A DNA stretch of 64,000 nt, taken from NCBI RefSeq assembly GCF_014698305.1, contig NZ_JACJST010000001.1, positions 186,001 through 250,000 of the forward strand, written 5' to 3'. The notes below the pieces were generated by a model. That model searched no databases, was not told the DNA's origin, and saw only the letters and a program-made list of their open reading frames with translations. Numbering within the stretch: the first letter of the stretch is position 1; every line of letters starts with the position of its first letter. The position numbers were made by a program, and so were the translations under genes. The DNA is from Anabaena lutea FACHB-196 (GTDB lineage Bacteria > Cyanobacteriota > Cyanobacteriia > Cyanobacteriales > Nostocaceae). Shown here in pieces: positions 1-64,000 of the stretch.

Positions 1-2868
1 CTGCGTCAAGAAATCCAAAGTAAAGATCAGCAAAACCTATCACCACCAACAGCGAAGAGTAATAAAAAGTCCGTAGTTGTGCAGGAAGAATTAGCCCCAG
101 AAGCAGCTAAAGCAAATATCGTGGTTGTAGACGACGACCCGCAAATTCTAGCATTATTACAAACCTTACTCACTCCCTGGGGTCTTAGAGTTATTCCTCT
201 GAGTGACCCCCGTCAGTGCTGGGAAACTCTAGAAACTGAAAAGCCAGATATGTTGATTCTAGATGTGGAAATGCCCTATACAAACGGGATTGAACTTTGC
301 CAAAGAGTACGCAGTCATCCCCAATGGAGTGAGTTACCTATCCTCTTTCTCACCGTTCATAACGATGCAGAAATGGTGAATCAGGTGTTTAGCGCGGGTG
401 CTGATGACTTTGTCAGCAAACCCATCATTGGACCAGAACTGGTAACTAGAATTATCAACCGCTTAGAACGGGTAAAACTCCTGCGGCGCATGGCGCAAAC
501 CCACCACACTGCTCTACAGCAGAGTCAGGAAAACTACGAACAGTTAGTAGAACTTTGTCCAGAAGCGATTTTTATTGAAAGTGAAGATAATTTAGTCTTT
601 TTCAACAGTGCCGCCCTGAAGCTATTTGGTGCAACAAAATCGACGGAATTATTAGGCAAATCATTACTTGACTTTGTACATCCAAATTCCCAAGTTGAGA
701 TTGGTGAATACATCAAACATCTGAGAACAATTAAAAAATCAATTCCCTTACAGGAAAAACAGTTTTTACGGTTTGATGGCAAAGTGATTGATTTAGAACT
801 TGTTGCAGCTACTGTTAGTTATCAGGGCAAATCGGCATTACAATTTTTAGCTCGTGACATTACTCAACGCAAGCAGGCAGATTTAGCTCTCCACAAAGCT
901 AATAACGAACTGGAATTAAGAGTAGCAGAGCGCACAGCGGAGTTAATGGCTGTCAATCACTATTTACGGACGGAACTAGATGAGCGACTACGCACACAGG
1001 AAGCTCTGCGGATTTCCCAAACTCGCTTTGAAGGAATTTTGGGTATTGCTGATGATGCGATTATTTCTATTGATGGCAATCAGGAAATTACTTTATTTAA
1101 CCAAGGTGCAGAAAAGATTTTTGGTTATTTGTCTCCAGAAGTTTTAGGCAAAAAGCTGGATTTACTATTACCAATGCGCTTTGCTGAAAAACATCGTCAT
1201 CATGTGGTGGACTTTGGTAAATCTCCCAATCCTGCCCGCAGAATGGGCGAAAGGCGCGAACTATTTGGTCGCCGCAAAGATGGGACTGAGTTTCCGGCGG
1301 AGGCTTCTATCTCTAAACTAGATGTCGATGAAAAATGTGTATATACAGTAATTTTGCGTGATATAACTGAGCGCAAGCAAGTGGAACGAATGAAAGATGA
1401 GTTTGTGTCTGTGGTGAGTCATGAACTTCGTACTCCTCTGACTTCGATTCACGGTTCTTTAGGAATGTTAACCAGTGGTTTGCTACCAACAGACTCAGAG
1501 CAAGGTAAACGCTTGTTACAAATTGCTACTGATAGTACTGAGCGATTGGTGAGGCTAATTAACGATATCCTCGACATTGAGCGAATTGAGTCGGGTAAAG
1601 TGAAGATGGAGCAAGAAACCTGCAATCTGGAAGAGTTAATTGCTTCAGCGGTGAATGTTATGCAGCCTCTAGCGGCTAAAGCTGAGGTGAGTTTATCCAT
1701 TTCCAGCTTATCTGTTCAAGTCTGGGCTGATTCAGATCGCATTGTCCAAACTTTGACGAATTTGTTGAGTAATGCGATTAAATTTTCTCCTGCTGGTGCT
1801 ACGGTTTGGTTAATAGCTCAACAACAGGAAGATCAAGTGCTGTTGACAATTAAGGATCAGGGAAGGGGAATACCCAGCGACAAACTCGACAGCATTTTTG
1901 AGCGCTTTCAACAGGTTGATTCTTCGGATTCACGCAACCATGAGGGGACTGGTTTAGGTTTGGCAATTTGCAAAAGTATTGTCCAGCAACATGGTGGCAG
2001 TATTTGGGTGGAAAGTGTCTTAAATGAAGGTAGTAGTTTTTACGTGACGCTGCCGATTTTAGTAACTCCCTACAGTGGAGAATCAGAACAGTCTGCTACC
2101 TCAGAACCAATGATGATCGATCAACACTATCCTCTCGTCTTGGTTTGTGACGACGATGCTGTGATTCGGGCAGAGTTACAAACCTTGTTAGTACAAGGAG
2201 GATATCGGGTGATTACAGCTGCTACGGGTGAGGATGCGATCGCTCTAGCAGTCGTCGAACACCCTGATGTGATTTTACTAGATTTGCTGATGCCAGGGAT
2301 GAATGGTTGGGAAACAATGGCAGTATTGAAAGAACGCTCAGATACTCACGATATACCGATTGTGATTTGTAGTGTCTACAAACCTAATAAAAGTAATCCC
2401 AATGCTGATTTTGTGGATTGGTTAAGTAAGCCAGTAGAAGAAATATCTCTGTTACATTCTTTGAGACAAGTAGTATCTGAACCTGCCCGAAAAGTCAGAA
2501 TTTTAATTGTTGAGGACGATAAGGATCTGGCAGATTTGTTAGCAACTTTATTTGAAAGACATGATATTGAAACTTTTCTCGCTAAAACTGGTAGAGAAGC
2601 TATTCATCTCAGCCAAGAAGTTAAGCCTGATTTACTAATTCTGGATTTAATTTTGCCGGAAATAGATGGATTTACAGTAGTAGATTGGCTCAAGCAGCAC
2701 AATCAACTTTGTCAGATTCCAGTTGTTGTTTATTCAGCTAAGGATTTGGATGAGTCTGAACGTCATCGACTCAAATTAGGACATACAGAATTTTTGACTA
2801 AAGGACGAGTTACAACTCATGAATTTGAACAACGGGTGATGTATTTGTTGCAAAGAATGACAGAATAA
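1..2868 (+). CDS. Hybrid sensor histidine kinase, REC-PAS-PAS-HisKA-HATPase-REC-REC (5' truncated by window)
   Basis: This is a cytoplasmic two-component phosphorelay kinase. The frame is open without a stop back to base 1, so the gene very probably starts upstream; a GTG at 79 is only an internal start candidate. Numbering from that GTG, a receiver domain lies at about 14-130 (DDD, phospho-acceptor in LDVEMP, KP). Two PAS domains follow at about 150-260 and 310-430. The HisKA H-box is VSHELRTPL near 450 and the HATPase G-boxes are DQGRGIP and GTGLGLAIC. Two further receivers are at about 690-800 and 805-925. No membrane segment is visible, so the signal is probably intracellular. A single-domain response regulator follows downstream. 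The input signal cannot be read from the sequence. Confidence 0.93.
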   Translation: MRQEIQSKDQQNLSPPTAKSNKKSVVVQEELAPEAAKANIVVVDDDPQILALLQTLLTPWGLRVIPLSDPRQCWETLETEKPDMLILDVEMPYTNGIELCQRVRSHPQWSELPILFLTVHNDAEMVNQVFSAGADDFVSKPIIGPELVTRIINRLERVKLLRRMAQTHHTALQQSQENYEQLVELCPEAIFIESEDNLVFFNSAALKLFGATKSTELLGKSLLDFVHPNSQVEIGEYIKHLRTIKKSIPLQEKQFLRFDGKVIDLELVAATVSYQGKSALQFLARDITQRKQADLALHKANNELELRVAERTAELMAVNHYLRTELDERLRTQEALRISQTRFEGILGIADDAIISIDGNQEITLFNQGAEKIFGYLSPEVLGKKLDLLLPMRFAEKHRHHVVDFGKSPNPARRMGERRELFGRRKDGTEFPAEASISKLDVDEKCVYTVILRDITERKQVERMKDEFVSVVSHELRTPLTSIHGSLGMLTSGLLPTDSEQGKRLLQIATDSTERLVRLINDILDIERIESGKVKMEQETCNLEELIASAVNVMQPLAAKAEVSLSISSLSVQVWADSDRIVQTLTNLLSNAIKFSPAGATVWLIAQQQEDQVLLTIKDQGRGIPSDKLDSIFERFQQVDSSDSRNHEGTGLGLAICKSIVQQHGGSIWVESVLNEGSSFYVTLPILVTPYSGESEQSATSEPMMIDQHYPLVLVCDDDAVIRAELQTLLVQGGYRVITAATGEDAIALAVVEHPDVILLDLLMPGMNGWETMAVLKERSDTHDIPIVICSVYKPNKSNPNADFVDWLSKPVEEISLLHSLRQVVSEPARKVRILIVEDDKDLADLLATLFERHDIETFLAKTGREAIHLSQEVKPDLLILDLILPEIDGFTVVDWLKQHNQLCQIPVVVYSAKDLDESERHRLKLGHTEFLTKGRVTTHEFEQRVMYLLQRMTE

Positions 2869-2888
2869 TTCGTAATTCGTAATTCGTA

Positions 2889-2913
2889 ATATTATGTCCG
2901 GCTAATTACTGAT
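2889..2913. repeat. Half copy of the TATCATGTCCG dispersed repeat
   Basis: The text ATTATGTCCGGCTAATTACTGAT matches the left half of the palindromic elements at 8065-8181 and 27842-27941. The right half is missing here and is replaced by a heptamer array. It is preceded by three tandem TAATTCG units. Confidence 0.5.
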
Positions 2914-2923
2914 AATAAACTTT

Positions 2924-3040
2924 TCCTACTTCCTATTTCCTATTTCCTATTCCCTATTTCCTATTTCCTATTTCCTATTTCCTATTTCCTATTTCCTATT
3001 TCCTATTTCCTATTCCCTGTTCCCTGTTCCCTGTTCCCTG
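2924..3040. repeat. STRR heptanucleotide array (CTATTTC / CTGTTCC units)
   Basis: About sixteen near-perfect 7-bp units run from CTATTTC variants into CTGTTCC variants. Such short tandemly repeated repetitive (STRR) sequences are typical of heterocystous cyanobacteria. The array fills almost the whole gap between the hybrid kinase and the next response regulator and ends about 45 bases before that gene's start. Copy number is likely to vary between strains. Confidence 0.9.
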
Positions 3041-3084
3041 CCCAAACAGATATGATAACTATTCAAACATCCTCTAAGAAGAAA

Positions 3085-3471
3085 ATGACAACAAAGAGAA
3101 TTCTAGTCGTTGATAATGAGCTATACATTCAAGAAGTTGCGAAGATTTGTTTGGAAACAGTCGCAGCTTGGGAAGTGGTAACTGCAAGTTCTGGGAAAGA
3201 GGGAATAATACAAGCTGAGGTTTACCAACCAGATGCAATTTTACTAGATGTGATGATGCCAGATATGGATGGACTGGCTGCTTTTGAAAATTTACAAGCA
3301 AATCCAGCCACAAAGCAGATTCCAGTAATTTTGTTAACGGCGAAAATCCAAGCTACTGATCGTCGTCGCTATGCTCAATTGGGAATCAAGAGTGCGATCG
3401 CTAAACCGTTTAATCCGCTAGAATTAGCAGGGCAAGTAGCAGCGGCTTTGGGCTGGAGTTTGGAGAAGTAG
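3085..3471 (+). CDS. Single-domain (CheY-like) response regulator
   Basis: The protein is a stand-alone receiver domain. It has the acidic pocket (VVDNE, where the second Asp of the usual DD pair is Asn), the phospho-acceptor Asp in LLDVMMPDMDG, a Thr in LLTA and the conserved Lys-Pro in AIAKPFNP. There is no output domain, so it probably relays phosphate or acts through protein contacts. I chose the ATG at 3085 because homologous receivers begin a few residues before the first beta strand. An in-frame ATG at 3052 would add 11 residues of Lys/Ser-rich sequence. It probably works with the upstream hybrid kinase. The stop codon abuts the ATG of the DUF1622 gene at 3472. Confidence 0.88.
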   Translation: MTTKRILVVDNELYIQEVAKICLETVAAWEVVTASSGKEGIIQAEVYQPDAILLDVMMPDMDGLAAFENLQANPATKQIPVILLTAKIQATDRRRYAQLGIKSAIAKPFNPLELAGQVAAALGWSLEK

Positions 3472-4017
3472 ATGAAACGAGAGCCTTTCAGCAATGCTTC
3501 AGTGAATATTATCCTACCTCTGGCATTGATTCTCGGTCTGGTTCTGTTGTTAAGCCTCAATGTCGAACCAAGTCACACAGAAGCAATATCGAGGAGTCCG
3601 TTGGAATCATGGCTGAAGCTGATTGTCGGCTATTTAGCAGCAGGTACAGAAATTTCGGCCGCAGTAGTGATTGGTAGTGCCGTGATTCAGAGTATTTTTG
3701 CTTATGTCCGCCACTTATTTTCCCGTTCTCGACAGAGTTTTGATGCCACTGAATCAATTCGCCTCAAATTGGGAAGGGTATTAGTTTTAGGATTAGAATT
3801 TTCTGTTGCTAGTGACATACTCAGAACAGCAGTTGCGCCCACTCGTCAGGATATTTTAAACTTGGGAGCGATCGTGCTTTTAAGAACTCTACTCAATTAT
3901 TTTTTAGAAGCTGAGATTAAACAAGCAGAGCAAAGTCGTTTACAACAGAGAGAACCTGTTGAGAATTCCTACATAGCAACAGACCATGATTCTAATGATC
4001 ACAGACGGATAAATTAG
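3472..4017 (+). CDS. DUF1622 family membrane protein
   Basis: The protein has 181 residues with hydrophobic segments at about 10-28 and 45-70, and weaker ones at about 100-125 and 130-145. Features typical of DUF1622 are the segment LGRVLVLGLEFSVASDILRTA and the later LGAIVLLRTLLNYFLEAEI. The biochemical role of the family is unknown. Its ATG directly follows the stop of the response regulator, so the two are probably translationally coupled. The C-terminal 30 residues are polar and unconserved in appearance. Confidence 0.8.
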   Translation: MKREPFSNASVNIILPLALILGLVLLLSLNVEPSHTEAISRSPLESWLKLIVGYLAAGTEISAAVVIGSAVIQSIFAYVRHLFSRSRQSFDATESIRLKLGRVLVLGLEFSVASDILRTAVAPTRQDILNLGAIVLLRTLLNYFLEAEIKQAEQSRLQQREPVENSYIATDHDSNDHRRIN

Positions 4018-4023
4018 TAAATA

Positions 4024-4701
4024 CTAATTCCCCCTTTGCGGAACGTCTCCTAGAGAAGAGGCTGACTGCTTTGCTAAAAGTTCGCGTACTTCTTCATCAG
4101 TAGTTTGGGTGAAATCTTCATACCAAATACCAATTGCAGACAAGTCCGCTGGAATTTGTAAACAAACGATTTCGTCTACTTCCACGCGTAAATCTTCATA
4201 AGTGCTTGGCGGTGCAACTGGGACTGCAACAACAATTTTTGCAGGCTGCTGTTGTTTGATAATGGCAATGGCAGCACGAATGCTAGAACCAGTAGCAATA
4301 CCGTCATCTATCAAAATAACTGTTTTATTTTTAACATTTATAGGTGGAATATTACCCCGATAAGTGCGATCGCGCCGCTGTAATTCTTGCAATTCTTCAG
4401 CAGCCACTGCCCTAATTGCTTCCCAGTCTATTCCCAAACTATTAATGACATCGTAATTCAGTACCTTAATTCCTCCAGCAGCCAAAGCACCCATCGCCAA
4501 TTCATGATGGCCGGGTACACCGAGTTTTCTGACTATACACACATCTAAAGGTGCATTCAAGGCTTTGGCTACTTCAAAAGCCACCGGCACACCCCCACGA
4601 GCTAAACCTAAAACCAACAGGTCTTTGCTGTTAGCATATGTTCTTAGATGTGATGCTAACATCTGTCCTGCTTCAGTGCGGTTACGGAATCTTTTGATCA
4701 T
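4024..4701 (-). CDS. Phosphoribosyltransferase family protein
   Basis: The type I phosphoribosyltransferase fold is indicated by the PRPP-binding signature VILIDDGIATGSS, in which two acidic residues are followed by a Thr-Gly-Ser loop. The N-terminal half has LVLGLARGGVPVAFEVA and VRKLGVPGHHELAMGA, characteristic of the predicted phosphoribosyltransferases that are sometimes fused to dienelactone hydrolases. The substrate base is unknown. The start at 4701 is chosen because AGGAG (4711-4715) lies 9 bases upstream of ATG ATC AAA. The longer frame to 4773 adds an unconserved leader. It converges on the DUF1622 gene with only 6 bases between the stops. Confidence 0.87.
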   Translation of the reverse strand: MIKRFRNRTEAGQMLASHLRTYANSKDLLVLGLARGGVPVAFEVAKALNAPLDVCIVRKLGVPGHHELAMGALAAGGIKVLNYDVINSLGIDWEAIRAVAAEELQELQRRDRTYRGNIPPINVKNKTVILIDDGIATGSSIRAAIAIIKQQQPAKIVVAVPVAPPSTYEDLRVEVDEIVCLQIPADLSAIGIWYEDFTQTTDEEVRELLAKQSASSLGDVPQRGN

Positions 4702-5032
4702 TACTCTCATCTCCTGTGTTCCATTTCTGAAAATGAACAATGCTTGCAGGTTTTTGGGTGATGATTCGCACAAAATAATTAGGGGATAGATGCGTAAATA
4801 TTCAGAATACAGAGTTCAAAAATCAGAAATCAGAGTTAAGAAGGCTATTAGAGTCAGTGTAAACTTTGAATTTTTCAGATTTTCCCAAACACCCGACTTT
4901 ACTTATATGATAGCTCTCACACAATATCTATGTAGCTGTGAAACTGAGGCAAGATTTGACTAAAATGGCAAATATAGGTCAAGCTTTGCTATTTACAAAT
5001 CAGTACAAGTATAAATTAAGGACTATTAAATT

Positions 5033-5560
5033 ATGTTTCACAAAATTTTAGTTGCCCTAGACAAATCAGAAACTAGCGAGTACATCTTTGAGCAAGCCTT
5101 ATTTATAGCTAAAGCCAGTAATGCAGCAATGATGTTGCTTCATGTTCTCTCACCTTTAGAAGATCCTTACCTCAATCCTATATTTTTGCAGCCAGAGACT
5201 ATCTATCCCTCTTTGCAAACCGAAGCTATCAAGAGATATATGCAAGCCTGGGATGAATTGAAGCAAGAGAGACTTACTTGGATGCAATCTCTCACTCAAA
5301 CCGCAATTAATGCCGGAGTCAAAACTGAGTTTACCCAAAGTATAGGTAGCGCAGGTCGTCTCATTTGTGAATTAGCCAGCAGTTGGCAAGCTGATTTAAT
5401 TATTGTCGGCCGTCGGGGGCATAGTGGAATAACTGAGCTTTTCTTAGGAAGTGTGAGCAATTACGTGCTGCATCATGCGCCTTGCTCTGTTATGACCATG
5501 CAAGGCTTAATCCCCAGCATTGCCACAAATACAGCCACCACTGAACTAGCTTCCACCTAA
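5033..5560 (+). CDS. Universal stress protein (UspA family)
   Basis: A single Usp domain of 175 residues begins FHKILVALDKSETS. The ATP-binding signature G-x2-G-x9-G-(S/T) is present as GRRGHSGITELFLGSVSNYV near residue 125, followed by VLHHAPCSVMTM. It therefore belongs to the nucleotide-binding branch of the family. An insertion around residues 45-70 (PYLNPIFLQPETIYP) is common in cyanobacterial members. The gene appears monocistronic. AAGGA upstream of the ATG is the likely ribosome binding site. Confidence 0.93.
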   Translation: MFHKILVALDKSETSEYIFEQALFIAKASNAAMMLLHVLSPLEDPYLNPIFLQPETIYPSLQTEAIKRYMQAWDELKQERLTWMQSLTQTAINAGVKTEFTQSIGSAGRLICELASSWQADLIIVGRRGHSGITELFLGSVSNYVLHHAPCSVMTMQGLIPSIATNTATTELAST

Positions 5561-5728
5561 AATTGTGACAATTTTTTTCACTGCGTTAAGTTTATTTGCA
5601 ACTAGTGTCTGAAGACAATTTCTTGCTACGTTTACTACTACTGTGATTAAGTTATTAAGTTAGCACAGACTATACTAGTATTAGCAATTTATCAAATATC
5701 ATCCTCAATTTAACATCTAGAGGTATCA

Positions 5729-6415
5729 ATGAGTTTTACTAATCTTAGCAAAAAAACAAACGAATATAAAGAACTTAAGGAAAAACCTCATTGGCAAGGG
5801 CCACCACCGATGAAACCTGGTGTCAAAGGTCGAGAAATCAAAGCACAAGAAACTGTTATTGACATCACTGACAGTGATGACCTCAATCGTGGTCGAGTGG
5901 CGATTTTTATTGATGGCTTAAACCTATTTCATGCCGCTTTGCAACTGGGCATTGAAATTGACTATGTTAAATTGCTTTGTCGTTTAACTAAAAGTTCTCG
6001 ATTACTACGTGCTTTCTTTTATACAGGAATTGATAGTAGCAAAGAAAAGCAACAGGGGTTTCTGTTGTGGATGCGCCGTAATGGTTATCGTGTAGTCACT
6101 AAAGACATAGTTGCAGTAGCAGAAAATTGCAAAAAACCCAATTTGAATGTAGAAATTGCTGTCGATATGATTACTTTAGCCCCGTACTATGATACTGCTG
6201 TGTTAGTCAGTGGGGATGGAGATTTAGCCTATGCTGTCAGTACTGTTAGCAGCTTGGGATCTAGGGTAGAAGTCATCGGTCTGCAAACAATGACTAGCGA
6301 TAGCCTGATTGATGTAGCTGATTGCTTCACTGATTTTGATAGTATTAAACAACACATTCAAAAGGATTCTCATATCGGCTATAGTTACCGATCTTCGTCC
6401 AATGCTCACCTATGA
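5729..6415 (+). CDS. NYN domain (LabA/DUF88-like) protein
   Basis: A PIN-like NYN domain spans about residues 52-210. The acidic residues expected for metal binding are visible in AIFIDGLNLFHA, VEIAVDMITL and VLVSGDGDLAYAV. The family includes the circadian output factor LabA and predicted ribonucleases; the active site appears intact here, so RNA cleavage or binding is plausible. The first 50 residues are polar and basic (WQGPPPMKPGVKG). AGAGG precedes the ATG. No operon partner is evident. Confidence 0.87.
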   Translation: MSFTNLSKKTNEYKELKEKPHWQGPPPMKPGVKGREIKAQETVIDITDSDDLNRGRVAIFIDGLNLFHAALQLGIEIDYVKLLCRLTKSSRLLRAFFYTGIDSSKEKQQGFLLWMRRNGYRVVTKDIVAVAENCKKPNLNVEIAVDMITLAPYYDTAVLVSGDGDLAYAVSTVSSLGSRVEVIGLQTMTSDSLIDVADCFTDFDSIKQHIQKDSHIGYSYRSSSNAHL

Positions 6416-7301
6416 AAGGGAATAGGGAACAGGCAACGGGCAACAGGAAAACTAAGCCGCCCACAAGGGGCGAACTTCGCAGCGGAACGAACTTCGGCTT
6501 TAAACCTTGCTTCGTGGCGAATTCTCTTTTCTGTTCCCTCTTCCCTCTTCCCGCCCCGAAGGGGCTTGTAAATTACCTCCCTCTGAGATCCCCTTCTGTG
6601 TAAACCGTAGCTCTGAGCGGAGAATTTGTCAGAGGATGCAACAAATTAGGGAACACCAAAAAATAAATTACCCAAAAATAGTAGGGTGGGTCATAGGTAG
6701 TCCGTAACCCACCATAAATTTAGGGGATAGTAATAGTGGGTTACGCTGCGCTCTAGCGTTCGCACAGCGTGTGCTTTGCACTTAGCCATGCCCGCAAGGG
6801 CTTTACCCACCCTACAAATTGGGGATTTTTTTAATTGGAAGTCCCTTAAACCGGGCATTCCTCCCAACACCAAATCAAAAATTATGGTGTGGGAATCCTG
6901 CCTGGTCTAGTTAAAAAAAGTAATTTCCCCTGGATTTGGTCTTTTCAAACTACTAAGTGATACTTAAGTGATACTAAATCGATTTACTAGGTAGCAAATG
7001 TTTCATTTTATTTGCAACTTTTTTTAGATGTGTGCTATACCGGGGTGAGAAAAGCTAATTAACATTGATATGTATAATTGCTGTCCTATTCATCTGAGTT
7101 GTAAATTCAGTGGGAGTACTGATTAAGGAGTTTTTAGTATTCGATTAACATTCATTTTATGGGGAAATGTATAGTTAGCATCAAAGTTATTAAATATGAA
7201 AGCATCTTTGCCAACAGATACATTTCGGTTACACCAAATATACTAATACCTTTAATACAGACAATGTTGCTAGATTTCACATAATTGAAGGAGTGCCAGA
7301 A
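6416..7301. other. Gene-free repeat-rich intergenic region
   Basis: No convincing coding sequence is seen in these 886 bases. The first 200 bases hold scrambled fragments of GGGAACAGG/TTCCCTC heptamer repeats and GC-rich dispersed repeat pieces. A nested inverted repeat occupies 6681-6815. The remainder (about 6900-7290) is AT-rich and presumably contains the promoter of the downstream small membrane protein. Confidence 0.6.
6681..6815. repeat. Nested inverted repeat (GTAGGGTGGGT element)
   Basis: GTAGGGTGGGT (6681-6691) is perfectly complementary to ACCCACCCTAC (6805-6815). Inside it CGTAACCCAC (6703-6712) pairs with GTGGGTTACG (6736-6745). Between the second hairpin and the right end sits a GC-rich insert of small-dispersed-repeat type (GCTGCGCTCTAGCGTTCGC). 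A degenerate relative, GGTGGGCAATGCCCACC, occurs at 26589. It is likely a dispersed palindromic repeat with no coding content. Confidence 0.75.
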
Positions 7302-7631
7302 GTGAATCAGATCCAATTGACTTTATTAATTAGTTACGTGCTAATGACTTGCTATTTTTTTACAAATTGGTTAAAGTTTTCCTTGCGTCAACCTGCATCT
7401 TCTCCAGAAGATAAATTTTTATCTTTTGTCATGTTTCTGATAACTACTATTTTCTGGCCTCTAATTATTCCTATTTCTTGCTCAAGAATCCTTAAAAATG
7501 GCAAATTGGAATTTAGCAATGTAATTCCAGTTCTTTTAACAATGTTTGCTTTTAGTATATCCTATTATCTCAGTTCTGTTCATGGGCATTGGTTTTGCTA
7601 TTATGATTTATTATGCCCCTATTCTTCATAA
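7302..7631 (+). CDS. Small hypothetical membrane protein
   Basis: This is an unrecognised protein of 109 residues with three hydrophobic segments: about residues 5-22 (LTLLISYVLMTCYFFT), 45-65 (FLSFVMFLITTIFWPLIIPI) and 80-100. I chose the GTG at 7302 because GAAGGAG (7287-7293) lies 8 bases upstream. The in-frame GTG at 7293 overlaps that ribosome binding site. The loop between segments 1 and 2 contains LRQPASSPEDKFLSF. No function can be assigned, and no neighbour suggests one. Confidence 0.65.
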   Translation: MNQIQLTLLISYVLMTCYFFTNWLKFSLRQPASSPEDKFLSFVMFLITTIFWPLIIPISCSRILKNGKLEFSNVIPVLLTMFAFSISYYLSSVHGHWFCYYDLLCPYSS

Positions 7632-7800
7632 TTAGGTGAATTTTAGGTGAATTTAAACTATCTTAATCTAGTAATTTAGATTAGGTTTTGTAATTTTACC
7701 AAAAAACCAAAAATCAAAAATATTTGCATAACTTTAAGGAGATTAAATCTGGGGATAGTTTGAATTTGATAATTTCTCCTTAAGTGCAATTTAAAAAAGG

Positions 7801-7974
7801 GGCGTTGCTGATAGCCTGCGTGGCGATAGCCATATTGAAGTATGAAATTGAAAAATCAAAGATTTCAAACTCTTACTCTCTGTGACTCCCTTTGGGTGAT
7901 GCCTCCGGCTCTCGTAAGGGATACACCAGTCGCCTGGAGCGTGAAACAAAATCATACTCTTAATCAGCAACGCC
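7801..7974. mobile_element. MITE-like element with 12-bp terminal inverted repeats and 8-bp direct repeats
   Basis: GGCGTTGCTGAT (7801-7812) is perfectly complementary to ATCAGCAACGCC (7963-7974). The element is flanked on both sides by AAAAAAGG (7793-7800 and 7975-7982), as expected of a target site duplication. The 174-bp interior has no plausible coding sequence. Its subterminal arms (AGTATGAAATTG and CAAAATCATACT) are also partly complementary. This fits a non-autonomous miniature transposable element. Confidence 0.72.
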
Positions 7975-8064
7975 AAAAAAGGGATAGGTAATTCCAAACA
8001 GATTTGTGGAATAACCTCTTAGTGAGGAGGTTGAATTCCAAATCTAAAATTCCAAATTGGGATA

Positions 8065-8181
8065 ATATCATGTCCGCCTAATCACTTATCAAAAAAATAT
8101 CCGCGTAAGAGCGTCTCGGTGTCAGTCTAGATGATAAGTATATCTCTGACGAGACGCTACGCGAACAACCGGACATGATAT
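8065..8181. repeat. Palindromic dispersed repeat (TATCATGTCCG family)
   Basis: ATATCATGTCCG (8065-8076) is perfectly complementary to CGGACATGATAT (8170-8181). An internal stem pairs GCGTCTCG (8111-8118) with CGAGACGC (8150-8157). Relatives occur at 27842-27941 (full length), and as half copies at 2889 and 46048. It lies between the MITE-like element and the end of the protease gene. Confidence 0.75.
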
Positions 8182-8201
8182 AACTTACCTACCCCACACA
8201 T

Positions 8202-9467
8202 TTACTGAACTGGGGTGGGGAATGTACCTGGTGTGACAGCTATGTTCAGACTCTGGCCATTGCGACGCAACTCTAGCTGCAAATTTCCGCCAACTTGGCT
8301 ATTATCTACTGCCTTTTGTACACCAGATGCATCTGTTACTGATTGACCATTGAGTTTTTGGATAACATCACCAGCACGTATTCCGGCTTTAGCTGCGGGT
8401 GAATTAACCATCACCTTTACGACTAACACGCCTTTATCTTCATTCACACTTAACCCACTGTTGGGGTCTGAGTTGATGCTTTGTTTTACTTCAGGTGTTA
8501 AACCTACCATCTGAATTCCCAGATAAGGATGTTGTGCTTTACCTGTAGCTATGAGTTGATTAGAAATACGTTGTGCTGTTTTGATGGGAATGGAAAATCC
8601 TAATCCCTGCGCTCCCTGAATGATAGCTGTATTCATGCCAATTACTTCGCCACGAGCATTAAGCAAGGGGCCACCAGAGTTACCGGGGTTAATTGCGGCA
8701 TCGGTTTGAATAAATTCAACTCGCTTATCGGGAACGCCAACTTGATTGCTTGATCGTCCGGTGGCGCTAACAATGCCTGTAGTAACGCTATTATCTAAAC
8801 CAAGGGGATTGCCAATTGCGATCGCCCATTGTCCCGGTTGTAGTTGGTCAGAATTACCTATGGTGACTGTTGGCAAATTATCTGCTTGAATCTTTACCAC
8901 TGCAACATCTGTTAATTCATCTTTCCCTACTACTTTACCTTTAAAGTTGCGCCCATCTTTAAGGGTGACAGTCACTGTATCAGCACCATCAACTACATGA
9001 GCATTGGTGAGAATGCGACCATCCGCACTGAGGATAAATCCTGAACCGGTACCCCTTTCTACACGCCTGCCTCCCTGTGTTGGCAGTTGTGAGCCAAAGA
9101 AGCGACGGAACAATGGATCATTAAATTCCTCAGGTAGCCGACTTTGGACAGTACGGGAAGAGTTAATTCGCACTACCGCAGGCCCTACTTTCTGCACAAC
9201 TTGAGTAATAAAATTAGGATCTGTAGCCCCTGATATTGGAGGTGCAGCATTAACTGGACTTACGGCTAGGTTAGATGCTGTTTTAGTTACATCCTGCTGG
9301 TGACTAGCTAGATAGCCACCTCCTAGGGTCATACCCGATCCCAGCAGCACCAAAGATAGAGAAGCCGCTGCTTTTTTCCAGGGTGCATCATGATGGCTTG
9401 TGGTATTAGCAGTGTTTGAGGAAACGCTGTTGGATAGGTTATCTCTGTCTTGTGGCTGGTTTTGCAT
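8202..9467 (-). CDS. DegP/HtrA-family serine protease with PDZ domain
   Basis: This is an envelope or periplasmic quality-control protease of the cyanobacterial HhoA/HhoB/HtrA group. The N-terminus has a polar stretch and then a hydrophobic segment at about 33-53 (AAASLSLVLLGSGMTLGGGYLA), an anchor or signal. The trypsin-like domain carries the catalytic triad: His in ILTNAHVV, Asp in ELTDVAVV and Ser in NPGNSGGPL. A single PDZ domain occupies about 320-415 (GVLVVKVMVNSPAAKAGIRAGDVI). Length (421 residues) is normal for the family. I cannot decide which of the three paralogues it is. The gene is divergent from the tetR operon across a 401-base gap. Confidence 0.94.
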   Translation of the reverse strand: MQNQPQDRDNLSNSVSSNTANTTSHHDAPWKKAAASLSLVLLGSGMTLGGGYLASHQQDVTKTASNLAVSPVNAAPPISGATDPNFITQVVQKVGPAVVRINSSRTVQSRLPEEFNDPLFRRFFGSQLPTQGGRRVERGTGSGFILSADGRILTNAHVVDGADTVTVTLKDGRNFKGKVVGKDELTDVAVVKIQADNLPTVTIGNSDQLQPGQWAIAIGNPLGLDNSVTTGIVSATGRSSNQVGVPDKRVEFIQTDAAINPGNSGGPLLNARGEVIGMNTAIIQGAQGLGFSIPIKTAQRISNQLIATGKAQHPYLGIQMVGLTPEVKQSINSDPNSGLSVNEDKGVLVVKVMVNSPAAKAGIRAGDVIQKLNGQSVTDASGVQKAVDNSQVGGNLQLELRRNGQSLNIAVTPGTFPTPVQ

Positions 9468-9803
9468 TTGCTGTCTGGAAGGATATTGAGGGTTATTACT
9501 AATGTAGATATTTTTTTTGAAGATTTTGTTGCAGACTTACAGGAGAATTGTGACAATAGAGACATAGCCTCTTTGCACATCAGTATTAACAATTATAGGT
9601 TATCAATCTCATGACTCTCATGACTGGGTTTAGCCGTTTAAGTTCCTCACAAAGAATATGTGTCCGGTTAAATACTCGTCCTTAGGGAACCACGCACAGA
9701 CGCGGAGCGTTGCTTTGTTACTATATTAAACGAATATGATATCACTTGTGACAGGTGATTATCTTTGACTGGATATGATCACTAATTAGCCACAAATTAT
9801 CTA

Positions 9804-9832
9804 TTGACAGATTTGTGAATACAGTTTATCGT
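9804..9832 (+). promoter_or_regulatory. Candidate promoter of the tetR gene
   Basis: TTGACA (9804-9809) is followed after 17 bases by TATCGT (9827-9832), a weak -10 match. The candidate TetR operator begins 5 bases further downstream, where the transcription start would lie. The remaining 9468-9803 intergenic DNA holds only a diverged repeat fragment (near 9660) and AT-rich sequence. Confidence 0.45.
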
Positions 9833-9836
9833 TTAA

Positions 9837-9854
9837 ATAACGAGCGTTCGATAT
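9837..9854. promoter_or_regulatory. Candidate TetR operator, copy 1
   Basis: ATAACGAGCGTTCGATAT is an imperfect palindrome 15 bases before the tetR ATG. It matches 14 of 18 positions of the perfect palindrome ATAACGAATGTTCGTTAT at 11815-11832. Position over the presumed transcription start suggests autorepression. Confidence 0.65.
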
Positions 9855-9868
9855 AGATAAGCCGAGTT

Positions 9869-10468
9869 ATGCCGAAAATTGTTGATCATGAACAATACCG
9901 CAAAGAATTACTCGGTAAGTGTTTCGATTTATTTGCCGAAAAAGGTTATGGTTCCATCACCATGCGGCAAATTGCTGAGAGGTTAAAGGTTTCTACAGGT
10001 ACGCTGTATCATTACTTTCCCAACAAACAAGCCTTGTTTGAGCAATTGGTGGAAGAAATTACTCAGCAAGATATAATTACAGCTTTAACAGAATTTAGAG
10101 GAAAGAATAACATATCTGAGTTGATGAAAGCCTTGGGTCAATACCTCGTTAAAAATGAGGAATACTTAATTAAGTGGACTTATGTCTGGATTGATTTTTG
10201 TCAACATCAAGACTCAAAAACAATGCTAACTAATAGTACTGTTTTTAAACACGCTACTCAACGATGTCAGCAAGTAGCCTGTGATGTATTAGGTATTCAA
10301 GATGTGGTCTTAGCATCCTTTGTTTTGAGTTTTATCAATGGTGTAATTTTAGAAAAATTATGGGGTAATGAAAATATTGATTTTCCACAACAATGTGAGA
10401 TTTTGGGCATAATGTTGACGGCATATTTACAGCAAAAACCCCAACTTGAAATAATTAACTGCCGCTAA
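9869..10468 (+). CDS. TetR/AcrR family transcriptional regulator
   Basis: The protein has 199 residues with an N-terminal helix-turn-helix at about 10-55 (FAEKGYGSITMRQIAERLKVSTGTLYHYFPNKQALFEQL), which is diagnostic for TetR proteins. The C-terminal ligand-binding half is helical and ends in a hydrophobic helix (VVLASFVLSFINGVILEKLWG). It is followed after 37 bases by the efflux genes and preceded by a palindrome repeated inside the operon, so it is the likely local repressor. The inducer is unknown. Confidence 0.93.
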   Translation: MPKIVDHEQYRKELLGKCFDLFAEKGYGSITMRQIAERLKVSTGTLYHYFPNKQALFEQLVEEITQQDIITALTEFRGKNNISELMKALGQYLVKNEEYLIKWTYVWIDFCQHQDSKTMLTNSTVFKHATQRCQQVACDVLGIQDVVLASFVLSFINGVILEKLWGNENIDFPQQCEILGIMLTAYLQQKPQLEIINCR

Positions 10469-10505
10469 CAACAGATAAAGTTTTTATTTTATTTGGGAGA
10501 CTGAG

Positions 10506-11795
10506 ATGACTCAAAAGCTATTATTTAAAGCGAGAAATCCAGGTGTAATTTCTTTAGTAATAGGTGCTACTGCTATTACAGCCGGGATTGCTATCTATGG
10601 AATTTCTAATTTTGGACAAGTTGGGAAACAGCCTGCACCGGAATTAGGAGAAACTGCTTCTATTTCGCAAAAAGTGACGGCTTTGGGAAGACTAGAACCA
10701 GAAACGGAAGTCATTAGCTTATCTGCACCTTTGGCTTTGGATGGCGATCGCGTGGCACAAGTGTTAGTTAAAGAAGGGGATAGAGTAAAAGCCAAACAAG
10801 TAGTTGCAGTTTTAGATTCACGCGCTAAGTTACAAAATGCTGTTCTCCAAGCTGAGAAACAAGTTAGAGTTTCCCAAGCTAAACTTGAGCAAATCAAAGC
10901 TGGAGCAAAATCAGGAGATATTCAAGCACAGTTTGCGAGTGTTGAACGGATCACAGCCCAATCCCAAGGAGACAAAAAACAGCAACAAGAAAATATTGCT
11001 CGGATAGAAGCACAATGGCAAGGTGATAGAATTGCTCAAGAAGCAACTATTAATAAATTAGCCGCAGAACTTAACAACGCCGAAGCCGAATCTCAACGTT
11101 ATCAACAATTATATTCTGAAGGAGCTATTTCTAATTCTGTGATTGATAGCAAACGCCTAAATTTTGAAACTGCTAAACAGCAATTAGATGAAGCCAAAGC
11201 AGTTCTGAACCGAATTAACGCTACTGCTAAAAAGCAACTATCAGAAGCTAGAGTTGCACTAAACCGAATTAATACCACTGGAAATAAACAAGTTACCGAA
11301 GCGAAAGCCACACTCAACAGTATTGCCGAAGTTCGTCCCGTAGATGTGAAATTAGCACAAACAGAAGTCGAAAGTGCGATCGCTATCCTCAAACGCGCCC
11401 AAATTGACCTAGAAGCGGTTTATATTCGCGCCCCCATGACGGGACAAATTCTGAAAATTCATACCCGTGCAGGGGAAAAAATTGATAACTCTGGTATTGC
11501 AGACTTCGCCCAAACAGACCAAATGTTGGCAATTGCAGAAGTTTATCAAACTGATATTAAAAAAATCAAACTCGGACAAAAAGCCGTAGTTACTGGTCAA
11601 GCATTTACAGGTGAATTGCAGGGAAAAGTATCACAAATTGGCTTACAAGTCAACCGCCAAAACGTTTTTAGCAAGCAGCCAGGTGAAAATTTAGATAGCC
11701 GGGTGGTGGAAGTTAAAATTCGCCTCAACCCAGAAGATAGCAAGCGAGTTGGAGGTTTAACTAACTTGCAAGTACAAACAGCAATTGAATTGTAA
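10506..11795 (+). CDS. HlyD/DevB-like membrane fusion protein
   Basis: This is the periplasmic adaptor of a DevBCA-type ABC exporter, 429 residues. It has one N-terminal membrane anchor at about 15-35, then a biotinyl-lipoyl half (VTALGRLEPETEVISLSAP, VLVKEGDRVKAKQVVAVLD). A long alpha-helical coiled coil follows at about 110-290, with repeated ALNRINTT/KQ motifs. The second lipoyl half is IRAPMTGQILKIHTRAGEKI and a beta-barrel region closes the protein. The repeats in the coiled coil (AKKQLSEARVALNRIN and NKQVTEAKATLNSI) look like a local duplication of a 16-18 residue helical unit. An SD-like GGGAG precedes the ATG. Control by TetR rather than an evident NtcA site suggests a detoxification paralogue, not the heterocyst glycolipid exporter. 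Confidence 0.9.
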   Translation: MTQKLLFKARNPGVISLVIGATAITAGIAIYGISNFGQVGKQPAPELGETASISQKVTALGRLEPETEVISLSAPLALDGDRVAQVLVKEGDRVKAKQVVAVLDSRAKLQNAVLQAEKQVRVSQAKLEQIKAGAKSGDIQAQFASVERITAQSQGDKKQQQENIARIEAQWQGDRIAQEATINKLAAELNNAEAESQRYQQLYSEGAISNSVIDSKRLNFETAKQQLDEAKAVLNRINATAKKQLSEARVALNRINTTGNKQVTEAKATLNSIAEVRPVDVKLAQTEVESAIAILKRAQIDLEAVYIRAPMTGQILKIHTRAGEKIDNSGIADFAQTDQMLAIAEVYQTDIKKIKLGQKAVVTGQAFTGELQGKVSQIGLQVNRQNVFSKQPGENLDSRVVEVKIRLNPEDSKRVGGLTNLQVQTAIEL

Positions 11796-11814
11796 AGTTT
11801 GTTGGTTGTTAAAC

Positions 11815-11832
11815 ATAACGAATGTTCGTTAT
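11815..11832. promoter_or_regulatory. Candidate TetR operator, copy 2 (perfect palindrome)
   Basis: ATAACGAATGTTCGTTAT has perfect 8-bp arms around TG. It lies 20 bases after the devB-like stop and 60 bases before the DUF2834 gene. Its similarity to the site at 9837-9854 suggests a second TetR-controlled start point inside the operon. Confidence 0.7.
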
Positions 11833-11891
11833 CAATTATAATCAATTAGTTGAAATTGCAACCTAAAAACTACTTCGTGGTGAATTAAATC

Positions 11892-12215
11892 ATGCTGACA
11901 CCTATATACATATCGCTTGCTATTCTCGGCTTAGTTTTTCCCTATTCTCAGTTTATTCCCTTTATATTAGAGCATGGATTTGATATAAAACTGTTTTTTG
12001 AACAACTTTTTGCTAACAAAATATCTGGTTTTTTTGGAATGGATGTAATTGTTTCTTCTCTAGTATTTTGGGTATTTGTATTTAGTGAAGGAACAAGGTT
12101 AAAAATGCAAAAGTTGTGGATTTACATTGCTTGTAATCTTACCGTTGGTGTTTCCTTTGGTCTGCCCTTATTTTTGTTGATGCGACAACGACAGATAGAA
12201 CAAAAGAGTGACTAA
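11892..12215 (+). CDS. DUF2834 family small membrane protein
   Basis: The protein has 107 residues and three membrane segments: about 5-25 (ISLAILGLVFPYSQFIPFIL), 48-68 and 82-100 (VGVSFGLPLFLLM). The spacing LGLVFPYSQF, EHGFD, FFGMDVIVSSLVFWVFVFSEG and LPLFLLMRQR matches DUF2834, a family of unknown function common in cyanobacteria. It sits between the adaptor and permease genes of the efflux operon, directly behind the second TetR palindrome. A role in the transporter or its stress response is inferred from position only. Confidence 0.8.
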   Translation: MLTPIYISLAILGLVFPYSQFIPFILEHGFDIKLFFEQLFANKISGFFGMDVIVSSLVFWVFVFSEGTRLKMQKLWIYIACNLTVGVSFGLPLFLLMRQRQIEQKSD

Positions 12216-12241
12216 CTTAGTTATTAAGAGGCGGTGACAAA

Positions 12242-13423
12242 ATGTTATTTCAACTATTTCGCAAAACGCCTCTAGCTTGGCGACAGTTAATGAAAGAAAA
12301 AACGCGGCTGGCTATTGCAGTCGCTGGGATTACTTTTGCAGATATGCTGATGTTTATTCAGATGGGTTTTGAAAGTGCATTATTTGATGCAGCTATTCAA
12401 CCACATCGAAATTTACAAGCAGATTTAGTTTTAATTAACCCCCAATTTGAAACTCTATTTTCAGTTAAAAGCTTTTCTAGAGAAAAACTATATCAAGCAT
12501 TGAGTTATGATGGTGTCAAGTCTGTAAGTTCGATTTATATTAGTACCGGACAATGGCGAAATCCACAAACACGAATTGATCGAGCGATTTTAGTTTGGGG
12601 TATAGATCCTGCTCAACCTGGGTTGAGATTTCCTGAAGTCCAACAAAATAAAGATTATCTAAAGCAACTGCATCAAGTTATGTTTGATCAAGCCGGTCGT
12701 CCTGAATATGGTGCTGTGGGTGAGATCTTTAAAAACACAGGTAATTTTCAAACAGAACTAAATAGTAAATTTGTTAGTGTCAAAGGTTTATTTAGTAATG
12801 GTGCTTCCTTTGCGGCTGATGGTAATGTTATCGCTAGTGATTCCACGTTTTTACAATTATTTCCTACCCGCAAAGCTGATCAAATTGAAGTTGGGTTAAT
12901 TACTCTCCAACCGGGTGCTGATATCGAAAAAGTCAAAGCACAACTGAAAATAGGATTAAACCCAGATCAAAAAAATCCCTTTGTTCAAGTTGATACTCCT
13001 GAAGGATTTGCTCAAAAAGAAAAAAGTTACTGGGCTAATGGGACTGGAATTGGTTTTATTTTCGGTTTGGGTGTAGGAGTTGGGTTTATTGTCGGTATCG
13101 TGATTGTTTATCAAATTCTTTATTCTGATGTTGCCGATCATTTACCAGAATACGCCACTCTCAAAGCAATGGGTTACAGCGATAGTTATTTTTTGGTAGT
13201 TTTGCTGCAAGAGGCATTGTTTTTAGCTGTCTTGGGTTATTTACCTGCATTCTTTCTATCTTTTGGGCTATATCAACTCACTTATTCTGCCACATTGCTG
13301 CCGATTTTTATGAAAACAGATCGAGCGATTAATGTTTTTATTTTAACGGTGATTATGTGTAGTGTTTCGGGGGCAATTGCTATTAGAAAGCTCAGTTCTG
13401 CTGATCCGGCTGATGTTTTTTAA
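12242..13423 (+). CDS. DevC-like ABC transporter permease
   Basis: The 393-residue protein has the DevC/MacB-like permease layout. One membrane segment is near the N-terminus (about 22-42, LAIAVAGITFADMLMFIQMGF), followed by a large extracytoplasmic domain (about 50-265). Three further segments are at about 270-292, 318-342 and 358-378. The signature start LFRKTPLAWRQLMKEKTRLAIAVAG and the end RKLSSADPADVF are typical of cyanobacterial DevC proteins. GAGGCGGTGACAAA precedes the ATG. It partners the adjacent adaptor and ATPase. Confidence 0.93.
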   Translation: MLFQLFRKTPLAWRQLMKEKTRLAIAVAGITFADMLMFIQMGFESALFDAAIQPHRNLQADLVLINPQFETLFSVKSFSREKLYQALSYDGVKSVSSIYISTGQWRNPQTRIDRAILVWGIDPAQPGLRFPEVQQNKDYLKQLHQVMFDQAGRPEYGAVGEIFKNTGNFQTELNSKFVSVKGLFSNGASFAADGNVIASDSTFLQLFPTRKADQIEVGLITLQPGADIEKVKAQLKIGLNPDQKNPFVQVDTPEGFAQKEKSYWANGTGIGFIFGLGVGVGFIVGIVIVYQILYSDVADHLPEYATLKAMGYSDSYFLVVLLQEALFLAVLGYLPAFFLSFGLYQLTYSATLLPIFMKTDRAINVFILTVIMCSVSGAIAIRKLSSADPADVF

Positions 13424-13438
13424 GCTTTATCAGCCCAC

Positions 13439-13456
13439 CCCCCGCTGTTTCGGGGG
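13439..13456 (+). promoter_or_regulatory. Short GC hairpin between devC-like and devA-like genes
   Basis: CCCCCG (13439-13444) and CGGGGG (13451-13456) form a 6-bp stem with loop CTGTTT. No T-run follows, so it is not a canonical terminator. It may act as a processing or stability element that sets relative ATPase and permease levels. Confidence 0.4.
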
Positions 13457-13501
13457 AGTTAAAAAGAGCAATCTTGATTAGTTGAAATCAATAAAAATTC
13501 T

Positions 13502-14239
13502 ATGTTACAAGTCTCTGCTCAATCCCATATTGCTTCAGAAACGGTAATTAATGTTTCTAACCTCAATCATTATTTTGGTGATGGAGGGCTGCGTAAACAA
13601 GCCTTATTTGATATTAATTTGGAGATTAAAGCTGGCGAAATTGTGATTATGACGGGGCCTTCAGGTTCAGGTAAAACTACCCTGTTATCACTGATGGGGG
13701 GCTTGCGTTCTGCTCAAGAAGGGAGTTTGCAAATTTTAGGACAAGAAATGTGCAGTGCGAGTAAAGGACAATTAACTAAGTTGCGTCGCCAAATTGGTTA
13801 TATTTTCCAAGCGCATAACCTGATGACTTTTTTAACCGCCAAGGAAAATGTACGGATGTCTTTAGAGTTGCATGAAGATTATTTGCAAGGAGATATTAAC
13901 GCCAAAGCTATAGCAATGTTGGAAACTGTTGGTTTGGGAAATCGTGTGGATTACTATCCAGAGAGTTTATCAGGGGGACAAAAGCAACGGGTTGCCATTG
14001 CCCGCGCTTTAGTTAGTCATCCTCAAATAGTATTAGCAGATGAACCCACGGCGGCACTTGATAAAAAATCTGGACGTGATGTGGTGGAATTAATGCAAAA
14101 ATTAGCTAAAGAACAAAATTGCACCATTTTGCTAGTTACCCACGATAACCGAATTCTCGATATAGCTGATCGCATCGTTTACATGGAAGATGGACAATTG
14201 AAAAGTGATGGTGTAGATATTGGAGTCAAAGTAAATTAA
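13502..14239 (+). CDS. DevA-like ABC transporter ATP-binding protein
   Basis: This is a 245-residue nucleotide-binding subunit of the LolD/MacB/DevA type. The Walker A motif is GPSGSGKTTL, the Q-loop is IFQAHNL, the signature is LSGGQKQRVAIARAL, Walker B is IVLADEPTAALD and the switch His is in LVTHD. All catalytic residues appear intact. With the preceding adaptor and permease it forms a complete tripartite exporter apart from an outer-membrane TolC-like channel, which is not in the window. Confidence 0.95.
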   Translation: MLQVSAQSHIASETVINVSNLNHYFGDGGLRKQALFDINLEIKAGEIVIMTGPSGSGKTTLLSLMGGLRSAQEGSLQILGQEMCSASKGQLTKLRRQIGYIFQAHNLMTFLTAKENVRMSLELHEDYLQGDINAKAIAMLETVGLGNRVDYYPESLSGGQKQRVAIARALVSHPQIVLADEPTAALDKKSGRDVVELMQKLAKEQNCTILLVTHDNRILDIADRIVYMEDGQLKSDGVDIGVKVN

Positions 14240-14246
14240 TACTCTT

Positions 14247-14684
14247 TTATTTAAAGATAATTTCCTCCCGAATTTCCAGATTAAGAGTGTTTTGAATTTT
14301 CAAAAGTTTTGTCAAACTAGCACTAGCATATCCGTTTGCTTCATCACGTTGTACCTGTTGAGGTTTAACTCCTAAAAGTTTGGCGAAACTCTCTTGAGTG
14401 TGTCCGCGAATAATCCGCGCCTTGATTAATGCTTCTGGTAATTTTTCTAAACTATCATATTGCAATTTCTCAATTTTCCCTTGATTATTTTTGAGATTTT
14501 CGTACTCTTCTATCTCTTGAATAAACTCATCAATTTGACTTTGGAGTGAATCAATACGAGCCTGGTGGCGTAGCTTTTGGTTTTCATCTTCTGGAACTGG
14601 TTTACTAGCATATTGAGCCATTGCTAACTCAAATTTTTTCATTTGTGCCTTAGTAATACTGTACTGCCATTCATTGAAAATCAT
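14247..14684 (-). CDS. XRE-type helix-turn-helix protein, HigA antitoxin-like
   Basis: The protein has about 145 residues with a C-terminal HTH (TQESFAKLLGVKPQQVQRDEANGYASASLTKLL) and an N-terminal helical region with coiled-coil character (RIDSLQSQIDEFIQEIEEYENL). The start at 14684 was chosen because MIFNEWQYSITKAQMKKFE resembles the usual start of orphan HigA-like regulators. Longer in-frame starts extend to a TTG at 14732. No toxin gene is adjacent, so it is an orphan or a solitary regulator. A perfect 12-bp inverted repeat lies just upstream of the chosen start. Confidence 0.78.
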   Translation of the reverse strand: MIFNEWQYSITKAQMKKFELAMAQYASKPVPEDENQKLRHQARIDSLQSQIDEFIQEIEEYENLKNNQGKIEKLQYDSLEKLPEALIKARIIRGHTQESFAKLLGVKPQQVQRDEANGYASASLTKLLKIQNTLNLEIREEIIFK

Positions 14685-14717
14685 AGTGTTTAACCCATAA
14701 CTCATTTGTTCAAGAAT

Positions 14718-14754
14718 GGCATTACCTAACAATTAAAATTAATTAGGTAATGCC
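14718..14754. promoter_or_regulatory. Perfect 12-bp inverted repeat upstream of the XRE gene
   Basis: GGCATTACCTAA (14718-14729) is perfectly complementary to TTAGGTAATGCC (14743-14754), separated by 13 AT-rich bases. It begins 34 bases upstream of the chosen XRE start. It may be the autoregulatory operator or a hairpin in the leader. Confidence 0.6.
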
Positions 14755-14959
14755 AATTCATTTTTTTATTGCTGATTTTGAATATAATCTAACCATAAAT
14801 CCAAAATTCATCTCTACCAAAAAACTCGCAGCCATTAACCCAGAAATACAGACAGGATTGTAAAATAACGTACTCCAACTCCCAGATATCCTTTACTGAT
14901 ACTTGTTTCTCAGCAACAATCTGTTAATCTAGCATTGTTGAGAATTGGCAAAATAGTAA

Positions 14960-15595
14960 ATGGAAATTAATAATCTGTTTAAATCAGGTGGGGTGGTGAT
15001 GTGGCCACTGCTGTTTTTTTCAGTATTAGCAGTGGCGCTAATTATCGAACGTATCACCTTTTGGGTAAGGCTAAGTGGTCGTCAAAATCGAGTAGTGCGG
15101 GAGGTGCTAAAGTTTTATCGTCAAGGTAATGTAGTTAGTGCTTTAGATCATTTGCACAACAATGCTGATTTACCCATCGCTCGGATTTTTTTAGCAGCTT
15201 TAGAATTAGAAGAACCAACCCCAGAGGAATTCCGCTTGGCTTTAGAAAGTGAAGCACAGGGAGAAATTCCTTTACTCAAAAGGTTCCAAAACATTTTTGA
15301 TACAATTATTGGTCTTGCTCCTTTGTTGGGACTTCTTGGCACAGTTTTGGGGTTAATTGCTTCTTTTGCATCTTTAAATATTGGCGATGTTGGTGGTACA
15401 CAAACCGCTGGTGTCACGTCTGGGATTAGTGAAGCCTTGGTATCCACAGCTTCAGGTTTAGTTGTTGCTATTATTACTCTTTTCTTTGCCAATACCTTTC
15501 GGGGACTCTATATAAGGCAGATTGCTTGGATTCAAGAATATGGCGGACAGTTAGAATTACTTTACCGCCGTAGCTATGAAAGAGGGGATAAATAA
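14960..15595 (+). CDS. MotA/TolQ/ExbB-type proton channel protein
   Basis: The 211-residue inner-membrane protein has three transmembrane segments at about 12-30 (VVMWPLLFFSVLAVALII), 112-135 and 160-182. The family core is FDTIIGLAPLLGLLGTVLGLIASF followed by GVTSGISEALVSTASGLVVAIITLFFANTF, which contains the conserved Thr/Ser residues of the ion path. ExbB proteins normally work with ExbD and TonB. No exbD follows, so the partner must be encoded elsewhere. The small gene downstream is unrelated. Confidence 0.9.
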   Translation: MEINNLFKSGGVVMWPLLFFSVLAVALIIERITFWVRLSGRQNRVVREVLKFYRQGNVVSALDHLHNNADLPIARIFLAALELEEPTPEEFRLALESEAQGEIPLLKRFQNIFDTIIGLAPLLGLLGTVLGLIASFASLNIGDVGGTQTAGVTSGISEALVSTASGLVVAIITLFFANTFRGLYIRQIAWIQEYGGQLELLYRRSYERGDK

Positions 15596-15713
15596 CGCTC
15601 TGACGCTATGATGCGGAGATTTTTTTGATCAGCAATTAGCCAGACTTGATATTAGATAGTATTCTGAAATTATCAATAACTGTTTTGGCTGCTTGATTTT
15701 GAGGAGATGTCTG

Positions 15714-15920
15714 ATGAATATTTGGGTAAATGAGCAAATTGATCCATCGGGTATGATTTATGCCTGCATTGCCTGTTGCAATGAATCTCAGGCTCAAGAT
15801 TGTCATGAGTCCTTTAAGAAAGGTTTAACTGAGAAGCAAAAATCTGATGGTTGGGTGGCACAATTAAGGTTAGTCGATTCTTGGGATCAAGTCCCAGTCA
15901 ATGCTTTAAAACTCAATTAA
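15714..15920 (+). CDS. Small conserved-looking hypothetical protein
   Basis: This is a 68-residue protein beginning MNIWVNEQIDPSGMIYACI. GAGGAG (15701-15706) lies 7 bases upstream of the ATG at 15714, an unusually good ribosome binding site that supports this start over the upstream in-frame ATG at 15693. It has three Cys residues (CIACC, and DCHE) and no membrane segment. I do not recognise a family and assign no function. Confidence 0.68.
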   Translation: MNIWVNEQIDPSGMIYACIACCNESQAQDCHESFKKGLTEKQKSDGWVAQLRLVDSWDQVPVNALKLN

Positions 15921-16588
15921 TCTTTTTGGTTCTACCGTACTTGTTATGCTAACTTACCAGTCTGAAAGAGGGAACTCTTAACAGGGAACTCTTAACAGGG
16001 TAAAGAGGCAATTTTTGTCATAATATCCAATATCTGTGGCTTATGTCTTATGTATATTAAATCTTCCGAAGTTTTTTGAGATTGATTTTGCATATTAGGT
16101 ACTGAAGAACCATCTTTTTTTACACACCTGTCACCACTACATTTACCAAGTCGAAGGATTTTGGATCAATCCCATTAGCAAGTAATCTTGGTGTTCAAAA
16201 TTAAAAATTAAAATTTAAAAACAGTTGGAGTAGGGGACACTTACCCCAACTCAACTGAGACTACCTGTAGAGGTATGGGTCTCAACCTCTTGAATTTATC
16301 AATACCTTGCTTGTCCATTTTGTGTAGGTTGGGTTAAGCGACAGCGCAACCCGACGCATTTGTTGGGTTTCGTCCCTCAACCCAACCTACAAATCAAGAC
16401 TTTTTTCGATTTGGACAAGGTATTGTTTATGATGAGGATTTGAGATTTTTTAGATTTATGATGGAAAATGCACAAGATTTACACACACAGTTTTGAGAAA
16501 CCTTAAATATCAGAAAAAATTGCTGATTTTTTGGAACTTTTCAGAGTTATGATCTGGGAAATAACAAACTTGCAAAACCCGAATAAAT
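15921..16588. other. Gene-free intergenic region with tandem and inverted repeats
   Basis: No coding sequence is supported. Two copies of GGAACTCTTAACA stand in tandem near 15970-15995, an inverted repeat lies at 16323-16391, and the last 150 bases are AT-rich. Confidence 0.55.
16323..16391. repeat. Dispersed hairpin repeat (TGTAGGTTGGGTT family)
   Basis: TGTAGGTTGGGTT (16323-16335) is perfectly complementary to AACCCAACCTACA (16379-16391). A shorter relative (GTTGGGTT ... AACCCAACCTAC) is near 43701-43732. It is a palindromic repeat of the kind dispersed through cyanobacterial genomes. Confidence 0.7.
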
Positions 16589-17152
16589 GTGGTGAACTAT
16601 TCCAGCGTTTTTACTTCGGAGCAAGGCTGTCCCATTAATTTAGTTGGCAAAACGGGACAAGCGGTTCAAATTTCCATTCATAATCCTAGCCAATATATCT
16701 GTGCCAACTGCGAACAGATATTGCCAGATTGGAAACAGCAGCAGTTTTTATGGGTTGTGGTTGTCTTGCAGCAATCACGATATCCATTGGTGGAAAAAAC
16801 AGCGCAAGTAGAGACAGAGAAAGAACGATTGCGAGAAAAGTTTATGCGGTTTGGTTGCGATTTGTCTTTTAATTTGCGCGATCGCGGTTATTTGACAGAT
16901 CTCATCGATCCTCGTACTGGCTATCCTTTACTTTCCCATCCTGGTGAGGTTCCCCACGATGACACAGCTGTGGCTACAGCTTTACTCAATTATCCTGTGA
17001 TCAAAAATAAATGCCGTGTGCTAGTTCATCCTCAATGGGGTACTGCTGTTTATCCTAGCGTTTTGCTTTCCGAAGCACCCCCGGAGATGATTGAATTGGT
17101 AACGAGAGCGATCGCTCCTTTACATGGTTGGACTGAGTTACCACCTTCGTAG
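16589..17152 (+). CDS. MMADHC-like protein (methylmalonic aciduria and homocystinuria type D homologue)
   Basis: The 187-residue protein resembles the cyanobacterial proteins annotated as homologues of human MMADHC, which directs cobalamin between cytosolic and mitochondrial enzymes. Supporting text includes LREKFMRFGCDLSFNLRDRGYLTDLIDPRTGYPLLSHPGEVPHDDTAVA and a later VLVHPQWGTAVYPS. The bacterial role is not established; cobalamin handling is inferred from the family name only. Two consecutive GTG codons open the frame, so the start could shift by one residue. The gene converges on the large kinase-cyclase gene. Confidence 0.72.
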   Translation: MVNYSSVFTSEQGCPINLVGKTGQAVQISIHNPSQYICANCEQILPDWKQQQFLWVVVVLQQSRYPLVEKTAQVETEKERLREKFMRFGCDLSFNLRDRGYLTDLIDPRTGYPLLSHPGEVPHDDTAVATALLNYPVIKNKCRVLVHPQWGTAVYPSVLLSEAPPEMIELVTRAIAPLHGWTELPPS

Positions 17153-17244
17153 AAGGGATTTCCAAATCAAAACATATCCTCTAGACAATAATCGTGAATG
17201 CACAATTATGAGATGAGAAAAAACCTAACAACAAAGACCGAGTT

Positions 17245-20200
17245 TTAAGTTTGCCGCAGACATCGCTGACAATAGATATGTGCCACGCGATCGCCTGGAT
17301 TTTTCTGCAAACAATATGCAAATAAACGGGCTGCATCTTCTAATTTGCTTTGATTATAAAGTGATAAAGCCTCTGTAAATATGGGCAAAGTAGCTAATTT
17401 TTGGTTTTTGATTTCTGCTAAGTCGGCATCGAATACTTCATAAACTGTTACTGCTTGAGATTTACCTTTTACTTTGACTGTATCAATAATTCTCATGTCA
17501 TAGTTACTGGGATTTTTTAATCTTGAATAAGTTTGTTCGGTAATTAATAGGGATACTCCATAATTTTTGGTTAAATTCTCCACACGAGAAGCTAAATTCA
17601 CTGCATCACTAATTACTGTACCATCCATACGATTTTGTCCGCCCACAGTTCCTAACATTAAAGAACCTGTATTAATGCCAATACCAATTTTTAATTCAGG
17701 ACGGTTAGGTCTATCCCTGATAGTATTATATTCCATCAGTAATTGCAACATTGCAATACCTGCTTTAACTGCATTATCAGCTTCTCCACTAAATAAAGCC
17801 ATAATTGCATCACCAATATATTTATCAATAAAGCCATTATTTTCAGTAATTATAGGCTCCATACGCGAAAGATAGGAATTGATAAACTTGAAATTATCTT
17901 CTGGTGTCATACTTTCTGAAAGTTGAGTGAAGTCGCGGATATCAGAAAATAATACCGACATTTCTAACTGTACTTGATCACCTAATTTAACCTCAACTAT
18001 GCTGGACTTATTTAAAAACTGAAGAAATTGACGTGGTACAAACCGTTCGTAAGCTTGGTTGAGTTTTGCCATTTCATTGTAGAGTCTAGCATTCTCTATA
18101 GAAATAGCTGCTTGCGCTGAGAGTAAATTTAAAACTTCTACTCTTTCGGCTGTGAAAGCTCCTGTAGTCAGATTATTTTCTAGATAAACAATACTAATTA
18201 GTTTGCTTTGATTAATTAAGGGTACACACAAAATCGATTTAGGTTTAACGGTTTGGATATAGTGATCACTAGTAAAATTTCCGCTGCAAGTCGCATCATT
18301 TAAAACCACAGTTTCTTTTGTGCGAGCAACATAATTAACAATTGCTTCTGAAAGGATTTTACAATTATTTACAGGTAGTGACTGCAAGAAAGTAACATCC
18401 TCAGAGTTAATACTTCCTTCTGCCTCAATTAGCAGCTTTTCTTGATAAAATAAAATTAGATAACCTGTTTGTGCGCCCACATTTTCAATAAGAATTTTCA
18501 TCAAACTAGATAGTAATTTATCTAGCATTATTTCACCAGAAATAGCTTGAGTAGCTTTCATCACTGTAGCAATATCCAGGGTTGCTGCTGAGTCAGTAGT
18601 AGTTATATTCGTAGCAGTTTTAATGTCTTTAATTCTACCTGTAATTGTAGTTAATAACTGAGAATAATTTTTCTCTAAATGTTTAACTTTAGCTTCGGCT
18701 CCCCATATTTGATAACAATAACGAGCTTCCTGCATATAGGCTTTTGCTGTTAATTTTTTTCCTTGAGATAGATAAAATTTAGCAGCTAATTCATAAGCAA
18801 GAGCAGCTTCGTGAATATACTCATTTTCTTTAGCAAGTGATATAGCTTGGTCATAATAATCTATAGCTTGAGAATTTTTGCCTTGAATTCGGCAAAGTTC
18901 AGCTTCTACCAGTAAATATTTGTGTAAATAATTAATCGGGGCATAATGCGCCCATTTTTTCATTTTTTTATGATAAGCTAGTACTTTATTGATTAACTTT
19001 TTATGTTCAGATAAAGGAGAGTAAGTCAGGTAAGCTAAACAAGCTAGGGCATCATAAAAATAAAAATAAGTAATAGTATAAGAACTTGTTATTCCTTCTA
19101 AATGCTCTTGAGCCAATTGTCCATTAGTCAATGCTTTTTCAATCTCACCAAATAAGTAAAAAAGCATTAATTTATTAACATAATAGTTAGCTAGAGCATG
19201 ATGATCATTTTGGTTTTTAATAATAGGAAGAGTTAACTCCTCATTATAAACACTACCAATCAGGGTACAAGGATTTTTTTGTTTGTCAAGCAAATTAAGA
19301 ACTATTTGATGATATAGTTTTTGTCCATCGATCACTCTTTCTTGTTTCATTTTTATCATTTGCTGAGTATAAAAATTCATTTCTTCGGCTAATACTGTTA
19401 AAGATAAACCACCAAAAAAAGCATAAGAACAATAAAAGTAAGCCGAATAAACAGCATATTCTATATCTCCATTTTCTAATCCAATATAATAAACCTCTTT
19501 GATAGATGGCAAAATTTCTTTGATAGAATCTTTCCAAGGTCTAATGAAAAGTTCGACAATCATTTTTGTTCTAGCTGTTACTTTCTGATATTGAATGTGA
19601 GAAAGTAATTTAAGAGCAAGTTGTCCAAACTGAAAACCGCCTTCAATATCTTCGATTAGTCCACAAAGAAATAATCCATAGCAACTATAAGCAAAAGCAG
19701 ATTGAGCCGTATTTCCCAATTTAATAGATAGTCTAACTTGTTGGAAAACCATGAGTAAAAATACTAACAAGTCAGTTGAATAAGAAGTAGAAATAATTGT
19801 ACTACTAATACCCATAACTGTTTGAGCATGGATATCACTCATCTGTGGTAAATTTTCTAAACTAGAAATAGATTTATTGGCTGTAATGAGTTTTGTTTGT
19901 AAAAATTCCCAGAAAAGATTTAGTTTATTTAGTTGTTTTGGTAATTTTATTCCTAAAAGTTTAATGACTGCCAAACCTTGATTATTTGCTTCATTTAAGT
20001 TATATTGTGCAATATAAGCGAGGATTTTTATCTCATAAAATTTTACTTGATCTAATACATTTGTCACTTGTAAAAATGCTTCGTTTATTAACTGATCCAT
20101 TAAGATAAAATTGCTATTAAAATAAGCAGATTCCACTGCTTCTTGATAAAGTGATAAACTTAGTTCATATTGTTTTTGCCACCTATCATCTCCTAAAAGC

Positions 20201-22527
20201 TGTATTCCTATTTGTAAATAAGTTAAAGCAGATTGATAAGCTACTGATGCTTTGGCTTTTTTACCTGCTTTTAAATTTAATTTAACTAATTCATTTTTTT
20301 CGGATTGATTAACTAACAACGATAAAGTAAAGTTTAATTGATTAACAATATCAAAAATTTTTTCTTCCTGTTGTTCATTGAAACTATTCTGTAAAAGAAT
20401 TTTACCAATTTTTTGATGAATAATTGGTTTTTCTGCTTCAGAAATTAATGAATAAGTGGCTTGTTGGATTCTATCATGAGTAAATTTATATTCTGGTAAT
20501 GGATATTTGTTAGATTCAGTATTCAGAAGTGCTAATTCTATTTCTTCATTACTATCAAAAGATACAATTAAATTGTAATTAATTGCAGGTTGTAAATTAT
20601 CAACTATTTCTCTAAAAGATTGTTTGGTAAGTAACGCCAAGTTAATAACATCAAACTGATTACCAATACAAGCAGAAAATTTTAATAATTCTTGAGTATT
20701 TTCTGGTAAGTTTTTAATTTTACCTGCCATTAATTCTACTACGTTATCAGTAAAATTTCTTTGTTGAATTTGTTTTAAATCCCATTGCCAACTTAAAGAT
20801 TTTATGTCAAATTTTAATAATTCTTCTGTGGCTAAAGATTTCAAAAACTCATTAATAAAAAATGGATTTCCTTCTGTTTTTATTTGTACTAGTTTAGCTA
20901 AATCCCTGACATTGTCTGGTTGATTTTTCAGAGTATCAGCAATAATTTCTGTAACGGTATCTAAGTTTAAAGGTGATAGAAAAATTCGATTAATAATGAC
21001 TCCTGTTTTACCAATTTCTTCTAAAGTTAACATTAATGGATGCACGGCAGAAACTTCATTATCTCGATAAGCACCAATTAAAAATAATCCCGGTGAACCT
21101 GCACTCATTAGCAATTGCATTAATTTTAAAGATGCTCCATCTGCCCATTGTAAATCATCTAAAAATATAGCTAGAGGATGTTCAGGTTTAGTAAAAACTT
21201 TGATAAAGTTCTGAAATACTAAATTAAACCGATTTTGAGTTTCAGTAAGTCCGAGTTCTATTACTGTGGGTTGCTTACCAATAATTAATTCTACTTCAGG
21301 AATTACTTCTATAATAATTTGCCCATTTATGCCTAAAGCCGCTAAGAGTTTTTCTCGCCATTCCTTCAGCTTTTCTTCCTTTTCTGTTAACAGTTGTTTG
21401 ACTAATGCTTGAAAGGCTATCACAACAGCACTGTAGGGGATATTCCGTTGATATTGATCAAATTTACCGGAAATAAAATAACCACGTTTTTGAGTAATTG
21501 GTTTATATATTTCCTGTACTAAAGCAGTTTTACCAATACCAGAATATCCGGCAATTAAAATCATTTCATTTTGAAATGTCACTCGCTCAAAAGCTGATAT
21601 TAAACTATCAATTTCTCGCTCTCTACCATAAAGTTTTTGTGGTAATTGAAATTTGTCAGAAATATCTTGATTCGCTATGACAAAATTTGAGATTCTGCCA
21701 TGACTTTGTAATTGCTTTAAACATTCTTCTAGGTCTGTTTTTATTCCTAAAGCACTTTGATATCTTTCCTCTGCTGTTTTTGCCATTAATTTCATCACAA
21801 TATTGGCAATAACTGGAGGGATATCTGGATTTATTTCACTGATATGTACAGGCTTTTTTGCGATATGACAATGCACTAGTTCTAGGGCATCATTTGTTGC
21901 AAAGGGTAGTTTGTTTGTTAACAATTCATAAAAGGTAACACCAAGAGAATAAAAATCGGTACGATAATCTAAACTGCGGTTCATTCTGCCCGTTTGTTCG
22001 GGAGACATATAGGCAAGAGTACCTTCTAAAACGTGAGGATTTTTAATAGTTGGATTTTCTCTATTCAGTTTAGTAGAAATGCTAAAATCAATAATTTTTA
22101 TCTCACCAGTTTCTGGATTTAAAACAATATTTGATGGGTTAATATCTTTGTGAATAATATTAGCTGCATGAATTTGTCCCAAGGTTTCAGTAGTAGTAAT
22201 AGCAATTTTCAGAAATTCCTCTAATGTAAAGGATTTCTGTTGCATCCAAATTCTTAATGATTCTCCGCCAAAATCTTCGATTGACATGACGAGAGTATTT
22301 TGATATTTTTGTAAATTATAGACTTTAACAACCCCTGTTAAATTTAAAGATTTAGTAATTTCATATTCGGTGTGATAGCGGGCAAGTTCCTGCGGTGTGG
22401 GATAGTTATCTTTCAGAACTTTCAAGATGATAGGTTGGTTGTCTTTTTCTGTTTTTCCTCGATAAACTAGGGAGTTGTTACTTTCATAGATTTGAGTTTG
22501 AATAGAAATGCCAGGAACGGTAAACAT
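17245..22527 (-). CDS. Ser/Thr kinase-AAA ATPase-TPR-GAF-adenylate cyclase multidomain protein
   Basis: The protein has 1760 residues. A Hanks-type kinase domain occupies 1-270: Lys36, catalytic loop HKDINPSN (126-133), activation segment DFS at 147-149 where DFG is usual, and SPE at 175. A STAND/AAA-type ATPase follows at about 300-560 (Walker A GYSGIGKT 327-334; Walker B LAIFLDDLQWAD). A long helical, TPR-like region spans about 700-1270. A GAF domain lies at about 1300-1450. A class III cyclase domain lies at about 1510-1690, with both metal Asp residues (LFSDIRDFT, KYIGDAIMA), substrate Lys, a Thr in GTVISDAVN and the Asn/Arg pair in VNLASR, which predicts ATP as substrate. The layout resembles HstK-type dual kinases of Nostoc, with the histidine-kinase tail replaced by a cyclase. 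Output would be cAMP. Confidence 0.92.
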   Translation of the reverse strand: MFTVPGISIQTQIYESNNSLVYRGKTEKDNQPIILKVLKDNYPTPQELARYHTEYEITKSLNLTGVVKVYNLQKYQNTLVMSIEDFGGESLRIWMQQKSFTLEEFLKIAITTTETLGQIHAANIIHKDINPSNIVLNPETGEIKIIDFSISTKLNRENPTIKNPHVLEGTLAYMSPEQTGRMNRSLDYRTDFYSLGVTFYELLTNKLPFATNDALELVHCHIAKKPVHISEINPDIPPVIANIVMKLMAKTAEERYQSALGIKTDLEECLKQLQSHGRISNFVIANQDISDKFQLPQKLYGREREIDSLISAFERVTFQNEMILIAGYSGIGKTALVQEIYKPITQKRGYFISGKFDQYQRNIPYSAVVIAFQALVKQLLTEKEEKLKEWREKLLAALGINGQIIIEVIPEVELIIGKQPTVIELGLTETQNRFNLVFQNFIKVFTKPEHPLAIFLDDLQWADGASLKLMQLLMSAGSPGLFLIGAYRDNEVSAVHPLMLTLEEIGKTGVIINRIFLSPLNLDTVTEIIADTLKNQPDNVRDLAKLVQIKTEGNPFFINEFLKSLATEELLKFDIKSLSWQWDLKQIQQRNFTDNVVELMAGKIKNLPENTQELLKFSACIGNQFDVINLALLTKQSFREIVDNLQPAINYNLIVSFDSNEEIELALLNTESNKYPLPEYKFTHDRIQQATYSLISEAEKPIIHQKIGKILLQNSFNEQQEEKIFDIVNQLNFTLSLLVNQSEKNELVKLNLKAGKKAKASVAYQSALTYLQIGIQLLGDDRWQKQYELSLSLYQEAVESAYFNSNFILMDQLINEAFLQVTNVLDQVKFYEIKILAYIAQYNLNEANNQGLAVIKLLGIKLPKQLNKLNLFWEFLQTKLITANKSISSLENLPQMSDIHAQTVMGISSTIISTSYSTDLLVFLLMVFQQVRLSIKLGNTAQSAFAYSCYGLFLCGLIEDIEGGFQFGQLALKLLSHIQYQKVTARTKMIVELFIRPWKDSIKEILPSIKEVYYIGLENGDIEYAVYSAYFYCSYAFFGGLSLTVLAEEMNFYTQQMIKMKQERVIDGQKLYHQIVLNLLDKQKNPCTLIGSVYNEELTLPIIKNQNDHHALANYYVNKLMLFYLFGEIEKALTNGQLAQEHLEGITSSYTITYFYFYDALACLAYLTYSPLSEHKKLINKVLAYHKKMKKWAHYAPINYLHKYLLVEAELCRIQGKNSQAIDYYDQAISLAKENEYIHEAALAYELAAKFYLSQGKKLTAKAYMQEARYCYQIWGAEAKVKHLEKNYSQLLTTITGRIKDIKTATNITTTDSAATLDIATVMKATQAISGEIMLDKLLSSLMKILIENVGAQTGYLILFYQEKLLIEAEGSINSEDVTFLQSLPVNNCKILSEAIVNYVARTKETVVLNDATCSGNFTSDHYIQTVKPKSILCVPLINQSKLISIVYLENNLTTGAFTAERVEVLNLLSAQAAISIENARLYNEMAKLNQAYERFVPRQFLQFLNKSSIVEVKLGDQVQLEMSVLFSDIRDFTQLSESMTPEDNFKFINSYLSRMEPIITENNGFIDKYIGDAIMALFSGEADNAVKAGIAMLQLLMEYNTIRDRPNRPELKIGIGINTGSLMLGTVGGQNRMDGTVISDAVNLASRVENLTKNYGVSLLITEQTYSRLKNPSNYDMRIIDTVKVKGKSQAVTVYEVFDADLAEIKNQKLATLPIFTEALSLYNQSKLEDAARLFAYCLQKNPGDRVAHIYCQRCLRQT

Positions 22528-22919
22528 ATGGAGATTGCACAGAGAAAACTATTGAAGTATAACTTATAAAATATCTAAATCCTAATAAATTTAACACAGT
22601 TTATAATTGCTATTTACCAGCCCTAATAGGGATAGGAAAAACGTAAGAATTCAGGAGTCAGGAGTCAGGAGACGCTTCGCAGACCTCCGGTTCAGGAGTC
22701 AGAATGCTTATGAAATGAAGAATAGAGAGAAGTAAGATTTTATCAAAATCATCAAAGTTGACTAAAAAAGCCTTTATTCTCCTGACTTGGAGTATTCTCT
22801 ATCCTGAATACTTACGCAAAAACAATTTATCTCCCAGCAAGTGATCGCGGGTGTATTATTGAATTCAGGAGTCAGGAGATAGAATTATTTAAGTTTGCTG
22901 CCATATTGCAGATCACAAA
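22528..22919. other. Intergenic region with AGGAGTC heptamers and an inserted small repeat
   Basis: No gene is seen in these 392 bases. Tandem CAGGAGT heptamers at 22652-22697 are interrupted by ACGCTTCGCAGACCTCCGG, and a second short cluster of the heptamer lies near 22864-22880. The promoters of the kinase-cyclase gene should lie in the first 100 bases. Confidence 0.55.
22652..22697. repeat. STRR heptamer array interrupted by a small dispersed repeat
   Basis: CAGGAGT is repeated in tandem. Then GTCAGGAG is followed by ACGCTTCGCAGACCT and returns to TTCAGGAGT. The same junctions, around a longer insert, occur at 28041-28103. Confidence 0.65.
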
Positions 22920-23990
22920 TTAACTGTTTTTCGGTCGTCGCAGTTGTTGAGAATTAATGGGTCCGAGAATTTGGTTTAAACTCCGTAATTGTTCGGCTGT
23001 CCCCATACAAATCAGCGTATCTCCTGACATTAAAACTGTATCTCCGGTTGGTCCACCGATCAAATTGCCTTCAGTACGCCGAATTGCCAGAACTAATGCT
23101 CCAGATTGCGATCGCAATTTAGCTTTATGTAAACTTTGACCAACAAAAGGACACTGGGACGAATCAAGTAAAAATTCTTCCATATATAACTGGCGGTCTG
23201 CACCAGTCAGAATCCCATCCACAAAGTCCAAAACTTGCGGTCTGAGGGCTGCTGCTGCCATCCGCTTACCCCCCGTAATATAAGGGGAAATCACAGCATC
23301 TGCACCGCCTCGTTGTAGCTTCTGTAAAGCTTCTTCTGTACTTGCTCGTGCGATCGCGCGAATTTCTGGATTCAGAGTTTTTGCTGATAAAACTATATAT
23401 AAATTTTCCGCATCAGAAGGCAAAGCCGCCACAATACAAGTCGCTCTTTCAATGCCAACCTTCAACAGCGTATCATCTAAAGTCGCATCACCCTGATATC
23501 CCGTGTAACCCTCAATCTGCGCCTTTTGTACAGATTCAACCTCCGCATCAATCACGACAAAAGTCACCCCTTCAGCCCGAAATTCCCTAGCTATTTGCCG
23601 CCCAGTCCGGCTAAATCCACAAATGATATAATGACCAGATAAGGATTCCATTAAACGCCTTTGTTGTCGTAGTCTAATTCCTTCTTGAAAATAGCCTTCA
23701 ATCACTGCTGCTGTAAATCTATTGACTATGTAACCGATATTGATTACACCCATCAAAATCAGGGCAATGGTAAACAATCTTCCTCGACTACCAAGTGGGT
23801 TGGTTTCTCCATAACCCACAGTAGCTAAGGTAATCACGGTCATGTAAGCTGCATCTTCCCATGACCAACCCTCCACTAGCCAGTACCATAAAGTACCAAT
23901 TAGAAACACAAAACCCAGAGCGAACGCCCCAGCCATTAACTCTTTTTGAATAAGTTTATATTTTTGCTCAAGGGTAGAGTACACAGGCAA
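22920..23990 (-). CDS. Two-TM potassium channel with RCK (TrkA-N/TrkA-C) domains
   Basis: The 356-residue protein has two membrane segments at about 18-40 and 72-95, with a pore loop between them that carries the K+ selectivity filter TVGYGE. The cytoplasmic RCK_N Rossmann domain begins at about 115 (HYIICGFSRTGRQIAREF, a GxxxxG nucleotide loop, and VVIDAE). An RCK_C domain spans about 265-345. This is the MthK-like architecture, in which ligand binding to the RCK ring gates K+ flow across the plasma membrane. It is monocistronic and divergent from argD. The start is the first ATG of the conserved frame. Confidence 0.93.
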   Translation of the reverse strand: MPVYSTLEQKYKLIQKELMAGAFALGFVFLIGTLWYWLVEGWSWEDAAYMTVITLATVGYGETNPLGSRGRLFTIALILMGVINIGYIVNRFTAAVIEGYFQEGIRLRQQRRLMESLSGHYIICGFSRTGRQIAREFRAEGVTFVVIDAEVESVQKAQIEGYTGYQGDATLDDTLLKVGIERATCIVAALPSDAENLYIVLSAKTLNPEIRAIARASTEEALQKLQRGGADAVISPYITGGKRMAAAALRPQVLDFVDGILTGADRQLYMEEFLLDSSQCPFVGQSLHKAKLRSQSGALVLAIRRTEGNLIGGPTGDTVLMSGDTLICMGTAEQLRSLNQILGPINSQQLRRPKNS

Positions 23991-24158
23991 TTAAAAATTA
24001 AAAATCAAGAATGAAAAATCAAGAATGAAAAATCAAAAATTACAAATTCAAAATTCAAAATTACAAAACTTCTACTTCTGTCTATTTCACTCCCTCAATA
24101 AAAATAAATTTTGAAAGATTTCCAAGAACCTAGTAAAGTATTACGATAAAGGATTTTC

Positions 24159-24165
24159 AGGAGGT
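24159..24165 (+). promoter_or_regulatory. Strong ribosome binding site of argD
   Basis: AGGAGGT at 24159-24165 lies 6 bases before the GTG at 24172 and decides that start. An in-frame ATG 18 codons later (24226) lacks such a signal. Confidence 0.8.
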
Positions 24166-24171
24166 GCGGTA

Positions 24172-25455
24172 GTGAAATTCCCAAGTCTAGTTGAACAAGC
24201 CACGATCCTTCAAGAGTCAGATTTTATGTCATCCACACCCTTTGATGCAGATAGTTTCAACCAGGCGGTTATGTCCACTTATGGACGGTTTCCCTTGGCC
24301 TTAGAACGGGGGGCTGGTTGTCGTGTTTGGGATACCCAAGGCAAGGAATATCTAGATTTTGTTGCGGGTATTGCAACTTGTACTCTAGGACACGCCCACC
24401 CAGCAATGGTAGAGGCAGTGACACGCCAAATCCAGAAATTGCATCATGTCTCTAATTTGTACTATATTCCCGAACAGGGTGAATTAGCCAAATGGATTGT
24501 TGATCATTCCTGTGCAGATCGGGTATTTTTCTGTAACTCTGGTGCTGAAGCCAACGAAGCAGCAATTAAACTAGCGCGGAAATATGCCCACACTGTCCTA
24601 GACATTGCCCACCCCATAATTTTAACTGCCCATGCCAGTTTCCACGGGCGGACTTTAGCCACTATTACCGCTACAGCCCAACCCAAGTATCAAAAGTATT
24701 TTGATCCTTTAGTTCCTGGTTTTCACTATATAAATTACAACGACATTAGATCAGTGGAAGCCGCTGTTACTGAGTTAGATGAAGGTAATTATCGCGTCGG
24801 GGCGATTTTAATTGAACCTTTGCAAGGTGAAGGTGGTGTTCGTCCTGGTGATGTGGCATATTTTAAAAGGCTGCGGCAGATTTGTGATGAAACTGGCATT
24901 TTGTTAATTTTCGACGAAGTGCAAGTGGGAATGGGACGCAGTGGTAAATTATGGGGTTATGAACATCTGGGCGTAGAACCTGATATTTTCACCAGTGCGA
25001 AAGGTTTGGGCGGTGGTATTCCCATCGGTGCAATGATGAGTAAGAAATTCTGCGATATTTTCCAACCAGGAGAACACGCTAGTACATTTGGCGGTAATCC
25101 TTTTGTCTGTGGTGTGGCGCTGAGTGTGTGTCAGACTTTGGAAAAAGAGAATATTTTGCAGAATGTTGAGGAACAGGGCGCACATTTGCGAGAAGGTTTA
25201 AGAGCGATCGCTCTCAAATATCCTCACCATATCTCAGAAGTGCGCGGTTGGGGTTTAATCAACGGTTTGGAACTCAAAGCCGATATTCCCTTAACAGCAG
25301 CTGAAGTTGTCAACGCTGCCATTAATGAGGGTTTATTACTCGTCCCCGCAGGCCCCAAAGTCATCCGATTTGTACCGCCTCTCATTGTCACAGAAGCAGA
25401 AATCAATCAAGCATTGCAAGCTGTAGAAAAGACATTAGCTAAAGTCACAGCATAA
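24172..25455 (+). CDS. argD: Acetylornithine aminotransferase
   Basis: This is a class III PLP-dependent aminotransferase that converts N-acetylglutamate semialdehyde and glutamate to N-acetylornithine and 2-oxoglutarate in arginine synthesis. Recognisable blocks are YLDFVAGIATCTLGHAHP, FFCNSGAEANEAAIKLAR, the FHGRTLAT segment, the PLP Asp in LLIFDEVQVGMGRSG and the Schiff-base Lys in TSAKGLGGGIPIGAM. The sequence HASTFGGNPF is the expected cofactor-phosphate loop. The length of 427 includes an N-terminal extension of about 20-30 residues common in cyanobacterial ArgD. Substrate overlap with succinyl-diaminopimelate or ornithine transaminases cannot be excluded from sequence. Confidence 0.93.
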   Translation: MKFPSLVEQATILQESDFMSSTPFDADSFNQAVMSTYGRFPLALERGAGCRVWDTQGKEYLDFVAGIATCTLGHAHPAMVEAVTRQIQKLHHVSNLYYIPEQGELAKWIVDHSCADRVFFCNSGAEANEAAIKLARKYAHTVLDIAHPIILTAHASFHGRTLATITATAQPKYQKYFDPLVPGFHYINYNDIRSVEAAVTELDEGNYRVGAILIEPLQGEGGVRPGDVAYFKRLRQICDETGILLIFDEVQVGMGRSGKLWGYEHLGVEPDIFTSAKGLGGGIPIGAMMSKKFCDIFQPGEHASTFGGNPFVCGVALSVCQTLEKENILQNVEEQGAHLREGLRAIALKYPHHISEVRGWGLINGLELKADIPLTAAEVVNAAINEGLLLVPAGPKVIRFVPPLIVTEAEINQALQAVEKTLAKVTA

Positions 25456-26106
25456 TTCGTAATAGTGCCTACGGCAGGCTACCGCCAACGTAATTCGTAA
25501 TTCGTAATTCATAATACGAATTACGAATTATTTTAAAATTCTTCCACAAAAATTATTTCCTCACAACTTCCTCAAATTGCTGCTGTAACTTAAGAGCAGA
25601 GCTAACAGTTAGCCTAAAGTAAAACTACGCCTACAACTAGGTAATAAATTCTCATACCTTTTTTTCAGATGAAACTGCATAGAATAAAATTTCCAGGACA
25701 ACTACCGCAGATATAGACTCGCGTTGAGTTGCTTCTCGTATCGCCAAAAGCTAGGCTATGGCTAACGCCAAGGCGCAGCGTCTCGTTCACGTAGTGTCTC
25801 CGACAGGAGAAGAGAAGAGTATAAGTAGGTTGGCGTTAAAAATTGTCGTTGGGATCAGGCAGGGGGAGAAAGGGTTTTAGCCTTGTTTACTTTTCTTTAC
25901 ACAGTTTGATTTTATTGTGCTTACCTACTTACAGATAAATACCAGATGAATTCATGGATTCTATGAGTATGTGATACCTCAGATGAAATTGGTATAAATT
26001 AAAAATTGATTAAAAATTGATTAATTTATATTTTCCCTACACTTAAACTTCTTTTTAGCCTTGTTGTCACACCTCCAAAGATTGAACACATTAGCCAGGA
26101 TTAAAA
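25456..26106. other. Gene-free intergenic region rich in short repeats
   Basis: Tandem TAATTCG/ATTACGAA heptamers occupy about 25485-25532 and form an inverted pair. A GC-rich small-repeat insert (GTGCCTACGGCAGGCTACCG) sits at 25466. A further GC-rich patch (GGCGCAGCGTCTCGTTC) is near 25770. No coding sequence is supported. The AT-rich last 130 bases probably contain the promoter of the phosphatase gene. Confidence 0.55.
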
Positions 26107-26508
26107 ATGTGCCGACACATGAATATTGTTAGAAAGATTAATCAGGAATTAGCCATCAGTGGGCAAATTAGCCAATATCAGTTAAACCAAATTGCTGAAG
26201 AGGGTTACAAATCTGTCCTTAATTTATGTTTTGCTGATGAAAAATGTTGGTGGGAAGATGAACAGAAAAATACTGAATTTATAGGATTGTGCTATGTGAA
26301 TGTACCCACAAAACTTGAAAATCTCAATCATCAAGCTGCACTCCGGGTATTTCAAATTATTAAAGAATTGCCTAAACCAATACTGATACATTGTGATATT
26401 TCTATCCGTTCAGCAGCTATAGTATTGTTATATATTGCCACTAAACAAGGAATTGATTTTGAACAAGCATGGCAACAAACTATCAAATTATGTTTACCAC
26501 AAAAATAA
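26107..26508 (+). CDS. DUF442-like (beta-lactamase hydrolase-like) protein phosphatase
   Basis: The 133-residue protein has a dual-specificity-phosphatase-like fold. The active-site loop is IHCDISIRSAA, that is Cys-x4-Arg, as in DUF442 domains (often HCxSGxR). The N-terminal part (ELAISGQISQYQLNQIAEEGYKSVLNL) matches the DUF442 start. The Gly normally seen in the loop is absent here. AGGA lies 6 bases before the ATG at 26107. The substrate is unknown; relatives are linked to sulfide metabolism. Confidence 0.75.
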   Translation: MCRHMNIVRKINQELAISGQISQYQLNQIAEEGYKSVLNLCFADEKCWWEDEQKNTEFIGLCYVNVPTKLENLNHQAALRVFQIIKELPKPILIHCDISIRSAAIVLLYIATKQGIDFEQAWQQTIKLCLPQK

Positions 26509-26813
26509 TGTAGAAGGATTTTTACGTTTTTCCTCAGATGGGGGGAATTATCACTAATTATCCGAATTTGATATCAAACCCTTGCTAAGGTGGGCAATGC
26601 CCACCCTACGTATATTTCCAAAATCAAACTTTATTTCTATATAAGTACTTATGCAAAAATATTTATACATTTTTCAAAAAAACAGAAATCTCTGTATTCC
26701 TTTACTGTTGCCAGTTAAGATTTCCCTGTTCCTTTGCTCAACTATATAATTTATTTTGCAAGAGTACTTAATAAGCTTTTCGATGTTTGAATTTTGACTT
26801 CCGCGCAGCCGTA
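26509..26813. other. Intergenic region with a short palindrome
   Basis: The only structure seen is GGTGGGCAATGCCCACC at 26589-26605, an 8-bp inverted repeat followed by CTACG. The rest is AT-rich with no gene. Confidence 0.5.
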
Positions 26814-27119
26814 CTAATTTGTACTGAAAATTTGAGATGAAGCCACACAATGAGGGCTATTTATAGAAGATGTCATATTTGCTGAGATTTTCTGTGATTT
26901 GGTGATTGATGTTGTCTCAAATTGGCTGTTTTCTTTCATTAAACGACTGTAAGTACGCTGGGGGATGTAATGAAGTGGATTGTAGCCAATAAAACGTAAA
27001 ATCAGTACACAAGCCCAGGAATATTTACCATCAGCAATGGTTTCAATGATCTGATTTAATTCTTCAGGAGTAATAGCAGTCTGAAAACTTGTCTGAGAAG
27101 AAGAAACTTGGTAGTTCAT
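26814..27119 (-). CDS. HetP family heterocyst-differentiation protein
   Basis: The segment ITPEELNQIIETIADGKYSWACVLILRFIGYNPLHYIPQRTYSRLMKEN is an unmistakable HetP-family core (GKYSWACVL.LRF.GYNP.HYIP.RTY.RL.KEN). HetP and its paralogues act downstream of HetR to control commitment to heterocyst development. Starting at the ATG at 27119 gives 101 residues. The longer frame to 27209 adds 30 residues that look unconserved. The tail after the core is only about 40 Ser/Thr-rich residues, shorter than in HetP itself. It may be one of the HetP-like paralogues rather than the orthologue. Confidence 0.87.
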   Translation of the reverse strand: MNYQVSSSQTSFQTAITPEELNQIIETIADGKYSWACVLILRFIGYNPLHYIPQRTYSRLMKENSQFETTSITKSQKISANMTSSINSPHCVASSQIFSTN

Positions 27120-27374
27120 AACTAACCCTGATGTTTTTTGTATCAATGGAGGTTTAGCGTTGCATATGTGCGGGATATTGTTGTCTGTTACAGATGTCCA
27201 AAACCCCAAAAAAACCGAGTCATAAAGATTTGGCGATCGCTTGTCATGATCTCAAGAATTATCAGTGATTTTACCGTATAAACTGATCGTGTTCCTAGCA
27301 ATTACTGACAAAAAAGCATCCTTATTCTCATCACCTAACTTTAGTTATAAATAGCTTGGCGCAATTAAATATAA

Positions 27375-27490
27375 AACCTCTCTCCAAACCTCTCACCTAC
27401 CCCTCCCTACAAGGAGAGGAGCAGCTTTTATTGCTGGAGAGGCTTTGACTCCCACTTCCCTGGTAGGGAAGGTGGGGGATTAGGTCTAAC
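27375..27490. repeat. Dispersed hairpin-forming repeat (CTCTCC / GGTAGGGAAGG type)
   Basis: TCTCACCTACCCCTCCC is followed by AAGGAGAGGAGCAGC and later ACTTCCCTGGTAGGGAAGGTGGGGG, so C-rich and G-rich halves can fold on each other. This is a type of non-coding repeat common in Nostocales. Confidence 0.5.
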
Positions 27491-27841
27491 TTATATTTTT
27501 AACGCCCACCTACTTAGGAGTTTACTCAGGACTTAGCACTACTTAACTTACCCATTTTCCCTTACCTGTACGCAAATTCTAAACCTATGCCCTGACTTTA
27601 GCGCCCAAGTCAATCTTGTGATTAGAAAATAGGGAACACAGACACTCACATGATATGCAGGATACTATTTTTTTGTAGTCTATTTAGCCAAATTGGCAAA
27701 TTTTTCTCTAAAAAAATTATAGTGTACAGTAGTTGACAAAACTGTGTTCAGCATATATGAACCTCCGAAAGTGTCATTAATTAGTGATGTGATAAGACTT
27801 CCATTTGATTTTTATGTCTTCCTTACGGGGGCGTATGACTA

Positions 27842-27941
27842 ATATCAAGTCCGGCTAATAACTGATCAAAAAACTCGACCCGTCAGCCCTAATCATAAAT
27901 CTATCTCTAAGGATATGCTGAAGTGAATAACCGGACATATA
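27842..27941. repeat. Palindromic dispersed repeat (TATCATGTCCG family, second full copy)
   Basis: ATATCAAGTCCGGCTAAT at the left faces GAATAACCGGACATATA at the right; TCCGG/CCGGA and flanks are complementary. Left and right ends match the copy at 8065-8181 closely but the interior differs. Confidence 0.65.
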
Positions 27942-28040
27942 ATGCCACATCAACTATAGGAATCCAGTTTGATTACTAAATTTACTTGTGTGGGCAGGGA
28001 ATAGGAGAGGTAGATATAGGAAACCGGATTGCTATATATA

Positions 28041-28103
28041 GCAGGAGTCAGGAGACGCTTCGCAGACCTATGGCTTACGCCACGCTGCGCTATCGATTCA
28101 GGA
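28041..28103. repeat. Heptamer repeat interrupted by a small dispersed repeat, second site
   Basis: CAGGAGTCAGGAG is followed by ACGCTTCGCAGACCTATGG and a GC-rich extension, then returns to TTCAGGAGT. The first 15 inserted bases and both junctions equal those at 22652-22697. Confidence 0.6.
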
Positions 28104-28336
28104 GTAAAACCCTCTTGTAGTGAGAGTTTCATTATCAATTGATGTCCTGACCACCCTGTCCACGGCTATATCTGGGGAATGAAATAGGGTTTCATACTTG
28201 AGCCAGATGCGATAAATATTACCAATTGTTTATCTTCAAAGAGAAAATGCACCTCACAAAAACCATCATCTAGAACTACAGTTTTTGAGGAGAAAAAAAA
28301 TGAGGGTGTAGCCTAGCTAGAATTTAGGAATTTGCT

Positions 28337-30766
28337 ATGTATGAATTAGTGAAAACTGTTTTAAATAGTGAGGAAAAAACCGCACTTCAGCAGTTTATCT
28401 TGACTTTAGGTACTACAGAGAAATCTTACTTTCTGAGAAATGAAATTTTGCAAGCTTTTGCAAATTACTGTCATCAATCCCAAAAACCTACTTATTTTTA
28501 TCACTCTTCCTCAGTCGGCACACTCATACACTACACCCATGAAATAATTCTTGACCACCAAAGTACTTGGTTTGTGGTCAGACCGAGGATAGCAAGCCAA
28601 GAAGTGTGGCGACTAACCGCAGATTGCAGTGGGTTTGATCTGATGACACCCAAAGAATTATTAGATGTGCGCGATCGCTTAGTCAACCGCTACCAACCCG
28701 ACCTTTTAGAAATTGACCTCCACCCCTTTTACCAAACATCCCCCAGCATCAGCGACTCCAGAAACATTGGTCAAGGTCTAGCCTTCCTCAACCATTACCT
28801 CTGCAATCAAGTTGTCAATGACCCTGAATATTGGTTAGAGCTTTTGTTTCAAGCATTACAAAGATTGCAATACAATGGCATACGGCTCCTAATTAGCCCA
28901 CGCATTCACTCAGGAATCGAACTAGCCAAACAAATTAAGCCAGCGATCGCTTTTTTGAGTGCAAGACCCCCTGACGAACCCTACGCAGAATTCCGCCTTC
29001 ACCTCCAAGAACTCGGTTTAGAAGCTGGCTGGGGTAACAATGCAGGGCGAATTCGAGAAACCCTAGAACTTCTACAAAGACTCATCGACACCCCCCAACC
29101 CTCAATCCTGGAAGCCTTTGTGGCGCGTATCCCCGCCGTTTTTCGTGTTGTTCTTATTTCCATACATGGCTGGGTAGCGCAAGAAGATGTTTTAGGAAGA
29201 GATGAAACATTAGGTCAAGTTATCTATGTCCTCGAACAAGCACGCAGCTTAGAAAACAAACTGCGAGAGGAAATCAAACTTGCAGGTCTTGACATATTAG
29301 GTATTAAACCTCATGTAATTATTCTCACCCGCCTCATCCCCAATTGCGAAGAGACATTTTGTGACTTGCGTTTAGAAAAAGTTCACAATACAGAAAACGC
29401 CTGGATTTTGCGAATTCCCTTTGCAGAATTTAATCCAGAAGTGACCAATAACTGGATTTCTAAATTTGAAATTTGGCCTTATCTAGAAACATTTGCCCAC
29501 GATGCCGAAAAAGAACTATTAGCCCAATTTAAAGGTAAACCCAATCTAATTATCGGCAACTACAGTGATGGTAACTTAGTCGCCTTTCTCCTCTCCCGAC
29601 GACTGAAAGTCACCCAATGCAACATTGCTCATTCTCTAGAAAAACCCAAATATCTATTTAGTAACTTATATTGGCAAGACTTAGAAGAAAAATATCATTT
29701 CTCTGCCCAATTCACTGCCGACTTAATCAGCATGAATTCAGCGGATTTTATTATAGCATCATCCTATCAAGAAATTCTCGGTACACCAGACACAATAGGG
29801 CAGTACGAATCTTACAATTGTTTTACCATGCCCCAGTTATATCATGTAATTAATGGGATTGATTTATTTAGTCCTAAATTCAACATGGTAGCACCGGGAG
29901 TCAGTGAAACTTTCTTTTTTCCATACAGCCAAACAGAAAACCGAAATCCACTCCAGCGCCAAGATATTCAAGACCTGCTTTTTGTCCGTGAGGATGACAA
30001 AATTATTGGTCACTTAGATGACCTCAAAAAAAGACCAATCTTTGCGGTTACTCCCGTCACATCAATTAAAAATCTCACTGGATTAGCTGAATGTTTTGGT
30101 CAAAGTCAGGAATTACAAGAACGCTGTAACCTAATTTTATTAACTAGTAAAGTACATCCTGATCAATCGACTAACTCAGAAGATGCAAGAGAAATAGAAA
30201 AACTCCATGAAATTATTAATCAATATAATATCCAAGGTAAAGTCCGTTGGATAGGAATGCGCTTCCCTAGTCGTAACATGGGTGAAGCTTACCGCATAAT
30301 TGCCGACCATCAAGGTATTTATGTCCACTTTGCTCTTTATGAATCTTTCGGGCGGAGCATTTTAGAAGCGATGATTTCTGGCTTACCAACCTTTGCAACT
30401 AAATTTGGTGGAGCCTTAGAAATTATTGATAATCAGGACGGAAAATTTCATCTTAACCCAACAGATTTAGCAGGAACAGCAACAACAATTTTAAACTTTC
30501 TAGATCAATGTGATAAAAACCCCGAATATTGGCAGACAACTTCCCAATGGATGATTCAAAGAATTCGTCATAAATACAACTGGAATTTACACACCGAACA
30601 ATTGCTTTTACTAGCGAAAATGTTTAGTTTTTGGAATTTTGTCGCACCAGAAGATCACGAAGCCAGAGATCGATATATGGAAACTTTATTCCATCTCATC
30701 TATAAACCCAGAACCGAAAAAATTCTGGCTCAACATATGGATCGCCATACTCTCATTAAACATTAA
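28337..30766 (+). CDS. susA: Sucrose synthase
   Basis: The 809-residue enzyme is of the usual size for cyanobacterial sucrose synthases. It interconverts sucrose plus NDP with NDP-glucose plus fructose in the cytoplasm and in Nostocales acts mainly in sucrose cleavage. The family blocks include AHSLEKPKYLFSNLYW, the segment around FIIASSYQEILG, a GT-B donor site in ALYESFGRSILEAMISGLPTFATKFGG and the E-x7-E motif (ESFGRSILE). The N-terminal regulatory region (1-250) is present. The symbol is by family; susA and susB paralogues cannot be told apart here. The GH65 phosphorylase gene follows after 106 bases, suggesting joint sugar metabolism. Confidence 0.93.
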   Translation: MYELVKTVLNSEEKTALQQFILTLGTTEKSYFLRNEILQAFANYCHQSQKPTYFYHSSSVGTLIHYTHEIILDHQSTWFVVRPRIASQEVWRLTADCSGFDLMTPKELLDVRDRLVNRYQPDLLEIDLHPFYQTSPSISDSRNIGQGLAFLNHYLCNQVVNDPEYWLELLFQALQRLQYNGIRLLISPRIHSGIELAKQIKPAIAFLSARPPDEPYAEFRLHLQELGLEAGWGNNAGRIRETLELLQRLIDTPQPSILEAFVARIPAVFRVVLISIHGWVAQEDVLGRDETLGQVIYVLEQARSLENKLREEIKLAGLDILGIKPHVIILTRLIPNCEETFCDLRLEKVHNTENAWILRIPFAEFNPEVTNNWISKFEIWPYLETFAHDAEKELLAQFKGKPNLIIGNYSDGNLVAFLLSRRLKVTQCNIAHSLEKPKYLFSNLYWQDLEEKYHFSAQFTADLISMNSADFIIASSYQEILGTPDTIGQYESYNCFTMPQLYHVINGIDLFSPKFNMVAPGVSETFFFPYSQTENRNPLQRQDIQDLLFVREDDKIIGHLDDLKKRPIFAVTPVTSIKNLTGLAECFGQSQELQERCNLILLTSKVHPDQSTNSEDAREIEKLHEIINQYNIQGKVRWIGMRFPSRNMGEAYRIIADHQGIYVHFALYESFGRSILEAMISGLPTFATKFGGALEIIDNQDGKFHLNPTDLAGTATTILNFLDQCDKNPEYWQTTSQWMIQRIRHKYNWNLHTEQLLLLAKMFSFWNFVAPEDHEARDRYMETLFHLIYKPRTEKILAQHMDRHTLIKH

Positions 30767-30872
30767 CAAATCAAGTAGAGTAACGTAAATAATTAAAAGT
30801 TAGTAGTCAGGGCTAAAGCCCGAATTTCAGGTTTAAAGCCCTCACTAAGATGAGAATTTAATTATCCCAAAT

Positions 30873-33740
30873 ATGAATATGACAGGTATTTTTCACGATT
30901 TTATCTACACAGACTGGATATTAATTGAAAACCAGTTTAACCCTGAGCTATTGCACCCTAGAGAAACAATTTTCACCATCGGTAATGGCTACTTAGGGAC
31001 AAGAGGAAGTTTTGAAGAAGGCTATCCTCGCGCTTTATCAGCGACTTTTATTCATGGTGTTTATGATGATGTGCCGGTAGTTTATACCGAACTCGCTAAT
31101 TGTCCAGATTGGCTACCATTGGTAGTAATAATTGATGGGGAACGCTTCCGCCTTGACCAAGGTCAAATACTAGCATATGAAAGACAACTTGACCTGCGTC
31201 AGGGAGTTCTCAGCCGTTCTGTGCGTTGGCGTAGTCCCAAAGGAAAGAACATAGATATCAATTTTGAACGCTTTGCCAGCCTAGCAGATCACCATGTATT
31301 AGGGCAACGCTGCCAGTTAACACCAGTAGATTTTCATGGGTTAATCGAAATAGAAGCTAGTATTAATGGCTACCCTGAAAATCAAGGTTTCAATCATTGG
31401 GAAGGACTAGACCAAGGTAAGATTGACAAAGGGTTCTGGTTACACAGTCGCACCCGCAACACACAGATAGATATCGGCATGGCGGCGCGGATGATCATAT
31501 CAGGAACTGAAGCGGCGCTGCAAGTTAATACTGCACCGGGCTATCCTACCGTCAGCGCTACTTTCTTCGCTGAACCAGAACAGACTGTGACGTTAGAGAA
31601 AATTGTGACAGTTTTTACCTCGCGGGATGTTGAGGAACCCGTGACAACAGCACCAGCAAAACTCGCCCAACTACCAGACTATATCACCCTCCGCAATGCC
31701 AATGAAAAAGCTTGGGCTGAGGTTTGGCAACAAAGTGATGTTGTGATTGAGGGTGATATTACCGCCGCTTTTGCAGTTCGCTACAACATATTTCAATTAC
31801 TAATTGCTGCTCCCCGTGATGATGAAAAGGTGAGTATTCCCGCTAAAACTCTGTCTGGATTTGGCTATCATGGTCATGTTTTTTGGGATACAGAAATCTT
31901 TATCCTGCCATTTTTTACTTTCACCCAACCAGCCATAGCTCGAAATCTGCTCAGTTACCGCTATCACACTTTAAATGGAGCGCGACGCAAGGCGCTTCAT
32001 TATGGATATCAAGGGGCGATGTTTGCTTGGGAAAGTGCTGTGACAGGAGATGAAGTCACACCTAGATGGTCACTACCGAATGATTTTTATGCTGAAGATG
32101 TGCGGATTTGGTGTCGGGATCGGGAAATTCATATTAGTGCAGATATTACCTATGGGGCTTGGAACTACTGGCAGGTAACTGGGGATGATGAGTGGATGCG
32201 AGATTATGGTGCAGAGATGATCTTGGATACCGCTATTTTCTGGAGTAGCCGCGTTGAGTTTAATTCTCAAGCTCAACGGTATGAAATTCGCGGGGTGATA
32301 GGTGCAGATGAATATCACGAGTTAGTACATAACAATAGCTTCACTAACCGCATGGTGCAATGGCATTTAGAAAAAGCTTGTCTAGTTGATGATTGGTTAC
32401 GTCGTCAGTTCCCAGAAAAAGCAGCGGAATTAGCAGAAAAATTGCAACTTACAACTAAAATCAGAACTCATTGGCAAGAAATCATTAACAAAATTTGGAT
32501 TTCCTACAACCCAGAAACAAAATTAATTGAGCAATGTGAGGGATTTTTCCAATTAGAAGATATCAATTTAGCCGACTACGAACCACGGCAAAAGTCAATG
32601 CAAGTCATTTTGGGAATTGAAGGAGCCAACAAACGCCAAGTTCTCAAGCAGCCAGATGTGTTAATGCTACTTTATCTCATGCGAGAATCTGCTGAATTTC
32701 CCTACAATCAGAAAACATTACAAGCAAATTGGGACTACTACGCACCCCGCACAGATATCACCTATGGTTCTTCTCTCGGGCCGGCAATTCACGCGATTTT
32801 AGCCGCCGATTTAGGCAAATCACAGGAAGCATATAATCTGTTTATGCAAGCGGCTATGGTGGATTTGCAAGATAAACGCGGTAACACTCAAGATGGGATT
32901 CACGGTGCTAGTGCTGGGGGAATTTGGCAGGTTATAGTTTTCGGATTTGGTGGTATCCAATTTCAGGAAAATGTCCCTGTAGCTAATCCCCACTTACCAG
33001 CAGGTTGGACACGTCTCCAATTTAAGTTACACTGGCACGGTAAATGGCACGATTTTGATTTACGTCCCTCCACTCTATCTCCCCAAGTTCCCAACATCCG
33101 AGGAATTATCTTTGATTTAGATGGTGTGTTGACAGATACCGCAGACTATCACTACCAAGCTTGGCAAAAGTTAGCAGATGAAGAGGGTATACCTTTTAAC
33201 CGTCAAGCCAATGAAGCGTTGCGGGGTGTTTCTCGTCGCGCTTCTCTGATGTTGATTATTGGTGATAGACGATATTCAGAAGTGCAAATTCAGGAAATGA
33301 TGGAACGCAAAAACGACTATTATGTGAAATTGATTCACAACATCACATCTAAGGATTTGTTACCTGGGGTGGTTCCTCTGTTGGATGAATTGCGCCAAGC
33401 TGGAATCAAAATAGCTCTTGGTTCAGCGAGTAAAAATGCTCGTGTGGTCATTGAACGATTAGGAATTGCTGATAAATTTGATGCTGTGGCTGATGGTTAT
33501 AGTGTCCAAGAACCCAAACCAGCCCCGGATTTATTTCTTTATGCCGCCAAACAGTTAGGAATCCCACCTAGTCAATGTGTAGTTTTTGAAGATGCAGCGG
33601 CAGGTATTCAGGCAGCTAAAGCAGCGGGAATGTGGGCGGTAGGACTAGGGCCTGTTGAGAGAGTGGGGGCTGCTGATATTGTTTTATCTAGCCTAGCAGG
33701 TGTCAAGTGGGAAAATTTGTTCAGGAGTGCTGTGTGCTGA
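30873..33740 (+). CDS. GH65 family disaccharide phosphorylase fused to beta-phosphoglucomutase
   Basis: The 955-residue fusion begins with a GH65 enzyme: an N-terminal beta-sandwich (about 10-280), a linker and an (alpha/alpha)6 barrel (about 320-720). GADEYHELVHNN carries the proposed general acid Glu480. A HAD domain follows at about 743-950 with FDLDGVLTD (nucleophile Asp748, acid/base Asp750), GSASKN and VFEDAAAGIQAAKAAGM, all typical of beta-phosphoglucomutase. A phosphorylase releasing beta-glucose-1-phosphate would hand its product directly to the mutase, giving glucose-6-phosphate. The disaccharide (trehalose, maltose, kojibiose or other) is not determinable by eye. There are two ATGs, at 30873 and 30879. 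Confidence 0.92.
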   Translation: MNMTGIFHDFIYTDWILIENQFNPELLHPRETIFTIGNGYLGTRGSFEEGYPRALSATFIHGVYDDVPVVYTELANCPDWLPLVVIIDGERFRLDQGQILAYERQLDLRQGVLSRSVRWRSPKGKNIDINFERFASLADHHVLGQRCQLTPVDFHGLIEIEASINGYPENQGFNHWEGLDQGKIDKGFWLHSRTRNTQIDIGMAARMIISGTEAALQVNTAPGYPTVSATFFAEPEQTVTLEKIVTVFTSRDVEEPVTTAPAKLAQLPDYITLRNANEKAWAEVWQQSDVVIEGDITAAFAVRYNIFQLLIAAPRDDEKVSIPAKTLSGFGYHGHVFWDTEIFILPFFTFTQPAIARNLLSYRYHTLNGARRKALHYGYQGAMFAWESAVTGDEVTPRWSLPNDFYAEDVRIWCRDREIHISADITYGAWNYWQVTGDDEWMRDYGAEMILDTAIFWSSRVEFNSQAQRYEIRGVIGADEYHELVHNNSFTNRMVQWHLEKACLVDDWLRRQFPEKAAELAEKLQLTTKIRTHWQEIINKIWISYNPETKLIEQCEGFFQLEDINLADYEPRQKSMQVILGIEGANKRQVLKQPDVLMLLYLMRESAEFPYNQKTLQANWDYYAPRTDITYGSSLGPAIHAILAADLGKSQEAYNLFMQAAMVDLQDKRGNTQDGIHGASAGGIWQVIVFGFGGIQFQENVPVANPHLPAGWTRLQFKLHWHGKWHDFDLRPSTLSPQVPNIRGIIFDLDGVLTDTADYHYQAWQKLADEEGIPFNRQANEALRGVSRRASLMLIIGDRRYSEVQIQEMMERKNDYYVKLIHNITSKDLLPGVVPLLDELRQAGIKIALGSASKNARVVIERLGIADKFDAVADGYSVQEPKPAPDLFLYAAKQLGIPPSQCVVFEDAAAGIQAAKAAGMWAVGLGPVERVGAADIVLSSLAGVKWENLFRSAVC

Positions 33741-33894
33741 GTTTTGATAAATCTCTTGATCGGTTATGGTGCAAGTCACACTTCGTAATTTGGCTAAGGT
33801 ATTGCCAACGGAAGTTATAGCAACGCACAGGGCGGTTAGGACACCTACTGATTATAAAACCTAGACACCAAAAGACTCTTCAGACTGTCAAGAG

Positions 33895-36678
33895 TCACCT
33901 GCTATATTTTGTTGTAACCCAATAATTTTCAGAATCGTTAGTGACGAACTGGGATTGTTGAGTAGCAGTATTAGGTAAACCACGACCAGAATCACCCTTA
34001 GCGATCGCTTGCCACCAAGGTGAATTCATAGCGGTATTGGGACGGATGAGAGGCTGCTGCTTTGTTGCCGTATACAGCAAAGATTGCAGAATCATACTGT
34101 TAGTGCTGCTAGTGAAACCAACAGCAGTTTTGCCTGTTTTTTCATAAAAACCTTCATAAAAACCCAGCAAAGGGTTATATAAGTCAGTTGTGGCCTTAAT
34201 TAACTCCTGAGTGTAGCTATCTTCTGGCAGTAAGGCATAATAGGCAAATGCCACAGCCGAACTTACTAATCTTCCCTCTGGTAGAGGTTTGCCATCATCT
34301 CCTAACGCCACCCAAGGCTGATTTTGACCGATAATTGAACTGTGGACGGTGTAGGGTTGACGCTCAATTAAAGTGGTAGCTGAGGCAGTAAGAGTCCCAG
34401 TGTTGCGGTAGCGTTCAGCTTGAGCCTTATAAATGGCTGTAAAGAGCGATCGCATTTGTGGATCTAAACCAAACTCCAAAGCATACAGCAAGAATGGATT
34501 ACTAACGGTGTATTGATTAACTTTTGATTTTGTATCTGTGCGGATACGTTCAACTGGGACTGCTACTCCCTCCACCGAGGCGGTTTTATATTCACCTCCG
34601 ACAGCAGATTTATTCACATCAAAACCCCATAATTGAAAAGCCCGCGCTGCATATTCCTCATAGCCTAAACGGGTTTCAGGAGTAATTCGGGGAAGCGATC
34701 GCCCATTTTTATCTTTGGTGACATTAGCACTCGAAAGCATCCCATCCCGCACAACCCGCAAGTATGACCAATCCAAAACAATTTGATCCACAACTCCTGT
34801 ATATTCAGGATGATCAGTCTTCAAATTATAAAGGGCTGCCAATATCCTGCCTACATCTAAAGACGACCAACCAGTACCTTCAGGAACTGAATTACCACCA
34901 TAATCTACTGGTTGCAATGTGCGCGGATCATAGCCTCGACTTGGTAATTCTCCCGCAAACAAGGGAATTTGAGCTAAAGCACCTAACAACTGGCGCGTAC
35001 GCTGGTCAAATTCTTTGGGAGAAATTATATCTAATGCCCATGCTGCATTGAGGGCTGTTAGATAATCTCCCAAACCCCAGAGGGTTGATCCTTTGACATC
35101 AGAGCGATCGCTCACCAGTCCAGTTGTAGACTGATAATTAGCTTGGAAATAATTCCAGGCCGCTTGAGCATAACGTTTTTGGGTGAGTGTTAAAGGTTGA
35201 GATAATGGTGAGGGTGGTTTGGGATTAGCCAGCGGTGGAATAGGTTTAACTATGAGCAATGCTGGGCTAGAAGCTGTATCGGCCTTGGTCGGTGCAACCG
35301 CTATAGGTACGGGATTTTGAGGTGGAGTTGATGCCGTTGGTGTAGAATTACCAGACGGCATCTGTGCAAAACTCACCCCACTACTACCAATCAATGGGCG
35401 GTTTCCTCTGGCTTTGTAATATAAAATCTCCATAATTAGACCATTGGTATTGCCTGTCAGAGATTTGTTGGGTTTCTTTGTTTCCTCATATAGCCCAGCG
35501 TAGAAACCACCACCATTAGGGTCACGTAAATCCTTCACCGCGTCAAAAACTTTTTGCGCGTAAGCATTATCTGGGTAAAGATAGCGCCAGCCGAATGCAG
35601 CCTTAGTGCTAACATTCCGAAATTGGGGGTAAGGTTGATTATTTTCTGTAATTGCTGCCCAGGCAACGCCATTAGAATAAACAGTGTTGTAAATAAAATA
35701 AGGAGGTTGATCAATGTTGTCTTCGGAAACAGCGGTCAACTGTCCCGTAGACTCAAAGCGGCGTTTTTGCGCCTCCAAAACGTTGGCAGCGTATTCTTTT
35801 AAATACCCTTCTAAACCAAATTCGATACCATCAAGAATGTAAGATTCACTGACTACATAATTGTTAGCATTAGTGCTTTGATAGTCACGGGTATCAACGG
35901 GAATTTCCACACCGTTCACCTCTACAAACTTAAAAGGCTCTAACGCTAAAGCTTTGGCAGCTTTAAAACCCCACAGTTCATAACCTCTGGCAGCATATTC
36001 TTCATACCCTAGTCGTCCTTCTTGCACCAACAAAGTCTTACCATCAGGTAAAACAACTGCTCCGTAGAGTTGGTCATCTTTGAGCGATCGCGCCAACTGC
36101 CATTTGGCTAGAATCCCCTTAAGCCAATCATTGTATTGAGGATGACAGGTGCGAATAACGTGAAATGCAGCTAGAATGCGCCCAACATCTAAAGCAGACC
36201 AGCCAATACCTCTTTCTTGGGGTTTGTTGCCGTAATCAGTCATCTCTCCCGTAGCTGCGTTATAGACTTTATTTGGCAACGCATTTTCAAATAGCTTCAG
36301 ATTACTTAAAGAAGCAAGGAACTTGTTTAAGCGCGAATCAAATTCAGATTGGTCAATGAGGTTAATCCATCTAGCTGCATTCAAAGCCATCAGGTAATTA
36401 CCAATATCCCAAAGAGTACCAGAGGGATAACCACCTGTAGAATTAGTAAATCCAGTATTTGCCTGATAGTTATTAACAAAATACTGCCAAGCTGCACGAG
36501 CATAAGTTTGCTCTTCTGGTGTTAGAGGCGCTGTAATTTGACTACAGCTATTAGCATTAGCAGCAGAATTTTGGGCTAAAGATACTGTTGGTATATGAAA
36601 CAAAAATTGCAGAAATACCCCACTGAGGAATAATGCAATCCCTCTCAATAGCTTGTCTTTATGGCGTTGTTGTTGCAT
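33895..36678 (-). CDS. Exported protein with two tandem DUF3131 domains
   Basis: The start at 36678 gives MQQQRHKDKLLRGIALFLSG, a good signal peptide (hydrophobic to about residue 30, cleavage near VSLA-Q). The longer frame to 36780 reads through tandem repeats and yields GEVGEVGEVGE, so it is rejected. Two similar halves, at about 45-445 and 500-890, each carry WxxGxYLxALNAA, LPxxxYxxxT, GWSxLDVGRILAA, RLGYEEYAARxxxLWGF and a TSSTNSMILQSLLY/TGNTNGLIMEILYY-type ending. A Pro-rich linker joins them. DUF3131 is a helical, glucoamylase-like domain of uncertain function. Neighbours suggest a role with an extracellular glucan. Confidence 0.85.
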   Translation of the reverse strand: MQQQRHKDKLLRGIALFLSGVFLQFLFHIPTVSLAQNSAANANSCSQITAPLTPEEQTYARAAWQYFVNNYQANTGFTNSTGGYPSGTLWDIGNYLMALNAARWINLIDQSEFDSRLNKFLASLSNLKLFENALPNKVYNAATGEMTDYGNKPQERGIGWSALDVGRILAAFHVIRTCHPQYNDWLKGILAKWQLARSLKDDQLYGAVVLPDGKTLLVQEGRLGYEEYAARGYELWGFKAAKALALEPFKFVEVNGVEIPVDTRDYQSTNANNYVVSESYILDGIEFGLEGYLKEYAANVLEAQKRRFESTGQLTAVSEDNIDQPPYFIYNTVYSNGVAWAAITENNQPYPQFRNVSTKAAFGWRYLYPDNAYAQKVFDAVKDLRDPNGGGFYAGLYEETKKPNKSLTGNTNGLIMEILYYKARGNRPLIGSSGVSFAQMPSGNSTPTASTPPQNPVPIAVAPTKADTASSPALLIVKPIPPLANPKPPSPLSQPLTLTQKRYAQAAWNYFQANYQSTTGLVSDRSDVKGSTLWGLGDYLTALNAAWALDIISPKEFDQRTRQLLGALAQIPLFAGELPSRGYDPRTLQPVDYGGNSVPEGTGWSSLDVGRILAALYNLKTDHPEYTGVVDQIVLDWSYLRVVRDGMLSSANVTKDKNGRSLPRITPETRLGYEEYAARAFQLWGFDVNKSAVGGEYKTASVEGVAVPVERIRTDTKSKVNQYTVSNPFLLYALEFGLDPQMRSLFTAIYKAQAERYRNTGTLTASATTLIERQPYTVHSSIIGQNQPWVALGDDGKPLPEGRLVSSAVAFAYYALLPEDSYTQELIKATTDLYNPLLGFYEGFYEKTGKTAVGFTSSTNSMILQSLLYTATKQQPLIRPNTAMNSPWWQAIAKGDSGRGLPNTATQQSQFVTNDSENYWVTTKYSR

Positions 36679-36679
36679 G

Positions 36680-36762
36680 ATTGGTGATTGGTGATTGGTG
36701 ATTGGTGATTGGGTTATTTTTATCTCCCCTACCTCTCCTACTTCTCCTACTTCTCCTACTTC
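36680..36762. repeat. Two tandem repeat arrays between DUF3131 genes
   Basis: TTGGTGA heptamers repeat about four times at 36680-36712, and a 9-bp CTCCTACTT unit repeats about four times at 36723-36762. The stop codon of the upstream 482-residue DUF3131 gene (36756-36758) lies inside the second array. Confidence 0.85.
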
Positions 36763-38204
36763 GCAGTTATTCCTGACCAAACTGTAAGGGGTTTACCTAC
36801 TTTTTTATACAGTAAACTTTCTAAAATAACACCATTATTATTAGCTGTTAATGCTTTGTTTGGCTCTTTTAAAGATTCGTAAAATCCGTTATACCAGCCC
36901 TTATCAGATTTGAGATTGGTTTGCACAAATTGAGATAACTGGCGTGTGTAATCTGTATTGTAAAGTACGTTCCAGCCGATAGCTGCTTTAGCACTGAGGA
37001 ATCGTAAATTGTTATATTTAGTCCCCGTATCAGTGATGGTTGCCCAAGGTTCTCCGTTAACAAATAAGCTGCTGTAAACAAAGTAGGGAGCGCGATCTAA
37101 GTTATCTTCTGTAACAGCAGTTAAAATTTTTGTTTTTTGATAGCGGGCTTCTTGAGCAGCTAAAATTCGGTCGGAGTATGCTTTAGGTAAAGCTTGAAAA
37201 CCAGTTTCAATCCCATCTAAAATATAAGGCTCGCTGAGGACGTAATTATTCGCGCCAGAGTTTTTATAGTCGCGTTTATCGTAGGGAACTCCCTGTCCAT
37301 AAAGATTGACAAAGGCTGTTTTGGATTGATAATCCAAGGCTTGCTTAACATCCAATCCCCACAGTTTTAGACCATAGGCGGCATAGTTTTCATAACCTAA
37401 GCGCCCTTCTTGGTTGTACTGTTCTTTACCAGAAACAACGGAAGTACCGTACATTTGCCCGTTTTTGACCAGACGCTTGACTTGCCAATGTTTCCAAACG
37501 GCTTCTGTTTGCGATCGCATTTGGGGATATTTTGCGCCGACAATCTTCAGCCAAATAGCCAAACGTCCTAAATCTATAGCTGACCAACCAATTTCTTCTT
37601 TTTTATCTAATTGACCATAATTTACTGGTATAAGAGTTTGAGAATTATAGACTTTATTAGGTAATTCTCCTTTATACAAAGGCATGGATGCTAGAGTTTT
37701 CAGCACCTTACTCATCTTGGTATCAAATTCTGCTGGTGTAATAATTTTCAGTTCTCTAGCACTCACCAAAGCTGCGATCGCTGCTGCTTGATCCCACATG
37801 GTGACAGAAGCAAAACCATCAACGGAGTTAACCAAACCAGTTTCATTATTCCAGTTGCGCTGGAAGTATAACCAAGCCTGACGAGCGATCGCTGTTTCAT
37901 CTGCGGTCAATGTCCCAGTTCCTGATGCAATATAGGGAATTTTGGCTGTTTTCAGTTCATCAGGACTAATCGGTTGACCTGCTAGAACCATTGATTTAGC
38001 ATCAAGTTGGGCAATATCTTCAGTTTGATTTCCAGGAGTAGGATTTGGAGATGCGGATATTTCTGGTTTTTGGACAACACTGGTAGTAGCAAGATGCTTT
38101 GACAAATAATTTAAAAGAGCGATCGCTATTACAGCAGTTACAACTCCGCCAACTGTAGCCAAAATAGATAGATTTTTTGGTGGTGGTTCAAAATCAGAAT
38201 TCAT
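36756..38204 (-). CDS. Membrane-anchored DUF3131 protein
   Basis: The 482-residue protein has an N-terminal membrane segment at about 11-32 (LSILATVGGVVTAVIAIALLNYL) after a short cytoplasmic tail, then a single DUF3131 domain (about 95-480). Its blocks are WNNETGLVNSVDGFASVTMWDQ, LPNKVYN, IGWSAIDLGRLA, QEGRLGYENYAAYGLKLWG, YILDGIE and LTANNNGVILESLLYK. AAGGAG (38213-38218) lies 8 to 10 bases before the ATG. It is probably the first DUF3131 gene of a minus-strand operon with the exported two-domain protein and follows the barrel-like gene. Confidence 0.85.
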   Translation of the reverse strand: MNSDFEPPPKNLSILATVGGVVTAVIAIALLNYLSKHLATTSVVQKPEISASPNPTPGNQTEDIAQLDAKSMVLAGQPISPDELKTAKIPYIASGTGTLTADETAIARQAWLYFQRNWNNETGLVNSVDGFASVTMWDQAAAIAALVSARELKIITPAEFDTKMSKVLKTLASMPLYKGELPNKVYNSQTLIPVNYGQLDKKEEIGWSAIDLGRLAIWLKIVGAKYPQMRSQTEAVWKHWQVKRLVKNGQMYGTSVVSGKEQYNQEGRLGYENYAAYGLKLWGLDVKQALDYQSKTAFVNLYGQGVPYDKRDYKNSGANNYVLSEPYILDGIETGFQALPKAYSDRILAAQEARYQKTKILTAVTEDNLDRAPYFVYSSLFVNGEPWATITDTGTKYNNLRFLSAKAAIGWNVLYNTDYTRQLSQFVQTNLKSDKGWYNGFYESLKEPNKALTANNNGVILESLLYKKVGKPLTVWSGITAK

Positions 38205-38285
38205 TGTTTTTAGTCTCCTTGTGATTTTTTAAACAACATTTTTACAGAAGCATTAACACATATAGAAAATTATCTATTAGTTAGG

Positions 38286-39650
38286 TTAAAATTTTACCTG
38301 TAATTGACCAGTAAAAGTCTTATTATTGTAAGAACTATCCCCCGTATCTAAATTACGAACATTACTAAAACCATAGCCCAAATCTAAATCTATATTTGGT
38401 GATATTTTAGCTGTACAACGAGTTTGATAACTATTTACACCAGTGGTTTTTCCATTAAGTTGTTGTTGTCCCAAAGTAGTATTTAACCGACAATTCAAAA
38501 AAGAGAAAATATCTCCTCCCCACCCAATTTCGCCATTATAAACTAGGAAATCGTGGGGAGAAAAATAGCCACTCATATCTTGTCTATCATTGGCATATTT
38601 CCAAGTAAACAAATTAGCTGCTAACCAAAATTTACCCCATTTATGTTCTAGCCTGCTAAAAGACTGTTGTTCAAAGTTATCATCATTATATAAGCCAATA
38701 CGATACAGTGAAAAGAAGCTAGTATTAGGGTCAATTTGCCAATAAACATTGAGACCAGAACGTAAAGCTGTAATTTGATTTTCTAATGTTTTAGCATTAA
38801 ACTTATAAGGACTTTGTTCTACTAAAGCTGATAAGAATAAACCTGATTTTAATTGATAAGTCGGGGTGAAGTTAACAAAAATTTGTCTATCTATCTGAGC
38901 ATTGAAATTCAGAGCAGTTGGTAGCCGATTAAATACGTCAATTCCTGCATTTGCCTGTATAGTATATTTACCTGTTTTTCCTTCCCATCCCACCTGAAAT
39001 GGAATATTTGTAATAGACTCAAATCCAGGTTGATTAAAAGTATTCAATCCCGTTTTTAACCTGATTTTTTGTCCATTAAGCAACCGAAATTGAAACACCG
39101 GTTCAATAATTTGATTTTGCTGCTCGGAATTACTTAGCTCGCTACGAAAACCTGTTTGAATACTTTCCAAAACTAATGGTGGCTGCTCAGGTTTATTAGT
39201 TGTTGGTGGTAATTTTTGGGGTGGTGGTGATATTGGTTTCGGAGTTACCCGTAGCGCCGGATTGAAGTTTTCGGGTGCAGCCAGCAATATTGGTGTTGAT
39301 TGTAATTTTTGGGGAAGAAAGTTGCTGTCAGCAAATGTGTTGAAATTTTCTAGAGTTGCAACACTTGTAATTTGTTCTCTAATTTGTTCCGTCAATTCTG
39401 GAACTGAGTTCAGGGTAAGCTCATCTAATTTGGGAAAAACAGAAACGGAGTCTTCTGTAATATCTCCTTTATTTTGGCGTGAGGTTGCCAAATTTTTCAC
39501 CATATTGACTGGTTCTATCAATTGTGAGTCTGAGTTCGAGTTCTCATCTGGTTGGTTAGCATCTGCGGATACACAGCCAATATTGAAAATGCCAATTATA
39601 CCTAATATTAGATATATTATTTTACGTATTGTGTTCAGTGAGAGTAACAC
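38286..39650 (-). CDS. Putative outer-membrane beta-barrel protein
   Basis: The 454-residue protein starts with a signal peptide (TIRKIIYLILGIIGIFNIGCVSADA; the Cys could be lipidated, though the lipobox is poor). A Pro/Ser-rich stretch spans about 100-165. The C-terminal 280 residues alternate polar and aromatic residues (QIFVNFTPTYQLKSGLFLSALVEQ, FWLAANLFTWKYA) and end in TGQLQVKF, with a terminal Phe as in outer-membrane barrels. I know no named family. Its position beside the DUF3131 and glycosyltransferase genes suggests a secretin or porin for polysaccharide export. Start is the GTG at 39650. Confidence 0.65.
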   Translation of the reverse strand: MLLSLNTIRKIIYLILGIIGIFNIGCVSADANQPDENSNSDSQLIEPVNMVKNLATSRQNKGDITEDSVSVFPKLDELTLNSVPELTEQIREQITSVATLENFNTFADSNFLPQKLQSTPILLAAPENFNPALRVTPKPISPPPQKLPPTTNKPEQPPLVLESIQTGFRSELSNSEQQNQIIEPVFQFRLLNGQKIRLKTGLNTFNQPGFESITNIPFQVGWEGKTGKYTIQANAGIDVFNRLPTALNFNAQIDRQIFVNFTPTYQLKSGLFLSALVEQSPYKFNAKTLENQITALRSGLNVYWQIDPNTSFFSLYRIGLYNDDNFEQQSFSRLEHKWGKFWLAANLFTWKYANDRQDMSGYFSPHDFLVYNGEIGWGGDIFSFLNCRLNTTLGQQQLNGKTTGVNSYQTRCTAKISPNIDLDLGYGFSNVRNLDTGDSSYNNKTFTGQLQVKF

Positions 39651-40136
39651 TTTACAAAATGGTTAAGTAGAGAAATGGAATTTTTTTATAAAACCTGTCA
39701 CTATTTAAACATAAATTTTGGATACACACATTGACTCTTTACCAGAACCTAAAACCCACAAGGTCACTGAAGGCTAAAGCCATCAAGCGTGGTTTTCATC
39801 CCCGGTAAGACAGCACGTAATACGCAACTGCGTTGCTGTTACTCCGGGGTTTTCAACCTACCTCTTATAAAATTAGGATTGCTATACATGATAAAGTTAT
39901 AAACATTTACTGAACAACTTTACTTAGTGCAAGGTAATGGTTTCATTACCTCAATAATGTAAGATATAGGAATCCTATTTGGTTTATGTTGGCGCAGCCT
40001 GCGCTTTGCGCTTACAAGACTCAGTACACACGGAAATTTTTCTTACCTGTTCCCTGTTCCCTGTTCCCTGCCTCTACGAAAAATTCATAAATCAAATCGG
40101 AACACTATATCTACAAGTATAACAAGGGTAATACGC
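39651..40136. other. Divergent intergenic region with hairpin and short repeats
   Basis: The region separates the minus-strand barrel/DUF3131 genes from the plus-strand DUF3131/glycosyltransferase pair. A strong imperfect hairpin is at 39800-39849 (CCCCGGTAAGACAGCACG against CGTTGCTGTTACTCCGGGG), ATATAGGAATCCTATTTGG-type repeat at 39964, and TTCCCTG heptamers at 40048-40070. No gene is seen. Confidence 0.6.
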
Positions 40137-41561
40137 GTGATTCTGGAATTTGTATCATACGCAATAACTAATGGTCAACCCTTAGTCTGTAATGAACAGG
40201 TATGGCCGTCGTGTATTCCTGCTCAGATTATTGCTGCCCCTGATAACTTTTATCCTGAACCTCAGTTTTCCGAACCTACTGTACCTATTATACCTAAAGA
40301 GGAAATACCCAAAATTTCTCCCCCTGCTGCTAGTCCATTGCTAGTCATACCCAAGCCGACAACCACGCCAAAAAAACCAGTTCCAGCTTCTAGGAATATC
40401 TTGCCATTGAGATTGACTCAAGAAGCAGATTTGATTGCTGCTCAAACAGCTTGGAAGTATTTTGAACGTAATTGGAATCTGCAAACAGGTTTGGTGAATT
40501 CCGTAGATAACCTCAAGTGGACAACTTGGTGGGATCAAGGTAGTGCTTTATTAGGAATTCATGCGGCTCGGCAATTAGGTTTATTGCCATCTGACTTGTT
40601 TCAACAGCGCATGAATACTTTGCTGCGGACTTTAGAAACTCTGCCACTACCAGCTACAGGTTTACCGAATAAAGCTTATAGCACCCATACTGCTCAAATG
40701 CGATCGCTCAATGATAGCCCAGATCCACAAGGCAAGAGTGGTTGGTCAGTATTAGATTTAGCGAGGTTTTTGTTGGCGTTGGATGTAATGCGATCGCATT
40801 ATCCAGAGTATAGCGATCGCATTAACCGAATTGTAGCTCGCTGGAATTTATCCAGACTGGTAAAAAATGGTTGGTTAAATGGTGGAATTTCTACAAGCAC
40901 CGGAAAAATTCAAGAAGTCCAAGAAGGGCGTTTGGGTTATGAGCAATACGCAGCCCATAGTTTAAAGCTGTGGAATATCCACGCTCCCAATGCTCTTTCT
41001 ACACCACCTGTACAAACAGTTGAAGTAGATGGCATAACATTGCAAGCAGACAAACGCAATCTCAAAAATTCTGGCGCTACTAACTACCTGACAAATGATC
41101 CTTACCTACTTTGGGGCTTAGAAATAGGCTGGCCAGATTCGCTGCTACCCCAAGTTCAAAATCTCTTCAAAGTACAAGCACAAAGATTTCAACGGACTGG
41201 TATTTTAACAGCCGTCAACGAAGATTCATTAGATCGTCCGCCTTATTTTCTTTATTACAGTGTCTACTCCAATGGTCAACCTTGGCAAGCTGAGAATGTC
41301 AACGGTAAAACCTATCCTCAACTCCGATTTCTTAGCACCAAAGCAGCATTTTCTTGGTTGGCTTTATTACCCGATCAACCTTATGCTCAAATGCTGCATA
41401 ACTCTGTTCAGAATTTAGCTGATAAAAATCGCGGCTACTTTTCTGGAAAATATGAAAATCAAAAACTGGGTATTAATACCTCAGTTGACGTTAATACTAA
41501 TGCTGTAATTTTAGAAAGTTTGCTTTACAAAGCAAGAAATAAACAACCATTAATTTTTTAG
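40137..41561 (+). CDS. DUF3131 protein adjacent to glycosyltransferase
   Basis: The 474-residue protein has a single DUF3131 domain (about 98-470): WNLQTGLVNSVDNLKWTTWWDQ, LPNKAYSTHT, GWSVLDLARFLLALD, EGRLGYEQYAAHSLKLW, LTNDPYLLWGLE, LTAVNEDSLDRPPYFLYYSVYSNGQPW and TNAVILESLLYKA. A Pro-rich region (50-90) precedes it. Unlike the other copies no clear signal peptide is visible after the GTG start. The frame stays open upstream without a standard start, so a missed N-terminus or an upstream alternative codon is possible. The glycosyltransferase gene follows after 31 bases. Confidence 0.83.
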   Translation: MILEFVSYAITNGQPLVCNEQVWPSCIPAQIIAAPDNFYPEPQFSEPTVPIIPKEEIPKISPPAASPLLVIPKPTTTPKKPVPASRNILPLRLTQEADLIAAQTAWKYFERNWNLQTGLVNSVDNLKWTTWWDQGSALLGIHAARQLGLLPSDLFQQRMNTLLRTLETLPLPATGLPNKAYSTHTAQMRSLNDSPDPQGKSGWSVLDLARFLLALDVMRSHYPEYSDRINRIVARWNLSRLVKNGWLNGGISTSTGKIQEVQEGRLGYEQYAAHSLKLWNIHAPNALSTPPVQTVEVDGITLQADKRNLKNSGATNYLTNDPYLLWGLEIGWPDSLLPQVQNLFKVQAQRFQRTGILTAVNEDSLDRPPYFLYYSVYSNGQPWQAENVNGKTYPQLRFLSTKAAFSWLALLPDQPYAQMLHNSVQNLADKNRGYFSGKYENQKLGINTSVDVNTNAVILESLLYKARNKQPLIF

Positions 41562-41592
41562 CTAATTTTTTGATTTCACTTTTGGTACTAAT

Positions 41593-43626
41593 ATGACTTC
41601 AGTTTCCGTTATTGATAGTTCATCAACCTTTTCTGGTAACAGCCGCTCAAGGCTGAAAAAAAGAACACTGCTGTTTCGCTATCTGGCAGAAATAAATTTA
41701 ATTTTCGGCCTTTGGTATTTGCAATGGCGGATTTTCCATTCCGTCAACTTTGATGCGCTGTGGTTGTCTATTCCATTATTATTGGCAGAAATTTACAGCT
41801 ATTTCGGTGGAGTCATGTTTGTGATTGGACTGTGGCGGCCTATAATCCGACAGGTTAAGTCCCTCAACCAACTTAATCCACCTCTACCTACCTCTGATTG
41901 GCCAGATGTGGATGTATTTGTAACTTGCTACAACGAGCCACCAGAAATTGTAGAAGAAACTGCCAGAGCAGCTTTAGCAATAGATTACCCAACGACAAAG
42001 CTGCGTGTATATATACTAGATGATGGTAATTCCGAGCAGATGCGAGCTATGTCGGAAAGCCTGGGTATTGAAGACTTACAATCGCCAGTATTACAACAAG
42101 AAGCGAATCGGATTGAGGCAGAGCGATCTACTCTGATCGAACGACTTCAGCAATTAGAAAGTTTAGCACTTGATTTAGAAGCTGCTGAAGAATGGCTGCA
42201 AAACTCATCCTCTACAAACGTCAATAATTTGGCAGATATTTCTGGTAAATTTGTGCAGAGTTTGCGACAGTTCATTTTTTGGTTAAATCCTCAAACTGAA
42301 AATAGTAGTTCTGCCTCCACACCAACTCTACACGAACGTTTAATTAACGAACGCCAAAAATTAGAAGTAGCGATTAGCAAAAAAGAATTAGAACTGGTTG
42401 AACTCGCTCGGTTGCGCTATATTGCTCGTCCTAAACAACCTGGTGTAGCTCACCATGCTAAAGCCGGCAACCTCAATTATGCAATTTTTTCGGGAGAAAC
42501 TGTCGGAGAATTTATTCTGACTCTAGATGCAGACCACATTCCCAAACCTCAATTTCTGAAGCGAGTTTTGCCATATTTTTATACCTATAATTTATTCTCA
42601 GGAAAGTACGAACCAAACCGAATTGCTTTTGTGCAAACTCCTCAAGATTTTTACAACATTCCCCCTGGAGATCCCTTTGGACATCGAGCCAGTTTGTTTT
42701 ATGGGCCTCTCCAACAGGGTAAAGATGGAATGAATGCAGCTTTTTACACAGGGACAAATGCTGTCCTCAGAAGAGAAGCATTGATTAGTGTAGGACTGCA
42801 ATATTTTGCCGATGAATTTATTAAAGATGAAAAACGATTAGATGAATTTGAATTAATTGGTGGTGTATCCAGTAATAGTATTACAGAAGATATGAACACT
42901 GCCATGCGTCTGCATAGTGCAGGCTGGAAATCTGTCTATCATCATGAACTTTTGGCAGAAGGCTTGGCTCCTGATGATTTGAGTTCAACACTAAAACAGC
43001 GATTACGCTGGGCGCAAGGGACAATTCAAGTCTTAGTGAGAGAAAACCCGATTACGAAAGTAGGACTAAGTTTTTGGCAACGTCTGCATTACTTTAAGAC
43101 AATATATAGTTATTTTTCTGGTTTTGCGACTTTGATATTTATCTCTTGCCCAATTATCTATTTTTTCACAGGCATTATCCCAGTGAAAACAGATGGATTT
43201 GAGTTCGCTTTACATTTTTTCCCAGCTTTTATAATTAATCGCTTAACTTTCCTCGCTGCTGGTTGGGGAATTCCAGCTAGAGAGTTATGGCGTTCAGAAC
43301 AATATGCGATCGCTTTATTCCCTTTGTTAATTCAAGCTGTATGGAGTGTATTTACTGGACAATCAATCAAATTTCAAGTCACCCCTAAGCAGCGCCAATC
43401 AGGCATTTATCTCCGGCTCATTTTGCCGCAACTAGTTGTCTTAGTTTTGACTATTTTAGGAATATTATGGAGCCTTTACCGCTTTGCTATTGGTCAGTTA
43501 GAAACTCCTTTAGTTTATCTCGTCAACGGTGCATGGGCTTTATATAACTTATCACTGCTGTGGTCTATAATTTATGCCTCTGTCTGGCAACCACCCACAA
43601 ACGTTGAAGCTAATGCTAAAATTTGA
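41593..43626 (+). CDS. BcsA-like family 2 glycosyltransferase (cellulose synthase-like)
   Basis: This inner-membrane processive glycosyltransferase has 677 residues. Two N-terminal membrane segments are at about 32-82 and four or five more at about 505-665. The GT2 motifs are all present: DVFVTCYNEP, DDG at 143-145, HHAKAGNLN, DAD at 312-314, TEDMNTAMRLH and QRLRWAQG (the Q(Q/R)xRW signature). No PilZ domain follows, so c-di-GMP control of the BcsA type is not apparent. An unusual insertion of about 115 residues, rich in Glu/Gln/Leu and probably coiled coil (159-274), separates DDG from the HAKAGN block. The likely product is a beta-glucan-like exopolysaccharide. Confidence 0.9.
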   Translation: MTSVSVIDSSSTFSGNSRSRLKKRTLLFRYLAEINLIFGLWYLQWRIFHSVNFDALWLSIPLLLAEIYSYFGGVMFVIGLWRPIIRQVKSLNQLNPPLPTSDWPDVDVFVTCYNEPPEIVEETARAALAIDYPTTKLRVYILDDGNSEQMRAMSESLGIEDLQSPVLQQEANRIEAERSTLIERLQQLESLALDLEAAEEWLQNSSSTNVNNLADISGKFVQSLRQFIFWLNPQTENSSSASTPTLHERLINERQKLEVAISKKELELVELARLRYIARPKQPGVAHHAKAGNLNYAIFSGETVGEFILTLDADHIPKPQFLKRVLPYFYTYNLFSGKYEPNRIAFVQTPQDFYNIPPGDPFGHRASLFYGPLQQGKDGMNAAFYTGTNAVLRREALISVGLQYFADEFIKDEKRLDEFELIGGVSSNSITEDMNTAMRLHSAGWKSVYHHELLAEGLAPDDLSSTLKQRLRWAQGTIQVLVRENPITKVGLSFWQRLHYFKTIYSYFSGFATLIFISCPIIYFFTGIIPVKTDGFEFALHFFPAFIINRLTFLAAGWGIPARELWRSEQYAIALFPLLIQAVWSVFTGQSIKFQVTPKQRQSGIYLRLILPQLVVLVLTILGILWSLYRFAIGQLETPLVYLVNGAWALYNLSLLWSIIYASVWQPPTNVEANAKI

Positions 43627-43789
43627 TATAGGCACTTAAAACTTGCAATGTTAAATCAATATTTTTCGGTTAAGCCAAAAAAATACATTGATAAGTTTTT
43701 GTTGGGTTGCTCTATCGCTTAACCCAACCTACGAAAACTCTTAACTGAACAGTATTGAATAAGTAGCTGGTTGCAATTCAATATAAAAT

Positions 43790-43835
43790 GTGGAATGGGC
43801 ATCTTGTCCGTCAACAGGCTAGAAGCCTGTTCCAC
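43790..43835. repeat. Dispersed hairpin repeat (GTGGAATGGGC family)
   Basis: GTGGAATGGGC at the left pairs imperfectly with GCCTGTTCCAC at the right, and AGGCTAGAAGCCT is an inner palindrome. It lies in the 280-base gap before the STAS gene, together with GTTGGGTT...AACCCAACCTAC near 43701-43732. Confidence 0.6.
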
Positions 43836-43906
43836 TATCTAACAATTAATTAGACCTACTTACTTATTAACTAAAAGTTAGCAACACTATAACAGGATAG
43901 AAAACA

Positions 43907-44233
43907 ATGAATTCTCAAATTCAAATACTTGAACCATCAGGCACTATAAATGCACCCAAAGGTAATGAAATACGTCGTCAGATTAACGATCTTGTGAGTG
44001 CAGGAGCAGAAATAATTCTGATTGATATGAAGGATGTGAACTTTATTGATAGTTCTGGTCTAGGAGCTTTAGTGTCGGCAATGCAAAGTTTGAGAAAAAC
44101 TAATGGAAAACTGTTTGTCTGTTCCATTAATGCTCAAGTCAAAATGATATTTGAACTCACTAAAGTAGATCGAATTCTGCAAATTCTTGAAGATAGGGAA
44201 GAATTCCAACGCCAAGTTATGACAACACAATAA
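43907..44233 (+). CDS. STAS-domain anti-sigma factor antagonist (HmpV/RsbV-like)
   Basis: The 108-residue protein is a single STAS domain: LEPSGTINAPKGNEIRRQI, then LIDMKDVNFIDSSGLGALVSAM with the Ser that is phosphorylated in this family. In partner switching its phosphorylation state decides whether it binds the HATPase partner. It is convergent with the PP2C gene (4 bases between stops), and a RsbW-like gene lies 1.8 kb away. In Nostoc punctiforme the HmpUVW proteins form such a system for hormogonium motility and polysaccharide; orthology is inferred, not proven. Confidence 0.9.
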   Translation: MNSQIQILEPSGTINAPKGNEIRRQINDLVSAGAEIILIDMKDVNFIDSSGLGALVSAMQSLRKTNGKLFVCSINAQVKMIFELTKVDRILQILEDREEFQRQVMTTQ

Positions 44234-44237
44234 GCCG

Positions 44238-45440
44238 TTATATTTGATGCGTGCCGAATTTGACTTGTAATAAAGACAAATCGTCATCCAAATGGGGGTT
44301 ACTGCTCAATTCCATAATTTGAGCTAATACTTCGTTGAGATCAGGAAGATTTGTCTTGCTACTTTTGCTCAGTAAATTAAGCAAAGAATTTAACCCCCAA
44401 ATAGTACCATCTGGCTGTTGAATTTCATAAGTACCATCACTAAAGATATATAAAGTGCTGTTTTCCTCAATTTCTGTAACAGCAATATCAAAGTTGATAT
44501 CTGGCACAAAGCCAATGGGTAAATCCAAAGAGGTTAGTTGTTTAATATTCATGCTACTTGTGTTGTTGCCATATAGCAGTACAGCTGGTGGATGTCCAGC
44601 ATTAGCATAAACTAGTTGACGTTTAACGGGATTATAAACTCCATACCAAATTGTGAAATATTTTTCTCCATTACTACTCATTTGGAAGTTGTCATTGAGT
44701 GCTTTGAGGACTTCATTCGGTCGATAAAAGTTAGTATTGGGTAGGGACTGCGATCGCAAAACATTCAATACAGAAACAGACAATAGTGCTGAACCCACTC
44801 CATGTCCGGAAACATCCAATAGATAAATTGCTAAATTCTCATCATCAATCCAGTAGTAATCAAAGCAATCCCCCCCTAACTGTGCTGAGGGTACAAATAA
44901 AGCTTCTATCGTTACTGTACCCACCAGTGGGCTTGGCAAAAGCGATCGCACATAATCAGCCGCTTCAGCTAGTTCAGTTTCTAAAATTTGCTTTTGGCGT
45001 TGCAAAGTTTGATTTAATTCCTCTAAAGCTTGCTTTTTGGCCTGCAAATCTTGATTTAACTGGTGTAGCCTTAACCCTGCTCTGATTCTTGCCTTCAATT
45101 CATTCATCTCTATTGGTTTAGAGACAAACTCATCCGCACCTGCATCAAGTCCTTTGACTCGTTCCTCTTCTTCTCCTGGAGCCGCTCCCTTTGCAGTTAG
45201 GAGAATAAAAAATGTTGTTGCCAACTCTGGATCTTCTTTAATATACCGACATACTTCTAAACCATCCATTTCCGACATTACCCAGTCACAGACAATCAGC
45301 GCTGGACGTAATTGTTTTGCTAGTGTAATTCCTTCTTTGCCATTACTAGCTACAGTAGTATCATAACCCTGATTTTGGAGCGACTTTTTTAATGCTAATC
45401 TTAATATGGGATCATCATCAATAACAAGTATTTTAAACAT
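44238..45440 (-). CDS. Response regulator with PP2C (SpoIIE/RsbU-type) phosphatase domain, HmpU-like
   Basis: The 400-residue protein begins with a receiver domain at 1-120 (VIDDDP, phospho-Asp in IVCDWVMSEMDG, KPI). A coiled coil follows at about 128-170 (QALEELNQTLQRQKQILETELAEA). The PP2C-like phosphatase domain at about 180-398 has metal-binding motifs GGDCFDYYWID, LDVSGHGVGSALLS, HPPAVL, FSDGTYE and the final HLDDDLSLL. It should dephosphorylate the neighbouring STAS protein when the receiver is phosphorylated. Receiver plus PP2C is the common cyanobacterial form of RsbU/HmpU. Confidence 0.92.
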   Translation of the reverse strand: MFKILVIDDDPILRLALKKSLQNQGYDTTVASNGKEGITLAKQLRPALIVCDWVMSEMDGLEVCRYIKEDPELATTFFILLTAKGAAPGEEEERVKGLDAGADEFVSKPIEMNELKARIRAGLRLHQLNQDLQAKKQALEELNQTLQRQKQILETELAEAADYVRSLLPSPLVGTVTIEALFVPSAQLGGDCFDYYWIDDENLAIYLLDVSGHGVGSALLSVSVLNVLRSQSLPNTNFYRPNEVLKALNDNFQMSSNGEKYFTIWYGVYNPVKRQLVYANAGHPPAVLLYGNNTSSMNIKQLTSLDLPIGFVPDINFDIAVTEIEENSTLYIFSDGTYEIQQPDGTIWGLNSLLNLLSKSSKTNLPDLNEVLAQIMELSSNPHLDDDLSLLQVKFGTHQI

Positions 45441-46073
45441 ATGTAGCCAAATAAATTGAATAATTATTTATTGAAGACTAAAAATTTCCGAGAGAACTCT
45501 TACAGCAGTTTTCTTTTGCATGAAGTACAAAGTCACTGGTTTTGAGGCAGGAGGCAGAAGGCAGGAGGCAGGAGGAAGAAGAATAATTAGATTTGTGAAT
45601 CCTTGGTTCTGTACCTCATTTAGTTGCAAAGTGCTGTAATAGTGAAACCTACCCTTAAAAGAGTGAGATTGAAAACTTGGAGGTTTTGTTGTTCGGGCTA
45701 CGTTTTCAACAAATTTTCTTTTCTGACTGGGCTTTAAACTCAGAACTAAAGTTTTAGGGAATAAGACACTTTCTATGCCCTGTTTTCTATTAATAGTTCC
45801 CTTTTTTTTGTAAATTAAACAATTATTAAATGATCTCTATAAAAAGACAGAACTTTTTTATGATTGTTTAATGTGAATTAACATCCTACATTACCTATCA
45901 AAATATATCTGTCATGTCAATAGGTCAATTGTCAAAATTTTGTAATGTTCTCCATTCTATGGAAATAACTTGTTTTTCAACACATAGACAGCAGAAAAGC
46001 AAGGGTAAATTGTTTAGATTTATGCACACACGCATAATAAATAATCAACCGGACATGATTTTAGAGGTTAACA
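45441..46073. other. Divergent intergenic region between PP2C and RsbW-like genes
   Basis: No gene is supported in these 633 bases. GGCAGGA-type tandem repeats lie at about 45545-45580. A half copy of the TATCATGTCCG-family repeat (ACCGGACATGA) lies at about 46048-46058, just before the RsbW-like ATG. The rest is AT-rich. Confidence 0.55.
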
Positions 46074-46490
46074 ATGGAATGTAAAATTTTTTTGAAAGTA
46101 AATACAGATTTAGATGCTGCTGCTGAAATTTTATCTTGGTTTGAGCAGATTAATCAACCTCCTTTTCCAGATCAACAAATTTGGTGGCAACTCCAAACAA
46201 TACTTATAGAAGGATTTATAAATATTGTTGAACATGGACACAAGAATTTATCCCCTTTAACTCCCATTGAATTGGAAGCTATACGCTTCAATAAACACAT
46301 AGAAATTCGCATCTGGTGTTTTGGCCAACCTTTTGATTTAGCTCAACAATTACAAGATACTCCAGAATTAGAGGATAATGATAAAGAACGGGGAAGAGGT
46401 TTGAAAATTATATCTGCAATTGCAGACAAATTGACCTATGAACAGATAGCAGATAACCGTTATTGTTTATTTATGAGCAAATCTTATTGA
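46074..46490 (+). CDS. RsbW/HmpW-like serine kinase anti-sigma factor (HATPase_c_2)
   Basis: The 138-residue GHKL ATPase has an N-box [11 protein letters not shown] and a G-box region [21 protein letters not shown]. This is the kinase of the partner-switching triad: it phosphorylates the STAS antagonist and otherwise binds a sigma factor or other target. The STAS and PP2C genes lie directly upstream on this segment. Its stop overlaps by 7 bases the stop of the convergent hybrid kinase. Confidence 0.88.
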
Positions 46491-49400
46491 GATTGATTTC
46501 TCTTGGTTAAAAAGGCTTGAATTCCCTGAAGCGATGCTTCTAAATCAGCTACTAATTTATCTACACCAGTAAGATCCTGACTACGAATCATTTGTTCTAG
46601 TTTCTCTGCTGTTTGCTGGATGATTGTAGCTCCTATATTACCACTAGAGCCTTTAATATGATGGGCTTCTTGCCCCAGTTTTCGATAATCATTAATTGCT
46701 ATTGCGGCTTTGATTGTCTCTACATGAAACGGGATATCTTCCACGAACATTTCTAATAGCTCAAACTCAAATTCTGTATTATTTTCTGAAAGTTGATGTA
46801 GATGATCCCAATTAATTGCTAAACCCTCGAGCAAACTACTATCTGTGCCAGAAATTGTTGGCGTTGTTGGCACTGAAATCATTGTTTTTTGTTGAGTAAC
46901 TATCACCTGACTCCAACGTTCTAGTACCATTGCTAACTTATCTTTAACTACTGGCTTACTCAGATAGTCATCCATGCCAGCATCTAGACAGCTTTGTTGG
47001 TCTTCTTTCATGGCGTTAGCAGTGATAGCAATTACTACAGGTTGGTGACCGCTTGCAAATGAGCTTGCTTGCCGACGACGAATTTGTCGTGCAGTCTCCA
47101 AACCATCTAGAATTGGCATTTGGCAGTCTAAGAGAATTAAGTCATAGGGAATTTTATCCAATAACTGCAAAACTTCTTGACCATTAGCTACAGTATCGGC
47201 ATCATAGCCTAGTTGCTGAAGCTGTTTGAGGAGAACTTTTTGATTGATCAAATTATCTTCTGCTATTAGTAATTTTAGCTTTGATTGAGCAGAACTAGCT
47301 ATCTGTTTACCTGCCTTCTTCGCAGACGGTTGCTCAATTTTGAGAACTTCCACATAATCTAGTTTGGCCTGGTTGCTCAAAATATTCATAATTGTATCCA
47401 ACAACCGGGATGGCTTGATCGGCTTAACCAAATAACTAGCAAATCCTATGTTTAAAGCTTGTTGTACTTCATCTCTTTGATTAGTAGAAGTCAACATAAT
47501 TAAAGGGATATTAGTAATAGCTGCATTTGCCTTAATTTGCACTCCCAAAGTCAAGCCATCTATGTGGGGCATTTGCATATCAATCACAGCAATATCATAG
47601 GGCTTCCCTTGTTCGGCAGCTATCTCTAAAGCCTTTAAGGCAGTAGTCGCATCGCTAGCCTCCTCCACTTGCATTCCCCAAGAAGTAGCTTGGTGGTAGA
47701 TAATTTTACGATTAGTAGCATTGTCATCGACTACTAATAAGCGGCGCTCAGTGAGTAGCTCACAGTTTTGAAGCTGGGAAATAGGCTGTGGCTGTTTGGT
47801 AAAAGGTAGCTCAAACCAGAATTTAGATCCTTTACCTATCTGACTTTTTACCCCGATTTCTCCTGCCATCAAATTCACTAAATATTGACAAATGGCTAAT
47901 CCCAAACCTGTACCACCATACTGGCGGGTAATGGAAGCATCTACTTGGGTAAATGGTTGAAATAGTTTGTTTTGATCTTCTGGGCTAATGCCAATACCGG
48001 TATCTGTAACGGCAAAATGGATCGTAGCTGTATTATAGTTTTCTGATTTCAGTTCTGCTCGCACCACTACCTCTCCGACGCTGGTAAACTTGAGAGCATT
48101 GCTGATCAAATTCATCAAAATTTGCCGCAGGCGACTTGCATCTCCTTGGAGGTGAGTGGGGACGTTGCGATCAATCAAGGCTGCAATTTCCAATCCTTTT
48201 TTATGGGCTTGGGGAGCGAGTAATTCCAAAACTTCCTCAATACAAGTGGATAATTCAAAATCTAGGGTTTCGAGCATCATTTCCCCGGCTTCAAGCTTGG
48301 ATAAATCCAAAATCTCGTTGATCAGGGATAAGAGAGCATCTCCACTCACACGAATTGTTTCCACAAAATCTTGCTGCTCTGGATTGAGAGGTGTTTCTAA
48401 CAATAAGCCGGTCATTCCCAAAACGGCGTTCATCGGGGTGCGGATTTCATGACTCATGTTAGCCAAAAAGCTACTTTTGGCAAGAGAAGCTAACTCAGCT
48501 TGGTGACGAGCAACTTCGAGTTCTTGTCTTTGCAAAGTTTCTGCTTGGAGCAATTTGGCTTGAGTTAAGGCAATACCAATTTGGTCAGCGAGGGATTTTA
48601 AAAGTTCAATTTCCCAGGTAGTCCAATTCCGGGAATTGTGGCATTGATGGGTAATTAGCAGCCCCCAAAATTTATCTTTGAGGAAAATGGGAATGACAAG
48701 GTTAGCTTTGACATGAAACTGTTGCAGCAATTCCAAATGGCAAGGCTGGATTTTAGCTTGATTGATATCATTAATACTGCTAATCCTTCCTTGACGATAT
48801 TTTTGGATGTACTGTTCTGTAAAACAAGGATCAACAATATTCTGTCCCAGAACCGCAGGGATGCTGGGAATCAATGCTTCTTTTAGTGCTGTTAATGAGC
48901 TATTTGCCTGTAACTCTAGGATCAGTACACGGTCGGCTTGCAGTAACTTCTGCACCTCTGTGACACTGGTTTGGAGAATTTCATCGATTTGTAGAGAATG
49001 GCGAATTTTCAGGGTGATGTCGGCTAACAATTGCGATCGCCAATTCTGGCGTTGAACTTTTTCTTCTGCCTGCTTGCGTTCTATAAACTGACCTATCTGC
49101 TTACCAATGGACATCATACTCTTGAGCAAATCTGCATCTTCTTGCTGATTTTTTTTGTTAAAGAAAGTTATGACTCCAAAAGTTTCGTTTCCACTGCATA
49201 TAGGAAAAGCAAAAGCTGATTGCAGTCCTACTTGAGCCGCAGCTTTTGCTCTCAAAAAGTGAGCATCATCAATAACACTAGTCAGCCAAACAGGTTCAGA
49301 ACTAGCCCAGACACGACCAGGCAAACCCATCCCTGGGGCAAAGTTTGTTTGTTTGGTGATTGCTTCAAACTCTTGTAGTTCTGGGGTTTCTCTATACCAA

Positions 49401-51127
49401 CAATCAAGATAACGTAAAACATTTACTTGTTGGTCTACTAGCCAAATTTCACCCCAATCCCAACCTAAATTCTCGCAAATTCCTCGTAATATCCGGTGAG
49501 TAGCCTCACTAATAGTGATCGACTCTGCCAAGGCGCTGGTTGCTGCGTATTGTGCCGCTAGATGCTGTTGAGTTAGTTTGCGAATGGTAATGTCAATACC
49601 CGTACTGATAATGTATTCTACTGTCCCTTCTTCGTCTTCTAGGGTGGTGTTTGTCCATTTAATCAATCGCAAACTTCCATCTTTCCTTACCCAGTAGTTT
49701 TCAACTTCCTTAGGACTTTTATGATCTCGTAACTGCCCTAAGTATACTTTGACGGACTCTACTGCTTCGGGAAGGATGAACAAATTCCAAAGATACCTAC
49801 CTCTCACCTCATCAAATGAGTAACCCGTTACTTGCTCACAGGCTTGATTGAAGCGAACAATTTGCCCTTGTGAGTCGAGAACAATAACTAAGGTGCTGGC
49901 TGTGTCTAGGACTGCTGAGATAAAGTTGCGTTCTTTTTTCAGTGCTGCCTCTGTTCGTATCCGTTTGGTAAATTCTTGATAAATGAAGTAGTAGACTAAG
50001 GCCAGAATAATAGAACATAAACAAATGGCAATCGCCACATTAACAATTGTCTGTTTTCCATTAGCTTTAGCTATCGCAGACTCTTGCTTCAGCACTTTGT
50101 TTCTCTCATCTTCCATATCATGGATCAATTTGCGGATATCATCCATGAGAGACTGTCCCTGATTGGTCAGCACTAACTGCAAGGTTGCTTCCAAATTGTT
50201 CTGTTGGCGGAAGTCTATAGTCTGCTTGAGTTCTGAAAGTTTAGCTGCTATTAAACGTTCCAGAATGACGATTTGCTGCTGTTGATATGGTTGTGCTACT
50301 GTTAAAGACTTCAAAGTTTGAAGTTCTTGATTAATCTTGCCAACAGATTCTTCATATGGTTTTAAATAAGACTGTTTTCCTGTCAGCAAGTAACCACGTT
50401 GTCCAGTTTCAGCATCTTTAATTAAAGATAGTAATCTTTCTTGCTTGTTTATTTGCTCTTGGATTTTTATGACTTGATTACTAGTTTTAATAAATAGTTT
50501 CGTATTTTGATAAGAAACAACACCAATCATGACTAAAATTGCTGATGCTAATCCAAATCCTGCTGCAACCCTTTTGAAAAATTGGATGCGTATTTCCTTT
50601 GGTTGTTTGCGTTCCTGGCTTGCAAGTACCAAACTAGCTAAATTGCGTCGAATTTCTAGTTGCTTGATGACTTGACGACCTAAAATTTTTAATGCTTCTA
50701 CCTGTTCGGGAGTTAGTTCCCGTGGTATGTGATCAATTACACAGAGCGTTCCTAGTCCGTATCCCTCTGATGTAGTTAAAGGCACTCCAGCATAAAACCG
50801 GACATGAGGGTCAGATACCACTAGGGGATTGGTGGCAAATCTTTCGTCAATTGTGGCATCAGGAACGATAAAAACATCCTTTTGTCGGATAGCATGAGTA
50901 CAAAATGCAATATCACGAGATGTTTCTAATGCCTCTAAACCTACTTTGGATTTGAACCATTGGCGATTTTTATCGACTAGGCTAACCAAGGCAATAGGAG
51001 TTCCACAAATATATGAAGCTAGTTGAGTAAGATCGTCAAACGCTTCTTCGGGTGGGGTGTCTAGAATCTTATATTCTAAAAGTGCTTCTAATCTTTGTGA
51101 TTCATGCTCAGGTAATGGTCTTTTCAT
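46484..51127 (-). CDS. Hybrid histidine kinase, GAF-CHASE3-PAS-GAF-GAF-HisKA-HATPase-REC-REC-Hpt
   Basis: The protein has 1547 residues. An N-terminal GAF domain (about 20-165) precedes two membrane segments at about 187-208 and 362-382, which enclose a CHASE3-type sensor ([32 protein letters not shown]). PAS (about 400-515) and two GAF domains (about 535-690 and 705-865) follow. The H-box is [14 protein letters not shown] and the HATPase boxes are DTGIGIS and GTGLGLAIC. Two receivers lie at about 1160-1285 and 1310-1435 ([17 protein letters not shown]). A C-terminal Hpt domain carries [12 protein letters not shown]. It is a complete phosphorelay in one chain. The partner regulator is not in the window. 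Confidence 0.94.
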
Positions 51128-51310
51128 ACAAAAATGTGTAATTTATATTTAGATAATTGTGGACATAAACATATTTTGTATCCCCTCCATATTTCGGGAA
51201 AAGAGTTATTTGGGCATCGATGAGCAACCAAAGGGATTAAGAGCGTTTTTACATTTAATTGGTAGTTATAAATGCTCCAGTAAGTCACTTGTGAGTTGAT
51301 TCACTGACTC

Positions 51311-51460
51311 TCAGCCTTTTACTTTTGATTGTAATTGCTTTATTAAGTTGAGTAATAGCTCTACTGTATGACGCATCGATTCATCTGCAATCCCTTTTGG
51401 CTCGATGGTTTGCAGCAAATCTAGTTCTGAAAAGTTCTTGGAAATCAGATTTTGCGTCAT
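51311..51460 (-). pseudogene. Truncated transposase N-terminus (IS66-like remnant)
   Basis: A 49-codon frame starts with MTQNLISKNFSELDLLQTIE and ends LLNLIKQLQSKVKG. The helical start with LLNLIxxLQSKV resembles the N-terminus of IS66-related transposases found in cyanobacteria. The frame stops immediately afterwards and no downstream transposase domain is present. I infer a decayed insertion remnant; a short genuine gene is the alternative. Confidence 0.4.
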
Positions 51461-51563
51461 GTGTCCTATTTTATGACACTGTGTGTACCTTGCTTCGCTT
51501 ATTTTCCTCTGCTACTCCTACTTATTGAGCCGATACGCATAAACCTCCAGCCTACGCACCCGT

Positions 51564-51679
51564 GTTTCAGTCCCCTTGAGGGGATTAAGTATGCAGAAAC
51601 TAAAACTGCAATTTTAAAAAATAAGTCTTTTTCAGGATTCCTGTTTCAGTCCCCTTGCGGGGATTAAGTATGCAGAAAC
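51564..51679 (-). CRISPR. Two-repeat CRISPR mini-array
   Basis: Two 37-bp repeats (51564-51600, 51643-51679) flank one 42-bp spacer. Read on the minus strand the repeat begins GTTTCTGCATACTTAAT and ends with the CCCCGCAAGGGG hairpin and the handle ACTGAAAC. The last 23 bases equal those of the main array, and four positions in the first 15 differ. The distal copy has one change in the hairpin (CCCTCAAGGGG), typical of a degenerate trailer repeat. It follows the CARF gene stop by about 100 bases in the same direction, so it could be transcribed with the cas operon. The rest of 51128-51779 shows only a transposase remnant. Confidence 0.9.
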
Positions 51680-51779
51680 TCTAGTTGTCTTAATTCAGGG
51701 GTACGACGTAGATTAACTTATTGGGGAAGTCGAGGTTGAGGGTTTTGGCAAATAGGAAGGGTGCGATCGCTATTTTTCT

Positions 51780-52913
51780 TTATTTGAACTCGTAGTAGCT
51801 GTCAGAATCTACACGCATAAAAGGAGAATATGCTCTACGCTCACTATCAGGATTAACTTTAACCTTACTTGCATAGTCAGCACCTTCCTGATCTTCACGA
51901 ATTGCTCTCCAAACCAATAAACGCCAACCTTCCACAGATACTAAATAGCGATCTGTTGTTCTACCAGGCTTGAGCCAACGCAATCCATTTCCAACATTAA
52001 TATGTTCATATTGCGAAAAACTATCTTTAGAAGTAGCAGCCCGCAATAGAAACCGAAATGGATCGCAGTCATCTAATTGTGCCAGGTTATCAAAACAATC
52101 TCTGATAGCTTTTTGTGAAAGAAAAGGAACTAATACAGAAGGTTTACGCATTTCTTCAAGAAACAAAAAACCTACAGCAGAAATAGTTACGTGATTATTA
52201 GAAAACTCAACTAGCGATTCCAACATTTTTCTTTCTGCATAAGGAACTCTTTCTTCCCATTCTTCTTGAGAGATTTCTGTCTCACGCTCTATTTTTTCAA
52301 ATAAATCTTTATAGATGTCAAATTGCGATCGCTTAAATTCTACAGGAAGCGGAGGTAATTCTAGTAATTTAGTTGACTGTTCAAATATGTAATCACACTT
52401 AATTCCTTTCAACATACCTAGCAAAACCGTGTAAGGAACTAGAGCTTTATATCCTCCAGTTGGATTCAGAATAATATTACTTGCATCATAACTTTCAACT
52501 TCTTTAAGAATACGTTTCACAAAGTTAACAACACCTTCTTTTCTGAACAATTCAGCATCTACAACTTGCAGCCCTGGGATTTTTTCAGTTTTAACATCTA
52601 TGTTATCCCGGTAATATTTGAGATATTTTTCAACTGCAAGAGCGCAGCAATACCCATCATCTGTATTTGAAGCAAGCAAAATTACTCTATCTTCATTAGT
52701 AATCCCAATCCTAAAAAGAGAGTGAACTTCAGCAGATAAATTGTTCTTCAAATTTTCATCTTCAGGAAGAATTTCACGAAAGGTAGAAAATACTTTTTCA
52801 GCAGCATCTTCTATACTTTTTTGTTTTTTAACCCAATTAATTAAATCTCTTGGGTGAATTCCTAAAGATTTTGCAGCACTTGTTCCTACTGAACATATAA
52901 CTGTTTTAACCAT
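51780..52913 (-). CDS. CARF-domain (APE2256/TIGR02619-like) type III ancillary effector with possible RelE-like tail
   Basis: The 377-residue protein has a CARF domain at 1-190. The cyclic-oligoadenylate pocket is marked by CSVGTSA (7-13) and NPTGGYKALVPY (150-161). A helical middle region spans about 200-300. No RxxxxH motif exists anywhere, so it is not a HEPN RNase of the Csm6/Csx1 type. The tail (about 305-345; GLRWLKPGRTTDRYLVSVEGWRLLVWRA) has the basic beta-strand pattern of RelE/HigB mRNA interferases, so a CARF-RelE (Cami1-like) effector is a reasonable hypothesis. AGGAG lies 8 bases before the ATG. It is the last cas gene of the operon, 39 bases after cas6. Confidence 0.82.
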   Translation of the reverse strand: MVKTVICSVGTSAAKSLGIHPRDLINWVKKQKSIEDAAEKVFSTFREILPEDENLKNNLSAEVHSLFRIGITNEDRVILLASNTDDGYCCALAVEKYLKYYRDNIDVKTEKIPGLQVVDAELFRKEGVVNFVKRILKEVESYDASNIILNPTGGYKALVPYTVLLGMLKGIKCDYIFEQSTKLLELPPLPVEFKRSQFDIYKDLFEKIERETEISQEEWEERVPYAERKMLESLVEFSNNHVTISAVGFLFLEEMRKPSVLVPFLSQKAIRDCFDNLAQLDDCDPFRFLLRAATSKDSFSQYEHINVGNGLRWLKPGRTTDRYLVSVEGWRLLVWRAIREDQEGADYASKVKVNPDSERRAYSPFMRVDSDSYYEFK

Positions 52914-52952
52914 TTTAAAATCTCCTGATAATTGTTTGTATAACTGATTTTC

Positions 52953-53717
52953 TCAAATGCTTTTTGTCTTTCCCATCCCCAACCGTGTCTTCATCCCCGT
53001 ACCAGAAAACCGTGCATATTCAACTAATAAATTAGCCACATTTGCCAATAAAGGATCAGCACGTTGGAAAATTTGTAATGTTACATCCCCAATAAATCCA
53101 TTCACAAACCCTTTATGTAATTGATAAGTTCGCGTTTGAATTTTGTGATTTTTAATCACAACTGCGTTACTAAGATAAGCAATTAATTCATCACCTCCTA
53201 AATAAACAGGTGCAAAATTATTCCAGCGTTCTAACCAACTGCGAAACATTAATGTAGGTAGAGGTAGAGGTAGGGGTAAGTTGGTTGTACCTTGGGAAAA
53301 AGCTGTAGGAGTGATAAATTGCAGTTCAAAGCGTCTGACTGGTTCTGGTTCATTTCCTACTAAGTTTGTATAGAGTTCTTCATAGCTGGTTATTTCATCT
53401 CCACGATTGATGATTTCAAACTTCGCGCCGAGAAATTCTAAAGAATCGCCAATATTTAAATGAGAAATTGCTTTTGCTGATGTTTCATTCAATCCACACA
53501 AAGATAGTTTGTAAAATTCCTCTGGATGGAATGTAATAAAATCTTTGGATATGGAGTAAAAGCCAGTTATTCCTGAGTAGGAAAGAGAGGGTATAGTCTC
53601 GCTTCCCATTTCTAAACCTAGCTGTTGATGCAGTTGCTTTACAAGTTCCAAGCTATAGGAACGAGGTAATACTGTTGATGTAGATACGGTTAATGTAAAG
53701 GTTGATTGAATTAGCAT
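52953..53717 (-). CDS. cas6: Cas6 CRISPR RNA endoribonuclease
   Basis: The protein (254 residues from this ATG) has the two-ferredoxin-fold organisation of Cas6. The C-terminal glycine-rich segment is visible in KGFVNGFIGDVTLQIF and YARFSGTGMKTRLGMGKT. An N-terminal His in LVKQLHQQLG is a candidate catalytic residue. Cas6 cuts the precursor within repeats, here expected to leave the 8-base ACTGAAAC handle. I chose the ATG at 53717, which overlaps the csm5 stop by 7 bases (ATGCTAA). The longer frame to 53747 adds MGKARNIIRY inside csm5. Confidence 0.9.
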   Translation of the reverse strand: MLIQSTFTLTVSTSTVLPRSYSLELVKQLHQQLGLEMGSETIPSLSYSGITGFYSISKDFITFHPEEFYKLSLCGLNETSAKAISHLNIGDSLEFLGAKFEIINRGDEITSYEELYTNLVGNEPEPVRRFELQFITPTAFSQGTTNLPLPLPLPTLMFRSWLERWNNFAPVYLGGDELIAYLSNAVVIKNHKIQTRTYQLHKGFVNGFIGDVTLQIFQRADPLLANVANLLVEYARFSGTGMKTRLGMGKTKSI

Positions 53718-55075
53718 ATATCTGATAATATTTCGAGCTTTACCCATCCAGGAGCAAATTCTATTTCTCCATTCTTATTCATTACAGTGCGTCTGGATTT
53801 GGGCGCTTTAAATGATGGAGCGCGATTTTGAGGATTACCACATTCATCAAGAATACCTCTTCTAGTTGTCTCATTTAGATGTAACCCAATTGTAGTTCCT
53901 AATATTCCACTTCCCCATCCTAATCGCAAGTTAAAAGGACAGTCAAATTCTTTATAAAATTCATTAATTATATCAAAGTTTAGGTTAATTTTTCTGCCAT
54001 TAATGTTGATTAATTCATTTTGTATTTGTTGCCAATAATTTCGTTCATGACTCCATTGTTCTTGAGCAAATTCTTTACAGATATTTAAGATATCTTCAAT
54101 GGTTTGAAATGGAATTTTTATTCCATCATTTCGGCTAAACCAAGATAACATTCCCGTCATAGCTTCATATTCATCTATGTAGCCATCTATATTAACTCTA
54201 AATTCGGTTTTTACATTATGAATCATTTCAGCATAAATAGAACCACGATATTTTGCTATATTTTTTTGTGGTATAGAAGTTTTATCTCTGTAGTAACTAG
54301 AAATGATCACTTCATCCAATAAAGATAAGTTAATATTGCCAGTTTTTAACATGGGTTGAGTATCTGCAATTTTTACACTTCTCATGAGGTCTGTATTCGC
54401 TTCACTTTCGTGGTTAAATTGTCTATCTTGATAGGTCAACCAAAAGTTAGAAAATAAATCTTTCATAAACAGTTCATTACCTAAGTTTTTCTTGCTTCTA
54501 CCGATTTTTCCATTTATTGTTAACCTTTCTTGAAGTTGTTGCTCAATATTACTAAGTCGTGCTGGTTTATTTTTAAGCATATAGTATGCAATTGCAGTCC
54601 TGATTGCTCCTTTAATTGATGAACCAGGAATATATAATTGTCCAAAAGCATTACGGATTATTGGACGTATTTCATGATTAACTCTATGTCCAAAAGATTT
54701 GTTTATGATTCCATAATCAGGAAAGACACTTTGATTTTCAAACCATTTATCACCCAAAGCTAACTCGATGATTTCTGCTATTTTCTGATCATCTTTGTCT
54801 TCAATTGCTCGAATATATACTTCTAAAGCTTTTCCTGAATTCAAATCCTTAATTCTTTCCCAAGGTTTAGGCTTTTGCAAATTACCGCGCTTATGCAATG
54901 CCTTTGTTAAGGCTTCCTGATTAGGAATATAAATTTTTTCAGTAGTTTGTAAATATTCAAATGGATTTAATCTCTGTACTTCTGAACCAATATGTAAAAG
55001 TGGACTAGTTAACTGTATCCGTTTTGATTGATAAAAGTCAGGTTTTTTAAGTGCAGATTCAGAAGCAACAAGCAT
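53711..55075 (-). CDS. csm5: Type III-A RAMP protein Csm5
   Basis: The 454-residue RAMP protein carries the block FGQLYIPGSSIKGAIRTAIAYYML typical of Csm5 and Cmr-type RAMPs, and a glycine-rich loop near the end (FNLRLGWGSGILGTTIGLHL). Csm5 caps the 3' end of the crRNA in the Csm complex. It overlaps csm4 by 17 bases and cas6 by 7, so translation is coupled. The C-terminal 60 residues are basic (FKAPKSRRTVMNKNG). Confidence 0.88.
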   Translation of the reverse strand: MLVASESALKKPDFYQSKRIQLTSPLLHIGSEVQRLNPFEYLQTTEKIYIPNQEALTKALHKRGNLQKPKPWERIKDLNSGKALEVYIRAIEDKDDQKIAEIIELALGDKWFENQSVFPDYGIINKSFGHRVNHEIRPIIRNAFGQLYIPGSSIKGAIRTAIAYYMLKNKPARLSNIEQQLQERLTINGKIGRSKKNLGNELFMKDLFSNFWLTYQDRQFNHESEANTDLMRSVKIADTQPMLKTGNINLSLLDEVIISSYYRDKTSIPQKNIAKYRGSIYAEMIHNVKTEFRVNIDGYIDEYEAMTGMLSWFSRNDGIKIPFQTIEDILNICKEFAQEQWSHERNYWQQIQNELININGRKINLNFDIINEFYKEFDCPFNLRLGWGSGILGTTIGLHLNETTRRGILDECGNPQNRAPSFKAPKSRRTVMNKNGEIEFAPGWVKLEILSDIC

Positions 55076-56132
55076 GATTTTCTTTTCCCTGTACTTTAAT
55101 TGGTAAACTTAAGCTGATACCACTCCGGTAAATACTATGTTTTGTGAATTCCTTTGGTTTTACATCTACCAGTTTTCCTTTTGGTGGTGCAGAAAAAACC
55201 GAACCTTCACTAAACATTCTTACCATTTGGCGACGTAACTGACTTTCTGCTATCCAACCGCCCCTTTCTTGAATTTCGTAACTGGCTTGATCTAAAAATT
55301 CAGGTTTGATAGGTGAATCCCAAAATAAACTCATGAGGATATGATGATTTCCAGCGTGAAAATTAACTACAGATTGCCAATTTTCTGGTAATTCTAACCA
55401 GCTAAGTTCAAATCTTCCTGCGCCACTAGAACGTTCTCCACCAATTCCTTCTTCTCCTAAAAGATATAAAGCAGCTTGAAGTTTATCGGCTAATTTTTCA
55501 CCTTCTGGAGAGAGTTCTAGAAGAAAGTATAAACCTGAAGGGTTTTTCTCCCAATCAAATTGAACAAAGCCTGTATGATAAATGTTTGTAGCTCTGGTAT
55601 TTCTATCTATGGCTATTTTAGGGAGTTGTTCAATTTTGCAAGCTTTGCTGTAGTTAAATGTTTCTGCTGTTGCTAGTTCTCCTTCGGTTTTATCAGGGGT
55701 GTGATTTTCTAATTCCTGAGCATCATCTGTGGTGAATCCTGTTTCCTGATACCATCTTTGCCAGATTTCTAAAGGTAAATAGTTGAGTTTTTTGTAGGCT
55801 TTAAAAAATGCTAAATCATCATCTGGATAGTTAATGGGAAATTTCAGAGGACGGGGAAGATAGTAAATTGTATTTTTCCCCACTTGTCGATAGATAAATG
55901 TAGAACTGATGCGAAAGGGGGGTATGAGTTGGGGTTGTTTGTCTGTGGGAAATAGCTGTAATAATTCCTCTACGGCTTTTTTGCCAAACAACCGCGCATA
56001 TATACTTACCCAGGCGCTAAATAAACTATCGGAACGAATGCGATCGCTCGTCTCTTCCATTCCAATTCCCAGTTCCCCAAAATGAGCTAAATTACGTCCA
56101 AAATTGAGTTTTACTAATTTCCAAACACTCAT
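55059..56132 (-). CDS. csm4: Type III-A RAMP protein Csm4
   Basis: The 357-residue protein starts MSVWKLVKLNFGRNLAHFGE, followed by TSDRIRSDSLFSAWVSIYARLFG, the characteristic beginning of Csm4/Cmr3-like RAMPs. The glycine-rich loop is EEGIGGERSSGAGRFELSW. Csm4 holds the 5' handle of the crRNA and contacts Cas10. It overlaps csm3 by 4 bases (ATGA). Confidence 0.9.
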   Translation of the reverse strand: MSVWKLVKLNFGRNLAHFGELGIGMEETSDRIRSDSLFSAWVSIYARLFGKKAVEELLQLFPTDKQPQLIPPFRISSTFIYRQVGKNTIYYLPRPLKFPINYPDDDLAFFKAYKKLNYLPLEIWQRWYQETGFTTDDAQELENHTPDKTEGELATAETFNYSKACKIEQLPKIAIDRNTRATNIYHTGFVQFDWEKNPSGLYFLLELSPEGEKLADKLQAALYLLGEEGIGGERSSGAGRFELSWLELPENWQSVVNFHAGNHHILMSLFWDSPIKPEFLDQASYEIQERGGWIAESQLRRQMVRMFSEGSVFSAPPKGKLVDVKPKEFTKHSIYRSGISLSLPIKVQGKENHACCF

Positions 56133-57118
56133 GATTCATTTCCTGGTAATAATCGTTGTTCGATATACTCGCGTAAGGCTCTGAAGTTATCTAACAGTGC
56201 TTGAGTGTGGGGAATGGTGTCTAAGGTTTGTAAAGCTGATGTTCCTTGGGGTGCGTTGGCCATTTGGCGATATTGTTCTAAGCTACGATAGTTAAATTTA
56301 AAGTTTTCAAATTTGACTTTTCCGTAACCTCTAGAACCATGTCCACCCAGTGCGTCATCTTCGAGAAAAGCTAATGCGATCGCAATATTTTGCAAATCTT
56401 CAACCGCTTCATTTGGATCTGGATTTTCCACAGTATAAACTAACTCAAAATTAAATTGTGAACCTGCTGGTACACGCTCTACCTGTCTGGGGTTTGCTGC
56501 TGCTGTTACTCGGTCAATACCATTTTCAAATTTCCACTCAGTCATATATAAACCAGTGTCAACTTTTTTCAACTTCTCTGTTGAATCTGGTGATAGGTGA
56601 CAATCACGGATAATTAGGCGACTTGGTGCATTACGTCCGCGATTAATTTTCACGCAGTTTTGATTTTCAATTATACGAGTATGAATTTCATCAAAAATCA
56701 AACCTTCATTTCTTGCGCTTTCTATTGGTATCCAAAAATTAGAGCCACCTGTAGAACCGAATAATCGACTAATTTGACAAGTTCTAGCACCTTCATAACG
56801 AATGGGATAATAATGACCTTCTATCTCCGTAAAACCATCAACTAAATCATCACTTTCATAGCGCCATGTCCCACTTCCCCCTGTGCGATTGAGAGGTTTT
56901 TTTAATAATCGTTCTAATGTGGCGCGGAGTTTACCTTTGATTGATGAACCGGGGAGATAAGGATACTTGGTTAAAGGATCACGAATCACAGGTTTATCTA
57001 GTCCACCTATATCTAAATTTTCGCCACCACCACCAATATGCAATCCAGTTTTGGCAGTGAGTTCACAAGTGAGAGTTACTTTACCAACTAGGGGTGTTTG
57101 TTCGTATGATACTGGCAT
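56129..57118 (-). CDS. csm3: Type III-A RAMP protein Csm3 (target RNA nuclease subunit)
   Basis: The 329-residue protein is the backbone subunit that cuts target RNA every six bases. The catalytic loop is intact: TGLHIGGGGENLDIGGLDKPVIRDP has the conserved Asp in GGLD. The following YPYLPGSSIKGKLRATLERLL is the RAMP signature, and DALGGHGSRGYGKVKF is the glycine-rich loop. The length exceeds typical bacterial Csm3 (about 220 residues) through an enlarged middle section (about 85-200). The gene starts 2 bases after csm2. Confidence 0.93.
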   Translation of the reverse strand: MPVSYEQTPLVGKVTLTCELTAKTGLHIGGGGENLDIGGLDKPVIRDPLTKYPYLPGSSIKGKLRATLERLLKKPLNRTGGSGTWRYESDDLVDGFTEIEGHYYPIRYEGARTCQISRLFGSTGGSNFWIPIESARNEGLIFDEIHTRIIENQNCVKINRGRNAPSRLIIRDCHLSPDSTEKLKKVDTGLYMTEWKFENGIDRVTAAANPRQVERVPAGSQFNFELVYTVENPDPNEAVEDLQNIAIALAFLEDDALGGHGSRGYGKVKFENFKFNYRSLEQYRQMANAPQGTSALQTLDTIPHTQALLDNFRALREYIEQRLLPGNES

Positions 57119-57120
57119 AA

Positions 57121-57684
57121 TTATCTCCTACTATCTGCTTCTTTGTGATATGCAATTATGGATTCTATGAACTGAACAAGACGGTAAAAATCTTGAGGAC
57201 TTTTTACTCTGTCAATAGCAAATTTCATGACCTCATTTAAAGGTTTAACTGCTGTTTGTCTGGCTGCTGCATAAGCTAATTTGGGTTTGAGTAGAACAAT
57301 TTCGGTTTCAATTTTGTTAAACCTTAACTTTTCTTGCTCTTCTGGATTGGCATTTTTGATTTTTTCATCATCATCTAATGCCAAAATATATTTAATTTGA
57401 TTGATAGCATCAAGAAACTTACGAATTTGATTAGTTTCTAGTCTTTGTTCTTTTAGATAATATCCTAAATGTTCAGCTTGTTGAACTAAAGTACGAATAG
57501 GATAATCTTTCAGAAAATCACTATTACCAATTACATCCTTAATTTCTTTGACGATGTTGGTGTTATTTTCACGATTAACACGAGAATTAGATTGAGATGA
57601 GTTATTTGACTGCTTGTCTGACTGTTTGACAATTTGTCCAGGATTTCTTGTATTAGGAGGTTGTGGTTTATTCAGGTTATTCAT
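57121..57684 (-). CDS. csm2: Type III-A small subunit Csm2
   Basis: The 187-residue protein is mostly helical in its last 130 residues, with LETNQIRKFLDAINQIKYI, characteristic of Csm2. The first 50 residues are Asn/Gln/Ser-rich and disordered-looking (NKPQPPNTRNPGQIVKQSDKQ). Csm2 forms the inner filament of the Csm complex along the target RNA. It overlaps the end of cas10 by 4 bases. Confidence 0.85.
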   Translation of the reverse strand: MNNLNKPQPPNTRNPGQIVKQSDKQSNNSSQSNSRVNRENNTNIVKEIKDVIGNSDFLKDYPIRTLVQQAEHLGYYLKEQRLETNQIRKFLDAINQIKYILALDDDEKIKNANPEEQEKLRFNKIETEIVLLKPKLAYAAARQTAVKPLNEVMKFAIDRVKSPQDFYRLVQFIESIIAYHKEADSRR

Positions 57685-59996
57685 AATGATGATCCACGAT
57701 TTAATAATTCAATCCAAGTCGCTATGGCGCGAAAATAAGGCGCGTTATACGGATTTTTGAGAGAAGTCCGAAAATCGCTATCTTGTAATACATTTTGTGG
57801 TAATCTCGCTAGGGTATAAGCTATCTTTGGCAAATGCAAATAATAACGAGTTCCTAAAGCCTCCTCTGATTTCTTATTTTCTTTAAACTTTTCTAACGCC
57901 TGTTCCTGAATTTGTGCAGTGATGAGCAGGTTACGGACAAAATTACGGGCATAATTCACCCCAATATCTTGCTGTTCTAATCTCTCAACAAAAGGGAATA
58001 TACCGAATAAATTTGGTTTGGCTTCGGAATCAAGATATTTTTTGACGTCAACATCCAAACTATTAATATTCTCTATTCCTAGCCATTCATTCCATTTGAA
58101 AACTTGACCAAATAAACCTAAACTGTCTCTACCATTTCCTTTTGCTGATTCTTCAGCTTCTCCTGAATTTTTTGCAGCTTGATATAACGGAAATTTAATA
58201 TCATCAATACTAATTCCACCTGAAAGGGTAACATCTTCATTATTACCTGTATAGGTACGAAATGACTGATAAATATCAAAAGCAAATTCTACAATTTCAT
58301 TCCATGCGCCACTGATAAATAAATCATCCCCACCAGCGTAAATAAATAGTAAATTTAACCGCTGGTTATCTGGTGTTAATTGTTTAATTTTATCAGAAAT
58401 GTTGGTTTTTCGATCTGCTGCCAAACTGTTGAGGTAAACTTTAAAGAAATAACTCATTTGGCGAGATAACCCAGCTAGTCTGGTTAAAGTTTGTTTTTTA
58501 CCTAAACCTTTTGCAAATATTTGTCCTAATCGGTCTACATCCATTCGTAGATAACTAACTCTATTAGCACCTTTCGCTTTTTCAGACATTTCACCAGCAC
58601 GGATAAAACCTCTTGGTTCTTCTGAATTTTCAGACTTTTCCTCACTTTCTTTAGCATAGTTACCTAATAACAGGAGAGAAACATTTTGAAAATTCTTAAA
58701 TTGATAATGTTCTAACTGCCAATCGTTCACTAACAAAACTATATCAGAATCAGTATTTATTTCTCCCAGGTTTTTGAATAAATGATAATGGATTTCTCTA
58801 GAATTAATTTTAAACGAGAGTGTAGATAAGCCCTTTCTAACACTTTTATTATTTGAGCGCACAATTGCTTTTACGTCCAACAAATGACTTCCTAAATCAA
58901 ACATACTTCGACAATTTACACAAGCTAAAACTGAATCTGGTTCATATTTGTTAAGAGGTTTTAATTTTTCTGGTTCTACATCATCACGATGACAGATGCG
59001 ACAAGGTTCATGACTATAACGTGGGGCGATAAATTCACTAATTTCATGTTCAGCAAATTTACGAGATTTATGTACAGCTAGATTTTTGGTTGCATTTGAC
59101 CAATGTTCAGCAAATTTATCTTTAAGTTCGGTAACGGGAAATTTTAAACAGTCTAAAGCTAGAAATACTTTACCTTGAAAATCTTTTAAAAGCCATTCGT
59201 TAAACTGCTGTCGGATGTTTTTGACAATGTTTTGATTTTCTGCGGTTCCAGATGCCAAAATATACAAGTTACCACCACCTGCATAAATTATATTTGTCCT
59301 TGGTAACTTAAGTTGCTCTAATAATTGTTGTACAACTTCTTCTGTAACTAATTCCAAATAGAAACTTCTCGCCCTTAATGACTTCAGCGCCCCTTCGGAG
59401 GAAATGCTATAGATAAATTTTTGAATCCCTGATAAATCACCCGCAATTAAACTAATTTCTTGAGTAGGATTATTCAATAAAGCTACTGCAACGGCTGCTG
59501 TTGTTCTGGCTATGTCCACCAAAGCTACATCAGATTCACCAAAACTCAGACATGAGCCAAATTTTTCTAATATCAGCATCAATAAAGAAAAGTTTTTTCC
59601 GTTATGCTGGAGATACTTTGCAAATTCGTTATTAATCTCTGCTTTGAAAGCTTTTTGTTGTTCGGGGCTAGGTTCAGAATTTAAGGGATAAGGAATATCA
59701 GGATATTCTTTATCGTCATTGTTAATTGCTTTGAGTGGGTGATATTTCTGTTGTGTTGTTTTTTTTCTAGATTCATCAGATAAGTTTACACTGTCAAACA
59801 ACAAGCTTAGTATTCCAACTTTTGCATCTTCTGTCCAACCGAAAAGCTTTTTAGCATCGTTAACTGCTTTTTGTTCGTTCTCATTAAGAACTTGAAATTC
59901 AAAAGGTAACTGAACCTGATCATCAGCCCATTTTGCCAAAAGTGCGATCGCTTGTTGAACAACCTGTAATGCAACCTTTTCAGAACTTGTCATCAT
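57681..59996 (-). CDS. cas10: Cas10/Csm1 with GGDD cyclase but degenerate HD domain
   Basis: The 771-residue large subunit has the Palm-domain start AGDLSGIQKFIYSISSEGALKSLRARS, a Zn-binding CRICHRDD...CVNC pair and the cyclase motif FIYAGGDDLFISG. It should therefore make cyclic oligoadenylates on target binding. The usual HD motif near the N-terminus (HDIGK) is absent (ALQVVQQAIALLAKWAD), and the later DHS-R motif reads VDIAR. The HD DNase appears lost. GGGAG lies before the ATG pair at 59996. The gene overlaps csm2 and follows the Csx3-ATPase gene by 12 bases. Confidence 0.93.
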   Translation of the reverse strand: MMTSSEKVALQVVQQAIALLAKWADDQVQLPFEFQVLNENEQKAVNDAKKLFGWTEDAKVGILSLLFDSVNLSDESRKKTTQQKYHPLKAINNDDKEYPDIPYPLNSEPSPEQQKAFKAEINNEFAKYLQHNGKNFSLLMLILEKFGSCLSFGESDVALVDIARTTAAVAVALLNNPTQEISLIAGDLSGIQKFIYSISSEGALKSLRARSFYLELVTEEVVQQLLEQLKLPRTNIIYAGGGNLYILASGTAENQNIVKNIRQQFNEWLLKDFQGKVFLALDCLKFPVTELKDKFAEHWSNATKNLAVHKSRKFAEHEISEFIAPRYSHEPCRICHRDDVEPEKLKPLNKYEPDSVLACVNCRSMFDLGSHLLDVKAIVRSNNKSVRKGLSTLSFKINSREIHYHLFKNLGEINTDSDIVLLVNDWQLEHYQFKNFQNVSLLLLGNYAKESEEKSENSEEPRGFIRAGEMSEKAKGANRVSYLRMDVDRLGQIFAKGLGKKQTLTRLAGLSRQMSYFFKVYLNSLAADRKTNISDKIKQLTPDNQRLNLLFIYAGGDDLFISGAWNEIVEFAFDIYQSFRTYTGNNEDVTLSGGISIDDIKFPLYQAAKNSGEAEESAKGNGRDSLGLFGQVFKWNEWLGIENINSLDVDVKKYLDSEAKPNLFGIFPFVERLEQQDIGVNYARNFVRNLLITAQIQEQALEKFKENKKSEEALGTRYYLHLPKIAYTLARLPQNVLQDSDFRTSLKNPYNAPYFRAIATWIELLNRGSSL

Positions 59997-60008
59997 AAAA
60001 ACTCCCTA

Positions 60009-60926
60009 TTACTCACTACACAACCCCACCAAAACCCCAGCCAAAGCCCGAACGATCGCACGACTAGAAACATCCTCCCCACGTTTTAACCGATGCACAC
60101 TACCTTTCAGAATCGGCGTTTCCTGTGAAATCACATCACATACACCGTCATAATCACTATGAACAATGGCCACCACCGACAAACCCAACTCATCACATAA
60201 CTCTTGCCAAGGTGCAATCTCAGTTTCATCCTTCACCAAAATCACCGCATGAGTCGCTTCCTTCATAATCAAACGATTAGCATTGGAAATTTTACCCCCC
60301 ACATCAAACACAAATATCGGTGTATTAATCCCCCTGACTTCCTGTGCTTTGCGTTCTGCAAACTCCGGTGTAAATCCTGCTTTGTATTCCGTTTTTAACT
60401 TATTAGCTAAATCTGCGTCCCGTCGTGCGGTTTCCCCATACCATGAACCATCCCCATCTGGACACCCAGAAATTACATAGGATTCCGGTGCATTAGGAAT
60501 CTGCAACAACGCTTGTTTTAGACCTTCCCGGAAGCAAGTCTTTCCAGTATTCGCAAATCCGCAAATCGCCAATTTGATACTTGATGACTGCTTTGTTCGC
60601 ACCACATCCAAAGTATCCCCAACTTGATAATCAGCGTTTTTACTAATCGTGATTACATATCTATCTATTCCTGGTTCACCAATCTTCGGGTCAAAAACAG
60701 CGATCGCATCATACAATTTTGATAACTTATCTGCTAATACCTGACTCACTAATACTGTAATTCTGCCGTTGATTTTAATCAGTGAACCCCCCGGTAATTC
60801 CCCAGAAGCAATCATCTCATTCAACCTGGTAGCTGCATCACGGACGATTTCATCACCTGTAGTCAAGGTAGCGCCAAATCCTACCTTTAAAACATCACCG
60901 TCTAAACTGATATGGTAAATACTCAT
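60009..60926 (-). CDS. csx3: Csx3 domain fused to P-loop ATPase
   Basis: The 305-residue fusion has an N-terminal Csx3 fold (1-105) and a C-terminal P-loop domain (Walker A GFANTGKT 123-130; VFDVGG near 207). Csx3 (Crn3) is a ring nuclease family that degrades cyclic tetra-adenylate in type III systems. Aligned with the neighbouring stand-alone Csx3, this copy keeps Asp79 but replaces the three histidines (65, 69 and 90 in the neighbour) by Asp66, Lys70 and Lys96. It may bind rather than cleave the messenger, or work with the ATPase in another way. It is 12 bases upstream of cas10. Confidence 0.85.
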   Translation of the reverse strand: MSIYHISLDGDVLKVGFGATLTTGDEIVRDAATRLNEMIASGELPGGSLIKINGRITVLVSQVLADKLSKLYDAIAVFDPKIGEPGIDRYVITISKNADYQVGDTLDVVRTKQSSSIKLAICGFANTGKTCFREGLKQALLQIPNAPESYVISGCPDGDGSWYGETARRDADLANKLKTEYKAGFTPEFAERKAQEVRGINTPIFVFDVGGKISNANRLIMKEATHAVILVKDETEIAPWQELCDELGLSVVAIVHSDYDGVCDVISQETPILKGSVHRLKRGEDVSSRAIVRALAGVLVGLCSE

Positions 60927-60987
60927 TAAATGGCGCTGATTAGAAAATAATTAAGACAAGACCCTTGTAATTTAGTTAACTAAAACT

Positions 60988-61293
60988 TCAATCAATTAAG
61001 TCTCCCAGTTTATATGCAGGATTGTGTGTGATGCAAATCACGTATTTACGTAATTTTGGGTCAAAAAAACCAATTGCACCGTAAATATGAGCTAATTTAT
61101 GTGCCAACACAAAAGCTACAGGAATAGAAACGGGTCCATTAATTCTCAGCAGTTGTCCCCCTGTTAATTCTCCTGACTGCGCCATTTCCTCAAGCCGTGC
61201 AGCCGCATCTTTCACAATTTGGTCATTTTGGGCAGGTTCACCAAAACTCAACCGCAAAATATCATTTTTTAACTCAATCTTGTAAGTAGTCAT
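60988..61293 (-). CDS. csx3: Stand-alone Csx3 (Crn3-type ring nuclease)
   Basis: The protein (101 residues from MTTYK) is a single Csx3 domain: KNDILRLSFGEPA, GGQLLRINGPVSIPVAFVLAHKLAHIYGAIGFFDPKLRKYVICITHNPAYKLGDLI. His65, His69, Asp78 and His90 are candidates for the metal and active-site residues known in this family. The ATG at 61293 is preferred over 61329, whose extra 12 residues (MYDVIVAYWVLA) look unrelated. It is the first gene of the minus-strand cas operon, 61 bases ahead of the Csx3-ATPase gene. Confidence 0.85.
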   Translation of the reverse strand: MTTYKIELKNDILRLSFGEPAQNDQIVKDAAARLEEMAQSGELTGGQLLRINGPVSIPVAFVLAHKLAHIYGAIGFFDPKLRKYVICITHNPAYKLGDLID

Positions 61294-61423
61294 TGCCAGT
61301 ACCCAGTAAGCAACTATCACATCATACATGGCATTGGAAGCAGCCTATTCCAGATTGGTTTATGCTGGAATTATCCCCAAGTCCTAGATATGCTCAAAAT
61401 GGCTTAATCATTTGATTCTATAG

Positions 61424-61452
61424 GTAGGGGTTTAGCAATGCTAAACCCTTAC
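61424..61452. promoter_or_regulatory. Palindrome in the divergent cas promoter region
   Basis: GGGTTTAGCA (61428-61437) and TGCTAAACCC (61439-61448) are perfect inverted arms around one A, extended on both sides with one mismatch. It lies between the csx3 start (61293) and the regulator start (61510), a natural place for the regulator's operator. A similar palindrome also occurs as a general dispersed repeat in Nostocales, so both explanations stand. Confidence 0.5.
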
Positions 61453-61509
61453 ACATCTGGGGTTTTCGTAATCTTGTCAAAGTCCATTTCCTAGCCGTGT
61501 TTAGTATAA

Positions 61510-62838
61510 GTGTCTGAGCAAAATTTTTCTGATATTCCCCAAGCAGAACTGTTGCAATGGTTAGCACGCGGTTCTCTCAAACAAAACCTACTGCGTGCAG
61601 TTCGTTTGTGGGTGTGGTTACGTTCTTTATATGGAGAAGGTCAAGACCATGTATTCTTAGAGGATGGTTTTACCTTAGCAGATTGGAAAAATGCTTTCTT
61701 CAGTTCCACACACCCCAAAGGAGAAGCAATTCCTCAATTCCATGATTCTAACTGTCGTTGTGCCAAAACTACCGCTGACTGGTTGTTTGATACTAAAACT
61801 GGATTGAATCAACAAGAATGGAAGTATTCTTTATTATCCCATGTTAATATTTCTAATTTAGATGAAATTCTGCAAAAAAGATTATTTGGGGTAACTCGTC
61901 GTTCCTTACAAGCGGATTTACAAATTTTAGAAGAATTAGGTTGGCTAGAAATTCGAGAGCAAAAATATCATCGAGTTAAATCTTTACCTTCTCGTCCCAT
62001 CACCACCAAACAGAATAGTAATGAATTACATTTTCTTAATCAAGAAGATTTAGCAGAAATTGCTCAGAATCTCTCTCAAAAAATCGGTGGTGTCCAGCGG
62101 TTCTTTTTTAAACTAGACTATGTTGTGACTGCCATAGACCAAGTAGAAAATTGGCAGGATGAACTGCGAAAACTCTGGTCACAAACCCCAGTTCCACCAA
62201 TCAGTTTAATTTATAATAGTGCCAGATTAAAAGACTCTGTAGAATGTTTGGTTTATCCAGTCTGTATTTACTATGTGCAACGTGCAGTTTATTTGTGCGC
62301 TTTTGGCGAAAGTCCTGATAGAAAAACAGATTGGTATAACTTTCGTTTAGATAGAATCGAAAATATTACACCAATTGAATGGACAAATCCTGGCATTCCC
62401 AAGAGTTTACAACAGCGTTATCACCAGAGAAATTTGCCAAATCCAGAAGAAATAGAATTGCAAATGGATAAAGCATTAGGATTTGATTTTTATTTGGAAT
62501 CTCGACTAATGCTGCTACGATTTGAGCGAGATTATCATGACCGCTATATTCAGGATACTTCTCGGCATAACACTTTTAAATTGATTGGCTACCAAAAAGC
62601 GAAAAGTTTGATTCAAAGTTCTGTAATTAATTCAGAACAAAAATCAGAATTATTAAAAGTTTTTGCCAATCGTTCCCCAAAAGATGCTTATTATAGTCTT
62701 CAATATCGACATGGAGATAATAATGTAACTATGCGTTTACGAGCTTGGCGACCGAAAGTAGAAATTCTGTTACCTTATGATTTAAGACAAAGAGTAGCTG
62801 CTGATATTACCAAAGAAATAGGGCTTTATCATATATAA
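61510..62838 (+). CDS. CRISPR-associated HTH/WYL-type regulator (TIGR03985-like)
   Basis: The 442-residue protein has an N-terminal helical, winged-helix-like region (about 105-160: LFGVTRRSLQADLQILEELGWLEIR, a recognition-helix pattern). A WYL-like part at about 230-320 contains VQRAVYLCAFGESPDRKTDWYNFRLDRIENI. This layout matches the cyanobacterial CRISPR-associated TIGR03985 family and regulators such as Sll7009 of Synechocystis. It is divergent from the cas operon and upstream of the main array, so it probably controls one or both. Start is the GTG at 61510. Confidence 0.8.
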   Translation: MSEQNFSDIPQAELLQWLARGSLKQNLLRAVRLWVWLRSLYGEGQDHVFLEDGFTLADWKNAFFSSTHPKGEAIPQFHDSNCRCAKTTADWLFDTKTGLNQQEWKYSLLSHVNISNLDEILQKRLFGVTRRSLQADLQILEELGWLEIREQKYHRVKSLPSRPITTKQNSNELHFLNQEDLAEIAQNLSQKIGGVQRFFFKLDYVVTAIDQVENWQDELRKLWSQTPVPPISLIYNSARLKDSVECLVYPVCIYYVQRAVYLCAFGESPDRKTDWYNFRLDRIENITPIEWTNPGIPKSLQQRYHQRNLPNPEEIELQMDKALGFDFYLESRLMLLRFERDYHDRYIQDTSRHNTFKLIGYQKAKSLIQSSVINSEQKSELLKVFANRSPKDAYYSLQYRHGDNNVTMRLRAWRPKVEILLPYDLRQRVAADITKEIGLYHI

Positions 62839-63115
62839 TTAGTCAATAATGAATGCTTCACTATTTGTAAACAAATAAATCTTGACAAGTAACTTGCTAA
62901 ATTTTACTCTTAATATAAGGATAAATTTGGCAGACCTAGAGCGAGGTCAAAAACCCCAGGGATTCGCCAAATCGCCAGAACCTTGACAAATAAATACTTT
63001 CAGCGTTTCATTAGTTTCAGTTGGCAGTTAACCCAAAGCCTGAAATGAGGTTTTTTGAGAGGTCTGCCAAAATCGTCTCTGGATTCCGCGCCCAGATTAT
63101 GTTTCAGATAGCGGG
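62839..63115 (+). promoter_or_regulatory. CRISPR leader region
   Basis: The 277 bases between the regulator stop and the first repeat show no gene. TTTGGCAGACCT (62926-62937) and AGGTCTGCCAAA (63060-63071) are perfect 12-bp inverted arms 122 bases apart. The first half is AT-rich and likely contains the array promoter. Repeat orientation (ACTGAAAC at the right) makes this the leader side. Confidence 0.65.
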
Positions 63116-64000
63116 GTTTCCACATAACTAATCCCCGCAAGGGGACTGAAACAATGTTTTCTTGAATTAACTAAGGATGATTTATTTGCGTTTCCACATA
63201 ACTAATCCCCGCAAGGGGACTGAAACTTTAAAAACTCAAAATTGGAATATTGTAGAACTTTGTCCAGGTTTCCACATAACTAATCCCCGCAAGGGGACTG
63301 AAACGGATCTACATCGCCATTTCTTATAGCCTCTGCCCTCGTTTCCACATAACTAATCCCCGCAAGGGGACTGAAACTTAATTTCGCCAGCGAGAGCGAT
63401 CGCTATTTCTGCGTGTTTCCACATAACTAATCCCCGCAAGGGGACTGAAACATTTCTTCGCCATTATCAATTCTTCTGGCTTTGACGTTTCCACATAACT
63501 AATCCCCGCAAGGGGACTGAAACTTGGATTGTTAGAAATTGGCAGATCAATTGAGCAGTCTAAGTTTCCACATAACTAATCCCCGCAAGGGGACTGAAAC
63601 AGAATATATTACACAAAAGATGATGGCTCATCTGCCGTTTCCACATAACTAATCCCCGCAAGGGGACTGAAACTAGGAATATAAGGTATTTCAGGAATAG
63701 GGAAATCCAAGAGTTTCCACATAACTAATCCCCGCAAGGGGACTGAAACATACTACTAACAACGAAAAAGAATTAACTGATGAAGAGAGGTTTCCACATA
63801 ACTAATCCCCGCAAGGGGACTGAAACATATAGCTGCCTTACATAGAGTGTTTACTAAAGCTAGTTTCCACATAACTAATCCCCGCAAGGGGACTGAAACA
63901 GCTAAGGAGACTAGCTCAAGTGAGCCGCCACCACATGTTTCCACATAACTAATCCCCGCAAGGGGACTGAAACAGAGTAAAATATTGAGCATCAAATAAT
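63116..64000 (+). CRISPR. Main CRISPR array (12 repeats visible, continues past window)
   Basis: Twelve identical 37-bp repeats start at 63116, 63190, 63268, 63341, 63415, 63487, 63564, 63637, 63713, 63790, 63863 and 63937. Each begins GTTTCCACATAACTAAT, holds the stem-loop CCCCGCAAGGGG (GCAA tetraloop) and ends ACTGAAAC. The eleven complete spacers are 35-41 bp, all different, and a twelfth is cut by the window edge. Spacer 4 contains a HIP1-like GCGATCGC. The 8-base ACTGAAAC end is the expected crRNA 5' handle. Repeat type and spacer length fit type III. No protospacer for any spacer was seen in this window. Confidence 0.98.

Follow-up and report, generated by a model that had tools for sequence, protein, structure and literature searches.

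A Csx3 ring-nuclease homologue beside a degenerate Csx3-NTPase fusion in cyanobacterial type III-A CRISPR loci: a possible cA4 receptor and its off-switch

The stretch of DNA that was analysed, hereafter the window, comprises 64,000 nt of Anabaena lutea FACHB-196 (Nostocaceae; contig NZ_JACJST010000001.1, positions 186,001-250,000) and carries on its minus strand a type III-A operon, the first two genes of which are an adjacent Csx3 pair. The genes are ordered stand-alone Csx3, fused Csx3-NTPase, cas10/csm1, csm2, csm3, csm4, csm5, cas6 and a CARF7-RelE-like effector, with 61 nt between the stand-alone and the fused gene and 12 nt between the latter and cas10. The features, in window coordinates, are:

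60988..61293, minus strand: stand-alone Csx3/Crn3-like protein, 101 aa (ORF, PF09620, PADLOC Csx3)
60009..60926, minus strand: fused Csx3-NTPase gene, 305 aa (ORF translation)
60609..60926, minus strand: N-terminal Csx3 domain of the fused protein, aa 1-106 (alignment; AF2 model against AfCsx3 6yud)
60012..60590, minus strand: C-terminal domain of the fused protein, aa 113-305, modelled as a SIMIBI-class P-loop NTPase (motifs and fold matches)
57681..59996, minus strand: Cas10/Csm1 with a GGDD cyclase motif (TIGR02578, 579 bits; motif from the translation)
52953..57684, minus strand: csm2, csm3, csm4, csm5 and cas6 (Pfam/NCBIfam profile matches)
51780..52913, minus strand: CARF7-RelE-like effector, the final gene of the operon (PF09651; PADLOC PDLC01939, E 1e-200)
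61510..62838, plus strand: TIGR03985 HTH-WYL regulator, upstream of the Csx3 pair and divergent from it (NCBIfam, PADLOC)
63115..63997, no strand: CRISPR array of 12 repeats at 72-78 nt spacing, reaching the window end (repeat search)

In view of its GGDD cyclase motif, Cas10 is the expected source of a cOA signal. The CRISPR array lies beyond the WYL regulator, and two repeat-like copies are found on the opposite side of the operon. The TIGR03985 regulator adjoins and diverges from the Csx3 genes in four of four loci, namely the window, L177 (plasmid pSYSA of Synechocystis PCC 6803), L178 (the type III-A locus of the mobilizable Pseudanabaena galeata plasmid pPg_04, with a one-chain gene described below) and L179 (on plasmid pNsp_a, typed conjugative, of Nostoc sp. 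ATCC 53789, where a Csx3 pair belongs to a type III locus); in L177 and L179 it is followed by an HD-domain protein. Downstream of the CRISPR operon, a 1547-aa ORF (46484-51127) resembles a hybrid sensor kinase, judging from its translation only. The stand-alone gene starts with the ATG at 61293, with an alternative longer ORF from 61329. An initial annotation had proposed that two adjacent Csx3 proteins lie here, one apparently catalytic (H65, H69, D78, H90) and one degenerate (D66, K70, D79, K96), and the ORFs, positions and residues on which it relied all read the same in the translations.

These residues can be compared with Csx3 of A. fulgidus (AfCsx3), whose active site is described as split between two dimers stacked head to tail (PMC7371418). 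The face with D69 and R71 makes most of the cA4 contacts, together with S44, G45, R46, I22 and I49, and the second dimer contributes the opposite, metal-binding face with H57, H60 and H80; the H60A and D69A variants are inactive singly and active once mixed, and the three histidines are called absolutely conserved in the family (PMC7371418). In the alignment H65, H69, D78, K80 and H90 of the stand-alone protein correspond to AfCsx3 H57, H60, D69, R71 and H80 (the AfCsx3 numbers are used below to name positions), the catalytic set H57, H60, D69 and H80 is complete, and each of the five positions is kept in 53-55 of the 55 paired relatives. The alignment of H65-H69 requires a one-residue gap, as the two histidines are four residues apart and not three as in AfCsx3, and K80 is a conservative change; given the lysine and the extra residue, the activity of the stand-alone protein is itself assumed. 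The residues singled out initially were thus correct, and the set was incomplete, as the lysine at the R71 position (K80 in the stand-alone, K81 in the fused protein) belongs to it as well.

The stand-alone protein scores 24.3 bits against Pfam Cas_csx3 (PF09620), above the cut-off of 21, and 18.1 bits against the NCBIfam equivalog TIGR02579, below the cut-off of 55.4; PADLOC labels it Csx3. Its AF2 model is weak (pLDDT 63.7) and matches AfCsx3 6yud with Z 5.6, equal to SpoIIAA-like STAS folds. PDB sequence searches with either window protein alone gave nothing useful, AfCsx3 being reached only by profile A1, and no stand-alone relative was found in phage records at E 0.01. Within the genome to which the window belongs, PF09620 exceeded its cut-off only for the stand-alone copy; two weaker, sub-cut-off matches (G000:C23:134629-134781 and G000:C1:180689-180805) may be due to chance, since such matches were also obtained in 4/14 control genomes.

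In the fused protein the positions of H57, H60 and H80 are occupied by D66, K70 and K96, so that the entire H60 face is gone. The D69 face is kept as N53-G54-R55 and D79-P80-K81, with lysine for AfCsx3 R71. The model of the N-terminal domain matches AfCsx3 6yud with Z 10.6 and rmsd 2.2 over 93 aligned residues. Family profiles say little about this protein: no Pfam family matched it at E 0.1, the one NCBIfam match (small_GTP, 15.8 bits) is far under its cut-off of 42.5, and among 23 fused relatives Cas_csx3 picks up just 2 at E 0.1. PADLOC calls it Csx3-AAA (PDLC01045, residues 1-300, E 3e-113). The AF2 model of the whole chain, built with 23 sequences, reached pLDDT 81 and pTM 0.62, with pLDDT of 60-72 around residues 150-190.

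The C-terminal domain carries a Walker A motif, GFANTGKT, followed by DGDGSW and FDVGG; the motifs vary little or not at all across 23 aligned relatives, in which the D-x-GG and, within Walker A, the glycines and the lysine are strictly invariant. Its model matches MinD 1ion with Z 13.3 (rmsd 3.3, 167 residues aligned), followed by ApbC, Soj, CobB and BioD at Z of about 11 to 12, and in Foldseek the top matches of the fused model were ApbC, a GPN GTPase and ParA. The best 50 fold matches listed were nucleotide-binding folds of MinD/ParA/BioD/CTP-synthase-like type and AfCsx3; AAA+ proteins were not among them, which does not exclude AAA+. A weak match to CpaE-like TIGR03815 was obtained for 5/13 AfCsx3-like relatives. 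The domain thus models as a SIMIBI-class P-loop NTPase (MinD/ParA/BioD-like); the signature lysine with which the P-loop of MinD begins is absent. The fusion to a P-loop NTPase proposed initially is therefore upheld, its type is refined from "ATPase", and the usual AAA label becomes doubtful. If the SIMIBI placement is right, it suggests nucleotide-driven dimerisation and not AAA+ ring mechanics.

Relatives of the fused protein were collected from 50/386 phylum genomes and 119/217 family genomes, and relatives of the stand-alone protein from 33/386 phylum genomes. The 176 loci obtained yielded 55 distinct same-type pairs. Left out of the pair counts were loci repeating another locus's protein set, L055 and L144 (interrupted fused gene), L071 (unlinked stand-alone copy on the opposite strand) and L023, L171 and L173 (truncated second gene); of two identical G461 matches one was included, and L089, of another subfamily, was counted apart. 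In L055 (9986-11290, Cyanomargarita) the fused gene lies in two frames about 340 nt apart, which may reflect insertion or decay.

The stand-alone copies of the 55 pairs are nearly uniform (H57 55/55, H60 55/55, D69 53/55, K71 54/55, H80 54/55). Their fused neighbours hold D69, K71 and G45 in 55/55 and have mostly lost the histidines, with H57 present in 17/55, H60 in 8/55 and H80 in 11/55; H60 is accordingly lost in 47 pairs, and all three histidines remain in only four (L048, L138, L141, L142). Of 28 same-type fusions that have no neighbouring partner, 27 retain H57, 26 retain H60, 26 retain H80, and all retain the aspartate and lysine. When the same-type pairs and unpaired fusions were joined with 14 AfCsx3-like fusions and L089, less one partial row (L172, a short NTPase piece), 97 related rows resulted, in which H60 is lost in 48/56 paired fusions versus 2/41 without an adjacent partner (Fisher about 1e-16); all three histidines are kept in 36 of these 41 and H60 in 39. 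His loss is therefore not general among Csx3-ATPase fusions; the strong pattern in these sequences indicates that it goes with pairing and not with fusion as such.

On the NTPase tree pairing changes about 5 times and H60 9 times, and only 3 independent pairs lie on supported branches. Such changes are too rare for a phylogenetic sign test to reach significance, so that, with related rows, the pattern is strong and phylogenetically not decisive. The fully degenerate clade of the window is sister to L048, a pair with an intact fused copy, and L049, an intact single fusion; in L131 and L132 H60 was lost while their relatives retain it. It was considered whether an arginine at the R46 position co-evolved with His loss, and this was rejected, as the same arginine stands in the intact L048 and L049 and thus probably predates the loss. 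A search for further copies in 27 genomes with single fusions found a stand-alone copy at another locus in 7, and in 7/7 the fusion is intact; in one of them, G438, the stand-alone copy is broken by a stop. In G439 an intact fusion is closely preceded by a 27-residue open frame that resembles the end of the stand-alone protein (E 1e-4).

The further question whether His loss always occurs beside an intact paralogue is answered by a few exceptions: the Slr7080 clade of Synechocystis, the tandem proteins of L013 and L181, and the loci L014 and L165. The stand-alone copy of L165 bears an arginine for D69 and the fused copy keeps the aspartate; this was examined as natural half-site complementation and discarded, as the stand-alone sequence is garbled around the site. 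In the sister locus L014 the partner is truncated and the P-loop damaged, so both loci are read as decaying and, still within the counts, are not taken as support. Slr7080 of plasmid pSYSA (L177:8001-8933) is an unpaired fusion with Q, P and R at H57, H60 and H80, and with D69 and K71 kept. Its relatives L020 and L021 lack H60 and H80 and have H and Q, respectively, at H57; with the stand-alone protein as query, neither genome yielded a further copy. Slr7080 has been presented as a putative Csx3/Crn3 ring-nuclease domain, and its deletion left plasmid defence unaffected (PMC9676260). Caution is thus advisable, as this "putative Crn3" of a model organism is without all three histidines of the H60 face.

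The AfCsx3-like fusions, sampled through phylum sets only, give a second view of the same relation. Their profile has matches in 48/386 phylum genomes, window-type loci included. Among 23 single-domain fusions of this subfamily H60 is retained in 21/21 without an adjacent partner and lost in 2/2 with an intact one. The fused copy of L180, with D, A, D, R and Q at H57, H60, D69, R71 and H80 (the order used for such strings below), stands beside an intact partner and repeats the window's pattern; that of L089 (E, S, N, Q, H), whose partner is also intact, has lost D69 and R71 along with H57 and H60. As L180, L089 and the tandem L181 fall in one clade, they represent one further origin only. A few unpaired members are changed elsewhere: H80 is N in L093 and L094, L096 has R for H57 and Y for H80, and D69 is E in L092. 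AfCsx3-like stand-alone proteins with the full catalytic set also occur in L190-L197, where stretches of 7-7.5 kb showed no NTPase of the family, and L182 holds an AfCsx3-like case of a Csx3-free NTPase adjoining an intact stand-alone copy.

Which residues persist once the histidines are gone? In the 34 fused proteins that lack all three, the positions of S44, G45, R46, D69 and R71 are invariant as N, G, R, D and K (34/34), as is the proline, and the former His positions vary (permutation p 0.004 among 43 partner-invariant sites). Median dN/dS over these 34 loci is lowest for the stand-alone protein (0.09), followed by the Csx3 (0.11) and NTPase (0.14) domains of the fused chain, by NG86 with 102, 81 and 106 usable pairs, respectively, of 150 sampled. 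A value of about 0.11 with an invariant D69 face points to a fused Csx3 domain maintained under purifying selection, and not rotting. The division of labour first put forward, in which one Csx3 removes the signal and the other senses it for the NTPase, agrees with this divergence of the copies, one face lost and the cA4-binding face invariant, and is supported only in part, His loss being neither general nor always found beside an intact paralogue.

In the best reading, drawn from these sequence patterns, the fused protein would be a non-cleaving cA4 receptor and would rely on the stand-alone copy for the cutting face, perhaps across an interface that the two share; this scheme of a receptor and a partner that switches it off, acting at least in part through a shared site, is given a probability of roughly 0.45. 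The two genes would then form a two-component cA4 module within the type III-A operon. The fused protein would bind cA4 via its D69 face without cutting it, and binding would alter the state of the SIMIBI P-loop NTPase domain. The H60 face of the stand-alone protein would dock on the occupied receptor, cut the ring and turn the NTPase protein off; the stand-alone protein would also remove free cA4 as an ordinary Crn3. As the fused protein is without a working H60 face, it should be unable to lengthen a Csx3/cA4 filament and would end it as a cap. It counts against the receptor with a partner off-switch that the stand-alone protein keeps its own D69 face and hence does not need the fused protein. 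Further points against it are the few changes of pairing on the tree, the eight loci and L143, discussed below, whose NTPase is without a Csx3 domain, the unpaired but degenerate Slr7080 and its two relatives, the tandem chains of L013 and L181, the loss of D69 and R71 in L089, and the four pairs with all three histidines in the fused copy. A stricter version, an obligate mixed ring nuclease and receptor in which a fused dimer, through its D69 face, and a stand-alone dimer, through its H60 face, trap cA4 between them, with partner docking setting the lifetime of the cA4-activated NTPase state, seems rather unlikely. If true, it would be a natural counterpart of the AfCsx3 experiment of mixing D69A and H60A, and several lineages would have hard-wired the pair as one Csx3-Csx3-NTPase chain. 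In this version, by analogy with MinC/MinD, a STAS-like domain with a MinD-like NTPase, cA4-dependent co-polymers may be formed and taken apart by the stand-alone copy.

The arrangement of the genes is in keeping with the receptor and its partner off-switch. In 55/55 pairs both genes lie on the same strand, the stand-alone gene first, at a spacing of -1 to 210 nt (median 52). Csx3-Csx3-NTPase occurs as one chain in six loci (L012, L013, L018, L019, the AfCsx3-like L181 and plasmid pPg_04, where the protein, L178:6001-7326, is one annotated CDS). Losses in the tandem domains are unequal, HHYQT then HHDKH in L019 and A.H.D.K.H then HHDKH in Pseudanabaena, and in L013 and L181 the H60 face is gone from both domains; such proteins fit with mixed assemblies. 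A division of labour without contact, in which the fused protein is a lone cA4 receptor through its D69 face, the stand-alone copy is an independent ring nuclease and the active site is never shared, would leave these one-polypeptide fusions unexplained, as well as the intact histidines of the 7/7 single fusions with a stand-alone copy at another locus. It draws strength from the stand-alone copies, which carry both faces and occur also without an NTPase of the family in stretches of 10-13 kb (L024-L026, L028-L030, L078, L080), and from the fact that conservation of the D69 face in the fused copy requires ligand binding only; on balance it is considered doubtful.

A Csx3 domain that no longer handles cA4 and serves as a scaffold, by dimerising or by docking the ring nuclease onto the NTPase, is a less probable alternative. 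It would suit the eight loci (L022, L163, L164, L166-L170) in which an NTPase without any Csx3 domain adjoins an intact stand-alone copy, where the fused D69 face is evidently dispensable, and also the L089 fused copy, which is minus D69 and R71; the invariance of the D69, K71, G45 and R46 positions in 34/34 would not be required of a scaffold alone. L143 has an NTPase with no Csx3 within the stretch examined. It is very unlikely that the fused domain has acquired a new function as a two-faced binder, with D66 and K70 paired over the dimer axis and K/R96 in contact with a cA4 phosphate, which would give a stable uncut filament. The replacements are indeed non-random (H57 to D in 25/34, H60 to K in 26/34, H80 to K or R in 25/34), and AfCsx3 H60A with cA4 was reported to enter a milky, fibre-like state (PMC7371418), but subclades differ in what they substitute (A, F or Y at H57, N at H80), hence no strict rule is followed. 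Relaxed selection after duplication, with the fused Csx3 domain as a decaying leftover, might be read from graded losses (HQDKH, HQDKQ, NDDKH) and from the sister loci L014 and L165, where the stand-alone copy is damaged and in L014 the NTPase too, yet it is hardly credible when one face is selectively kept and the median dN/dS of the fully degenerate clade is not above that of the NTPase domain.

Fusions of Csx3 to kinase/transferase or AAA domains are already known, their function being given as unknown or uncharacterised in the descriptions available. In a 2025 survey ring nucleases were limited to 250 aa, a ceiling at which Csx3-NTPase fusions would drop out. Among the matches listed in a literature search, none describes the paired degenerate class in its title or abstract opening, and an earlier mention is possible. 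Judging from conserved residues, many Csx3-NTPase fusions are probably not ring nucleases and yet keep the cA4-binding face, mostly where an intact Csx3 adjoins, and an unexplained fusion becomes a concrete hypothesis of a receptor with its off-switch. It suggests that in many cyanobacterial CRISPR loci a signal-destroying enzyme beside a half-dead relative on an NTPase switch makes a two-part on/off device.

Compared with known systems, the window proteins share with Crn3/Csx3 (A. fulgidus AF_1864; PDB 3WZI, 6YUD) the fold of the fused N-domain, the D69 face in both proteins, the equivalents of H57, H60 and H80 in the stand-alone copy and the type III operon setting. They differ from it by lysine for R71 in both proteins, by one more residue between the two histidines of the stand-alone copy, by the missing H60 face of the fused copy and by the adjacency of two unlike copies. 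The Csx3' or Csx3-AAA fusions (PADLOC PDLC01045; Slr7080) have the same domain order and NTPase family as the window fusion; most of their unpartnered members (36/41) keep three histidines, whereas the window fusion belongs to the paired class without the H60 face, and its NTPase models as SIMIBI. With MinD/ParA-type SIMIBI NTPases (1ION, 1G3Q) the C-terminal domain has a common fold at Z 13.3, but just 13% identity, and it is joined to Csx3. Finally, self-limiting Csx1-Crn2 and ring-nuclease CARF effectors, which are named in PMC12409355, likewise couple a cOA receptor to removal of its own signal, whereas in the window sensing and signal removal appear to be divided between two paralogues that share a fold, the catalytic half being provided in trans.
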